A stretch of DNA of 64,000 bases from Dactylellina haptotyla. Its lineage: Eukaryota; Ascomycota; Orbiliomycetes; Orbiliales; Orbiliaceae. A program made the translations under genes and the position numbers. Numbering within the stretch: position 1 is the stretch's first letter; each line of letters starts with the position of its first letter. The notes under the pieces are model-generated. The model was not told the origin of the DNA and made no database searches. It saw only the letters and a list, made by a program, of their open reading frames with translations. This document shows, piece after piece, positions 1-64,000 of this stretch. The stretch lies in contig CM062382.1 in the NCBI GenBank assembly GCA_031310005.1, positions 1 through 64,000 on the forward strand, written 5' to 3'.

Positions 1-1060
1 AAAGTACAGGAATGATCGGTTCTTAAATATTTTCTTTACAAAATTATAGTGTTGTCAATAGATTATTTTTGGCCGACATTATTTAGACTAGGATTCTGGT
101 TTAGGCTGTATATGCGGCTACAACAGTGGCGAAGCTGGTGCGCGACGATGTGACATTGTGACGTTAAAGAATGAAGAGCCTTCGGGTGTGATGCATTTGG
201 TGTTCCCATTGCTGTGTCTTGGATTTTTTCTCCTAAACCTGGAAATCCTAGTCGGTTGTCGATTAATGATTACTCGTATCCTGTCCCATGAGCGAAGCCG
301 TCCACTCATAGAATGCACCAATCCGACCTTGGGAATTGTGTTGGCGATTCGATTCGATTCGTTCTGTTCGAGAAAACAAATCCGGGGTCGGGCTTCACGG
401 AATCTGGTCTGGATCGTTTGCAGAATCGATTGCCCGGGATATATTTAGAGCTCCCAGCGGGTTCCTAGACTAGCTGAGTTCCGAAGGAAATTCGTGCCGG
501 GTAGGCTTTTTATCAGTCCTAAAAATTGACCATGATCATAATCAGTTCAAGGGAGAAGCCTAAAAGGACGGCGGCTAGAAATCACCATGTAAAAATTTTG
601 TCAAATGACAAGATGACCGGTAGCACCCGACATGCGACGTCGCCTTCTTCGGAAGGTCCGAATTCCACAATGACCTGCTCTTTGCTTGGAGTATCCCGGT
701 TCATATACAGAAAGATTCCTGCTAGAGAAAAAAAAGAAAATGCAACAAACAAGTTCCAACGAATCCTAAGCAAAGATCTAGAAGCGCGAGACAAAAATTA
801 AAAAATAAACTAGGCTAACCGGGGTATTTCGAAAACACTAAAAAGGAAGTTCGGGCGCTAGGAGAAAGCTGTCATATATGTGGTTCGGTTGTGAGGTTAA
901 ATTCTAAAATCCAAGTCATGCATGGGGGAAGACCGATATAATCGGCATTTACGATGTAACCTGCTCCTGCAGCTAGCTACGCAAGGGCAATTGTTTATGC
1001 AAGGCTAGAACAACCTCATTGTGCTAAGACCATGAAAGAGCTATTCAACTGTCTTTCGAC
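1..1060. other. Intergenic, no gene supported
   Basis: Only short open frames without conserved content or a convincing ATG context were seen on either strand. A short run of repeated GATTC units lies near 350-360. The last 150 bases are the presumed promoter of the secreted-protein gene at 1228. Confidence 0.5.
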
Positions 1061-1067
1061 TATAAAA
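1061..1067 (+). promoter_or_regulatory. TATA box of the small secreted protein gene
   Basis: TATAAAA lies about 165 bases before the ATG at 1228, followed by a pyrimidine-rich stretch (1100-1190), as is common upstream of fungal genes. This is a position-and-motif call only. Confidence 0.5.
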
Positions 1068-1227
1068 AGGTGATTGGAGTAGCGTCGTAATTCAATTGTT
1101 TTCACCAGCACACGCCATCATTCCCCTCTCGTTACTTAATCTGGAGCTTTCGGCCTTCCGTCTCAGTGGAGCATCTACTATCGTTAATTTTCAAATTCTA
1201 ATAATTTTATATATATATTTCGCAAAA

Positions 1228-1972
1228 ATGCAGCTCTCTCACCTTCTCACCGCTTTAACTTTGGCAAGGTAGGAACCACTATCTTGCAAGATTCCGTCCA
1301 ATCCGATCGAAAATTAACATACTGTGTTTTATAATCTAGCTCTGCCCTTGCCGGCCCTGTGAAGCCCACAGGCTGTACGACTGAATACACTGTCACAACT
1401 TCTTACAAGCCTGTTACCACTGTCTACAAAGCTATCGCAGCTATCCCCATAGAACTAAATTGTGGTACTTGCACAAACTTGGTCGTAAAGACCAAGACCA
1501 TCGGTAAAGTTCGTGCTAAATCTTAGCCATACGTATTCTTGAAAAATTCGAGACTAACGTGAATTGAAAATATACAGTCTATCAAGGCGACCAGGACCGT
1601 CACCCTCGACAGTACCCTGACACATATCCCTATCTGCGGCATATTCCCAACCCCACCACCTTGCATCAAGGAATACACCGTCACGACCACCTTGACCGGT
1701 ACCACCACTATCTACAAGGAGATTGCGGCAGTCCCATTGGAGATTGACTGCAAGGGATGCGACCTCAAGGTCATCACCAAGACAGTTGGCGTAAGTTTGC
1801 AACAACGAAATCTATATATAAATCTTGTTTTATTTTGTCTCACAAATAGGAAATTAAACGAATGCTAACTATAATTCTGGGAATATAGAATGCTAAGCCC
1901 ACAAAGACCGTTACGAAGGATTATACTCTTCTCCACCCACCAGTGTGCACTGAGTTCCCTACAAAGTTTTAA
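1228..1972 (+). CDS. Small secreted protein with a duplicated Thr/Val-rich Cys module
   Basis: Function unknown. Exons 1228-1268, 1340-1508, 1578-1790 and 1889-1972 join in phase into 168 residues. The N-terminus is a short hydrophobic signal peptide (MQLSHLLTALTLA) ending at an Ala-rich site just after the first intron. The mature protein contains two copies of one module: a Tyr-Thr-Val-Thr-Thr stretch, then a Tyr-Lys-x-Ile-Ala-Ala run, then a Cys-x2-Cys pair (CGTC, CKGC) and a closing Lys-Thr-x-Gly. Each copy ends at or within one codon of an exon boundary, so the gene probably grew by exon duplication. The donor of intron 2 (GTTCGT) is non-consensus and was chosen because only it keeps phase; a GTAAAG donor five bases upstream would break the frame. 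I do not recognise the family. Confidence 0.75.
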
Positions 1973-3690
1973 GTTTGGGAATTAGCTGTGTAGGGACTTG
2001 ATGCTGGAAACAGATCTCGTCCCGAAGAGTGCTATTTAATATGAGATGGTTGGAAATGATTACCGTGTCACTGATAATGTCTATAAACTTAATATAATCT
2101 ATACATTTAAACCTATTGCTGCGTTCAAGATGATGGGCAAGTATACATTTGAGAACTGCGCTCTGCAATGCGGCGGGAGATATATGCCAAGTATATGCGG
2201 GAAATGCACAATAAGATATATAACTATGATAGCTTAAAACTTGTAAGTACGATTACGCATGAAAGAGCGAAAAGGGATTCGGATAACTAAGAACCGGATT
2301 TTAATTTTGCATTCCTCTTCGCATGATGCTTGGGGCACATATCCTTGGCCTCTCGAAACGTTCGAAACCTCAGCCGATTGGCCACATCTAATTCTGAAGC
2401 GACCTCGTTTTGTGTTGCGGATATTAAACCACCAAATGCATCTCGAGAATCCACGGCACCAGCCGACTTGGTAAGGGGTCAAGAACAAAAACCCCGCCGG
2501 AGAACAAACTATCAGATCCGGATGCCTGGGTCTCTCTAAGCTACAAGTGGTTACTCTACCAAATCCTATTAATGAAAGTTCATTTTGTTTCTCAGCCTCG
2601 GATTTCGGCATTATCATTGGCTGGGAGGCTCTTGTAGGCTATCCCGTTTTTTGGAAGTCTAGCCGTTCTGGGACCGACGGCCGCTTTTTATAGGGGCCTT
2701 TGCGTAACGTGCACATGGTTGACAAGCCCCTCGAGCTCACCCGTCTTTTAAGAAGCTTGGAGCCTCAATAAACCCCTGGATTAGGGTCACTGGATCTGAG
2801 GTTGGTGCACTCGTACTGTAATATGTTGGTAGACAAGAGCTCAATCTTCGACTTTTGTTCGAAGGATATATCCGGATATGGCAATGCAAATTGATGAACG
2901 GTCTAAGGATTTAGCACGGTAAAGGTGGTAAGAAGTATGCATACCTACTAAACTAATCTTTTGCGGGAAGATTTGGTCATTTTCCTTACTCATCAAATTC
3001 TGTACGATCCGTCAGCCTGAAAACAATAATATAACACTTCTAGTGTCGATATTATATTAAATACCCCTGTTCGCAACGGCTTCGGAGTCCACACTGAACG
3101 CAACTGCGTTGCATCTCGGCTGGCAGACCGAGGGTATCGTCGCTGTCGCCAGCCTCAAAAATTAAATTCACACTGAACAGAGTTTACATAGGTCTCTGCG
3201 GTTGCTTCTAATGATGCTGATAACTGCTCATATTATGTCGTAGCTCGGCTATATATTCAACTTTACTGTTCGGATTGTTGTCCAGAGCGCTTGAGCCAAC
3301 GCATATAAAGCTGAATATGAAACAGAGCCTCTCGATGCGATGTCTGGATGCTGGTGGCTTGCTATAGTCAAAATCTGGAATAATTCTTTAACCTGAGGTT
3401 GATCTGATGATAAGAAACTTATCGGCTCGCTATACTTCTATTATCCTAGAGCCCGCCCGATATCTGTGGCTTCGCTTTTTCTCGGAGCTTAACCTGAAGG
3501 TTTAGTCGAGGAGTTGTGGCAATCCAGCCTCTACTAACTGAAAATGGAGAAGTGATGGTGCTCCTTTTGTGCAGTTTCTTAATTTTGGTCCAAGATCGAG
3601 AGTCATTATTGATTTAAATAGAAGGCTGGATGTTTAACATAGTCCAGCTGTTATCTGTTTTAGCTTTTGAGACGGGAGGGGCTATAGATG
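1973..3690. other. Intergenic, no gene supported
   Basis: About 1.7 kb. The longest open frame (2234-2617, minus strand, 127 codons starting MIMPKSEAEK) has no recognisable domain, signal peptide or splice context and was not accepted. No transposon ends were seen. Confidence 0.5.
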
Positions 3691-3706
3691 GCGTATATAT
3701 ATACGC
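3691..3706 (+). promoter_or_regulatory. Perfect 16-bp palindrome containing a TATA element
   Basis: GCGTATATATATACGC equals its own reverse complement. It lies 125 bases upstream of the ATG at 3831 and contains a TATATATA core, so it is the likely core promoter of the cysteine-rich surface protein gene. Whether the palindrome is also bound by a dimeric regulator is unknown. Confidence 0.45.
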
Positions 3707-3830
3707 AACATTGTCCATCCGCCCTGGGGAGTTTCCCTTTTAAAAAGTCTTTGGTTTGGCTGGTGATATCGACTCACTGATAAAAATAGGACTGGGAAAG
3801 TCGGTGCAAAGTAAATACGTCTTTTCGAAA

Positions 3831-5078
3831 ATGAGATTACTCAGAGAAACCTTTCTCTTCAGGTAAGCGAACAACGTCCAAACTCTCAGAATTTTATTCC
3901 AGATAGCAGCTAATGTGGGTAAATCTTTGGTTTCCCATAGCGTCTTTGCCTTAGGCGTCTCAGCGCAAGATAGCACGGACGGCTCAGCGACATCTTCTGC
4001 CCCGGCACAGGCATCAGGACGGACTGAATGTTCACCCAACTGGGATCCATCGTGCTCATTCTTGTGCGGAGAGCCCTCTGATACCAAAGTCTGCAGCCAG
4101 GAGTTTTACTACAACGCCGATACCGGTGGTGGTTGTTCGATCTGTCGTAGCACGGCGTCTAAATGTCCTACAACGCCAAGCGCAGACTGTGCCTATACCT
4201 GTGATGATACACTCTCTGGTACTTCACATGTATTCTGCGCAAATAAAGATTACTCCATAGATGGAGTCGTGTGCACAGCCTGCCCTGAAAGTGGGTCTAG
4301 CTCTGGAGAAAGTCCAACGAACGCCTCCTCGACAAAATCATCTAGGTCTGGGGGCTCTGCACAAACGGCTACCCAAGGTTCTGGAGCCGCTGGAAATACT
4401 GGAAGCCCTGAGAATCCAGGTTCAGGTTCAACTTTAACAACTGTTACTACTGGCGCGGCAAGCGATACTTCTTCAGCCTCCTCAACTCTCCCCACCGCAG
4501 ATTACGGCCCTGGTGCGATTGTTTGTCCTCTCCAGTTCGATCCTACAAACTGCCCATTTTTTTGTGGAGATGGAAACGAAGGAAATACCGGTTGTAGCAC
4601 CTCTTGGTCCTTCACGGCGAACGGAAATTGCTTGCCTTGTCCACAAACTCCATCAGAGTGCCCCGAGTCTCCTCGTGCGTATTGTGCTTTCATGTGCCAA
4701 TCTGAAGGCGCGGCTGGCACGGTAAAGTTTTGCGCGGCATCGGATTTTACCACACAGGGACTGCTCACTTGCAAAGCGTGTCTCCGTAGCTTAGGCTCTG
4801 GATCTGGCGGAAGCTCATCTGTAACCCCGCCAGAGTCGAATTCCTCCAGTGAGAGTGTTAGTGAGTCCACTGGATCATCTGAATCCCGGTCTACTACCTC
4901 AGCCTCAGCAGCGAGTGAGCCAACCGGATCACCCGTGCTCTACACACCAACTGGCTCTCAAACCACTGGTAATGGCTCGCTTCCTACGCCGACTTACACT
5001 TCCGGTGGCGTCACAGTTATTGGTATGGGCAGTGCTGCTGGGCTGGGATTACTTTGCATTATCATGTTTGCGCTATAA
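3831..5078 (+). CDS. Cysteine-rich, Ser/Thr-rich cell-surface protein, probably GPI-anchored
   Basis: Exons 3831-3862 and 3941-5078 (intron 3863-3940, GTAAGC..CATAG) give 389 residues. Splicing creates a signal peptide, MRLLRETFLFSVFALGVSA, that is absent from the unspliced frame. The mature protein has two copies of a 12-cysteine module, roughly residues 37-125 and 203-290, with matching Cys spacing (CxxxxxxxC, FxCG, CxxCxxxxxxCP, YxCxxxC, FCAxxD). They are separated and followed by long Ser/Thr/Gly-rich linkers likely to be O-glycosylated. The C-terminus is a hydrophobic tail (GLGLLCIIMFAL) preceded by Gly/Ser/Ala, as in GPI-anchored wall proteins. Cell wall or plasma membrane location is inferred. 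It is not a CFEM domain (Cys spacing and count differ), and I do not recognise the module by name. It converges on the helicase gene; the two stops are 287 bases apart. Confidence 0.8.
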
Positions 5079-5365
5079 GTTTTATCTTGTATTTAATAAA
5101 ACCTAGTTAGAGAGGCTCGCCACAAACAAGGGGCAAATAGTTGTATTCTTCGACATAGCGATAACTTAATGCTTAATAAGGTAGCTTGCTATCAAATGGT
5201 TGGATGATCTAGCAGGGGTCCGATTTTATTTGTTAAGATTTACAAAATTATATCATTCCTTGAATTTATAGAACCGCTATATATTATCATTTGAGGTCAA
5301 TAACTATGAGGTAACTCTTTAGAAAGATTTTATACTGTAGGAGATTCCTGCGCAGCTTTTGAACT

Positions 5366-8300
5366 CTATCCTAAATTTCTCATTCTGTGGTCAAAATCTT
5401 GGTCAGTTCTAACTCCCTCAACCGATTGGTGATTTTGACCCCCTATTTGCGCACCGCATTCGTTGCATGTCCCTAGTTGCATGGCTTGTCCACAATGAGC
5501 GATTGTAAACTAGGCCAAGTTAGCACGGGAAGCTCAATTATATAATTGAATTTCAAATTTCTGGAGAGCCATACCTGGTGTCCGTTAGGGCATCTGTACC
5601 AATGACCCGTTCCCGAGAATTCCTGAGCCATAGTGTCATATATCTCTTTCAATTCTTTGTCAGAAATTGTAGAATAGAAAGTTAAATCTCGCAAGCTTTT
5701 CAGAATCTCTTCCACATCTCCCTTCAGCTTCCTACAGCTGGGAATCAACTCGCAAATATCCAGACACTCTTCCAAGTCACTCTGGATGTCCTCTTTTGCC
5801 GCTTCTATTGTAGCAGCTGTCCTTTCCCTTTGATTTTCTTTGATTTGCTCCGAATCTTGGTCTTTCAAAATAAGGATTCTGAACCTTGCCTTCACCAGGC
5901 GTGCCTGAATCTCCAACAACTGATTTCGCCGATTTTTGCACACCTTTATCAAAGTGTCGCATTTTGCGGGCATGGGGGGTAAAATGGGAGAAATTCTGTT
6001 CTTAAGCTTCTTTGCCATATCCTCTGGCGTATTGGAACGTCTGGATATCATATCCATGTCACAGATATATAAGAAAGTTGCACGCAACTCTTGATATGCT
6101 CCTTCGATGCCGAAACGATATTGAACTGTGGACGGATTATATTCTTCTGGATCGATGTTGTGATTTCTACATGCAAATGCAGTGAGCTCGTATACTCTGT
6201 GGTAAGGTTGCTCCTCGCTCAAGACGTGTTTATTATATTTCGGAATCCTCTTTCGTATCAGTTGAAGCTCATTGTATCGTAACTTGATGCTAATATAGCC
6301 CGCTACTGTTAGAAACACCCCCGGAAAGTAGTTTAGGCGGGTTATACGTACGCAGCTAGAGTTGTTGGTATAAAAGTGTCCCTGGATGATTCGAGTATCT
6401 CTTGTTGAATATCAACACCGCGTACCAGAGATATCAGGCGGTCGTTCGAAGCAGCAGTGAATTGTTTGATACAGTCTTGCAATTGTGCCTTCTTTACGAT
6501 TTCGTTGTACCTGAGTGACGTAGTAAAGGGTTGCCTACATTTTGGGCATCGGGGTAATTTTGGTTCTGATTTCTCTTGTACATATCTTTTCCGAATCTTC
6601 CAATCGACGACTGTGTCGAGTTCGAAGAAGTCTTTCATACTTACCATTCCATCGAGGGTGCTGACGGTATAGAAGTGATTGCATGGTAGAAATATGATCG
6701 GCTCGTCCTTTGAGTCCCGATAAGTCTCGAACATTAACATATCCACAACGAACTCGAGAATATCATCAGAGGCGCACTCTCTGCAATATTTAGCCGTTGG
6801 ACACTTTTCGCCACATATCGACGGGCATGGATGCCCACAAGTGAGGTTTTTGGTGCATAGCTGATCGCATGGCAGAATATTGCAGGAGACGCCGCACGGC
6901 ATTAGACACTTTTGGTGTTCACAACCTAAGATACAGTTCTCTGCGCATGGCGGGCATGGGTCCTTGCATTTGTTCTTGCATCTAGAGTGTGCGCAGCGGA
7001 CCTCGCAATCTTTTTCGCAGAAACCGCAGTCCTCTCCGTCATGGCAGACCTTTTCGCAAGAATGAGAACAAGTATTGAATGGCCGTTCGCATCTATGTCC
7101 GCATTTCCCATGATCAACGACGATAGCTCCCTTGGATGACTTTCTGCAAGTTGTGCAGTTTTTCTGGCATGAATGGCCGCAGTTAAGTAGGGAGTCACAG
7201 CGTGCCCAACATTGAAATTGCGCTGTAGTAATGTCTCGGCCACATTCGACCCTGAGTTTGTGTTTGCAGCCGGGCACCTCTTTCTCAACTTTGACCTTGC
7301 AGTAATAATCTTGGAGCTTCTGATACTGGGAGCAAGGAATTCGAGGGGTTATGTGTCCGCATTTCAAGAGAATATTTTCGATGGGAACCGCGCATGGAGC
7401 GCATGGCTGCCCGCATCTTGCGGTGCAAGAGTGTTCGCAACCAGCCAAAGCTTTCGGACATGGTTCGTAGCAAGGCGCAAGTTGGTGAAGTGCTGTCGAA
7501 TGGCATTTTGCAACACATGCGTGTCCACACCCGAGCCGCCATTCACATCTCCGACTGCAACCGCCTTCTGGGGCATGTACTAAAAAGTCTTCCTTTGACA
7601 TTACTTGAATAGGCTCATCCTTGTGTCTTTCGCACTCGAGCTCTAGAGCTGGTCCGAGACAATTTTCAAGATTCATAAGATGAATAACATTGGACCACAT
7701 AGGGACTGACCCTGCGGTTGCTGCATTTCCCACAATATACATACCCCACTTGGCTCGACTGTTCGAATGTTAGACTGAGAACTGAATCATTTTTGGAGTA
7801 CTTTTAATTTGGTGGATCTTACCTTAGCAGTACATTGATGCGATTGCTAGTTTTTAAGAACCCGCATTTGCCCTCTTTGTTACTTCTAACAAGAGAAATA
7901 ATAACGACCTCCGCCTCTTCACCCTAGAGCCGAAATGTAAGTTCAGTTTGTCTCCAACTACTATGAAGGAATTTACATACTTGGAAGTTATCTATCGTTG
8001 ATATTCTCACGGCGGCTGCGAGAGTAGACTTTCTTATAGTGCTGTTGTGGACTATACTCTGAAGACCAATAGACTCCTCTTGCTCATCTTCAAGCATTGC
8101 CTCTGCATCCAAAGCTTCCTGATCTCGACTTCCTATAACGATATCAAATGTATTTGAAAGCGATCGCTTTAATTTGGACATTTGCCCAAGATACGGCGTT
8201 AAAACAGCGATTTGCTTTTCTTTGAAAACCCCTTGATGGAGGAGATGAGTTACGAGTCCGACGACCATTTCTTGTTCGAACTCATTGTCATATGATGTCG

Positions 8301-11300
8301 TCAGTCTTATCGCATCACCTTTTGAGTCTGGATGTTTGTGATCCATCCAGAATAGACGCTTCTTCATCCCTGGAACGCGAGGGTAGTCTGGAACTTTATC
8401 CATCAAGCCGGGATAAGTCTTCAGCCGTATTAGATCTGCAATACTAGGGTGCATGCGTCGCTGCGTATTGAGGCTGGCAATAGGAAATTTGAGGCCCAAG
8501 ATTCCATAGGGTTGTCTTGCTAGTCTCTCAAAAAGGGAAACATCGAGGGCATACAACTGGCCTTTCTTGCTCTCTACAGATAGATCGAAGTTTGCAATAT
8601 GTGGTCGAAGCTGTTCGTGGTCGCCAATAAGGATCATATGTTCAATAGAGGGAATGAGGGTAGTGATAGTGTGAGCCTCCAGTATTTCTGTAGGTAATTA
8701 AAGATATTAGCACCTATGATGGGATCAATTCAAGATAGTATACTTGGCATACCTCCTGCTTCTTCGCAGAACAACACCTTTGCATTTATACGCTCGAGTA
8801 AATCTGCGTGGAGAGCTAAACTCGTTGTTGTGACGCCGATTATATCTGCACGTTGAAGAGCCCGTTTATCCCACTCCTTCCTCACTATCGATAACTTTTC
8901 GCTCACTTCATGATGCCTCTCAGTTACATCAGCCAACCCCGCAGTAGCATTTTCTACCATCTCTGTCTTCCAGAACCTTAGAAGAGCGAATCGTTCCGCT
9001 GGGTTGAAGGTCCAAGGGTCTATACCTTGGGATCCAGCAGCCAGCAGCCAGGTGATAGGCCTTCCATCTGAGCCTGGGCGTGCGTGTTTCCTCCATGCAG
9101 TGAATGGCTTTTCTTTTCCGTTGCCACGCATCACTATGAATCCTTCCTCATCTTCAACTTCCTGAAAAAGACGAGTATGGAAAATTGGATGATGATCCTC
9201 TAGATGAGACTGAAACGTAGCTTCTGATTCTGAGTTTGAAAGTATCCTACAATAATCGCCGGCTTCTGTATTTAGTTCTCTCATCTCTTCTCTCAGCTGC
9301 CACATAGCCTTCTTTTCTAGCGGCGTATTATGAGAGTCACGACTAAGATTCCTAAGTAGGCAAGATTCTAGTCTCTCAGATTTAGATCTCGACCCCAGCC
9401 GGATGATGTTCTTGACATCGATATCTAAAAGATGTTCGAGAAATTGGTCCAGAGCGTGGTTTGTATAGCAGCTTGGTGCATTCAGTTAGTTGAAATGCCG
9501 CGTGGCGGACAATTGAATATTTAATAGAAAACTTACACACAGATGATAGGCCCTATAGGCGCCCTAGATTTATTTGAAAGCAAAATCTTAATTAACTTTG
9601 TTCCCACAAAGCTTTTTCCGGTTCCAGGTGGACCTTGGATCAGCCCGACCTCGCGGGAAAGGGCTTTTACTAGCGATCTTGCTTGCCCGTCGTCAAGAGT
9701 GGTATTCTTCATCAATCTGTCGAGATCAAAATATCCGGACTTGGGCAATAAGTGTAACGGTGTCTCTACTTCTTCGGTGAAGATGGAGTTCAATTCAAAA
9801 TAGAACCCTGTTTTAGAAGCATATGGTGGCGGTCGTACGGCTACCTTTGTCCTGCCTTCGACATCTTGCTGAAAATCTACTGATGGATCGGGGGCAAGCC
9901 AATCAATGAAAGGGATCGCCTGCGTTTTATTGATACGTTTCTGTAAGCCTTGGAGAATTGGGCGAAAGGAGGCTAATAGAGTTCGTGGGAACTCTATAAG
10001 ATCAATCTGAGAATTGTAGACAGAAGATGCGAGTCGATAAAGCCACTCAACATCTTTCTCTCGAACAGCGTCCGCAAAGCTCAAGATAATTCCAGCTCGA
10101 TGAGGATCTTCGGACAGGGTTAGGATCGGTTTGTTTGCGTCTGGTACGCGGTCGTCTTTGTTTCGTTCTCCCTTAATATCATTTCGAGTTACAAACCGAT
10201 CGGAGACGGTGAAGAACGTGGCTTCATTTTCTTCATTCAATATGCAGACGAGAGTACTGAAATCTAAGATTTTCTCATTTGCCCACCACTCTCTTCGATC
10301 TCGTGCCGTTGTATTGGGGATAGGCTGATCAAATGTAATACCTATTTTCAGTCCGTGGGTACTACTAAAGCTGATATCCTCAACTTTAACATTTTGATGT
10401 ATCAGAACAGCAACTCCAGCACTCGAAAACCGCTTAACACCGTCATTTTTTTTGCGCTTTGATCTCTGGAGATTATCAAGGTTTGCGCGGTTCTCGATAA
10501 TTTGACGCAGAGATTCGCGGAGGCAACCGATATTGTCTTCTCGTAAGAGGCGAAATTGAGAATCAAGTAATCGTTTGCTTCTATCAGCGTAGAGAGCATC
10601 GCCTCCCATCTTTGGTAAGTACTCTGCTTCAACACTCCTGATCTCTTCAGCGGTTGGTAAAACTCTAATATCTGCAATGGAGGCGTGGTCATTATCGTGT
10701 CTAGGCCCGAGATCCGAACGAGTTCCTGGCAGCCTGATAGTTGCCTGAACGGCAGGATGGAGTTCAGTCTGAGCGAATCCTCTGATCTGGCCGTTCCCGC
10801 GAGCTTTCTCGGGAATTAAAGATGGGATTTTCTCCCCCAGTTTAAGTTGCTCGTTAATTACTTTGAAGTTCTGATGAAGATATCGCATTTCCGGATTGAC
10901 CAGTAAGTTTTGCTCTTTAGCTTGTGCCAACGCATCTCGAGATATTTGCTTTATGCCATCATGTACAATGGAGTTCGAATTAATCTGAATAGTACTTCTA
11001 AGGGCCGATATTACCATGGGAAACACCTCAGAGTAGAGCTCCGGGTCTAGCCCCATGAGAGTTCTGGAACGTGATAGTAGTCGCTCGAAAAACCGCGCTC
11101 CACGGGTTCCCTGAGTGCCATATACGACATTGTAGATTGTTCCTGCGTATTGTTCGGTAACAATGGAACCCGTGAACTCTGTATTGGTAATTATGCGAAG
11201 GAAAGGTATCGCGTGCGTAGTAAAGTTAATGGTAGGGAGTGAGCCATCGTATGCGAAATCGGTTTCCAACAATTGTCGAATGTGTTCAAGATTTTGGGCT

Positions 11301-11689
11301 TCGGCAAGCTCTTTGATAACTTGCTGGACGTTCTCCGCTTCTTTCTCTTGAACTAATCTAAGAGCTCCCTCAATAAATGTCTTCATCTGGATCGCCGAAT
11401 ATTGGCCCCGGATTCTGCATATCTTCCTCCAGCTTTGGAGTGGAGTAAGGGGGGCGACAGGGGTCGGATCCAGGTTATTTCTTCGCGGTGTTGATGCTGG
11501 CTGAAGACCTTGTTGAGCATCTTTAGTATGAACAGGATGCCCGAGCTTGCATTTCTGTTCCCACCTGCATTTGCCATGCCGTAGAAAATCCTTACATGCT
11601 TGGACTGTGGTTTCGTCATGAGAAAATCGGCACACAGCACGTTTGCACTTGCCTTCTCGCCACTGAAAGCATATGGTTGCTGATGACAT
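5366..11689 (-). CDS. NFX1-type zinc finger SF1 helicase (ZNFX1/Hrr1-like)
   Basis: Seven exons, read from high to low coordinates: 11689-9537, 9471-8753, 8687-7981, 7923-7823, 7758-6352, 6289-5575 and 5509-5366. They add to 1,981 codons plus stop, with introns of 57-65 bp. Domains in order: two CCCH fingers (C7-x7-C-x4-C-x3-H and C32-x8-C-x5-C-x3-H); a long linker; a superfamily 1 helicase core with Walker A GPPGTGKS near residue 686, the CYTNHALDQF motif, Walker B-like CEEAG, GDHEQLRP, and VLLSRAKWGMYIVGN at the end of RecA2; an array of NFX1-type Cys/His fingers (GCSRRCEWRLGCGH, HSCQKNC and others); and a C-terminal RZ-type finger split by the last intron (GHWYRCPNGH, then CGQAM, C-x2-C, IGGxNH). 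Relatives are S. pombe Hrr1, which acts with the RNA-directed RNA polymerase complex in heterochromatin assembly, and animal ZNFX1. A role in RNA silencing is inferred from the family. The exon 5/6 acceptor (6290) was chosen on phase. Confidence 0.93.
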
Positions 11690-14675
11690 ACTGTGCCGAT
11701 TTCTAGTTGTCTTACTCGCAGAAACGAAGTGATTGGTGTAACTAGCAGACTAGCTACTCAAAGCGGATGGAAATATTTGATGAAGTGTGATATATTTTGC
11801 TGAAACCCCACGCTAGGGGCCGTATTTTTGATATATTTAGTTGATTCTTGCTGCTAAAGAGCAATTCATAAAAGCCAAAAATAATTAAAAGACTCAGATC
11901 GAGTAGTCTACTTCTTGATCGAAGGCTGCTTTAGTACGGATATGAGATGAAGGGTAGAATGTCGATAGTTCTTTGTAAACAAAAAGGTTCCAGTGGGAAG
12001 GTTATCTGGAAAGAAATTCCACAGGATACTATGTGGTTCCTCAATTGCATCACCTTTGTCAATACTGAAGTGCGAATGTATCCCGCTCAGCATACATTTC
12101 TTGCCTGAAAATCGATGCCAAGACCTGTGACTTCTGTATACACTATCAATATGTTCCAACACAGACAATTGCTAGTGAGCTGTCCGATTGGTCAATACTC
12201 ATCCCGTGTCTGGAAGTGGTTCCAGGTATTCCTCATGGCACAAACACAGGCATAGTGGTAGTTCTAGACCCATTACAAAGGCGGCTAGTGTCGAGAATAT
12301 CTGAACAAAGTAGCTGCACTACTTTATCACTAGTACTATAGTACAACTACCGCAGCCATTTTGCTGTTTTCTAAATCGCAAATCGCCAACTGCAGATGTG
12401 TATGTAGGCGCAAAATTGGTTTTTCTTGAATGTAAAAACAATATTAATTGCCTTGGTTCCCAAGCACCCCACTTTCTAGACTATATTTTCTAGCCACAAG
12501 ATATCAGCTTACTAGTCGGGTTCGTTTGTCACCCAGCGAATTGGATCCTATTTTCCTCAGAAGAAATGAAATATCCCCTTCGGAATATTCGATTCCAGCC
12601 ATACTCGGTTCTCGCGGAGGTACCTGATTGAACGTTTCTGAAAACGCAAACGCGACTTTGCAAATTTGAATCACCACGAGCTCTTGAGGTTAGGCAAAGC
12701 CCTGGTCAACGCAAGAAAATTTATAGCCTCACTCTGTGATACTGAGTCCAGCTTAAATACCTCCTTCCTCAAGAATCAAAGCTAGGCCGCGGGATAAAAA
12801 TCAAAAAATTTTTTGGCTATCGGACTGGGGTGGAGAAATATTGATATGACTTCGTTGGTTCGGCCTTGCTATCGTATAAAGATTTGGTGGTCCTATTTTC
12901 AACCTTAGGCGTGGAACCATCCAATCGGAAGGTCCATCAGGTTCCCTGTAGTTTTGGCTTCCTCCGTGCCGCGAGCAAGCAGGATAAAGCTGCGAAACAA
13001 GCCAGCGGCAAACAGACAATCCCAGTCCAAGGATTAAGGCATGGTAGCAACATAGCCTCTACCACCACCACTCCCCAGCAGCTAAGGATTTTATGCATCG
13101 GTGGCCTACTAGTTTGAGAGCCGAACCGGTCTATCACATTTCTAATTCTCAAAATATATAATTTCGCTTTCATGTGAACACCGAGACGGGTATCCAGTGT
13201 TGAAGGTCCTATTTTAGCTTAATGGGCTTTCTCAGGCCGTGGTCATGAAGGCCCACTAGCTTTTTCTGGAGATATACTTTGTGGGGGCTTGTAGAATTCT
13301 GATATGAGTGTCTCACTAGTTATCTCGTGATCTCTTCGCTGGAACCTGTCTAGCAAATATTGGGGGTGGAAAGACGCCGAATGAGAAAGCCAGCGATAAT
13401 CTGAAGCCGGAATTCCGAGTATATAATGATACAAGGGTGAAATTTAAGGACGTCTGAGGCTTCAGAACTGACTGGTGAATAGCAGCCGTTACTGGGTCCT
13501 GTAGAACCATCCTGGCTACAGATGAGATGCGCCCTGACGCTGACGATATTGCCTCCGATATCCTTGCGGCACTGCCCGTTAAGATTTTTCCAAGCAAGCC
13601 ACAGGTTTCGAGCAAGGAAGACATACATCTAGGCAGATGGTATTACCGCCCTGGGGGTCTGCTGAGCACTATACGAAATCTACAAGGTCAAGGGAAGGAT
13701 GGGCTAGATGGTAGTTAAGCTGTAGGCCAATAAACGAGAGGTAATAGTCGCTACCGCCGAAGAATTATAGTCGCGTAGAGGCTTAAAATTGAATTCTAGG
13801 CAGCATCGCACGCCAGCAGTTTATGAAGATACGCAGCCCCCGAATGACTGACAAGACAGTTCTAAGTTAAGTTTCCAGCAGCCGCTTATTATGCGAATGC
13901 CTGCATTGATTGTGTTGTGTTGGAAAGTATTAAGCTTACCTATTCAGGGAATTTATTTCTCAAAACGGAAATGCTCGGTAAGAGAACAATGTGGCCCAGC
14001 GTCTGGTGGAACAGTCAGAGCCTCGCCAACCACGAATCCATCCCAAGAATCCTTCACCACAGAAAAATCAGATGGCATACTTCTGCGAGCCTATTACGTG
14101 GTTACCGGATCCGCACCTTCGTGTTTTGGTTGGTATTGAGCTGTTGACCCCCAACCTTGCAAGGTAGAATTTGAATATGTTTGTTTCTATCTTGCTCAAC
14201 CTTCGATTCTGTTTTTGGTGGGTAATCGGGAGGCCGCAGACCTTACTAAATTAGGGAGACCCCTGCAACTTCTAAAGTTGCCTGAAAATTGGATTTTGGG
14301 GGTGGTAGCTCGATCCCCAGGCGAGCATCTCCTCGCTGTTGTGGCAGACCACAGATAAAACTCGGTCCGCCCCTCTCGATATCGCGGGATATTGGACTTC
14401 AATCATCTCCTCCTTCGCTGGGGGGAGCCTTATCTTTGTCTTGGTTCATCTATTATTGCCTTCTAGGCCATTTGATACCTTATTGAGTATTTCACTTACC
14501 TTATTGTTCCCGAACGGGATCGCTCGGTCCACTCTGCGAGGCTTTCAATAAGCCATCGCTCTTTCATCGAGAGGCTCAGGTAACACACCAGGTGACTGTC
14601 TACAGTCGTGGTGTCTGAGTTTCGGTCCCTATCCTTTACCTTTATCCTTTCTCTCCAAGTTTATCCAAAATTCAG
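11690..14675. other. Gene-poor region, only orphan open frames
   Basis: About 3 kb between divergently oriented genes. A minus-strand frame ending at 11908 (open from about 12168, but without an ATG at its beginning) reads like protein (for example PHSILWNFFPDNLPTG) and might be a relic, but nothing was recognised. Overlapping frames at 13316-13718 on both strands are equally unsupported. 14400-14675 is pyrimidine-rich, lacks any ATG, and is probably promoter, leader or intron of the following C2H2 gene. Confidence 0.45.
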
Positions 14676-16039
14676 CCATACAGTGACGAGACTTCACCAC
14701 CTCTCGATCACGAAAACTTCGCAGGGTACGAGTCGTTTCTCGATCCCGAAGCCCAAGAAGTATTAAATTGGATCAGTAATTCCCCGTTAGATTCGGTTGA
14801 AGAGGTCACTCTGAATCTTCGAGAGAATTACGACATTGAACCGCCAGTTCACTCTGGTTGTTCTAGTCACAGTAGCTCATCCCATGATGCTGCTGGAGAT
14901 CCTTCTGGAGCTGTAGAGCTCTTAGGTGGCGTAGCCGACTTTCCCGCCGATTTTCGCTGTAGGTCTTCCTTTCAGCCAAATAAATCGATAATTCGGCCGT
15001 TCAAGTTTCGTATCTAATAAATATATGGACTTTTAACTATGTATAGACTCGCCAAATTCTTTTATAACTAACCTTGAAAACGAAACAAACTTTGTGTCTC
15101 ACGATCTGCCTAGCTCTCAGGGCACGGTGATACCGGCAGATTATCACGCAGATGATCTACTCCCCGTTACCAGCGTTTCTTTAGCGTCCCTCAGTAAGTT
15201 TTCTTCCTTTGAATTTCATTGGCTTTATTCCTAGCGACTGACCAGTCAAACCCGATACAGATATCTATATACCCGATTTTGGCCGTGACTCGCTTGAGAA
15301 TTATGTGCCCGAATTCTTTGCCAACCAAGGTTTACATGATCCGAGCGGGTTTTCCAACGAGCGATGTCCTTCAGAAACGTCAACAAGCGCCAGCTCCTTC
15401 CCCGCGGAGTCTGTAGGCTCATTGGCACATTCAGACGACGTCCTTGCGTCACCCCGGCTCTCGGCCTTTTCGCCACCAGTGAAATTTTCGGATAGTTTTG
15501 GCCTAGAAGACGCACCAGGGTCACCTGTATCTTTAGAGCCTTCCCCTTCGCCTTCCGATGTCTCCCAGGCAGTCGAGACGAGTCCACGTACACCAAAGGA
15601 TGTGAATCGCTTTGCTCGCGAGCAGAAAGAGGATGACTATAAAGGTGTTCGTTGGAGACGAGCTTCTCGTAGCTCCCCGAAAAGGAAGCGCGAGAATTCG
15701 GAAGAGTCAGAAGAATCTGCGCCCGCGAGAAGACCGAAAACCGAAATCAAGCGGCCTCGGGAAGCCAAGTACATTTGCCCTTATGATGACTGCGATGAGA
15801 AATTCACGCAGGAAAGAAAATTCCAAGTTCATTTCCGAACTCATGGTAAACCGCTATTCAGGTGTGAACCATGTGGGAAGGCTTTGTCTAGGCATGATAA
15901 CTACCAGACACATCTTAAATCCTCGTTACATAAAAAAAAGATGGCTGCCTATGAGGCGAAAGCTTCAACGTCTTCTACAGTAACGACTCCGGATTTCTCT
16001 GGTGAAAGTCCTTCTCCAAGCCCACCTAACTCTCCCTAG
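14676..16039 (+). CDS. C2H2 zinc-finger protein, 5' end unresolved
   Basis: Three exons connect in phase: 14676-14958, 15047-15193 and 15246-16039 (407 codons to the TAG stop). The N-terminal part is acidic and Ser/Pro-rich (FLDPEAQEVLNWIS and similar), then comes a basic stretch (residues about 225-260, SSPKRKREN, a likely nuclear localisation signal). Two C2H2 fingers follow: YICPYDDCDEKF..HFRTH, and FRCEPCGKAL..HLKSSLH. A Ser/Thr/Pro-rich tail ends the protein. This suggests a nuclear DNA-binding protein. No ATG exists on the plus strand anywhere between about 14345 and 14884, and an in-frame stop lies at 14616. The initiator must therefore lie on a distant upstream exon, be non-AUG, or be lost; the given start is the apparent splice acceptor TTCAG. 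A related gene follows at 17963-19005 in the same orientation. Confidence 0.75.
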
Positions 16040-17962
16040 CCTAGCTATCTGGCATCGGAAGTAAGCTTTCAGTCCGAAAATTATTGTAAGTACCGCAGAG
16101 CTGTTCATGCTGTGATGATTTGTACTGAAAGCTGACTCTTGCCTCGATGTTCCTGCTAGTTCTACCAAATCGGACAACTCTATGTACCTTTTTACCAATT
16201 GTTCTTGTTATTTTAATATTTCGGTACTCTTGAAGTGTAAAACTGCAAACTCAAGACTCTGGATATACCATACAGCGTCTGGTCATCTGGCAAGAAAATT
16301 TTCATAGGCGCAGACCTCAGCCGATTGGAAGTTGCTATCGCAACTCTTGTCGTCGTTCATCCTTCTCCATTAGCTTCTTTTATTCTAACCTCGGCTATCA
16401 TTTTCTCGAAAGCATTTCAATCTATCTTATCGTCTGCCCTAGCATTCCTAAAAAAAGTCTCTAGCATGTGTCCAACCAAACGCCACAATTACAGCGGGGT
16501 TCGGTGTCATTTGTTTCAATTTGTTCTCGCTCTTCGGATAGTGTCCGGCGGGGATGCTTATTTGACTTCGAGAACTTTTGTGCGATGGCGACTGGCTCCG
16601 CTGAAGTTGTGATGAGGTGGTCGGCTGCAAGTTAGAGGCCTGGGGTACGAGGGTAAGTGTAGATTTTTATCGTCGTTTCGTTTAGATCTGGCTTTGGTAA
16701 TTCTAGAAGTGGATAGTTTGAATCCGTCAAGTCGTTACGATTGCTGCACCGGATATCCCAATAAGCTAATGGATATTTTCATGGTTCTAATTGTTTAAGC
16801 TAGTTATCTTTATAATGAAGCTCTTGATCGTTTGCATATTTCTATTTAGTATCGTAGGGGGTTCTGCTTCCAGTACTCCAAAATTAGGCCAGCGACGTCC
16901 CTCCATCACAAGATTTTGAGAAACCCATAGTTACAATCGGCTCGGCTATCGAATAGATCAAAAGCCTCAGGTCCCGCTGCTGAGTCACTGCCTCGAATCC
17001 AGGAGCTCTACTCTGTACAAAGGCTGCATATGCCGCTATGCGGCACCCGTTGACCAGGGTGCCTACAGCAAGGATAACTCCAACCAACGACTGTTGTATG
17101 TATCAACATGCAAGCTCGAGGCTAGCCTTTTTCCACTGTAGAATGTGCCCGATTAAGTAATATTTATACAGTGAACCTGTTTGGAGCTCGGGCAAGCCCC
17201 GTTTGCCTGTTGTATGCCCCCTGATTACTTTCTTGGCTAGTAGCTGTGTTGGATCTTTTTGATCTGCCCACAAAATGTCAACACGATGCATATCTGTACC
17301 ACAGCTAGCTGCGAGGGCGACTTCCGCCTCCCATGTGAATATCGGCAGCCTCAACTATTCGAGCTCTACGCAAGAAGCAGGGTATATCGTGGTGGAGATT
17401 TGCAGCCCTTCACGTAGAAGCAAGTTGGAAAATATCCCGTTCGACAACCTCGCTTGTTTTGCGCGAGAGGCTCGAACGGGCCTGAATGTGGTGCCCTTGT
17501 GGCCCCACAACAACAACAAACACAACAGAGGGCGGCCATCTTGAGCAGCGGCGCCGCTGGTGAGAACTCAAGTAACACAACATAGTTATAAGTATGAATG
17601 GCCGTGTATCTTCCAGGAGGCTTTTCTTCTGGGAATGTAGTTCTCTCCTGTTGGAGGTTTGCGTAAATTTCCTTCTTAATTTCGGAAACTCGACACTTAA
17701 CCACTCGTTTAAATCACCTGAATTTTTACAGATCCATGGGACTGCGCGGTAGTTAGACTTGTTCCACGAAATATGTGTGTATAACGTGTACTAGTCTAAC
17801 ATGGCCTCAATCCTTGATTTGCAACATTACTAACAGACTCCTAGCGTCTGACAAAGGTTTCTTTCGAATCGTAAATATCCTATCCGAGCACTGGGGAATC
17901 CAACTAGTCACGAGACTGGGTTGGTTTTTTCCCGGACTTGTTCAATATCGTCAAAATTTCAG
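16040..17962. other. Intergenic, no gene supported
   Basis: About 1.9 kb between the two C2H2 genes. Short frames on the minus strand (17354-17103 and 17087-16884) read somewhat like protein but begin at non-ATG codons and have no recognised domain; they could be relics. The 5' exon(s) of the second C2H2 gene should lie in the last few hundred bases but were not identified. Confidence 0.4.
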
Positions 17963-19005
17963 CCCGTATATGTCCAAGATTCGTTCTTCAATTATCAAGC
18001 AGTGTTTGCGGCAGCCAAAGTGAATTTCGGTCCCAATTCCCGTGGCTATCACCTTTCAAGTTGAAAGAATTTGAGATAGAAACTCCACCATTCTTATATG
18101 TTAACCCTTCAGGTAGCCAAACAAATATCTTTTCAGAGGAGCATTCGTTTTCTTCTCGGCCTTGAGGGTCTAACATGTCTTTCATGATACTAGATGTTCT
18201 TTTAAAGTTCGCTCCATTACCAGGGTTTGACCTCAGGGAACCCAAGACTTCTTATATCCTTCCTGAAAACAACACTACAAATGCACCCAAAAAGCACGAG
18301 AATGCCAAAACCAAGTTCAAACCTCAGCCACACGACACGGTTCTAGAGTTCAAGGCCGACGGACCTGTTACTATCAAAGCTATCCCTCTAAAACGACTAT
18401 CCCGCGATACGAAATCAATCCGACCGAAAAGATTGCGGCTACTGAAGCCCAAACCTATCGCAATTGAGGTTTCAGAAAGAAGCCCTGAAATTAAGCAAGA
18501 GGCGGTAGATGACCTCTTCGCAACCCAGGAAACGCTGACCCAAGAGGCTATCGAATTCGATGAGAAGGAGACCTCAGAAAGAAGCCCCGAGATCAAGCAG
18601 GAGGTACTAGAAAACCGCTTCGCCACACAGGAAACGCCAACCCAGGAAACGCCAACCCGGGAAACGCTGACTCAAGAGGTTATCGAAGTTGATGAGAATC
18701 AGGCTTCAGAGCCCTCTATGGTAGCCGCTACCTCAAATGTTGGAATATCTGTTCCGGATAGTCCTAAAAATCAATCCATCGCAAACCGTCTCCATCGCAA
18801 AAGAGAAATTTGGCCTTGCGAAAGTAAGGATTGTAAGGAGAGATTTTCCAATAACAGGAAATACGAGAGACACCTGAGTAAGAGGCATCGCGTCAAGTCA
18901 ACAGAATGCCCAATATGTGGCAAAACGCTCGGCCGCAAGGACTATCTGAGGGACCATGTCCGCAGCCAGCGACACCAAAAAGCCCTGAAGAGGAGTGGCA
19001 ACTGA
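17963..19005 (+). CDS. C2H2 zinc-finger protein, tandem paralogue, 5' end unresolved
   Basis: The two identifiable exons are 17963-18112 and 18194-19005. They are joined across an 81-bp intron (GTAGCC, CTAAC branch site, TAG acceptor) that removes an in-frame TGA (18163-18165). The ATG at 18175 that opens the longest frame lies inside this intron and is therefore probably not the start. The region before the fingers carries a twice-repeated acidic segment (SERSPEIKQE..FATQE, about 18472-18700) and a basic stretch. Two C2H2 fingers end the protein: WPCESKDCKERF..HLSKRH, and TECPICGKTLGR..HVRSQRH. Finger spacing, and the motif before the first intron (LKEFEIETPP here, LRENYDIEPP in the upstream gene), support common descent with the gene at 14676-16039. 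Initiation codon not found. Another open frame (to 19301) overlaps the 3' end but shows nothing recognisable. Confidence 0.65.
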
Positions 19006-20057
19006 GTGAAATAGAAGGGTTGTATTCTTACAACTTTAATGACGGGATAGATTTTTCTCTTTCCGACCCTTCGCGAAAGAAAGGCTTAGATACAATAAAT
19101 AATTACTCCAACAGTCTACTTTTCGTCTTCCGACGAGAAACTCCGATAGCGAAAATGATGTGCGATACCAGATTCTTTCCACTAGAGGCTCCCACTTATG
19201 TTAAAACGAATCACACGGATATTTATCTCAGCCTACGATATATTCTTTACGGCTTCAACGATATAGACAGCCGCACGTCCTTGGGCAGAGATCTCGAATG
19301 ATCGTTCACTGATTAATGAAAACACCCCTTATGATAAAAAAACAGAGTAGATAGTCTCTAGTAATGTGAAAAAGGCTATCCGTATCAGATATGGCACTGT
19401 TTTGCCTTTCCTTGTTGTTTCTGTCAAGTCTTGAGTCATCGATGCAGCCCTGTGGCTTTACATCGCCCATTAAGTATATCCCCACGGATTCACGCCTTCA
19501 TTAGTCCCAACCTCGCCTCCACGAGTCAGGTGGTGGATTGCACATTGTCGCCGTTATAGGAAGGGCCACTGTGTTATTAATGACTAGTTTGCTATTCATG
19601 ATGACGAAGCAATACAATCCCGTATCGCTTTATTGAATGTTTCGTTGATCTCATGATCAAAATTTGACCACATTTGGTACCTCTTTTTAATTTGCATTCT
19701 CGCATATTTTCACGATTTAGACCCTCCCTGTTGCTGTTAAGTCTTTGAGGATCGTTTTTGTCAATTAACTGAGCCCTTCGGCACACACGCTACGGTTTGC
19801 TGGAAATCAATATTAAGATGTTATCCCATTTGTCAAGTTCGTCAAGTATCCCATCTTCGGCAAGCGAAAAAGTTCTATTTTTGGTATTCATGTTTATGCG
19901 AGTCTTCCATCAAATATTTTCTCTAGTGCCGTCTTTGTAGTTCCGTTTGGCTCATGGCTTTCGATGTCTTTCTCTAGTGTATTTTCGTCTAATTCAATTT
20001 GCAGGAATCGTCGCGCGACATGTTCCTATTTGCATATTCGGGTTAAAACTTCCCATC
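19006..20057. other. Intergenic region between convergent genes
   Basis: About 1 kb between the second C2H2 gene and the 3' end of MSH5. No supported gene, RNA or repeat was seen. Confidence 0.5.
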
Positions 20058-23000
20058 TTAGCCAGACTAAAAGATGCAACCTTAAAAGTTTATCAAGGTA
20101 CAAGACGGTCCACATACTGCATATGCAAATTCCCTCGCATCTCTGGAGCTCATCTCGGCGCATGCATTTGCCAAATCTTCGCCTTTGGCCAGCTTGATAA
20201 TCAAGTCCTCCGCCCTGTCCACGATCTCTTTATCAATGCCGTTCATTGCAGCGCAACTCCAAGATTCCATCTGTCAGCGTTGCTCGAATCCACGGCAGAT
20301 AATGAACATTCACACGTACACAGTACCAAAGCTGCTAGTGGATCTACCTTTCTCAAGGGTATAGAGATATGTGATCTGATTCTGCGCATTCTCGGCGGTT
20401 CGGTCGAGTAATATCTTCATATGTCCGAACTCAAGGGAGGGGTGCGACACTAAGAAGCCATTCTCGAAAATTTCTGGATGGGACGAGGAGTTAGTTTGCC
20501 TACGGGTATATCTAATTCGAGATACAATACCGTGGTAATGTGTCGCAAGTAGCGTTTTAGGGGCCTCTGGCCCGAGATTTAGAAAATGCTCCGCAACTGC
20601 ACAGGCTAGACCAGCACCATCTAATGGAAATTTAGCTCGTATTATCGTGAATATTCTCAGAGTTTTATTTACCAGTTGATTCAGTCCCTTTACCGAACTC
20701 ATCGATCACGAGGAGCGATCTACGACTTGCCAATCGCAGGGCAGCTGATATTTGTTGCAAGTCTATCATGAAGGCACTTTGGGTTTTTGTCACCGATTCT
20801 TTTGTTTGTATTCTGGTTAAAATTGCATCAGTGAGCCCGATTGTAGCTTGCTCAGCCGGCACATAGCTATCAAGGTGTCTGTTAGGACCAAGTTAATGGA
20901 CATGCAATCAAGGAATGTTACCTTCCAATGTGCGCCATATAAACGATCAATGCGATTTGCTTCAAATATACTGATTTCCCAGAATAGTTTGGGCCTGTCA
21001 CAAGCATCATGCTTTTAGCTGAATAGCTGCCATTCACGATGGTCCCGCTTTGTTCTGTATCTCCACAGCCTCCTTCGATATCTATATTATTGGAAACGAA
21101 TGCTGGCACGCAGAGCTCTTGTAGCGGATGTCTTCCGTGTCGAATCCGGACGACATTGCTGTCTACAATGGTTGGTCGAACCCATTTATAAGTTGTAGCA
21201 GCTTGAGCGAGCGATAGTAGACTAACTTCCTGTCAGTATCGTCACTTCCGCTCTTTGCAAGGCGCTCTTAGGAAGGTCTCACCTATCGAGCTCACCACAA
21301 ATATCTGAGCACTTCATAAGCATATCTCTAGATTTCAGAACTTCCTCCTGTAGGCCATGTAAGATATCAATCTCCCGATCTGCGAATCACCGTTGTTAAC
21401 TAGATAAGACCCATAAGTAGAATCTAGAAAAATTGGAGTTCCTAATCCTACCACATATATTTCCAAATATATCCCCCAATTCGGCATCTAACGCTTTCAT
21501 CCTTTCGTTTTTATAGTACGAGCTTTGAGCAGTCCCAAACATCCAATCCCATCTATTCGCTTCTTCATCTTCCCCCATAGGCCCAGAGTAGACCGGCATC
21601 CCATCTCCTCCTAGTGGAACACAAAGAAGGTACCCCAGTTGTGGATAGTATACAACATTCAAATCCAGCTCAAGAAGCCTGAACTCTTGGGGAAGTTCGT
21701 CTAGTACCTTTTGTGCGACCTCTGAAAGTATGTATTCGAAACCGTTGTATGTGTCTTTGACAGAATCAAGGTCATCGTCTATACCTGGTTTAACACAAAC
21801 ACGACCTTGATACTGAGACTCGTCGAAATCAACCTGAAGAATCGGATGGTAATATTAGCGCAATTATATCGCATATTGGGGTGGCGCCATACAGTTTCAT
21901 CAATGAGCCTCCCAATCTCTTGTAACGGCAAAATCTCAAAACATTCAGATATTCTTTGGAAGAGATCGATATTCTGGTTGACAATCAGTTCCGCAACAAA
22001 CCCGCGAATCACAATAGCGTTTTGAACAAACTTCAGAGTTTATGGTTAAGCTTGGAGATCATTTCGCTCAAGTTTATATGACAATACTCACGCGATAAAT
22101 TGAGTTCCAAGTTCTTGTTGCGGCGCTACGTTTGCCCTTTTTATCATGGGTGTTTGTTCCCAAATCTCCAAGTTCTCCATTACCACCGCTTTCTCCCCCC
22201 TTTTTTAACATATTCAATGCTTTTATGATATCTGGCACTTTCTTTAAGGCTTTACGAATCCCATATACGGCATTGGAATTATCCGGACGCATGAGAGCCT
22301 GGAGCGCATTATGCCTCTCATCGATAATGATGGGATCAAGACTTGGGCGCAGTAGCATCTGCTTGAGGCATCGGTACCCTTGTGGTGTACTCGTATTATT
22401 TATTATACCGAAGAGAGATAATCCTTCTTTTCCACGGCCACTCCGGCTCTGATTGCGGAAACTAGGCTGCGACTCGTCATTAAATATTTGTAGGGACGTC
22501 ATAGTGTCTGCGTTGATAAACCTTCACAATATGATGTTCAGTATACCAAAGACCCATAGTGAAATGGCGCCAGTCTTACATGGTATTCTCCATTGTCCAC
22601 AATTTCATCTTTGAAACGCCATATGCATCGGCTCTTTTGTCAACATGTGGATTTTGCAACATCTTCCTGCGAACATGCAAGAGGACAGCTCCCGCGCAGC
22701 CGATCTACAACAAATATTAACGCCAATTTACAACATCTCAGTTGATGGGAGTTTTGGTCAAGAACCTACAGAAACAAAATTTCCCTCGGTGTCGACGTAG
22801 CTTTCCAATTTCAGCATAGCTTGTTTCCTCGACGGGATAGACTCGCACCCAAAGCCACCATCATCAATATCCGTAGAATCCACATCGTCAGGAGTAAGAA
22901 ATGTGGCTTGTTCACAATCCTGGCCACCGAAATTCAGGCTGGCTAATTTGTTTCTTCCCTGTTCTACCGAGAACTCTGGTGCAGGCCGGATGCTGAGATC

Positions 23001-23803
23001 GGTAGCGAAAACTGAGTCGACAGTATCTAAGGAACCTCCGATATTCAGTAGCTTGGCCATGTAATACTGTATGCGGGCTAGACCCACCGGCATCGGTTCC
23101 ATTTGAGAACAACTCATCCGCTCGACTTGGGAACAAAATAAGCGTCGGTTGGATTTGAAATTTCACTAAAGACGTCACTTAGCATATGAGCTCAAAGTCC
23201 CTCACTAAGAGTTCCCGACTAGTCGACGTTGACTTCTAGGTAACACCCACAGCTCTCTAAAATTTCCTTGGCAGCCCCACCACTAGCAGCGGAGATATTG
23301 ACTTCGATGTCATTGACGAACCACAGTGTCTCATCTTGCTCGGTGAAAAAAGAACACCCCAGCCTTCCCCCGCGGTAATCTATCGCCATCATAACGCCCT
23401 TCTCATAATCTCCGTCTTCGTCGTCTTCACATGTCACGTCTCTAGCATCTCCATCCTGGCTAAGGTCTCGAGCTCCGGTGGAAGAACGTAAATCATTCAA
23501 TCTTGAATCGGATAGATGCGGGCTGTGTGCCTCATGGGCTACCAGGCCACTAGCGGGACCGGAGACTTGCCCGGTGTATGCAGACAGCCCAGAAGGAGGC
23601 TGGTAAAATCTTGCTTTGTTTGTATATGAATCATGGCTTTTTGGCGTACCTCGAAACGGGGAACTTTGACGAGGTCGTTTCGTACCGCGGGAAGAAGGTT
23701 GCTGCAAAACTTGAGAGGGTTGACGCTTGTTACCTGGTGGTGACGAGGTGAAAGAAGAGCTAGAAAGACGGGACTGGTAAGGCTGGAGAGTGTTTCGGAG
23801 CAT
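20058..23803 (-). CDS. MSH5: MutS homologue MSH5 (meiotic crossover factor)
   Basis: Fourteen exons: 23803-23251, 23165-23088, 23026-22770, 22704-22580, 22521-22092, 22030-21893, 21833-21452, 21379-21283, 21221-20922, 20878-20673, 20620-20531, 20473-20320, 20256-20118 and 20066-20058 (985 residues; introns 43-85 bp). The N-terminus is a Ser/Pro-rich unstructured extension. Then come the MutS connector (FQIQPTLILFPSRADE), the lever region (GCAGAVLLH, ENTMFINADTMTSLQIF, SLFGIINNTSTPQGYRCLKQ), the clamp, and the ATPase with Walker A GPNYSGKSVYLK (about residues 763-774), LLVIDEFGKGTE, DGAGLACAVAEHF, and ATHYHEIFENGF. GPNYSGKS and HEIFENGF-like motifs are MSH5-type rather than MSH4 or MSH2. In the family, MSH5 pairs with MSH4 as MutS-gamma on Holliday junctions during meiosis. 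The last 9-base exon rests on the GTATGT..TTTTAG intron; an alternative acceptor would alter only the final residues. Confidence 0.93.
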
Positions 23804-25736
23804 CTTAGTGATCAATAGAATACTGATTTAAATCGATTTTGGCCGGTGGTGCTCGAGACACACATGCAAACACAACATAGGTAATACACCTCGTCGTGCC
23901 TTTTCTTGATGGTGCCAAGTACGCTGTTGAACACGAAGAATATTATCGACTCTCATTCACCTGAGCAAAGCTAGAAGCTCGAGCCTGAGTTCGTGGTATG
24001 TTGAGATGTCTCAAACGGATTTCAAACGTCCTTGATGTAATGGAACGAAGGAAGCACAACACGGCATATCCATTCGGTGAAGTCAACGGGCTTCGTACCA
24101 GGCTGAACGAACTCGGACGACACACCAACACATTTTCAGCCTCATACATTTTAAAGTACACTGATTCGGAGCCTTTATCAAAATCTTGGCAGGTTGGCAT
24201 CGGCAAGAATTGACTAGGTGAACTCCATGATGTATTAGCTCTGGAAAAACAAAGGCACCGTCCTGAATTTTAAGTCTTCAATCATCCCCATACTTGGGTG
24301 TGCCTCAGGGGGTGGTCAGTGCGGACAGAATGATCTATTTCAACATTGATTGATCTAAGTTAGTAGGAGGATGTATTATACTTGCATATGTGGCCGTTGA
24401 TTCCGTTTGCAGTCTTTCTTATCCACTTCCTCTCCGGCATATAGTATATTGCACAGAAGCAAAATATTTCACGATGTCAATAAACCAGCCATACCATGCT
24501 CTCTTTTGCGTTGTGCAGGCCGCAGGGAATAAAAATAGCCCAGCGCTAACCGAACCGGTGGGTATGCTTGCAATGGTCCCACAAAAACACGGCGCGGCTC
24601 AGCAGAAAAGTGTCCTAGCAGCTTGGCATTGCGTTTGTCTGCATGGAAAGCGAAGCCCAAAAAGAAACAGGCCAGAATATTGGCCCGTGGAGAGATGGTG
24701 CGGTGGCAGGAACTCTCGATCTATCGTGAAGATCCAAAATATAGATTATATACTGGGTGAGAGACAGCCACTTTGTCTAGATGTTAGAGATTCAACGTGT
24801 ACTGCATGTGCATCAGAGCCGCATATTGGTGGATAGAGCAGATATCTATAGATCCATAAGGTCGAGGTATATACTTCCGTTTTTCATGCTTGATACCTCA
24901 ATTGATAGCGTTTAGGACGATCCGGAAGCTTCGAAAGTTTCGAATCGCGTGCCTTGGTGCCTGAGCGGAAATAATTTACCCTGTTCCGCCGTATGCGGCT
25001 GGGGCAATGCTCGGCCGCCTGCGTGGTTTCTGCGATCTCCGTTTCTAATGTCCTGTTTGTCAGTTGTGGAGAAAGCTTCAAAGCTTGGACTGAGAGGAGG
25101 CGTTGGGTAGAGCTTCTCGATTGAGCACAGGCAACGCAAACAGTTCCACTTTGCTGTAACCTGGAAATGACGGTCCCGTTCCTGGAGGTGCACTAGCAGT
25201 AAACCTATATGGGATGCCCCCTGGCCTAAGGTTTTTGATGAATTTTCAATAGACCAAACTCGCCTCAGTTAGACGCGTTACTGATATGGATTTGAGGGCT
25301 CTTTCTATGCACGCCCGGCGATAGCTATCGATACGGCGGCCGAGTATGAGTGAACACGCATTTTTTTTCTTACCACCTCATACTTCCAATTCTGCTCGGA
25401 CACTAAACTTTTTGGGATGCCTGCTGCCCTGAGATCTTGGGCGGATATCAAGGGGCGAGAAAAATAAAAAGAAAATGCTCCTAGTGTATATGCATGAAAC
25501 TTTTTCATCACCAGCCTTCCAGTTATCGTGTGCGTTATAAATACCTGTGGTGGTACGCATGAGTCTCCAGTGAATACCCAGGTCCAACCACAACTTCCCA
25601 TCGTTTCGTTCGATATCCCAAACGATCGTTCATACTCGCAGAATACATTCGCTTTCGAGATTTAATCCTTTAATATCTGTATTTCTCGTTTATAACATTA
25701 ATACCTCGACTCATTTTCAAATCAACAAACTGAAAA
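23804..25736. other. Intergenic, no gene supported
   Basis: About 1.9 kb. An ATG-initiated frame at 24474-24836 (120 codons) and a minus-strand frame 25601-25305 (98 codons) have no domain, signal peptide or intron support. The last 200 bases, including GTTATAAATA near 25534, are presumed promoter for the secreted-protein gene at 25737. Confidence 0.45.
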
Positions 25737-26055
25737 ATGAAGTTCTTCAGCACCGCCGTTCTCATTAGGTTAGTTCACAGGTCGCGATAAGCCCCTCAAA
25801 ATTACAACTCAGCTTGCTAATGACTCAAAATTCTTTTTTCTCTACAGCGCTTTGGCTATGGGTGCCACTGCACAGAATGCAACTGCCACCGGCAATAATA
25901 GCGACGTCCCCCCCACCACCACCACCATACACCGGCGCTGCCTCGCAGCTAAACGTAGCCAGTGGTGCAACTGCCATGACATTCATGGAAGCAATGGCTT
26001 TCATGCTCACCATCTAAACGGGATAAAATCGATTCGTATACAATGGAAACCATAA
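25737..26055 (+). CDS. Short secreted protein gene with a suspected frameshift in a C7 tract
   Basis: Exon 1 (25737-25768) and exon 2 (from 25848) flank a 79-bp intron with a TGCTAATGAC branch region and CTACAG acceptor. They encode a clear signal peptide (MKFFSTAVLISALAMGATA) followed by a short Asn/Thr-rich stretch. As written, the frame then passes through seven Cs (25908-25914) into a Cys/His-rich sequence ending at 26055. The other frame after the C-run encodes a Pro run, then YTGAASQLNVASG and a hydrophobic C-terminus, stopping at 26017. That composition is what short fungal secreted or GPI-anchored proteins usually look like. Either the gene recently lost its original C-terminus through a one- or two-base change in the C-run, the assembly is wrong there, or the annotated frame is real. 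Function unknown. Confidence 0.6.
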
Positions 26056-26775
26056 TGTTTTCTTTCTTGGAAACTGAACTATCGACCACATGGGATATTG
26101 GCCGCGAAATTGTCACCTATTTTTGGACCCTTCTTTGTTTCGCTCACCTCAACCCAAAGGCTTTAACTATTGCTTCTTTAACCTGATCTTAAGCCCCTAG
26201 CGAAACTTCTTCTTCTTGTCTTCAGCATAACCTAACCTAGCTTCTTTCTTCTTCAACCTAACCATAAGAATACCCTCTCCTTATAGTCGCGGGTAGGGGT
26301 TCTGTATCTAATTATTTTTATCATTATTTACCTCGCTCTCACTCATACATAAATATCAGCTTGTAATAAATGAACAGGTCACCCCAGTTTCGACCAATCA
26401 GAAAATCGATACCGGGGGCCGTCCGCTTTAAAACTACCGGTTAAGGGTCGTATATTTGTAACGTTTTAACATCTACCTCTTTATATATAATTCTATTTTG
26501 AGGACTGATTAAACTATATTAAATCCCTCCAGTTACTAAATATAGCCCAATAATAAATAATAATATTAGTTCATGATCCTTTGCTAATGACCAATTTTAA
26601 TTTTTAAATTTAGTATTTTAGATCCAGGGGCTGTTTTGTGATAAGTTTTCGCTGAAGTTTACATAGTATCTGGTGGATTCAATCATATGTTTCACGAACC
26701 CATACTTCTTAGACCACCATACCCATAACTACTAGAAGGGCGCTGTTGACTCTCCCGGCCTTATCAGCTACTAAT
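26056..26775. other. Intergenic, AT-rich, possible transposon-derived fragment
   Basis: No gene. Around 26370-26420 there is a sequence with CGACCAATCAGAAAA next to GGGGGCCGTCC, reminiscent of the terminal repeats of fungal pogo-type DNA transposons. No matching inverted end was found, so this is only a hint. CT-rich and AACCTAACC-like stretches lie at 26200-26275. Confidence 0.3.
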
Positions 26776-28326
26776 TTACTCTAGCAACCCATACTTCTTA
26801 GGGCCAATGCTTTGTGGGTACCAGAAGACTTGGTCTTTGTCCCACACATTCTTCAACTCTGTCAATTTTTGGTACTGAGGGCCAAAATAAAGCCTGTGGG
26901 CTTCAGCTCTTGATAGCTGGGGATCATGAGAGTTCAGATATGCGCCATCTATAGGCCTCCTAACAGCTTTATCCAAGCCTGCTATGAGATTGATAGCATC
27001 CTTGTTTGATTTCTCGGTCAAATTGATAATGGTGGAGAGCATATCAAAGCCCCAGAGAGCGGTACGTCGACCGAAACTGTTCTCCTTCAACTTGTCTTTA
27101 TTCATACTAGTACTCTCGCGGCCACCGCTGAGAAGGATCAAGATGTCCCAGGGTGTTTGGGTCGCTATCGCAGGATTTTGACCTGTGCTGTTCAAGTAAT
27201 TGAAAAGGCTCTTCATTGTCTCCAGTCGCAGAGGAGCGGCTGCCTCTGTCATGAGACTTTTCGCATAGAAAGCTCTGCGTTGCTGAGTGCCACCGACCTC
27301 TGGAACCGTGATCGACTCGCTTTCGGCGGCGTATTTGAGGGTATCGACCCAACCCTTCACGCTGACATCGGTCTCGTCGGGTCTCGGTAGCCTCTTCAAA
27401 AGTGGTGCGAAGAGAGTGTCAAACTCCTTCTGACTTTTACCGTAGTACGCGCCGTACAGGTGGATTCCTTCTTTTCTACTTGACAAGGATATGAGTAATC
27501 CGAGTTGTTTGGGTGCCTTCTCCCCAAAATTTGTGATTTCGTTGAACGCCGCGGCTGATTCGTCAACGCTGAGACCCTTAAACCAGTACGAATAAACGAC
27601 ATTACTTTCAGAGGCAGCATATGTCTTAAAGTAAAAATTTGTGATGATACCAAAACTCGCTGATGCGCCCCTTAGAGCCCAAAACAGGTCATTGTTAAAA
27701 CTTTTATTCGCTTTCGTAATCTTACCGTCAGCGGTAACCACTTCAACCTCAACGGTCTGATCCACCGTGAGGCCCCAGAGTCGATTCGTCCAACCCGCCC
27801 CACCGTTAGCGTGACCTCCGATACCGACATCAGGGCAGGTTCCCATCGGCATGGCGCGCTTTCCTTGATCGTAAAGCTTTTGAGCGACGTTCCCGAGTCT
27901 GGCACCGCCTCCTATTCGGACCAACTGCGTTTTAGAGTCGTAAACGACATCGTGGAAGCTCTGCAAGTCGACGACAATCGCACCGTCACCGAGACATTGG
28001 GCGTTATAAGAATGGCCACCGCCCCGGGGGGTGACTTTCACACCGAATTGTCTCGCGCATTTGACTGTCGCGGAGATATGTTGAGGCGTCGTGGGGAGGG
28101 TTATAACGGCGGGGCCGATACTAGATTGCATTCGAGTATTGAGCGGTGTTGCGAGTTCTTTGAAACCAGCTGCGGACTGGAAGACAGCGGGGACTGCAGC
28201 TGCCTGCAGGCAGTCATTGAGAGCCGATTGTGCCTTTGGCTTCAAAAGAATTCCTTGCTCTGTAGGTATCGCAGAAACGACAACCAGTAAAGGCAGAAAC
28301 TCAAGAATAAATGTAATACCAACCAT
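26776..28326 (-). CDS. Secreted FAD-linked oxidase (berberine-bridge / AA7 type)
   Basis: Intronless, 516 residues from the ATG at 28326. The frame is open 35 codons further upstream, but only this Met begins a good signal peptide (hydrophobic to about residue 19, then AIPTEQG). PCMH-type FAD domain: RGGGHSYNAQ with His about 105, and MGTCPDVGIGGHANGG with Cys about 164. These are the two residues that carry the bicovalent 8-alpha-histidyl/6-S-cysteinyl flavin in glucooligosaccharide oxidase-like enzymes. A substrate-binding middle region follows, then the BBE C-terminal motif (YFGPQYQKL..VFWYPQSIG). The likely reaction is oxidation of a sugar or another secreted-pathway substrate with O2 giving H2O2; the substrate cannot be read from sequence. 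No neighbouring biosynthetic genes suggest a metabolite cluster. Confidence 0.9.
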   Translation of the reverse strand: MVGITFILEFLPLLVVVSAIPTEQGILLKPKAQSALNDCLQAAAVPAVFQSAAGFKELATPLNTRMQSSIGPAVITLPTTPQHISATVKCARQFGVKVTPRGGGHSYNAQCLGDGAIVVDLQSFHDVVYDSKTQLVRIGGGARLGNVAQKLYDQGKRAMPMGTCPDVGIGGHANGGAGWTNRLWGLTVDQTVEVEVVTADGKITKANKSFNNDLFWALRGASASFGIITNFYFKTYAASESNVVYSYWFKGLSVDESAAAFNEITNFGEKAPKQLGLLISLSSRKEGIHLYGAYYGKSQKEFDTLFAPLLKRLPRPDETDVSVKGWVDTLKYAAESESITVPEVGGTQQRRAFYAKSLMTEAAAPLRLETMKSLFNYLNSTGQNPAIATQTPWDILILLSGGRESTSMNKDKLKENSFGRRTALWGFDMLSTIINLTEKSNKDAINLIAGLDKAVRRPIDGAYLNSHDPQLSRAEAHRLYFGPQYQKLTELKNVWDKDQVFWYPQSIGPKKYGLLE

Positions 28327-29559
28327 CGTGAAGCTATATTCGAGATATTGTTGTGCTGATTTGTAAAAGTTGATTACTGTAGCGGAATCTTCAAAGGCTA
28401 ACGCGGTGGAGCTCAATATATGTATAAACATTTTTACGCTTCACCATAACCTCCCCGGTCTTGCGTCTTGATGATGATGCAGAATTGGAAGGTCTGGAAC
28501 CATACTCTTGCGGAATTTGAACCTGATCACAACGTTTCAAGTTGTAGCTCGTCCGCGTTGGAACTATGGCGGGGTTGGTGTACGACAATACAACGAGGAA
28601 GGTACCCAACGGTAAAACGCGCCCTCAACTTCTCGATCGGGATGCGTTTACCCAAACTAGAGGAGTACTCGAACAGCTAGCTACGCAACCTGCGCCAATA
28701 AAACGCCACTGGGCCGCAGAATCTAAAGTCACGGTCCGTTCCATATTGCGTAACTGTTTTTCATGCGTGCTTGTCGGCAGGTAAATATCGCCTCCTTGTT
28801 GCGACATTTCGCTTCACTTGCGAGATTCGGTATGCGGATACAGAAGCGAAGCCAAGCAAACAATTCACCGACCTTCTTCGCAGTTTCCGAATTACAATCA
28901 CAATCGGATTTAAGACTTTGAATTCTCATAATGTCATATGTTTGGGAGCCGAGAGGTACAGCTGGTTTCGTTTCCCAGTGCGTCATCGGGATCTATACTT
29001 TGTATACGCCGTCGTCATCATATCGAATACTTGCGAGGTTGGGTGAATTAGCCGTAGAGCCAAGGTCAGAAAATATGGCTACGGAGCCGACCCAGGAGCC
29101 GTGGTAGATTGATAAAACGTATGGTAGAATGCTTCACTATGGATGTATATATCTGGTTTTGGGCTAGCTAGAAAAACTTGATCGTCGGCACCATTATCAA
29201 TAGTCCTATCTCAACAACTAGAGAACTTATTTTGAGACTCCTGAATATACTATCATTGTATAAACCATAAATTATAAAACAAAAAATTAAAAAGAGTCTA
29301 ATTCTTGTTTGAATTTGTATTGGATTAAGTGCCTGGCTCCAGCAACTCAAACCTCTTAGATTGTTCCTACGGCTAGACTGGTCTGGCAGGCCAGACAACA
29401 CAAAACTTTTGCTTTGTGTTGTATCTGCTTTCGAGAACAGACTAGACTAGCATATTTTCTACAAAGTAGTCTAAAGTAATGTGCTAAATAATGTATTTCA
29501 ATATATAAAAAATCTAAGAAAAATCTGTGATGTATTAAAATCCTTCGATTTATAGATTA
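28327..29559. other. Intergenic, no gene supported
   Basis: About 1.2 kb between the oxidase promoter and the 3' end of the Clr5-ankyrin gene. AT-rich towards 29200-29560. Short frames only. Confidence 0.5.
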
Positions 29560-32500
29560 CTAATTGGGGTTCCAATCCATAAATTTTCTAGATACGCTAG
29601 GAGTAGAATCCCTGTAATAATAGTGGTTAGTAAATGACTATTAGATATTGCGGAGGGACTAAAATAATGATTCTCGACTTCTCTTACCTCGTACTAGATA
29701 TGATTTTGTGGTATGCGTCTTCGATTAAGTGGCATATATTAATATGTCCAGATTTGCAGGCTGCCTTGCTAGCTAAGTCCAAATTCGCCACTGCGCCTTT
29801 ATTTATTAATGCCTGTACAATATCAAGTCGCCCAGTTGAGGCTGCGGCTTCGATAAAGGTGAATTTATTCGCTAGGATATGATTGACGTTAAAGCCATCC
29901 AGATTTAGGAGCTTCTCCGCTTTGTATAAATTGGCCAGGGCTATCGGGACGTAAAGCATTTGCTCGATTAACTCCATAGAGGCATCTGGCTTTGCGAAAT
30001 ACGTTGCCAGAATAGTGTCGAAGGTTTGGATATCACTACTCCATATTGCCTCTTGCAGTATCATCTCCGTGACCGCGGCAGCGCCGTGTGATGTAATAAT
30101 TGCGTCAACGACCTTATGCTGATTTAGATTCACGGCGTGACGGAGCAGAGCCTGCGCTTGTTTTAAACATAGTTCGTTGATATGGGGTATCCAAATAACC
30201 ATCAGGTTTCTAACGAATAGGGTGTCTGAAACCGAGATTGCCCATTGGAGAACATATTGAAGACCCGTCAAGTTCCCATTCTTAACCTGACTATTCAAGT
30301 CTCGAAGTTTCGATAAACCTCGCGCTAAGTTCAGCCTCCTACTGGGATCCTGGGATCCCCATAGTGGGTCGTCAAGATCAGAGACCATACAGGCTTTCTC
30401 CCATTCGGCCCACGTTTGATCAGCCTCAGAATTCTTTGCAGGGAATATAGGGCGCTCAAGTCGATTGAATAAAGGCCTCAATTCGGACATTGGGAGTGTC
30501 ATATCAGTTGAGACTTCCAGAAGATCTGTGTAACTAGCACCTACGTAAATGCTAAACACCTGCTCTAGAAATGGTAGAATCGATTTTATTTTACCAATGT
30601 CAGTATGATTCCACGGCCCAGCGTTAATATAAACACTGATTATCTTCTCATAGGTGTCAAGTTCTACGCTGATCCCAGCACTCCGTATTCGTGGTGAAAT
30701 GAGAGTGAACCAGAGTCTTATTTCATGCCGGAGATTGTCATGATCAGCTGAAATCACATCGATGCAATCGAATATTTGTGATTTATTTGCTTCATAGCTC
30801 TGAAATCTTTCGTACCAGGAGTGTTGCTGATTGAAGAGAGGTTTGTAGGCTCCGATTTGACGTTCGGCAACTTCGGCCTTTTCTCGCTCGATCTTCGCCT
30901 TTACCTGGGCATATAGTTCTGAGATCGTGTTGGTAAGCCTAGGCCCTACGCTTTCGAAGAAATCCTTGATATCTCCCCATCTATTAAAATAGCGCCTGAC
31001 AACCGTGATGAGTTGAAAGGCATCAGCTCCACAATCTAGGAGTATATTGACGCACTCTCGACGGCGCATCTCGGCTGCGAGGCAAAGCGCAGTACGTTCG
31101 TAGATCTGAACTTCAATATTGATGTCAATATCTAGAGTTTCAGATTTGAGTAACTGCCGAAGAGTCTGAGGGTGATCGCCAACAATGGCGTACAAGTGTA
31201 ATATGGAGGTGTCAACTTCGGAAAATTGCATTTTTTGTATAGCTTCTTCGGTGTGCTGAAGCAACATAGATATGATGGATGTGTTCGGTAGCATTAGAGC
31301 GAGGTGCAGGGAGTTCTTCGCTGTAGGATTCAAAAGGTTGGTGGAAATTTTGAGGAGGCTTCGCGCCCACGGGTATCCTAGGTCTATCAGACGCTCAATA
31401 TAGTCGCGGCTAAAATTGAGGCCCCGGGCACAACCATTTTCACAAATTTTATCTTGAGCCCCTCGCTCTAGAAGCTCTCGAACCATATTCTCGTCCCCTA
31501 CCATTACAGCGGTAAGAAGAAGTGATGAAGAAATTTCAGAGAAAGGAGGCGTATTGACGTCGAAATTTCTTATTAGAAAAGAACATACGTGGCCCTGTTG
31601 TCGCTCCATAGCAAATTGATTAGCCGTAGCTATGACCCGGTGGCGATTAGACCTCCAGCGGCTCGAAGAGTCTGTGTCGCCATCATATATGCCAAGAATC
31701 AGGACTATGAGATCCTTCACCCCTGTCCGTGCGGCCCCATAGAGCAAATGAATGGCCAGATTACCAACCATTGTGTGTTCGATCTCCAAGAACTTGCCTA
31801 TGATGGCTATATGGTGGCGGAAAGCACCCGAAGTCACGATATTGTCGACGTATTCCTCTTGAGCATTTTTGTCATCAATGTTATTTCCTAGCCGGATCAT
31901 AACTGTTTTCAAAATATCGATTAGCCTGTCTAGTGGCAGATCGTGATCCTGCAGGCCAAGACACCATTTCTGGAGCATCTGCTGGCTCGTTTTCACTCGT
32001 GAGGGTACCATGATATTCTCCGATCTGAATTTCGAGTCCCCTGAAAACGGAATATTAGGCCTATAAAAAACATCTGATCATAATTTGCATCATTAGTTCC
32101 CTTCTGGATTATTTAAAATTGAATTAAATACCTCTTAAAAAGTTGACCTTAGCTTCCTCAAGAATAGAGATGAGGCTATACGAGGGATATATCTGATCTA
32201 GAGGACTTGCATATTGCGTCCATATTGCCCCGATAGCGTAGCTATCATATCTCGGTGGTGATGGACTTCGTTCGTTCGGGCTGATATAACCTCTACTGGA
32301 ATTATCGAAGATAGAATATTGAAAGTCAAATTCTGTTTCTGCGATAGCCAGCATATCTTCCATGTGGAGGCTAATGACGGGCGACGACTGTGATCGATTC
32401 ATTTTGTTATCCGGAGAGGTGTCGCGTTCTTCAGCCGACTCAACAATATGGAAGTTATCTGCATCTTCCATTCTGACTTCGCTACCTGTATCTGCTAGAT

Positions 32501-32974
32501 CATCCACTGGCTGCGGAGATGGTGATCTAACTATCCATCCTGAAGATTGCATTGAATCCTCCAATTCGGGAATGTGTGATACATTACGATACAGAGACTT
32601 TGCTTTTTGGATCTGTTTCTTACTTAATCGCTTTCCATGCAAACTCACGATCGATCCTTTACTCCGACGTCTGCGTTGTTCCAAAATTTGCAACACAGTG
32701 GGCCAGTAGAGCTTCGCATCGCTTGCGTTCTTCCTAAAACCCCAAAGCTTAAGACGCCTTTCGAATTGGTACTTGCTGTAATGCCAATGTAAGATCAGCT
32801 TGAGTTTATGCTACGCATTTTGGCTCCTCGTGGCTTCTAAACTTACGAGGCTTCGAAATTATATTCTTTATCGGCCATAACAGCCATAACATCCGACAGC
32901 GATTTGTTATCCACCACATAAAGCCTTTCTATGACTGCCTTCAACTCTTCAAACCGTTCCGATAGAGAAGCCAT
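29560..32974 (-). CDS. Clr5-domain ankyrin repeat protein
   Basis: Exons 32974-32847, 32775-32132, 32040-29688 and 29611-29560 give 1,058 residues. The N-terminus (about 1-75, across intron 1) matches the fungal Clr5 domain: an IERLYVVDNKSLSDVM helix, KYQFERRLKLWGFRKN, then ILEQRRRRSKGS. An acidic, Ser/Pro-rich linker follows, then a long alpha-helical region and ankyrin-like repeats (for example TALCLAAEMRRRECVNILLDCGAD, shown here in part: CLAAEMRRRECVNILL; and at the C-terminus IEAAASTGRLDIVQALI). Clr5 is a presumed DNA- or protein-binding module named after S. pombe Clr5, a silencing factor; the role here is unknown. The last intron (29687-29612) has GTAAGA, a perfect TACTAAC branch site and TTACAG. 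It replaces the TAA that stops the unspliced frame with a short tail ending MDWNPN. Confidence 0.85.
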
Positions 32975-35900
32975 AGCGTCTAGTGGGGAAACTAAGTAGA
33001 TTTGTGTAAGTGACTGTTGATGATAGTATCAAGTATTCTGTGTTAACCACCGAAGCCTTTTTCTCGAACACGGGTGGAGGAGCAGCCTGCTTAAATATCA
33101 GCTGATTTAGGTCGGACGCAGAAAAAGAAAGTTAAAATAAGGTCCAAAAAATGTAGCCTTGAAATCAGTTCCCATTCTGGAACACAGATCAATAATCTTC
33201 ATTTGCGTTGCTGTTGTCTAAGGCAAGGCAAACGTACTTCTGCCTTTCAATGTTCCAGATCACACGTCACGCGTATTCAGATAATAAGAATTCCAATCTC
33301 AGAACGTGAGCTTAGCCAATCTCTTTGTGTAGCCAAAAATGTTTTATTTTATATCACCACATTTAGCTCTAGTTCCGGTGCTAAGAACATGCCACCGTAC
33401 ACCACGGAAAATGTCCTCAACTCTAGGACTACGGTTCTTCGATAGGAAAACTCGCGCCGTAGTGTTGAATAAGGGCTGGTAATTCGACTAGTAGAGCTCT
33501 CGGATATTATCTTATAGTGATCCAATAAATACTTGCATAGTTCATTAGCAATGACTTAGGTATAAATTAACAAGACTAGGGACAAATTGTTGACTAGATT
33601 TTACTTAATCGATTAGCGGATATGATAGGCTATTAATATTCAGTTCTGTAGATAAACATCTAGAAGCGGTAGGGTTGGACGCGGGATTTTGGGAACAACA
33701 CTTTAGAACACAATTTTGGGAGCGAGATTTCGGGAGCGAGATTTCGGGAACAAGATTTTGGGAACAAGATTTTGGGAACAAGATTTTGGGAACAAGATTT
33801 TGGAAAGATTCCGAGTTTGGTGTAGTTTGCTTCGGCTTGGCGTGCGAAAACACGAACAACACAAACCAATACGAGACCGATGTAATCACTATTAAAACAG
33901 GCATACCATTACCCTTCAAATCAAGGAAGCTTTGGGCACTAATTTACACTTCTACTACATTAAAGAACTTTCCGCATTGCATTACAAGCCCTCTGGTATC
34001 CCAGATCATCATAAGAACAAGCCTACCAAATCCTAAGACTATCAGCGTTCATATATCTCTTTTCAGAATACCTACTCTCGCAGCTGCGTGTGATAACCAG
34101 GGAATGAAGTCCCAATCGATATCTTTTGACTATATCAGGGATAATGGATTTGAAAAGGTTTGGAAATTATTTCACCGCTAGCGGATCAGTAGGATGGTTG
34201 AGTATTAACATCAGATATTCACACAACAGGGAATACGGAGGATGCTCGTCGATATCTTTCACGTTGGTGCCTGGGTCGCCAGTAGCAAGCCATCTCAGGA
34301 GCCATCCTTCCAGATTCCAGCTGATGGCAGCGGTCTTCTCGGCGCTGAATTTATTACGCCGTCAGCTCAGAGATCCAGCGACCTACTTTCTCCAATAGAC
34401 CGATACATTAACGAAACATCGAAGGAGGAGCCATGGAGTATTTGCAATGTTGCCGCAAACGTCCGTCAAAATCCCTGATGATCTCAGGGTTAGGAATCAA
34501 GTGCCGAAATAGAGGGGTCTAGCTCAATCGGCCATACCCGTCCTGTCTAGTTCCGCTCCCTATATCTATCTGAACCACTTCATGGTCTTATAACCCGTCT
34601 GGCCCATGGTGTTATTTACCTTGCCTCTGGCAATTCAACCAAAATCACTTTTCATTATCCATCTCGAATTGAACGGTTGAAGCTACAATAAAGTCAATTC
34701 TAGTAAAACCGGTTCCTTTACCCATAGCATATTGGGGGTTAATTTAAAATTCTAGTTGGTTTGCAGAAAATATATTTGGACTTCCTCTTCTATTATCCTT
34801 CCTCCTTGATCGCACTTAATCAATCCCTCAAAATTACGGCGTTTTTAACCAAGGTTTTATATAAAAACTAAATAGTGTATATTTTTAGTGCCACAACCCC
34901 CTTTGCACTATATCGTGGTTAGACTATCTGTTATAAACTATTTCTTCTTAGGCAGCTTAGGAATCAACTTTGCAATCCCTAGGTTGTATTTGTTTTACGT
35001 CAGGCACTGTTCGCAAGAGATTACGAAGGCCTGCACCACATGGGAGAGTTTCTATATTAAGGAAAACATTTAATTGAATTAGCGAGCGATCTTTCTAGGT
35101 ATAAACGCTATTGCACTTTTATTTATATAAAAAAGATTGGATTATAGAATGAAGTTGCCCCATACAGTAGCCCAATCATTAATGGGTAAATAGTTGAATA
35201 GAAATTCTGTACTTATAAATAATTGTTGATGGGCGAGATCGATGTGTTGATGTTGTTGTAATTTGGGCGTAGGGCTGCGAGTCTTTGTCAAGCTTTGGGA
35301 GCACCATGCGGCCTCACATCTTCCTGCTATATGATATTTATATATAATTGCCTGTTAAATGCTCTTCAGCCCTTTACGGTTCAACTGGATCTTGTTAGAG
35401 ACCTTGAGGGCTCAGGTACGCAATACCAGGTCTCTGATAGAGCTCATTCTGTCCCTCATAGGAGCGAGCTAGTGTAGTGCATGACAACGAATGAAACCTA
35501 GGACATGGCGAATGTGTTATAATTAGTATTCATTCTAGAACATTTTGTATGGAAGCGGATATATATCATAACATTGTTATTTGATAAGAGTGATTTTACT
35601 AACCAACTAGAGTCGTTCCCTCAGAAAGTCCACTACCCTTCAACGGATATGAGACACATTGGTTACCATAAGTCGCGAGGGGCCTGCTTCCATCGCATAG
35701 TCTGCTCACCGAGCCTTTTGGACCTACAATCTCTGCTATTGCATATTGGGTGATAGATCCGCGTGACTCAATCATCTCTGGGATCAAAGTAAAATACCTA
35801 CAACATTCTTCATAGGTCCTGCGCAATAATTATTCCCGACCGTATAACCCACAGATTTATAGATTTGGAACCCCAATCCGGCGCTAAGGACACCACTTAG

Positions 35901-37005
35901 ATCTTTTAAACTTATAGTAAGTCCTTATAACAAACCCTAAGTCACAGTAGTCCCAATGGTCAAAGATCTCTCAAGCGCACTTGGACTGTTTTTAATATAT
36001 TTATGTGATATCGTTATCCTATATTGTAAAGTATCTATAACGCATTTCACGGGATGTAGCACAGTCTAAGCCGACGGGTCTGACAGCACATCTACCATCT
36101 AGTATAAGCGGGTTTCTATTGCAATTCCAAATGACTGTCTATTAAATTGGTGTAAATACTGCCGCAAGGGTTGCCTCGCTCCACGAGGCCAGACGTGGAG
36201 TCTTTAACATACTGTCCGTTAGCTAAGACACATGTTACGATCATCTCAATGTCTGCAAGTGACCGTGGAGGGCTTGCAACATATATTTTCAGGACCCACC
36301 CTCAAATTTCGACTCTATGGGCATCGATTGAAGCTTTGCTTCTTCGGTATCCGTATTCTCCGCCCCGCCTACACCATATATACCGTTAGGCCATGGGTGG
36401 AACTCATCCTCGCCGATTTGTTGTCCACACCGCATTCAGTCCGATGGTTGGTCAGCGCCAAGAAACATCTTGCTAGCGATAATTTGGTGTATGATTGCAA
36501 ACTTGGGTGCAAGTGAACCCATTTAGAGAGTGGATACATGCACCGGCTTCTATTTTAATTCGCTCTTTTGGAACAAGGTCGTAGGCTATGCAACATACCC
36601 GCGGCCGGGAAGACATACTATACCAACGGGCGAGACCAAAGTATCCAAAGCTGCGCAATTTCTAGCCACCTCGGTGGTGGCAGCCCGATTGGATGTACAT
36701 GCTACTGCATTCCTCGCGGTGACCAAAAAAAGGGGCAGCGAAGCTGAGCGAATGAAAAGCATGGTGTAAAGAGAGTATCATAAGTATCTATTTTATATTT
36801 GCTCTGAGCTTATCTAAATAGTGGTATCAATATCGTGAAGAAGCTTCGAATTGGATTTTAACTCGGTATTTGTACGCTAAAGACTGGATAAATGGAATAT
36901 TTCTAGTAACATAATTTCATTAATGGGCATTCCATCTTGTAAATAATAATGGCCTACCTAGGAGCTTGAGATATCAAAGTGGTTCTAGGCTGCATCTGAA
37001 GTAAC
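32975..37005. other. 4-kb gene-poor, AT-rich region
   Basis: No intact gene on either strand. It contains a 14-bp minisatellite (33718-33801) and scattered short frames. A plus-strand frame at about 36640-36769 (ATSVVAARLDVHATAFLAV) reads like a protein fragment that I could not identify. Long AT-rich runs (34700-35250, 35500-36100) would fit decayed repeats, but no transposon ends or coding remnants were recognised. Confidence 0.5.
33718..33801 (+). repeat. 14-bp minisatellite, six tandem units
   Basis: Two units of GGGAGCGAGATTTC are followed by four of GGGAACAAGATTTT, with no spacing and a degenerate partial unit at each edge. Because 14 is not a multiple of three, the three frames rotate through the repeat, so this is not a protein repeat. 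Confidence 0.85.
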
Positions 37006-37785
37006 TTGACTTCTATATTTCCTGCCAATCACATCGTAGAATATGCGAAAGCATTGAATAAGAACAAGGAAACCTTACCTCCAAGCTATGCTGGAGAAAC
37101 ACAAGAACAGAACTGGGATAGGAATGTTAGGTACTACCAGCAACCAGTTCCGCGCGGTGCCTGGATTGATCCATTCTGGGAAACCTGGCAGTCCGCACAG
37201 AAGGGTTGGATCACTCAGGGCTCGGCAGGAGGCTACGTTCGAATGAATATGCACGTAGTGAACGACGATGGCGCTGGTCCATTTCGCTTCAAATTAGATA
37301 TGACCGCTAAAGCAGACAGAGGCGATGATTGGGACGGTTGGCTAGAGGCCAATCAAACCGCCGTTCTTCAAGGCGATCCTGCAGAAGAATCTACCAGGGG
37401 CAAGAGCGTCATAAAAGTCAACAGACCGTCCGATTATATCATGTACGCTAATCTGCCCGCTAACCTGGACTGCAAAGGTACAACTTTGGATGGGAAGATC
37501 ACAGATTTGTGCATGCTGCGTTGCGAAAATCTTGCTAGTAATGGGCCGTTTGGAGGATGCATTGTTTTTCAACAATACAGGCCACCTAAAAAGACATCTT
37601 ACAAGCCAAAGCTTCCACCAAAGCAAAAGAAACCATCAAAGCCACAGGTTCCAGACAATTATGTTGACGAAACCGAGCCTGCGCAAGAGGTTACACTACC
37701 AGATGACTACTAATATAAGAAGCGCGCCGCTGAAGAGGATGCCCCGATGGACGAGGCTACGCAGTTACGATTTAAGAGGGACTAA
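37006..37785 (+). pseudogene. Egh16-like secreted protein relic (no start, in-frame stop)
   Basis: The open frame to the TAA at 37711-37713 carries hallmarks of the Egh16-like family of fungal appressorium-associated secreted proteins: VRMNMHVVNDDGAGPF, then a W-rich middle, LPANLDCKG..TDLCMLRCENLA, and SNGPFGGCIVFQQ with conserved cysteines. No ATG or signal peptide precedes the conserved part, and the expected N-terminal third is missing; no 5' exon could be found in the preceding 1 kb. Directly after the TAA the same frame continues for 23 codons with protein-like content (YKKRAAEEDAPMDEATQ..RFKRD) to a TAA at 37783. A single C-to-T change (CAA to TAA) would explain the break. I call it a probable pseudogene; an undetected distant first exon remains possible. 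Confidence 0.6.
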
Positions 37786-38500
37786 GAGATTTTAATGCTT
37801 ATGAGTATTTACACGTATCTATGTAGCATAGGCTCCGTCAAAATACTTTGTATAGAATTTGTACTTTACAACGTTACATAACCAAAGACTTTCTGTCTGA
37901 GTTACAACTAGATGATGATACGATTCGATAGAACCCGCGACCAAATATATACGGTCACCGGTGTCAGCTCTAATCTTCAGTAGACTGGATGTAGATAATC
38001 TCAATCATTCTATACAAACTATTTTTCATTAGTTCAATATAGACTGGATGGCCAGCACCTCTTGCTCAGCGAATGACGCACGAGGCAAGTCTGGATCTAT
38101 CAGCACAAGCGTGTTTTCCAGGGCAAACTTTCCATTTGGTACCAGATAAATCGTGTTTATGGTCATTTGGGGTTGTAGACTTGGTTAAATGTGATTTCAT
38201 ATGCCTTAATGTACGTTCAGACGGCAGCATACCTAAGGGTAGGAAGTCTTATCAATACTATCAGCGGTTGCATTACGCCATTTTCGAACACTGAAGGAAC
38301 CCTTTATTATGTGTACAACCTATCCGACAGCATCCACCAGTCGCCATATATAGCGTCGCTGATGAGGTATTTGGGGTATGTTCAATCATGGTATGCTTAA
38401 AATATCCGTATATATTTATACTCATTTTCATATAATGTCGCTGCGATCGTTGTACGTGGAAAATGCTTCAAGTTGGAGTATTTCGAGTGAATAAATAATC
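37786..38500. other. Intergenic region between convergent genes
   Basis: About 0.7 kb with no supported feature. Confidence 0.5.
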
Positions 38501-39247
38501 CTATCTGCGTCGCCGGCGCCGGCAATACAGATTATAATGCTGGGGATAATATTGTTGATAGATTGAAGTACAGTACTGTTGCCTATATCGGACCATCGCC
38601 TGGTTTATCTGAGGTTGATTGCTTTGTGGTTGATTGCTTTGTGGTTGGTTACCACTATTCTGTGAGCTACCAGCAATATTCTGTGGATTTCCGCTCGCTT
38701 GTGGGATACCAAAGTTCCTAAGTATCCCTTGCATCCTGGAAACATCAATAGGTGTGAGTTGCCGTTCCTGCCCCATGTTCATGATAAAGGGATTCATTAT
38801 CGCGTTCGTTCCTCCACCATGCTCAAGGCCGAGAACGTGGCCAAATTCGTGTAAAAATAGAGTATGTATAGTTGATGGACTCCATGAGATACCTGCACTG
38901 CCTTTAAAGTTAACGCTGTTACGGCCGTTCATACTCCCTAAACCAGGGGTGTAGGCTTGAGTCTGCGGATTTTCTCTAAAAAACCTGTCATTCCCATTTG
39001 TAACTGTAATAACAATATTAGCATCGTTTCCTGTAGCCCTCTGAAACTGGTAAGGGCAAATCTGAGCCCATTTCTGCCATGCCTTATTGAAAGCCGCTTC
39101 CATAGTATTTATATTAGATCCTGGAAGAACGCCGTTTATCGTGTATTTGAAGATAGTATCCTTAGGCCAAGCTTGAAATCCATTCTGGCGTTTGCATAGC
39201 GCTCCACAGCTAACAGTCCCAGTCTTTTCATCAAAAATTCCGCACAT
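38501..39247 (-). CDS. Matrixin-type zinc metalloprotease (M10-like), no visible signal peptide
   Basis: 248 residues, single exon. The zinc-binding consensus HEFGHVLGLEH (H133, E134, H137, H143) and a Met-turn (NAIMNP, M151) define the metzincin fold. The N-terminal strand region (FKYTINGVLPG..AFNKAWQKWAQIC) resembles matrixins. After the catalytic domain come an Asn/Gln/Pro/Ser-rich linker with three NQPQ(S/I) repeats, a Tyr/Gln-rich stretch and a terminal run of six Arg. The protein begins MCGIFDEKTG with no hydrophobic leader and no room for a classical prodomain, which is unusual for a protease expected to be secreted. An upstream exon could have been missed: 39248-39330 has no obvious splice acceptor. 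Confidence 0.75.
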   Translation of the reverse strand: MCGIFDEKTGTVSCGALCKRQNGFQAWPKDTIFKYTINGVLPGSNINTMEAAFNKAWQKWAQICPYQFQRATGNDANIVITVTNGNDRFFRENPQTQAYTPGLGSMNGRNSVNFKGSAGISWSPSTIHTLFLHEFGHVLGLEHGGGTNAIMNPFIMNMGQERQLTPIDVSRMQGILRNFGIPQASGNPQNIAGSSQNSGNQPQSNQPQSNQPQINQAMVRYRQQYCTSIYQQYYPQHYNLYCRRRRRR

Positions 39248-40301
39248 CTTGGGAGGTAGTTCTCAGCGCTAGGCAAATAATATAATTCTAATAATAAAAA
39301 ATAAAGTTTGGAAATAAAAACTGAAGGGCTCAAAGAATGGTTACAAGTTATGGCGAGTCGGCCGGTTGGGTGTGTTCTCGGAGTGAGGCGATATAATAAA
39401 CAATGAATATTTCAAATAAAATCAGCGGTGAAAGCCCAGCTCTCCCTTTCTTAGTAAATGAGGAAACCGTCAATCATTATAGAGACTGAGCGGCGCGAGG
39501 ACATGGTTCGCTCTATTTATATTCCGCTCTCCAAAACGAAATGTTGCCCCTCGGAGTAGTGTTAAATACGAATCAAGAGATGCTACGATAGAAGTAGACT
39601 GGCTACTAACCCCTTAGTATGACCCAGCTTAATCTTTTACAAGTCAATGTATGTTACAAAATCTTAGCGTATGTAATAGCTGCACCGTGTAACAAAATAA
39701 ATGTGGGCTTATTATCTCTCACGCTTGCTTCTCAGCGTCGTTCATCTATTAGAGATCGGAATTTCCTTTCTTGGAAATGATGTGACGTCGCAGCAGTCTT
39801 GGCGTTTCAAATTTCCTCCAAACCAGGTTTTGAATGTTACAGAGAGACTCTCGCTAAGAAAAAGCCAAACAACACAACACGCAGGTGAATTCTAACTTGG
39901 AAAGCGTTCTGGGAATATTTCTCCAGTTTTGCCGCCAATAAAGGTTAGAAACACTGCGCTTGCAGTAGTATTCCCGATCGAGAAGCTGTTTCAATTTTGG
40001 TTGAGATTACCTGGTTAGAACTTACGGAATGCGTTCTGAAACTTCTTCGATATACGGAAAGATCAGATTGACTATATTAACATCGAGCAGTCGAATCCGA
40101 GGGTGTTACCATCCGAGTGGATCTGCCACAGGGCTTACGAGGGTATACTTTGGTTAAATGATCCCAAAAACTAAAGAACAAGTTGCCCAAGCATCAAATA
40201 TAAGTCGCTTAGCTCAGTATCCCTCCATTCTTTATAACATCATGTCGACATTCTCAAGGCTTACAAAATTTATAAATTGCTACACGGGGTACCGACATCG
40301 G
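39248..40301. other. Divergent intergenic region
   Basis: About 1 kb separating two divergently transcribed protease genes (matrixin and sedolisin), so it presumably holds both promoters. The sedolisin frame is open from an ATG at 40158, which is discussed with that gene. No other feature was seen. Confidence 0.5.
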
Positions 40302-42077
40302 ATGATGCCTGTTCTTAAATATATTTATATTCTTTTTGCACTCATTAATTATTGTAATGGAATTCGAGGGTCTCGATACGAAATGTTCGATATGCTCGAA
40401 GATATCGCTGCGAATTGGACACAACTTCCGGATATGGTTGAACGCACGTCTCCAATCGAGCTTACAATTCACTTGACACAACCTAGCGAAAATCTCCAAG
40501 CTTTCGAAAAGGCGTTGATTGATATGAGTACCCCGGGACACACATCTTATGGTAAACATCTAGTTCAGAGCCAAATTGATGCTATGCTGCGACCATTCGC
40601 AAATACCAGCGACCTTGTTCAGAACTGGCTGAAAGATATGAGCCTGAATAACTTTGCTTTTGGGAGCGACTGGATAGCTTTCAATACTACTATCGAAAAA
40701 GCAGAATCTCTTCTTCAGACTACCTATCGGGCTTTCAAAAACGAAGCGACAAACGAGACTGTTATACGTACACTGTCCTATAGTCTACCGATTGATTTGC
40801 ATTGGTGCGTGGATTTAATCGAGCCGACGAACGATTTCCCTTTCAGAAAAAGAAGAATGATACGGCCACGAACCGACCCGACCGTTTTAAAGAGCGGAAT
40901 TCAAAAGCATGACAATTTAGATATAGATCCATCTAGTGATTCAGCGACCACACCGGTCCGTCTTGCTGAGCTGTACGGCTACAGTGACTATACTCCCGCT
41001 CATGCGGAGAAAAATAAAGTCGGGGTTCTCGGTTTCCAAAAACAGATAGCTCAAGAGAGTGATCTGGTCCTCTTCTTGGCTGCCTATGCCGCAGACAAAA
41101 CTAACGCTACCTTCAATTGCGTCGCCGCTGCGAAGGGCAAATGCTACCAAAGAAATACATACACTGGAGACCCCAAAGACATAAAGTCTGGAGAGGCGAA
41201 TTTGGATCTCCAGTACACTGTCAGCGGTACTTACCCATATGAGAACATATACTATCAGTTCGGATGCATTTCAGATGTTAAAACTCTCAACTACTTGCTC
41301 GCCCTGGAGAGTCTCCCTCAAACGATATCAATCTCCTGGGGCATCGAAGAGCGCTTCACTAGCAAACGTCTAGCGAGGAAAATTTGCAACAAATACGCGC
41401 AACTTGGCGCGCGAGGGGTTAGCGTTCTCGTTGCTTCCGGCGATGATGGAGTTGGCGATGAATCAGATACCTGGTGTAAGAAAAAGAAAGGCAAAGCTCG
41501 CGTAATTAAATTCTTACCCGAGTTTCCTTCTACCTGTCCGTTCGTGACGTCCGTCGGCTCTACGGATCTCAAACCTGAACAGGCATCTTCTTTTAGTGGC
41601 GGGGGATTCTCGTGGTACTTCGATCGCCCAGATTACCAAGATGACATGGTAAACCGCTATCTGACAGAATTTGGGCTAGCTGATGTGGCACGCAACCGTG
41701 CTTATTTCAAATACTCGGGAAGAGCATACCCTGATGTTACAGCTGTCGGTAACGGTTATTGTATTGTCAATAAAGGCGCCAAGAAGTGTGATGTCTTTGG
41801 GACATCTGCCTCGACACCTGCTTTTGCGTCTATCATCGCATTATTAAATGGTGACCGGCTTAGCAATGGTAAGAGTTCCCTGGGTTTTTTGAATCCCTGG
41901 CTTTATAAAAGCCTCTACGAAGCCGGAGGATTGCACGACATTGTCCAAGGAAGGATGGAGGGATGCCTTAAAACTAAGCCAGAAGGAACATTGGGCTTTT
42001 CCGCAGTAAAAGGGTGGGACCCCGCCACCGGTTTAGGATCTCCTAGGTTTAAAACGATGAAAGCCAATATGATGTAA
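40302..42077 (+). CDS. Secreted tripeptidyl-peptidase of the sedolisin family (S53)
   Basis: Intronless. I start at the Met at 40302 (591 residues) because it begins a signal peptide (YIYILFALINYCNG); the frame is open from an ATG at 40158, which would add 48 residues without a leader. Residues about 50-180 are the pro-kumamolisin activation domain, with a basic cluster (FRKRRMIRPR, about 181-190) as the likely cleavage area. The catalytic domain has Glu298 and Asp302 (SGEANLDLQY), oxyanion Asp381 (SGDDGVG) and nucleophile Ser502 (FGTSAST); calcium ligands lie at LHDIVQG and GWDPATGLG. All key residues are present, so an active acid protease releasing tripeptides is expected. The neighbouring matrixin suggests a small extracellular proteolysis locus, but no shared regulation is visible. 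Confidence 0.93.
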   Translation: MMPVLKYIYILFALINYCNGIRGSRYEMFDMLEDIAANWTQLPDMVERTSPIELTIHLTQPSENLQAFEKALIDMSTPGHTSYGKHLVQSQIDAMLRPFANTSDLVQNWLKDMSLNNFAFGSDWIAFNTTIEKAESLLQTTYRAFKNEATNETVIRTLSYSLPIDLHWCVDLIEPTNDFPFRKRRMIRPRTDPTVLKSGIQKHDNLDIDPSSDSATTPVRLAELYGYSDYTPAHAEKNKVGVLGFQKQIAQESDLVLFLAAYAADKTNATFNCVAAAKGKCYQRNTYTGDPKDIKSGEANLDLQYTVSGTYPYENIYYQFGCISDVKTLNYLLALESLPQTISISWGIEERFTSKRLARKICNKYAQLGARGVSVLVASGDDGVGDESDTWCKKKKGKARVIKFLPEFPSTCPFVTSVGSTDLKPEQASSFSGGGFSWYFDRPDYQDDMVNRYLTEFGLADVARNRAYFKYSGRAYPDVTAVGNGYCIVNKGAKKCDVFGTSASTPAFASIIALLNGDRLSNGKSSLGFLNPWLYKSLYEAGGLHDIVQGRMEGCLKTKPEGTLGFSAVKGWDPATGLGSPRFKTMKANMM

Positions 42078-43050
42078 TGGAAATGGCGGGGACAGGATTG
42101 GTTCTTTGACGTGCCCTAACTATTATTTTCTACATTTTTATGAAATTATTTATTTTGCTGCGGATCTGAACTCAAACAGCATCCTCTTGATGTCGCATAT
42201 GTTACATTACTCCTACCTCTTAATGCCATCCAGTACCCGTTTCGCTCCATTCTGCAACAAAAGTCCTACTACATTGGGTTATTCTTAGGCAGCTTCAAGA
42301 TTCATGATCGTGTAAACGGCATATCATGAAGCCTGTGACTAGTAGTCACCAGGTTACCGGCAGGGCGTCAGTCATTTTGATAGTGAGAAGTTAGTTCAGT
42401 ACTGGGTTTCTAGTGGGCCTTACTAGAATCCTTAGGCAGAGGTTGCATCGTGATTTCGAAAGCCATGGAAAGTACACGTATACATTACCGAAGTTGGCCG
42501 CCCAATGTCAGGGTCTAAGGGTCAAAATCCATCTCTCATATAACTATAGCGTGATCGTAAGATATATGATGGCCATATTTACTTTCTAAAGCAATATTCG
42601 CAGCTCCAAGAGACCGCTACGCTGGAAGCATCCGGAACTCGCGTGAGTTTCACACGTCGATACTTTCAATTCACACAACACAGACTCGATTTCGTAACTG
42701 CTAATGGTCGCAAAAGCCCCGAGCCTAGGGCCCGTGGTTAAAACCGCGGTGCGACCGCGAAATCGTAACTGAGAGTAGTAACACAGAATAAGCTTGAATG
42801 CAATCATCATGCAGGGTATCTTTGCCAACGCGGGCGAAGTACTAGTATGAACCAGTAACCTGTATTCCAGGTAACGTAGCCCACAATTCCGGACGGTTAG
42901 GGCGGCGTCCAACTTACTAGCATCTCTTATTATCCGTGTCAATGATTCCAGTTAACGGCTCTATGCATCTACAAAGAGAAGCGCCACAAATACGGAGTTC
43001 GGACAGAATACCCGTTTTCATAATCGCACCGTCACGATCAAGTTCGCGTA
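42078..43050. other. Intergenic, no gene supported
   Basis: About 1 kb. Short frames only; the last part is presumed promoter of the first DUF4360 gene. Confidence 0.5.
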
Positions 43051-43058
43051 TATTAAAA
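43051..43058 (+). promoter_or_regulatory. TATA-like element upstream of the first DUF4360 gene
   Basis: TATTAAAA about 100 bases before the ATG at 43153. Motif and spacing only. Confidence 0.35.
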
Positions 43059-43152
43059 GCCACTGCCCCGTAACAACGTAGCCTTCAAGATCGGCAAGCT
43101 TTCCATTTCAAGTCTACCAAAGAGGTTACTTTACAAACACCCATCGCGCGCC

Positions 43153-43773
43153 ATGACAAAACTTCTCCTCATTCTACAGTCTTTATGGGCATTAGCCTAC
43201 TTTTCGCTCGCAGCTCCGAGCTCATTAGACCCTCGAACAACACCTGTCAAGGATGTCGTGATTGATAGTATCGCATATGGCGGCACTGGTTGCCCTCAGG
43301 GCTCTGCTACCATTCAGCTGACTGCTGATGGCACCTCCTTCGCTGTTCGCTTCAAAAGCTTCACCGCCAAAATCGGAACAGACAGTCTTCTTGACAGTCG
43401 CAAATTCTGTCAACTCAATCTCGCCCTCTCAGCCCCGTCAGGCTGGCAGTATACCATCCTAGCCGCGAACTTTACAGGCTACGCATTGCTTGGGCCTGAT
43501 ACAAAAGCGGTTCACACATCAACGCTTTACTTCTCTGGTAGTACAAACCAGACGGTATTTTCCGCTTCTCTCAGCGGACCCGCCAAATACGTCTATAATA
43601 TCCAAGCAGCATCGGTGATAGGAGGGGATATCTGGTCTCCTTGCGGAGTCGATGCTGGCCTAAATATTAAATCCGAACTGACTCTAACTGGCACAGGGTC
43701 GGGCGATATTGTTGAACTGGGGGAGGCAGGGAAGATTGTGCGAGTTTTCGGGTTGGATTGGCGGAAGTGTTGA
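43153..43773 (+). CDS. Secreted DUF4360 protein
   Basis: Single exon, 206 residues. Signal peptide MTKLLLILQSLWALAYFSLA with cleavage near AAP. The mature part matches DUF4360: an early I-x-Y-GGTGCPQGS motif, SRKFCQLNL, a central beta-rich region (GWQYTILAANFTGYA), VIGGDIWSPCGVDAGLNI, and a C-terminal VFGLDWRKC. Four of its cysteines (GCP, FCQ, PCG, RKC) are conserved in the second copy at 44904-45878 and probably form two disulfides. The function of DUF4360 is unknown; it is a common fungal extracellular family. Unlike its neighbour this copy has no introns and no Thr-rich linker. Confidence 0.9.
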   Translation: MTKLLLILQSLWALAYFSLAAPSSLDPRTTPVKDVVIDSIAYGGTGCPQGSATIQLTADGTSFAVRFKSFTAKIGTDSLLDSRKFCQLNLALSAPSGWQYTILAANFTGYALLGPDTKAVHTSTLYFSGSTNQTVFSASLSGPAKYVYNIQAASVIGGDIWSPCGVDAGLNIKSELTLTGTGSGDIVELGEAGKIVRVFGLDWRKC

Positions 43774-44773
43774 TTCTTCATGTACTCTAGGCTGGCCCCC
43801 TGTATTGATTTGAATATACCGATATCACAAATGCCATTTTCCACATTTTTACGTTTTACAAGCCTCTTGGCCTAAATTTCGTAGACCTAGCCCAATTAAT
43901 CTGAATTCAAGTGTCGGGCAACAAGAAATGTAACTCTGTAGGCTACCAGAGTTGCAAGTTCTATGAGAAGTGGGCGGTCCGTAAGACCGAAGAGGAAGCG
44001 ATTGGCAAATTGCCTCTAAAATGCTGTGAACCTCAATGGAGAAACTCATAACTAATCAAATCATGCTGAATCCAGAACGTCGTTCTATTTACCCAACCGG
44101 GTGAATCCAAATTTCCCGAATAGATTACTCGCCATGTCCTTGGTAATGGAATACAGGGGAAAGCATGCAAGCCGGGTCGACGCGAGGTCGGCAGGGAAGT
44201 GGAGCCTTGAATTAGGCGATTCCCTTCTCCATTGTTCCGCAACCCTCGGAATCAGTAGTCCGAAATGCGAATGTCAACCGTTCCCACTGCCCCGCTTTTT
44301 CTTGCCCTGACCATGACCTGGCTTGTGGCGTCAATGTTGGCGCGATATTTAATTGCAAGCAATCTTCACGATGCTAAAATGAACACACGGAAAAAATCTT
44401 GTCCGTTGATTGTATCAACGTTGGCAACACATAAACTAACATCGCGGGATTGCGGGACTGTTCCTCTCTGCTTCATTTAAATGCATTTGGTTAAACCGTT
44501 ACGATGATACACCGTGGGCCTGGCGGTCTAGGTCCGACGGGCCGGAGTCGTTCTTCCTTTTCGACGAAGTTGCGATCTTTGACCATCTAGTCGCCGATTG
44601 GGAATCGATTCCAATATGCCCACTGTCCAGCGACCGATACTTTGAGCATGGTACTAAGACTAAGACTTCTTGGATCTCTCGACCATGCTCCGGTCGCAGC
44701 TTTTCGGGTAGCGGTGTAGATGAATTCCTGCTTTTGAACCGTCTATCTGATATCTGGATTGTAGTCAATACTG
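43774..44773. other. Intergenic, no gene supported
   Basis: 1 kb between the two DUF4360 genes. No supported gene or repeat. Confidence 0.5.
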
Positions 44774-44783
44774 TATATAAATA
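44774..44783 (+). promoter_or_regulatory. TATA box of the second DUF4360 gene
   Basis: TATATAAATA, 130 bases upstream of the ATG at 44904. Good match to consensus and position. Confidence 0.5.
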
Positions 44784-44903
44784 GGATAGGGAGGTGACTG
44801 CTCTGGTGAATGATACCTGCAGCGCGCAGCGACACCCATAATCGTGCATATTTCTTACTATCATAAACATTCTTAACCTGACTACACCATTGATCAATTG
44901 AAG

Positions 44904-45878
44904 ATGCGTCCTGCTTATCTCGTAGCCGCTTTCTTCGCAGCCATCGTTTGTGCATCACCTGCATGGCCTGCTGCTGTCACCACCACCAAAAAGGTGACTA
45001 CTACGACAACTAAATCTACCACGACGAAGTCTACCACTAAAACGACTACAACTACTACTACCAAGGCTACAACGCCTACGACAACCACCACCACTACCCC
45101 GTCTACCACAAAGTCTACCACTACGTCCTCAAAGACCACCACAACCACCTCGAGCAAGCCATCTTATACTATTCCACCTGGTGTTGATCTCTCCGAAATA
45201 TACGTGAATGGGATCACCTATGGTGGTACCGGCTGTCCTCAAGGCTCCGTCGGTGAGTATCCTGTCTCCAGTAATATAATTTTTTTATTAACTTTCTGCA
45301 GGCACGTACATCTCCTCCGACCGCAAGACCTTCACTTTGATCTTTGACAACTATGTTGCCGCTATCGGGCCCGGTGTTTCAATAACAGACAGCCGGAAGA
45401 ACTGCCAATTGAATATTGATATTCACTATCCGCAGGGTTTCCAATACTCCATCTTTACTATGGACTACAGAGGATATGGTAAGTTAATCTGAATTAACTT
45501 TAACGATAGTACTAACAAAGCAAAGCCTATCTTGAGACAGGCGTTACTGCTACCCAAAGCGCAACCTACTACTTCTCAGGATATTCTGACCAAGTATGTT
45601 AGCCCCGAATGATATATGGATTAATATTCTAACACCCCTAATAGATGAGCAAAAGCTCGAGCTTGGTTGGCCCGAAGGATGAAAACTATTTGATTCATGA
45701 CGAGATTGCTAGCACTTCAGTAGTCTGGTCTCCTTGCGGGGAAGCCGGGGCCCTGAACATCAACTCCCAAATCAGTTTGAAGAGCTCCGTCTCTAGCAGC
45801 AGTGGCTTGATGACTACTGACTCTGAAGATGGCAAGTTTACGTATGTTCTCGGGCTTCAGTGGGCTCAGTGCCCATAG
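44904..45878 (+). CDS. Secreted DUF4360 protein with Thr-rich linker
   Basis: Exons 44904-45252, 45302-45478, 45526-45593 and 45645-45878 join in phase to 275 residues. Signal peptide MRPAYLVAAFFAAIVCASPA. Residues about 25-90 are an extreme Thr/Lys/Ser low-complexity linker (ACN codon runs from 44980 to 45150), probably heavily O-glycosylated. The DUF4360 domain follows: YGGTGCPQGS, DSRKNCQLNI, FQYSIFTMDYRGY, VVWSPCGEAGALNIN, and a C-terminal VLGLQWAQCP. It aligns end to end with the neighbour at 43153 and shares its four core cysteines (GCP, NCQ, PCG, QCP). The three introns are 49, 47 and 51 bp. The pair arose by duplication, or the intronless copy arose through a processed intermediate. 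Confidence 0.9.
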
Positions 45879-48377
45879 GACCTTAATTCAGCCGGGTTTT
45901 CTACACTCAATTGACACCGCACTGTATCATTGGAAATGTATTACGTCTACGGATTCTTAAGTAGTTTCATTTTAACATCTGTGTCCTCGGTCTCGAAATT
46001 GTTCAACATCCTTTTCTTCACATATTTGCATTCAAAGCAATTTTTGATATCTATATACAAAACAGAACAATTGAACTCATATATTCATTGAGAAGTGTCA
46101 CTCAGCCTCCTATTCAAACTTGATTAGAGCTTTGCAAATTTATTCAAAGCGTGCATTGTTCATAACCTATGATGACCATTCACAATAACACATTCTTCTC
46201 GATGGACCACAATTTTGTACTTAGCCGTAAACTAGCAAACTAGAGCCACTAGAGCTCAAGGAATTATCCCACGCTACAAAATTCACATCAATTAATACAT
46301 AATTCCTAATAACAGCCGTGTGCACTCATTTGTGCGTGGGCTGGCCTAGATGTTGATTTCTGTCGTTTTGCTGTCTAATCCTCTACCTTTTTCCAGCCCG
46401 GGGGGGACTTATAGCGGTTCCCTCGGATGTAGCTATGTACGTTTGTGGGACTTAGTACGGCATCTAGCATTGCGAGACATGTAATAGTAGTCTTAAGATC
46501 TTACCATATATGATTCCATCAAGTTGGTCAAAGGGTTTGGTTCTTTACCATGTTTAACATAGTATTAATACAATGCAATTGCGCTACATCTCTCAACTAT
46601 CTACGCGGTCCCTTTCCGTTAGTAGAAGAGGAAGGTTGTGTATGCGGATCAGCGAAAAATTCTTACCAGCTACAAACGAATATCCGAGTTTAGCCTTATA
46701 GCCAGCTTTCCGAGCTTCGTTATTTTTGCTGGTCAAATAGGGACGCATTCGATAGCAATTCTGGTAAATAATATGACTACTGTATCAACGGTATTATTTG
46801 GGCGGTGCACGGTGTGGTCTGTTGCATGACAAGCGCAACACAAGAAATGACTCAACGACTCAACATCGCTCTAGAAAGGGCTTTTTTGTTGTCTCAGGCA
46901 CTTTTGCGGCCGCGCAAATAGCAGTGATGCATGCACATGTAGGTTTGCACTATTTTCATTTCATATCAATCAATCAGTTAATCAGGTGATTGATCAACAT
47001 CATTATTGCCCCTGCCCATTATGCGCCTTTGCTGAATCAACCTTCCAGGATATAGCCAACACTCTTGTTTTAGCTCCAACCAAAGCTAAGAAGTTCGCAA
47101 AGATGCGATTGTTGGGGGCTAGGCGCATAACTAATGCAATACCAGTACTGGCCAGTCAGATTTATTGTTGTATAGTCGGAACATCGAGCAACTTCTGGTT
47201 ATTGACAGCTCGGAGCTTTATATTCCCTCATTTAATACTGAAGAACGGCTTCGGTTTGGAAATATGATCATGGGAACGTAATTTTAAGAAGCTTAAATAA
47301 AAGGACCAGTGTGGGTTTCTTCCAATCCCAACACAATTCCGTTGTAATGCTGGTCTCATTCCCAACCTCAAACCAGTCCGCTGTAATGCGAAGAATTGCT
47401 TAAACTTTGAGACTACGATCGATTGTCTTAAAGCTTTTTCGATATCTTGACACTCACCGAGCGGTAATTGCTGGTATAAATTTAACGTACATATCACTAG
47501 ATACATCTTCTAGTGCATTTCCCGCGTCCGTCGCATCTGGAGGACTCTTTGCCTGACGAAAACATGTATATGACAATAAATCCGGCCCAAATGTCTCAAT
47601 GCGAACTGATGCGGTCCTTACAGTGTCTTGCCTCTTACTTGCCATTCCAGCTAGCCACATACCGACATCTCACAACTCGTTAGTCCGCACCCAAGCTACA
47701 CCATTGAACTGCACGCGACGTAACGAACCGGGCTCCAGCTAGCCCGCTTACACGAGTTTTCTAAGTATATATCCGTTTGGAGAAAACTGTGCTCAGTTAT
47801 CACGATTCCCTAGAACATTTTTCAACCTCAAACCGTCTGCCGTGAATGGTATCCGGATGCAATAGGGTTACTCTTAACAACACTTTGGACTAGCAATGAA
47901 TAGGCAAAGCATTCGTGGAGGAAATGTCTCTATTCGGTGAATTTTCGTCAGTACGACGTGTATTCGAATATATTTCGTGTCTACTGCTACATTGAAAGTA
48001 GATTGCTGGCTAACCTTTGATGCAAATCTCAGATATATCGGACGGTTAAGGGTGTCGCAACCCGTGCCTGTACGGTACCTGGGATAGCGAGTGGTTGGGA
48101 GTCGCATGCCTGACTAGTAGGATAGATATACTGGGAAATGCGCCGATACTCGCGGAGAGAATCGGTTGGGCCTGCTCAAGGGAACTTGCACTACACTATG
48201 ACCCACTCTACCGTCTAAACTAGGATATCATGCATGAAGAGGCAGGGCTCTAAGTTTCAACCCCAGCGTCTCTCATAAAATCTTGATAAATCCCACCTGC
48301 TCAACTACACAGTATCCAATCCAATAATTTTGTCTTCATAGCTCCCTTGAATGTATGGATTCTTGAAGTTTTCGGCA
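45879..48377. other. 2.5-kb region without a supported gene
   Basis: Short frames only, on both strands. Two or three very imperfect copies of a CAACCTCAAACC..TGTAATG-like segment occur at about 47320, 47365 and 47825. The last 100 bases lead into the NACHT protein gene. Confidence 0.45.
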
Positions 48378-51300
48378 ATGGCAAAAGACAAAAGTCAAAA
48401 GGGTGAGTTAAAGTCAGGGTTCCGGTGATACCAAATCGACTAAATCCAATATACCAAATAGTTCGCAATGGGCCAAAGGCAGACCCTTCGGTCGCTGCTG
48501 TTGGTTCAATTGATTCAATCCCAGATGTAGCGATTGCGTCGTCGCTTCAAATCAATAGCGAAGTGGTTCCTACCCCCCAATCAAAAAGCCGACCGCTTGG
48601 GACTTTGCCCATGGATATGCCAGGTAGCAAGGCGGAACACACGAATGGATCATCCGCGGCTGGATCTTCTGGATATAATTCGGGCAATGTCGGCTCCACG
48701 AATCCCGAGTTTTCTGGATCTGCTGCCTCTACGTTTGAGTCTGCTGGGTTTAGATCATCGACATATGAGCCAACTGGATTTGGATCTTCCACCTTCGAAA
48801 TGGTTGGAGTTGGATCGCCTATGTATAGCCCGTCGGTGCATGGTTCTGCACTTGCGTCTAGAGCCCAGATTACAATGGAAGTTAACAGTTACCACAGCTA
48901 CCATGCAACTGCCCCTAAGTATCAGTCGTTCTCAACATCTTCCGCCTCGGCGCCGCCAGCCTTCCTTGATAACCTTGAAGCGAGCAGGCTGATGATCCAG
49001 AGAGCGAGGGTGGAGCTTGGCCCCAATGCTGATAAGGTGTTGAAAGGATGCCCTAATCTTGATAGCTTTAGAAGATTTGTCAACGCCCAGAGTTTGCGTG
49101 ATATGCCGGATGAGGGTAGCGTTTTGGATAACAGTTTGCGATGGTGCGGTCAGTTTGCGGAAAGATTGGAGGTTTTTTCGCAACAGATCTCATTGTTCTT
49201 CCCCGGAGGGAAACAAACCGCGACGCAGCTCCTTGGTTGCTGCAAAGTCTTACTCTTGGTGAGTTTGGCTTGAACATTCAAATTAATTTATACTTCACAT
49301 TCCTTACCAGCAAATTAGATTAGCTCCCGAAATGTCGACGCATTGCAAAGGTTTTTCGATGAGTTGTACAAGATATCAACTGCTCTGGGAGTTTTGGAGG
49401 CGCATGGAGATCTCTATGTTTCCTTGGTCGATTTGCAAGCACTTCTTACGGCTCTTTTCAGCAATGTCATTGAATTAGTTGTTCGTGTTACGACATTGTA
49501 TCACGAGAGACGAAGTAAGTCAGTCCGCCGGCTTTGGGGGATATTCGACTAATTGGGTCAATTTATAGTCACCAGGGACTTGATCACAGAATGCGAAGAG
49601 CTTATAACTTCCATCGTGAGGAAGTTTCTCGCCAACAAAAGAGATCTCGAAGAAGAAATCTGGCACCATCGGATCAAGGAATCGCCTATTGTACAAGGTA
49701 TGTATTTGGGTGAAAGTCTTTGCACTCTGCGATTACTAATGTTATTAGGATCGGGCCCTATTTCGGTCGCGGATTTGAAAACTTGGTTGCGCCAGGGTAC
49801 TGTTGAAACGCCGAAGCCCACAATCTGTGAAGGAACATGCACATGGTTCGAGAGAACTCTCTCAGAATTCAAAGATGGAGAAGATCAACTTCTTTGTGTC
49901 TTTGGCAAAGAAGGCAGTGGCAAGACGATGCTCGCCAATTGGATCACCGATCGTTTGCGAGCACATAGACAAGATGTGTTGATGAGCTTTGCTTTTGGTA
50001 GGTATTCCCCTTGCAAGCTTATTACGCGCCTCGACTAATGGTCTTACAGAAACGAATACTAAATACGGAACTTCTACTGTCTTCATGCTAAAATCCCTTC
50101 TGCTGCAATTGTTGGATAAGAGTCTCGGAAACGTGGCACTTTTCAAGCGGCTTGCGGATATTTACATAACGGCGACCTCTAACCAAGGCAGTAGGGGCGA
50201 GGCGATGATAGAAATGGCCCTTTGGGACATCTTTGGGGAGTCCGCGAGGTCTACAAGGCATCTAAATATAGTTATTGACGGACTGGACCACGTCTCTGGT
50301 GGTAATCAGAAGGCTCATGAAATCGTCACCAGGATCCGCGAAATCATTGATGCCAACGGTCCAAATTCTCTCAACTGCATACTTACTTGCACACCTTTCG
50401 AAACTGATGTTTCTCTTCAGTTCACTGCTTTAAACATCGATGAAGAGAATACCAGATACGACTTGAAGATTTATGTCACCAAGGTTCTGGAAGACTTTCT
50501 CAGCGCGGCCAATGTAAACTCAATTGACCGCCAAAACATAATCGATCTTCTCTGTAAGAAAGCTGCTGGCTCGTTCGTCATCGCGAATCTCTTGATTCAA
50601 AACGTCAAGCGTGGGAGAAATATAGCAGAAATCATCAAGACTCTGGGTGATTCCAACTCCTCTGGAACTGCAGGTCTTCTGGATGCTCTCCTCACAAATG
50701 TTGATTTTAAAAATCCGGATACTATGAGAATTATATCATGGCTTCTCGTCGCCGATGAACCTCTCTCCGTGCACAATATAAGAGAAATACTTGAGATCAA
50801 CTATTCCGATGAGAAGCCACCTTTTCGGTCCCCAAGACTAAAGTGGGATGTCGACAGAGACATAATTCAACCTTGTGGAAACCTTGTCGTTCTCGATCGG
50901 AATCTCATCCAATTCTCTCATCCTTCACTTAAAGACTTATTTTGGAAAAAGGCGGGCATCGACAAACGACTTCCGTGCGCTAAAAGATGCCACTCTGAAG
51001 TCTTGCTTAGTTTGCTGGCCTATATATCGACATCTAACGTATCACTACGCTCTGAACATTCCTTTGGTACCATCTCTCGGGAAACATGCGACGCGGCAAT
51101 ACAAACCCAAGGTCTTCTTGGCTACGGCGTACGGAAGTGGCTTGTTCATTTCCGACAATCTCAGTACTTTCAAGATGGGAAGACAAGCAAGTTGAATGCC
51201 CCTTCGCCGCTCATCAAGGTTTTCCCCTCGGACGCAAGCTTTGCACAACTGGAATATGCGCTCTGGCGTAATGAACAGGTTCAAGAGAAAGACTTTGCGC

Positions 51301-54300
51301 TTGCCGCTGAGGTCAGACAGTCCATTCTTATGAGCGTTCCAGCAACAATCCATTCTTTTATGAATCTCATGAGAATCAGGCTGTTTCTTGGCGATTGGTC
51401 TTCTGCCCTTCAAGTTTGCTTCAAGGCGTGGAAAATAAGTCAAACTCTATATGGCAATTTCAGCGACGAGAGTTGGGAGATAGCCAGCGTTTATTCCTCC
51501 ACAAGTAGGGAGCACGATGATATTGAGTTTGGTCGCGAAGTTTACGACTGGATCATAATGTACTGCAAGAACAAAAATCCTGACATCAGCAAGGAGATCA
51601 TCGATGTCGTGAAGCGACATGGTGGCAAGCTTTCGGAAAGAGGGAAAGATCAGGAAGCCATAATTCATTATCGTTGGCTCTGGGAAAATTGCTGCCAAAA
51701 GTTTGGAGAGACCGATGAACGGTCTTCTTCAATTTTGGATCTCATGGTCGGGATTCTTCAGAAAGATCCCTCATCGACGGAGTATCTTGATATTTGTACG
51801 AAGCAGTTAACCGTTACTGAAAAAAGCCTTAGACCATGGGATAAAGAGAGAATCAAAGCCATAATCCGACTCTCTACAGCATATGAAAAAGCCGGGCGGA
51901 TGTCAGATGTCAACAAGGTTTTCGACGACGCTATCAAGGCATTGACGTTAGCGTTAACAAAATCTGGAAGCGAGGACCTCATATTCATCCACGAAGAACG
52001 AATCTACCTCATCGTGCATTTCGCCAATTTCTACTTTCGGAATTCCAGTCGAGACAGTGGCTTGCTTCTGTTGAAAGAATTTTGGACGAAGTACCGACAA
52101 GATGTGCAAAATTTGAGAGCGCATTCCCCCGGATTGCTGAAAAATTTGAATCTTCTAGCTGAGATTTTGGAGTCCTCGGACCTTAACGGAGAAGCTGACG
52201 AGCTTTACGGCTCTTTGTGGATTTATCTCAAACAAACGCAGCAGCTAAGTACGAGTACATTTACCTACCAGGTTGCCAGCGGTCTTGCGAGGTTAAGAAA
52301 ACGTGGTCGAGGTGACCCAAAGGAAGAAGAAACCATCTTAACGGAACTTGTCGATATTCTTAATCCGTCGGGAACAAGGGAAATAGCGGACGCGGGGCTT
52401 GATGCTTTCACTCAGCTTGGAAGTTTGTACGAAGGCCAAAGCGAATGGACAAAATTGATCACCACCGTTAGGAAAGCACTGATGCTTGCCTGGCCAGCTA
52501 TAGTTCCTGGCCAGGAAAGAGCAAATCTCAACCTACCTCAGGTTTTCATGGAGAAAGGCATACAATTGGTGTACCTTTTAGCACTTGGATATGCAAAACA
52601 AGGCGATCTGAACGAAGCCTGTACACTATACAGACTCGTGCACCAAGCTTGCCAGAATACACTCATGCCAAACACTCAGATAAGAGTTATCAGGGCGTTT
52701 AAAGAGTATTGCATTTTCTGCGATGCCAACGGCCACGGTGGGGAAGCTGTCGAGGCGTGCGAGACTTATTTTGAGACATTGTCCCGAACTCCTGGTTTGT
52801 CGCACGAAAGTACGCTGGAAATTGGTGTTCACTTAGCGGAAATGTACCAAGCAAAGAAGCACGCAGACAACGCTATAAATGTGTACAGGAGAATCTCTGA
52901 TGCACTTCTCCAGACCTCGCTGACAGCGCAGAGCTTCAAGATCATGGCTACGCTATTCTCGCTATATGATAGAACGCCGTCGAAAGAACATGAAGCAATC
53001 CAATTTTATATAACATTCTGGGGGAAAATCACCACAACTACAAATCTTGGATTTGTTCCGGACGCCGAGCTTATTTTCAAGGTTTACCAGAAGTATAGAG
53101 CACATGTTGAAAGATCAGGGAGACCAGCGGCTGAACTCCTAACCACTACGCAACAACTTCTAAACTACTATCACAACCATGGGAGTAAAGATGACAAGTT
53201 TTATTTCAAGGCTTTACTATGCTACGCTCAATTACTAGAGTCAGATGGTACTAGGGTAAAAGAAGCGATTGAAGAATACGAAAAGCTTCTAGGGATGGCC
53301 CTCAGAGTCGCTGGAACAACAGACAACACGGCCATTATCTTACAAATCCAACAGAGTCTCGCCAAGATGTATCTTCTCGATAAGAGTACAGAAAGTAAAG
53401 CCGGAGACTTGTACTATGGACTGTTTCAAGAATTTAAAGCCACTCATGGCCTCAGCCATAAGTCCAGCTTAGGTTCTCTTCAGCAGCTAGTACAGTTTTA
53501 TGTGAATCAAAAGGATTCAACAAAAGCGGTCCAGCTTTTGGAGCATACAACAATCGAGATTTTGTCATCGGAGACTAATGAGCGAGCTTTGTTCGATTGT
53601 GCCTTATCGACAGGTAAAATGTTCAAAGTTCTCGGCATCCAGAAGGTAGCAACTAGCTTGGTTCAGGCGCTTCGTGGGTACTGCCGAATGGGTCCGGAGG
53701 AGAGACGCTTATATGATGAGAAAGATGGCCGTTTCAAGAAACTGGTTTTCAGAAACTCACATATGCTCATGACAGAACGCAGATACCAAGTTTTCTTCTC
53801 AGCCATGGAAATGGTGTCCCGAAGCGATGTCCAGGTCCAGACCGATGACGACCTCTACTCTAGAGTCATAACAGTTGTCCTTCAAGAATCCGAGTACTAT
53901 ATGGCATGGCTGGCAGCTACCAAGTTTGGGGAGCGGCTAGATGTCATTCTCGCGGCAGGTGCCCGCCTTAGAGTATTTCTCAGAGCGCAGGGTCGAGAAG
54001 AGGAATTTAAATTTGTCGAAAACGATCTCAGAGCGATTTTCCAACGAGAATTCAAAACATTTCAACCTGATAACAAACCAAAGACCGGAATTGACCTCAA
54101 ATTCTCCGATGATATGCTGGACGAGTTTTTCCGAGAGTGTCTCAATCTGTTTGCCAGCTCTAACCAGAGACAAAGCTTTTCTCTAGTTGACGTTGGATTG
54201 AAGCGTGTGGAGGCAACAATCGAACATGGAGACATTGACGCAGCCTTCATTCTTTCCGTCTGGACCTACAAATTTCTGACTGAAGAGAATAAATTGGTGA

Positions 54301-55241
54301 ATATTCTACGCATTTTGTTTTACATGACATCCGAGAAGGTTAAAGCCACGCCCAATGACATCTTACGAGCTGATATCAACAAGTTTACTCAAATTATCCT
54401 TCAAGATATCTTGTCAGCCCAAGGTGGAATGGGAATCTCCTGGGTTTCTGTGAAACTAAGAGATATTCACCAGTTGCTAGTGCTTCTGGGGTCTGACAAT
54501 CGCTGGGATTTCATGTTGAATATCCTTGAGCAGCTCTGGGACTCTCGAAATAGCCATGATGATATTTGGAGCCCGCATCTGGTTACGATGATTGGTTGTC
54601 GTTTATGCGACGTTTACATGAAGCAAGGAAGGAAAGAAGCTGCACTGAGGGTGCTGGAGAGAATACAATACAACTACCTCCGCGTTTTTGGCCCATTTCA
54701 TGTTGAAACACAGCAGTTTTGCAATCTACTCTGTAGGGTTTACAACAGCGCAGGGTACTACAACAAGGCAATCACGGTAAGCGAGAGGCTTCTCCAAGGT
54801 CTACTGGAACCAGGGAATGCCAGCTTGTTCCCGAAAGAACAAGCTTCCAACTTTATCTTCAGCCAGCTTGACTTGATGAAGTACTCATACCATAAGAAGG
54901 GAGGGTCACCGAATCTCGACAACATGGTGTTGCTGGTGAAACAGCTGCAGACGTTATATTATGTGAAGAACTCGAGCTGGAACGACCTCGCTGATTTCAG
55001 GGCTTGGAGTAAAAATGCGCTTGCGAAAGAAGAATCTCACTTTATTTGGCAGGCGCCAGAGACGTGGGGTTTATTGGAGGACGACCATAGCTTGTATTCC
55101 GAAGACCGCGATGTGGTACGCGCCTTGCCAAATGGCGATGAGAACTGTGGCCAGGCCCCCCACAAGACAGCTGTCTCCCACAAAGGAAAGGATTTCATCG
55201 AATTCGCTCGTTCTTCATTCACGTCACTATTTGATAGTTAG
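48378..55241 (+). CDS. Giant NLR-like STAND protein (NACHT NTPase with long helical-repeat C-terminus)
   Basis: Exons 48378-48402, 48462-49258, 49319-49514, 49569-49697, 49749-49997 and 50050-55241 join in phase into 2,195 residues. Five introns (51-60 bp) lie in the first quarter; the remainder is one 5.2-kb exon. Layout: a low-complexity Ser/Gly/Thr N-terminus with three 10-residue repeats; a helical N-terminal domain (about 170-380, for example DALQRFFDELYKISTAL) typical of fungal STAND proteins; a NACHT-like NTPase with Walker A GKEGSGKT (about 435-442) and Walker B LNIVIDGLDHV; a winged-helix-like segment; and about 1,600 residues of TPR-like helical pairs (GEADELYGSLWIYLK, NEACTLYRLVHQAC, KEAALRVLERI). 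In the family such proteins act in nonself recognition and regulated cell death, by nucleotide-dependent oligomerisation. Ligand and effector function are not readable here. No stop or frameshift was seen in 6.6 kb of coding sequence, so the gene is under purifying constraint or young. Confidence 0.88.
48731..48820 (+). repeat. Three 30-bp coding repeats in the STAND protein N-terminus
   Basis: Units 48731-48760, 48761-48790 and 48791-48820 encode TFESAGFRSS, TYEPTGFGSS and TFEMVGVGSP. They are diverged at the DNA level but in register, so the expansion is not recent. Confidence 0.8.
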
Positions 55242-56126
55242 CTTGCTGTAAATTTAAAATTTGTGTTTCTATTGCAATTGTCAGCTTGTCTTGCTTCGCG
55301 TTGTTATTTTCTACACTACTATTAAATAGATGTGACCCGCCACTTGAAACGGGTTTATAATACGAAACCGAGTCGCATCATTTATGATATGTCTTCTTTG
55401 CTATTTGGCGGTCCAGCGGTCATCCGTAGTCTTGAGGCTACGTAATTTGTTCGTGGGAGCCAAAGAAAACCCCGAAAATTAAGAGGTCCGTTCACCACCA
55501 AGACAAGCCTGGGTTCTGTGTTACATTGGCTGCCAGGCTGACATGGATGCAGAGGTGGGCATCGTCTGCCAGCACAATACCGAATCACATCGCCAGAATC
55601 GCTTCCACGGACATGTCCTGCGCCGTGTGTTGTTTCTCTCGTTCGGCTGGTCATAACCTATCATCACAGTGTGCAACGATCAAGTTCAGGCACTTTTGAG
55701 AAACAGTCAATAATATGTGCAGCAGCGGCCCGGTTACAAGCTGCAGCTGTGCCACAGGAAAGCTCCCGCTTCGAATTTCAGGCATGCTTTGTTGGGCCGA
55801 TGGAGGAGGATCCGAGCACAGAACGAAGCCTCGTCTCTGCTTCGGGTGCCGGTTTTGGAGATGTGCCAACACGAACAATCCAACCGCAACAAGCAACACC
55901 AAAACCAGCGCCGAAGACACACGACAACCGCAGCCTTCCCACTCGACCTCTCGCTCCTCATCCTGATCGCATTCTCCGATTCATCTCGTATTATTCCTTC
56001 TAATCCCACGCCTTCGCTATCTGATTCTATCACATAAATATCCTTGATAGAAAGCTTGCCGAATCGAATTCGCTCTCCTCCATCCCAAAGTTTCGCCTCT
56101 CGACCATCGTCAAAGCAGCAACTGAA
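55242..56126. other. Intergenic region between two large co-oriented genes
   Basis: About 0.9 kb holding the 3' end of the STAND gene and the promoter and leader of the DUF6606 gene. Several overlapping frames at 55650-56040 on both strands lack ATG, domains or splice support. Confidence 0.5.
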
Positions 56127-59100
56127 ATGTCGGAATCCAAAGACTCAGGGGTTATGTCCTGTGATGCAGTATTCAATCACGTAGTCTTGCCGCCCCAGCT
56201 CCCGAATACGGAGGACGGTGACGTCGATGCCGTCTCAACTGCCCTCATCAACCTGGTAACATCCGCAGTTCAAGACATCCGCAAGCTTACCCACGATCGA
56301 TGCCACAACCAGCTTTACTACGTTCACCAGTCTCTCATCAACCACCAAAAGGTTTCCATAAGCGGTGCCATAAACAAGCAGATTCTTCTTCAGCAACTTC
56401 GGTCTCTCGAAGATAAACATCAAATCATCCTGCATGTTACAAAACAGAACGCGGCGCTGCTTATTAGACGGGAGCGCAAGTATGTTTCATCTTACCTTGA
56501 TTCCCATCCTGCTCAACTGCAGCTAATCACTGGCAAACTAGTTCTTCCGCAGACAATATTATTTTCGAGGCGTTCGAGGCTTCACCAACATCCCATAAGG
56601 CACTCGAAGCTAAATCTGCCCTCCAATGGGACTTCCCAGGCATCGCAGTCTCGGTGTCATATTCCACCTTCATCGTAGTTGAGTTCCAGGAAGAACTCGC
56701 CACTTTTTTGGAACAAGCGAGTAAAGAGTCGATCAAACGTTTTGCCGCAACTACCAACAAAGCAGCGTCTGGAGCTTGGGAGAGTCGCGACACCGTAGAC
56801 CCCAAGCTTATTACAGGCCTGATGATGAGTCTGTTGGAAGCAACTGGTACTCGCGTTTTTCCCCCTCTTCTGAGGAAGAGAGTAAAAGATGACGTTTGCT
56901 GGTTCGATGGCCTTAATCCGTGGAGAAGACATCCGACCTGGCTTATCCTCAGAGTTGCAGTTGAGAGGCACCTCCAGCAACTATTTAATCCAGAAGAGGG
57001 TAGAATACAATACAAGTTTCTGAAGTGTTGGTTGTTGCAAGATTTGCTCAAAACTACCTTCCGCCAAATACACCCTGAACGAAGTATGCTTCTTCAAGCA
57101 AAGCTATGCCGCAGAGTAGCAAAGTTGGAACGAGAAAAGCTGCTGGCTTCAGGAAGCTCGCAATCAACCTACTCGTATTTCCTTGAAAAGCTTCGCCCAG
57201 TTGTATGCGATACTGTCCAATTGGTTGATGGCAATATCAAAGATACCTGGGGCCATTATTGCCAACACATTGAGCGACGAATAGCCACCCTCCCTCGCAG
57301 AGCAGACAGTCACGACACAACCTTAACGCTACCGAGTAGCGGTGGATATCTTGACTCGATACTAGCGGATTCAACTGCGAGTGCTATGACACATCAGATC
57401 ATTAGCACTTCTTCCCAGGGCAAAGAAGTTCCCCAAGATGGAAGAAAGATTTTTGCCGCATTCGCTGATCGCCACTATAAGTTCCTGGCGATAGATGCAA
57501 GTCTTACGCAACTCAACATTAACTTCTATCAATCCGAAAATATTTCTATAAAGGAAAAATGTATCAAGCTCTCGACACAACTTCTAAAATATTTGGAAGC
57601 TACTGGCAACCTCTACAACGGAGTGCCTGAGGCATTTTCCAGGTGTATTCTCCAGATTCTAGAGACATGGGTTTCCCTTGATCAATATGCCGTCACTTTA
57701 TATCCTCTGCTCAAAGACTTCCACCCAGTTTTAACAGCCGAGATGCTGAATTCCTTGCATATTGAGTCTGCTCAAGAATTTATACGATTACAAAAGTTGG
57801 ACGAGTACCTTAGACGGAGAACACAAGAGTCGCAATATAAGACGTCCATTTTCGCAGATCCTAGCAAAGGGTGCTTTGCTGATCAGTATGTTGCCTACTC
57901 TACCGAGAGTAGTAGGTTTGAAGAACTGCGGAAACACATAGAGACCACAGCAGAGACCAATCGAGGGCTGAAAGAAGCAGAATGGAAAACCAAAACCGCT
58001 GAATTTGAACAAATTACGCAAGAAATACTGGCTATCGATTGTCAATTACAACTTTCAGATGATTACCCTCCGGTACAGCACCATGACATGAAACGCTGTA
58101 AAAAGTGTTTCCTCGAAAGAAAAGCACGAAGAATGAGAATTACCATCCACGAACACCCTCTTCCGGAGAGTGTACCTCAAATGAGAGCTGTTCTCTTCGA
58201 ATTGTTGTGTCCGCAAGCCTTCGCTTCATATAGAGATATTACTTGGAAGATAATTTCAACTTTGACACTTCCGGGTCTCCATCCAGCTAGTGAACCACGC
58301 CTTATTCTCCAAAATTACTCTGGACTTGCTGGATTCGGGGTACGGCCTCAGACAGCCGTCACCTTGGGATCAACTAAGAAGTCTTTCTTACAAACACACT
58401 TTGCAGAAATATCCTTACCCACACCATTAGAGAATGTTTGCGTGGCGAATGGTCTCTTCCTCAATTATTATGATACGGTTCAAACCCTTTGGCCAGGGCG
58501 ACTGACGCTTTCGCCAACGCTTTCCCACCACTTTCCATACCCAATACCAGAAAGCTCACCATTTGCACCATATGTTCAAGACATCGATCCCAAACATCCT
58601 CCGAGTTCATATGAGGTTGTTGCTAGCCAGACGCTATGCCCGACTGGAGCAAATATTCATGAATTTTTGGGGTATCAAGGTCTCTTGGGTGGCTATTATA
58701 GGCGACTTCCATCGATTCTTCTTGAGCTAGCATCTTCCAATCTTAATTTTAGCTCCGAGACAATATCATCGATCGTGAGATATCTCATTCATCAAGCCGG
58801 CCCGTCTCATGGCAGCGAGCCACTTCGGAGAGCGCATGGCTGGTATCAAGATACAAGCTTTGCATCCCAACTTCTAGATCAGATCTCAAATCGACTAGAA
58901 TTAATATCATCGAACTGGCGTGAAGTTCATTGTATGGAGATGCTCATTAGTCTGTTGACGAGAAGTATAGATATTTGGATTGAATTCGGTACGGATGATG
59001 ATACTCTCAATAGAGGGCTCAAGCTTCTCGATAATATTCGAGCCGTCATATCCACATGGCTTTCGAATTTGCGAGACGAAGTCAACAACACTGAGAAAGC

Positions 59101-62100
59101 CCAGTCATCTTGCCGATTCTCAGAATTTGCCTTATGGGCTGCACTTCTCGGACGATCAACTTATTCTATTCACGGTCGGCATCCTCGCAAAGTACCATTC
59201 GATTGGAATCAAGTTGAAATATTTATCAAGTGCTCAATAATGTTGCAGCACCATCTCTTTGTCAACCCCGGTTTGCTTCCAGCCAGCCTTAGTAGACTTT
59301 TGGTGAAAGATATTCGGATCGCGTACCGCATAGCACCGCTTTTGGCAACTGCAATTGCTAGTCACCCAACAGCGCTTCCTGCTGCATTAGCGCTTGCGTG
59401 GCCTCAAGATGAAGATACGAAATATGAGCCAGCTGAATTTCTTCCCCAGCCGTATCAATGGTGGATTCGAATAGAGCTTGCAGGGACGCGAAAGAAAAAA
59501 TCGCAAACCGTTCTTTTTCACTATGTAGAAGGCCACTTGCTCCTCAACGGTAAGCCTTTAGGACAGCTGCCGCCAGAGCACCGCAGTAGTCCCATTGTTA
59601 AAGAGCTATTTGGTGCCCAGAATCTTTTGACCGGACCCTCAAGACTCCCGGGAATGACTTACATGTTATGCCGGGAAATCGACCGTCACCGGGTCCATCT
59701 GGGTTTCCGAGGGCAATCTTTAGTTATTCGGGCAGAAATCAGAGGCTCCCTGCTCGAGTATATCCCCAGGGAAGTCTTCAAAGATCATCAAGGACAAGAA
59801 GACCTACCAGCATCATTAATGGACGGCTGCTTTCATTGACTAGATCTCATGCGAGGAAATCTCTACGTCCGTCAGACTTGCTGGCGTGAAAAGCAAAGCG
59901 ATTGGACTATCAATTTATACCAGAGAGAAGCCAAACGAAGAGAAGTTAAATTAGTCGATCGATTCAGTCCACTATTCAAGAAGATCGCCACAATTTTTAG
60001 CAAATTCGAAGCAGAAAGACATTTGACGGTTTTCCAACCGCGATATCGGTCTCTCTCGGTCGAAATGCGGCGTCTCGAACTGAAATGGCAGGTGAACCAC
60101 CAAGGTTCCCTCGAAAGCGAAGCGCTTCAGGCATATGTCGACGAAAATCAAGATGCTGGTACTTGGTACGGGCTCAGAAGCAAGATTGTTCTTCACGATA
60201 CCGTGGGCGATAACAGGAGTGTACTTATTCCTCTCAATATGCCCAGATGCAGGCAGAACGGACCACATGTTGAGATAGAAATTCTCAACAAGGGTGTGTA
60301 CGGGCAGTATTATATCAACGAGATACTGGGGAGAATCGACTGCCCCCCGGAGCCGCTCCTACTGTTCACTAAAGCCTTAATACATGCCTATACATCTTTC
60401 GTGTTGCCTGATCCGCTTACAGGAAGAACAGGCACTGAAGAAGCTCTGCATTGCTTACAATCTGGGTACTGCCAACCTTGGTCACCTCTGAATCCTCGGC
60501 ACTACTCTCTGCTGGAGAGTCTAGCAAGTCTCACACCATTCCGTGAATACTACCCTGAAGAACTCAAAGTGATGCAAAAAGTTACCTGGGATCCCCGCCT
60601 CCGCAGCTACACCCAACACGAGCATTTTTTTACTCTAATACGGAAAATCATCTCCAAGTCGGATCAGCTTCAACTATTCAGCAAAGATAAGACAGAATCA
60701 CTGTCTCTGGACCGTGGGCATCCTGATCTATTCAATAGGGCCAAGATTCGACGGAGTCTGTATGAGCGCGATAGTAACAATTACTTGGTGGAAATGCCAG
60801 ATGATGTGGTATATCATTCGCGAGGATATGTCGCTGGATATACTGGGCGCCAAAACGTTTATGAGGTCGCCTATCACCTCCACAACTGGAACCAAAATCT
60901 CATACTTCCACACGATATAGCTACAGTTTTGGAGAAATGGCCCACCATTGGTGGCTTCGAAGGTCTATTTGAAAAAGCTTTGCTGAGTGACAAGCTAGAC
61001 ATCGAGATGCCTCTGTTTTGGGGCTCTCTCGTTCGGCAATGCCAGGTAGCTACCAAAGCGGATCGGTACAAGCTAATATTTATTATTGCTACGATTGTAT
61101 ACAACAACCACACCGTTGACATGGAAGCTATCAGATTGTTGGTGGCCTTTGCAACTAACCCCGATTTGAAAACCTGCAAATTACCTCCTGGCGCTACGTT
61201 TACAAGTTTCCGGCGGAATCCCAGCTTCAAGGCTGAGGCTCTACAGCAACTTATCAAGCCATACTGCAAAGCTTACAACAAGTCCGAACTACAAAATGGA
61301 ACAGGTTTCGCTTTACATGGCAGATATCGCAAAAGGCTCGAAGCAATGGAGAAATCGTTTGACTTATCAGTTGAGGAAGAATGCGACAAACTTATCAGGA
61401 ATTTGATTGACCAATGGCCGTGCTCCCAGCCCAGTATTACAATCACCATCGCCGACGATTTGATTGATGTTGGCCAAGCGCTTCTAATCATCCAACCAGA
61501 GTGGACTCGATTGTTTTTCAACCTCCAACTTTCGAACCATGTCGATGAAGTCCAAAAAATTCTTCAAGATTGTCGCAACATTCCTGCCGCAGCACCAGAG
61601 CCGAACAACAAGAAGCAAAGGGGCCCTAGTAAGATTTCGCGAATTGACTCTCGAATTTCGCTGCACGATTTCCTCAGAGCACATGGTTTGAAAGCTTCAA
61701 ATAAACTTCTTGCCAGTTTTCTTCTGGCTAAGCGTAAGACCTCTTTGTCTACAAAGAAAACCGACCTGGTAGCCGTCCTAAGTACGTTACCACATGCAAG
61801 TGAAATTAAAGAACTCGAGGGTATCGTCGAAGAAATCTCGCAAACAAGTTCAATCGTCAGACAACGCTACGCGAACGATCTGAGGCAGAGTATTCTGAGC
61901 TTCAGGGAAGCTTCAAGAATTCGCGTCTTTCAACAAAGCGGCCCATTGTTATCGGATCCAGCTAGTAGAGTTGAAAATGCTCGAGCTCGCACGACATGGT
62001 TACTTGAGGGAATACAACGCGGAATGGAAGAGGCAGAGCCCTACTTCTTTTGGTTGAAGCTTGGGAACCTCCTACCCTGCACCACCAAAGTATCACTGCT

Positions 62101-64000
62101 TGAGACTATCCGATCTTGTAACAACATTCCATTCGGACCCGGGATGAAAGAAAGCTTGGTACTCCTTGGAGTGACTATTACTGATTTACAACAGCTTCTT
62201 CGCGTTGGGATTTCTCGACTGAAGAAAGACATTCAGAGAACAGAGGAAGAGGAGCGAAATCCAGGGCACCAAAACTGGGAGCCAATGCAGTTCCCAGATT
62301 GGCTGCTTTTGGAGATTGATTCAAATCTTTTGCTAAGACCAGAACAGATAGAAGTAGCACACGCAACAATAAATCCAGCTTCTGCAGAGAACTCAGTGCT
62401 ACAAATGAATATGGGACAAGGTAAGCAGTATACACTCAAAGTAAAAACCAAGGTCGTACTCATTTCGCTATCATAGGCAAAACCTCCTGTATCATGCCTA
62501 TGGCAGCATCATCGCTAGCAGATAGCAAGCGACTAGTCCGAATAGTCGTACCACGTGCCCTGATTCTTCAAACGGTTCAAATGATACATGCTCGCCTCGG
62601 CGGGTTAGTTGGCAGAGAGGTTAGACATGTACCTTTTTCTCGTCAAACTTCTACCTCCCCAGAAACTATCAAGGTCTTCCACAATATCCATCTCCATATT
62701 TTGAAAAGCTCCGGCTTAATGGTCTCGCTCCCTGAACACACACTATCATTCATGCTGAGTGGCTTGCAACGTCTCTCAGATGGACTTTTGGACGAAGCAA
62801 GACCCATGATTCGAGCGCAGGACTGGCTAAATAAATTCTCACGAGATATATTAGACGAGTCTGATTTTACGCTGGCCGTCAGAACGCAATTGATATATCC
62901 TTCTGGTTCACAGAAAGTGTTCGACGGACATCCTAACAGATGGAAGTCCGCTGAGGCACTTCTAGCGCTCGTTGAAACTTACCTCCATAATATCCAGACT
63001 CTCTATCCCCGAAGCATAGAAGTTGTTCAGCGACCGGGAGGTGGTTATCCTTTCATTTATTTTCTGCGTCGAGATGCAGAGGATAACTTGATTAAACGCT
63101 TGATTCATGATATATGCACAGGGAGAACCTCAATTCTCCCGCTTGTTGACTACCCCACCACAGTTCAGCAGTACGTAAAACAATTCATATCTGAACCAAA
63201 GTTACCGTTGGATTTGGTGGACGAAATTCGACGCACCTTTAACGGCAAGGCATCCATGTTGAAAACTATATACCTGCTCCGTGGTTTATTTGTTCACCGC
63301 ATTTTACTTCTTTCTTTGAAAAAGAGGTGGAATGTCCAATATGGGCTTCATCCTACTAGGGATCCGGTCGCAGTTCCTTATCACGCTAAAGGGGTCCCGT
63401 CAGAACAGGCAGAATGGGGACACCCAGATGTCGCCATCCTTTTTACATGTCTCTCATTCTACTATCAAGGTTTAAGTATACACCAGCTTAGTCAGAGCCT
63501 CCGGTTTGTGCTACAATCCGATGACCCTGCGAGTGAGTATGACAGATGGATACAAAACTCTGAATCTCTACCCGGCTCACTACACGAATGGAACTCTATA
63601 AATATAGACGACGAAGCTCAATTAAAAGAAATATGGGACCATGTTCGGTACAAGGTAGTGGTCATTGATCACTACCTGAACAACTTCGTCTTCCCACGCC
63701 ACGCCAAACAATTTCTGACAAAACTTCAAGCTTCTGGGTGGGATATCCCGCTCTTTGCGGCTAGCGATAATGGCCCAAACCGATATGGTAGAGGGATTAC
63801 AACAGGATTCAGTGGCACAAACGACAATAAAACGATGCTTCCTCTAACCATCAAACAGGAGGATCTTCCAACACTTTCCCATACAAATGCAGAAGTTCTC
63901 ACATACCTTCTTCAGCCACGAAATCGAGACTACGTCCTCACAGCAAATACTCAGGGACACCGCTGGACCGAAGAAGAGCTTCTCGTAAATCTCAAAGAAA
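56127..64000 (+). CDS. Giant DUF6606-DUF3638-DUF3645 protein with an in-frame TGA, 3' end beyond the window
   Basis: Exons 56127-56479, 56542-62420 and 62477-64000 (continuing) cover about 2,585 codons. The N-terminus is DUF6606 (FNHVVLPPQLP, then NIIFEAFEASP, ALQWDFPGIAVSV). The middle includes AGTWYGLRSKIVLHD, YGQYYINEILGRIDCP and the highly conserved VLPDPLTGRTGTEEALHC. DUF3638 begins near LLRPEQIEVAHATINP and NSVLQMNMGQGKTS, a P-loop-like motif split by intron 2. It continues with RLVRIVVPRALILQTVQM and HVPFSR. DUF3645 follows (KRWNVQYGL, VPYHAKGVPSEQAEWGHPDVAI, CLSFYYQGL). Databases often label the family ubiquitinyl hydrolase; I see nothing here that proves this, and function is unknown. 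The oddity is codon 1217, TGA at 59837-59839 in the same frame on both sides. Orthologues have Trp there (context CFH-W-LDL). If obeyed, the product ends before the DUF3638 region. The rest of the frame is clean. Confidence 0.85.
59837..59843 (+). promoter_or_regulatory. In-frame UGA in a readthrough-type context (UGA CUA G)
   Basis: The bases TGACTAG interrupt the DUF6606/DUF3638 gene. The reading frame is identical before and after, and family-conserved sequence resumes at once (LDL, then NLYVRQ). UGA followed by CUAG is the best-characterised leaky stop context in eukaryotes and is used in fungi for peroxisomal isoforms of glycolytic enzymes. Because LDL is itself conserved, the CTAG could be coincidental coding sequence after a plain TGG-to-TGA mutation. 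Confidence 0.6.

Follow-up and report, generated by a model that had tools for sequence, protein, structure and literature searches.

A Derived In-Frame TGA in a Published Leaky Context Within a Giant DUF6606/DUF3638/DUF3645 Gene, Probably a Recent Nonsense Allele

A giant DUF6606/DUF3638/DUF3645 gene was interrupted at codon 1217 by one in-frame TGA. The stop was derived, as judged from the codons of its relatives, and the gene was otherwise undecayed, as is expected of a recent nonsense allele. With a probability of about 0.72, the TGA represents a recent, partly leaky loss-of-function nonsense allele of the giant gene and no designed switch. A fresh null allele had been listed among the alternatives in an earlier note on this DNA, and it was this alternative that fitted best.

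Gene Model and Domains

The window, that is, the whole stretch of DNA analysed, spanned nucleotides 1–64,000 of contig C4 in a genome of 39.8 Mb and 11 contigs. The giant gene extended from 56127 to C4:65839, past the window end (Table 1). Its model, which was predicted without RNA, had five exons and a CDS of 9,453 nt (3,151 codons, terminal stop counted). Splice signals, reading frame, and the paralogs guided the placement of the four predicted introns, all of which were GT-AG, with lengths of 62, 56, 74, and 68 nt. Exactly two stops were present in the predicted CDS, at codon 1217 (context CAT TGA CTA GAT CTC ATG) and at the terminal codon 3151, and the product on readthrough of codon 1217 would have 3,150 residues. 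The earlier note had described a single in-frame TGA CTAG in an otherwise intact gene, an N-terminal product of 1,216 residues, and a frame open for at least 1,300 codons past the TGA. The TGA was indeed the only internal stop, the length of the N-terminal product was exact, and the open frame reached 1,933 codons, about one third of which were outside the window. The other two frames held 82 and 99 stops across these codons; hence, the open downstream frame was regarded as real coding sequence. A frameshift near C4:65255 was considered and rejected, because the intron at 65157–65224 kept the frame open and matched the C10 paralog.

Table 1. Positions of the in-frame stop and of the parts of the giant gene. 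Positions are those of the window unless C4 is given.
Feature	Position	Strand	Basis
In-frame TGA, codon 1217; Trp TGG in relatives	59837..59839	+	Sequence, gene model, relatives' codons
TGA CTAG, high-readthrough stop context of the literature	59837..59843	+	Sequence and motif in published excerpts
Exon 1: start codon and first part of DUF6606	56127..56479	+	Pfam and gene model
Intron 1 (predicted), GTATGT...CTAG, 62 nt	56480..56541	+	Gene model
Exon 2: DUF6606 remainder (to ~57052), stop, DUF3638 start (from ~62267)	56542..62420	+	Pfam and gene model
Intron 2 (predicted), GTAAGC...ATAG, 56 nt	62421..62476	+	Gene model
Exon 3 (to C4:64315): DUF3638 remainder (to ~62994), DUF3645 (63349-63447)	62477..64000 in window	+	Pfam and gene model
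Exon 4	C4:64390-65156	+	Gene model
Exon 5	C4:65225-65839	+	Gene model
In-frame ATG nine bases past the TGA, context CTC ATG C	59849..59851	+	Sequence

According to the Pfam matches, DUF6606 was located 5′ of the stop and both DUF3638 and DUF3645 were located 3′ of it, in agreement with the family motifs that had been claimed for both sides. All three profiles scored above their curated cut-offs, which placed the gene in this family: 186.4 bits for PF20255 (DUF6606; cut-off 27), 69.2 and 210.1 bits across two exons for PF12340 (DUF3638; cut-off 31), and 63 bits for PF12359 (DUF3645; cut-off 25). Searches by family name found no dedicated paper on the function of the DUF6606/DUF3638/DUF3645 family. 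Three motifs were found 3′ of the stop, namely, GQGKT at residue 2076, DESH at residue 2658 (encoded outside the window, after DUF3645), and AAMRLRQLG at residue 2691. We take these to be a Walker A motif, a DEAH-like box, and a helicase-like motif, respectively. Since all of them followed the stop, a truncated protein of 1,216 residues would lack the ATPase-like part. Intron 2 interrupted the coding sequence of the GQG/KT motif, and in L029, one of the relatives described below, the frame broke at the same place.

Relatives and the Ancestral Codon

Four relatives of the giant gene were compared. Two were paralogs in the same genome, on contigs C10 and C6, and were approximately 23–44% identical by stretch. 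The other two, L029 (NYXK01000198.1) and L030 (NYXK01000134.1), came to light when genomes of bacteria and archaea were scanned, and they lay in a MAG labelled Deltaproteobacteria. They carried DUF3638 genes with best segments 58% and 50% identical to the window gene, respectively, and L029 covered the protein from after its first 454 residues. The frames of both broke at short intron-like gaps, some of which matched intron places of the window gene. They were therefore taken as fungal, and on this pattern they are probably fungal contigs that were wrongly binned, or contamination, in the deltaproteobacterial MAG. A search of viral contigs for relatives of the giant gene gave no match, and the 601-bp region around the stop had one match in its own genome.

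At the column of the stop, TGG was present in all four relatives, so that the Trp that had been expected of the family at this place was confirmed. The following codon varied among them, with CTT in L029, CTG in L030, CTA in C10, and ATG in C6. The stop was present in none of the four, all of which were distant (the two closest were 36–59% identical by part). Trp was shared by all four relatives in 14 columns, and the window gene had Trp in 12 of these, Leu in one (residue 840), and the stop in one. Because all four relatives have TGG, the TGA is the derived state of an ancestral Trp codon, and a single G-to-A transition is its simplest origin. The stretch of 41 residues with the stop at its centre had an identity to L029 of 0.425, compared with a median of 0.366 over residues 475–2070; among these residues, the stretch was at the 67th, 67th, 69th, and 58th percentiles for L029, L030, C10, and C6, respectively. 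In these alignments, the stop sits in an aligned stretch whose conservation is ordinary to slightly above the median, and in no variable linker.

The origin of the stop by RIP was rejected. A C-to-T change at CpA is the signature of RIP, and inspection of the relatives' codon placed the changed C of the opposite strand before C and not A. Moreover, the TpA/ApT and (CpA+TpG)/(ApC+GpT) values, judged by the usual RIP index thresholds, were 0.69 and 1.36 before the stop and 0.78 and 1.20 after it and were not RIP-like. A sequencing or assembly error, in which the genomic base at the stop would be other than A, is quite unlikely. It draws support from the fact that a single base deviates in 9.5 kb and is known from the window's own assembly alone. 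However, the site (TTTCATTGACTAGATC) contained no long homopolymer or repeat, an assembly of 39.8 Mb in 11 contigs points to long reads, and the gene model had no frame break. Long-read errors are mostly indels. We infer that the base is real.

Absence of Decay After the Stop

No second stop or frame break was found in the 1,933 codons after the TGA in the gene model. In a Poisson calculation, the probability of no lesion fell to 0.05 at a neutral divergence of 0.012, 0.007, and 0.005 when indels were set to 0, 5, and 10% of substitutions, respectively. Because there was no second lesion, unconstrained decay was limited to at most ~0.5–1.2% divergence.

Codon adaptation was trained on 4,052 codons of three other reading frames in the genome, namely, those of the adjacent NLR-like gene and of the paralogs on C10 and C6. 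Its mean log w was −0.207 before the stop (1,180 codons) and −0.211 after it (1,874 codons), with p = 0.71 by block permutation. When the upstream half itself served as the training set, the score was 0.18–0.20 per codon in four upstream blocks and 0.06–0.14 in six downstream blocks, but this training was circular, and the difference was removed by independent training. Amino-acid changes private to either the window gene or L029 were counted against an outgroup, over the columns in which all three sequences had a defined residue (no gap, X, or stop). With L030 as the outgroup, the window gene and L029 had 69 and 78 such changes before the stop and 163 and 245 after it; with C10, the values were 51 and 76 before and 98 and 151 after; and with C6, they were 62 and 61 before and 75 and 105 after. 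Among positions identical in the four relatives, the window gene was changed at 3 of 59 before the stop; in the two parts after it, the counts were 5/40 and 10/168. The same measure applied to L029 as a control gave 6 of 62 before the stop and 5/40 and 18/176 after it. Thus, no excess of amino-acid change after the stop was found in the window gene relative to L029.

The absence of both a second lesion and decay implies either that the stop is very young or that selection still acts on the sequence downstream of it, and the data are compatible with both. The earlier note had described a simple pseudogene or null allele as one whose close relatives all carry TGG and whose downstream part collects further disabling changes. 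TGG was seen in the four distant relatives, and further disabling changes were absent. One derived stop, no other lesion, and intact relatives are features that the present gene shares with nonsense alleles and single-stop pseudogenes. Unlike ordinary nonsense alleles, the stop is in a strong readthrough context, at a Trp that the near-cognate Trp-tRNA could restore.

Stop Context and Readthrough

Passages of PMC4207609 describe UGA CUA G as leaky in Ustilago maydis and in HeLa cells. In the excerpted text of PMC5133446, the readthrough of human MDH1 is given as ~4%; the human-cell data of that study show insertion of Trp and Arg, and insertion of Trp, Arg, and Cys at UGA is cited for yeast. 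Readthrough depends strongly on further bases, and an excerpt of PMC12233894 places LDHB, with the same motif, >15-fold below MDH1. These three sources support the claim that UGA CUAG promotes readthrough, and the TGA CTAG found here is identical in its letters to the motif that they describe. Because Trp is inserted at UGA according to these passages, readthrough could yield some near-ancestral full-length protein.

The giant gene offered 1,295 possible one-step nonsense changes, 327 of which give TGA. Of these 327, 24 give TGA CT, 5 give TGA CTA, and 3 give TGA CTAG, the present one included, which corresponds to 3/1,295 of all one-step nonsense changes. With 3–5 of 327, the leaky context is expected in just 1–1.5% of one-step TGAs. 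This rarity speaks against a young allele, since a random nonsense change seldom lands in TGA CTA(G). We judge that it raises the odds of a role for leakage very roughly 30- to 100-fold, to be read with the low prior for a mid-gene programmed stop and with the fact that the finding was picked partly for its context. Better tolerance of leaky nonsense alleles would act as a simple filter and produce this enrichment with no adaptation at all, and leaky stops might also be the ones that selection tolerates longest.

This rare context, together with the undecayed sequence 3′ of the stop, is what speaks for programmed or selected readthrough, in which a protein of 1,216 residues and a few percent of a protein of 3,150 residues would both be useful. 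That reading is nevertheless unlikely, because TGG stood in all four relatives, CTA was not conserved, the stop occupied an ordinarily conserved stretch and no linker, and the folds around and after the stop were no better than shuffles (z of 0.50, −0.02, and −0.16). RNA structure as a driver of either readthrough or editing was rejected on the same z values. A conserved stop and context, as in functional readthrough, was found in none of the four distant relatives. For the two-product gene that had been proposed in the earlier note, the Trp ancestry and the leaky context stood, whereas its settled status did not, with the stop absent from the relatives and the next codon not kept.

The seven-base context is the same as that of MDH1, LDHB, and the fungal PTS1 readthrough genes in passages of PMC4207609 and PMC5133446. 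Those stops are terminal and have short extensions, whereas the stop here is mid-gene, precedes 1,933 codons, and is shared by no relative. Selection on the leaky TGA CTAG as a switch, with a low dose of the ATPase-bearing full-length protein, a Trp-tRNA restoring the ancestral residue, and the N-terminal 1,216 residues acting alone, is a doubtful proposition. If it were true, it would be a filamentous-fungal case of mid-gene functional readthrough that extends the protein by >1,900 codons, and a selected leak would mean dose control by readthrough inside a fungal gene. To our knowledge, no cellular gene of a fungus has so long a mid-gene extension. Reinitiation at the ATG at 59849 was rejected by inspection of its start context, CTC ATG C, which is poor relative to the consensus.

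Editing, Intron, and Selenocysteine Alternatives

Editing, intron, and tRNA-Sec alternatives were examined (ALTERNATIVES). A-to-I editing of UGA to UGG in the mRNA during fruiting had been suggested in the earlier note and is scarcely credible at this site. In-frame UAG-to-UGG editing is well documented in Fusarium and others in passages of PMC4817773 and PMC11156358, and the present gene resembles the PUK1-like premature-stop-correction genes of PMC4817773 in having an in-frame stop at a Trp in a filamentous fungus. However, the premature-stop cases in those passages are UAG, with U at −1 in the PUK1-like sites, whereas the A of the present UGA stands in a GAC triplet, with G at −1 and C at +1, both of which are disfavoured. 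In Fusarium graminearum, the edited sites have U at −1 in 85.74%, G at −1 in 4.98%, and C at +1 in 6.93%, and GAC is named among the rarely edited triplets (PMC4817773, as excerpted). At minimum energy, the A was paired within a stem in the 63-nt fold and lay in a one-base internal gap in the 103-nt fold, in neither case in a tight hairpin loop. The centroid of the longer fold left the A in a 40-base loop, which is in favour of editing, but neither fold was better than shuffles. Furthermore, ribosomal protein L4 was closest to those of two structures, whose species we take to be filamentous ascomycetes, and was without the seven-residue gap that both share; this is a weak hint that the organism is no sordariomycete. 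The mitochondrial L4 protein was uninformative about its placement. An excerpt also reports A-to-I editing from a pezizomycete.

An unrecognised intron that removes the TGA is very improbable. Around the stop, TTGAC looks like a branch point and TAG like an acceptor, and 13 frame-keeping GT-AG pairs of 40–200 nt span the stop (donors from 59600, acceptors to 59989). Moreover, an in-frame TAG of the C10 paralog, read by eye, is such an acceptor, at the end of a 60-nt intron. In our judgement, though, none of the 13 pairs joined a good donor to a good acceptor, and each candidate was at least 102 nt long and would delete at least 34 residues of a stretch that aligned to L029 and L030 without a large gap. 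A selenocysteine UGA was rejected because tRNA-Sec (RF01852) had no match in the organism's own genome at E 0.001, where 53 of 3,444 first-look candidates were scored. ARAGORN in its bacterial setting found no tRNA genes in the window.

Expected Consequences of the Stop

In the preferred reading, that of a recent and partly leaky nonsense allele, a single G-to-A substitution would have converted a conserved Trp codon of the giant gene to TGA in the copy that this strain carries, and most ribosomes would stop at codon 1217. A stop with introns downstream is expected to expose an mRNA to NMD. With three introns after the stop, the giant-gene mRNA would probably be an NMD target, and any 1,216-residue product would be made without the ATPase-like part. 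UGA CUA G may let a small share of ribosomes, perhaps ~1 percent, read through, sometimes with Trp. For this reason, the phenotype of the allele would more likely be that of a strong hypomorph than of a clean null. As a young nonsense allele, the stop would be an ordinary event and a natural knock-down in a giant gene family. It also raises the general question of whether persisting nonsense alleles are enriched for leaky contexts through better tolerance.

Census of In-Frame Stops and Neighbouring Features

In-frame stops with at least 100 open codons on each side were counted on both strands of 144.6 kb (C4 1–79000, 19 kb of C10, 18 kb of C6, and L027–L030), a sample too small for a genome-wide rate, and nine were found. 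Two of these had at least 800 open codons on each side, namely, the TGA at codon 1217 and the TAG of the C10 paralog, which was the intron acceptor. The other seven had at most 160 codons on at least one side. By eye, the C10 TAG was the exact 3′ end of the 60-nt intron at C10:2164740–2164799 (L016:3740–3799, minus strand). Since the length of this intron is divisible by three and the TAG at its end is in frame, its retention would give a stop. The giant-gene family thus does show intron artefacts, but none was seen at codon 1217.

Directly upstream of the giant gene, a putative NLR-like gene was present at 49553–55241 on the plus strand, with a 161-codon frame followed by a 1,751-codon frame. 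The former matched NPHP3_N above the cut-off and NACHT below it, and the latter had TPR matches. The minus-strand frame at 9536–11749 gave CCCH zinc-finger-like, ZNFX1-like, and AAA_11 matches, all below the cut-off, and is a candidate ZNFX1/NFX1-type helicase. At C4:69066–70502 (L003:66–1502), a 478-codon open frame contained a long run of DPAATGGT-type repeats and possibly encodes a secreted or cell-wall protein.
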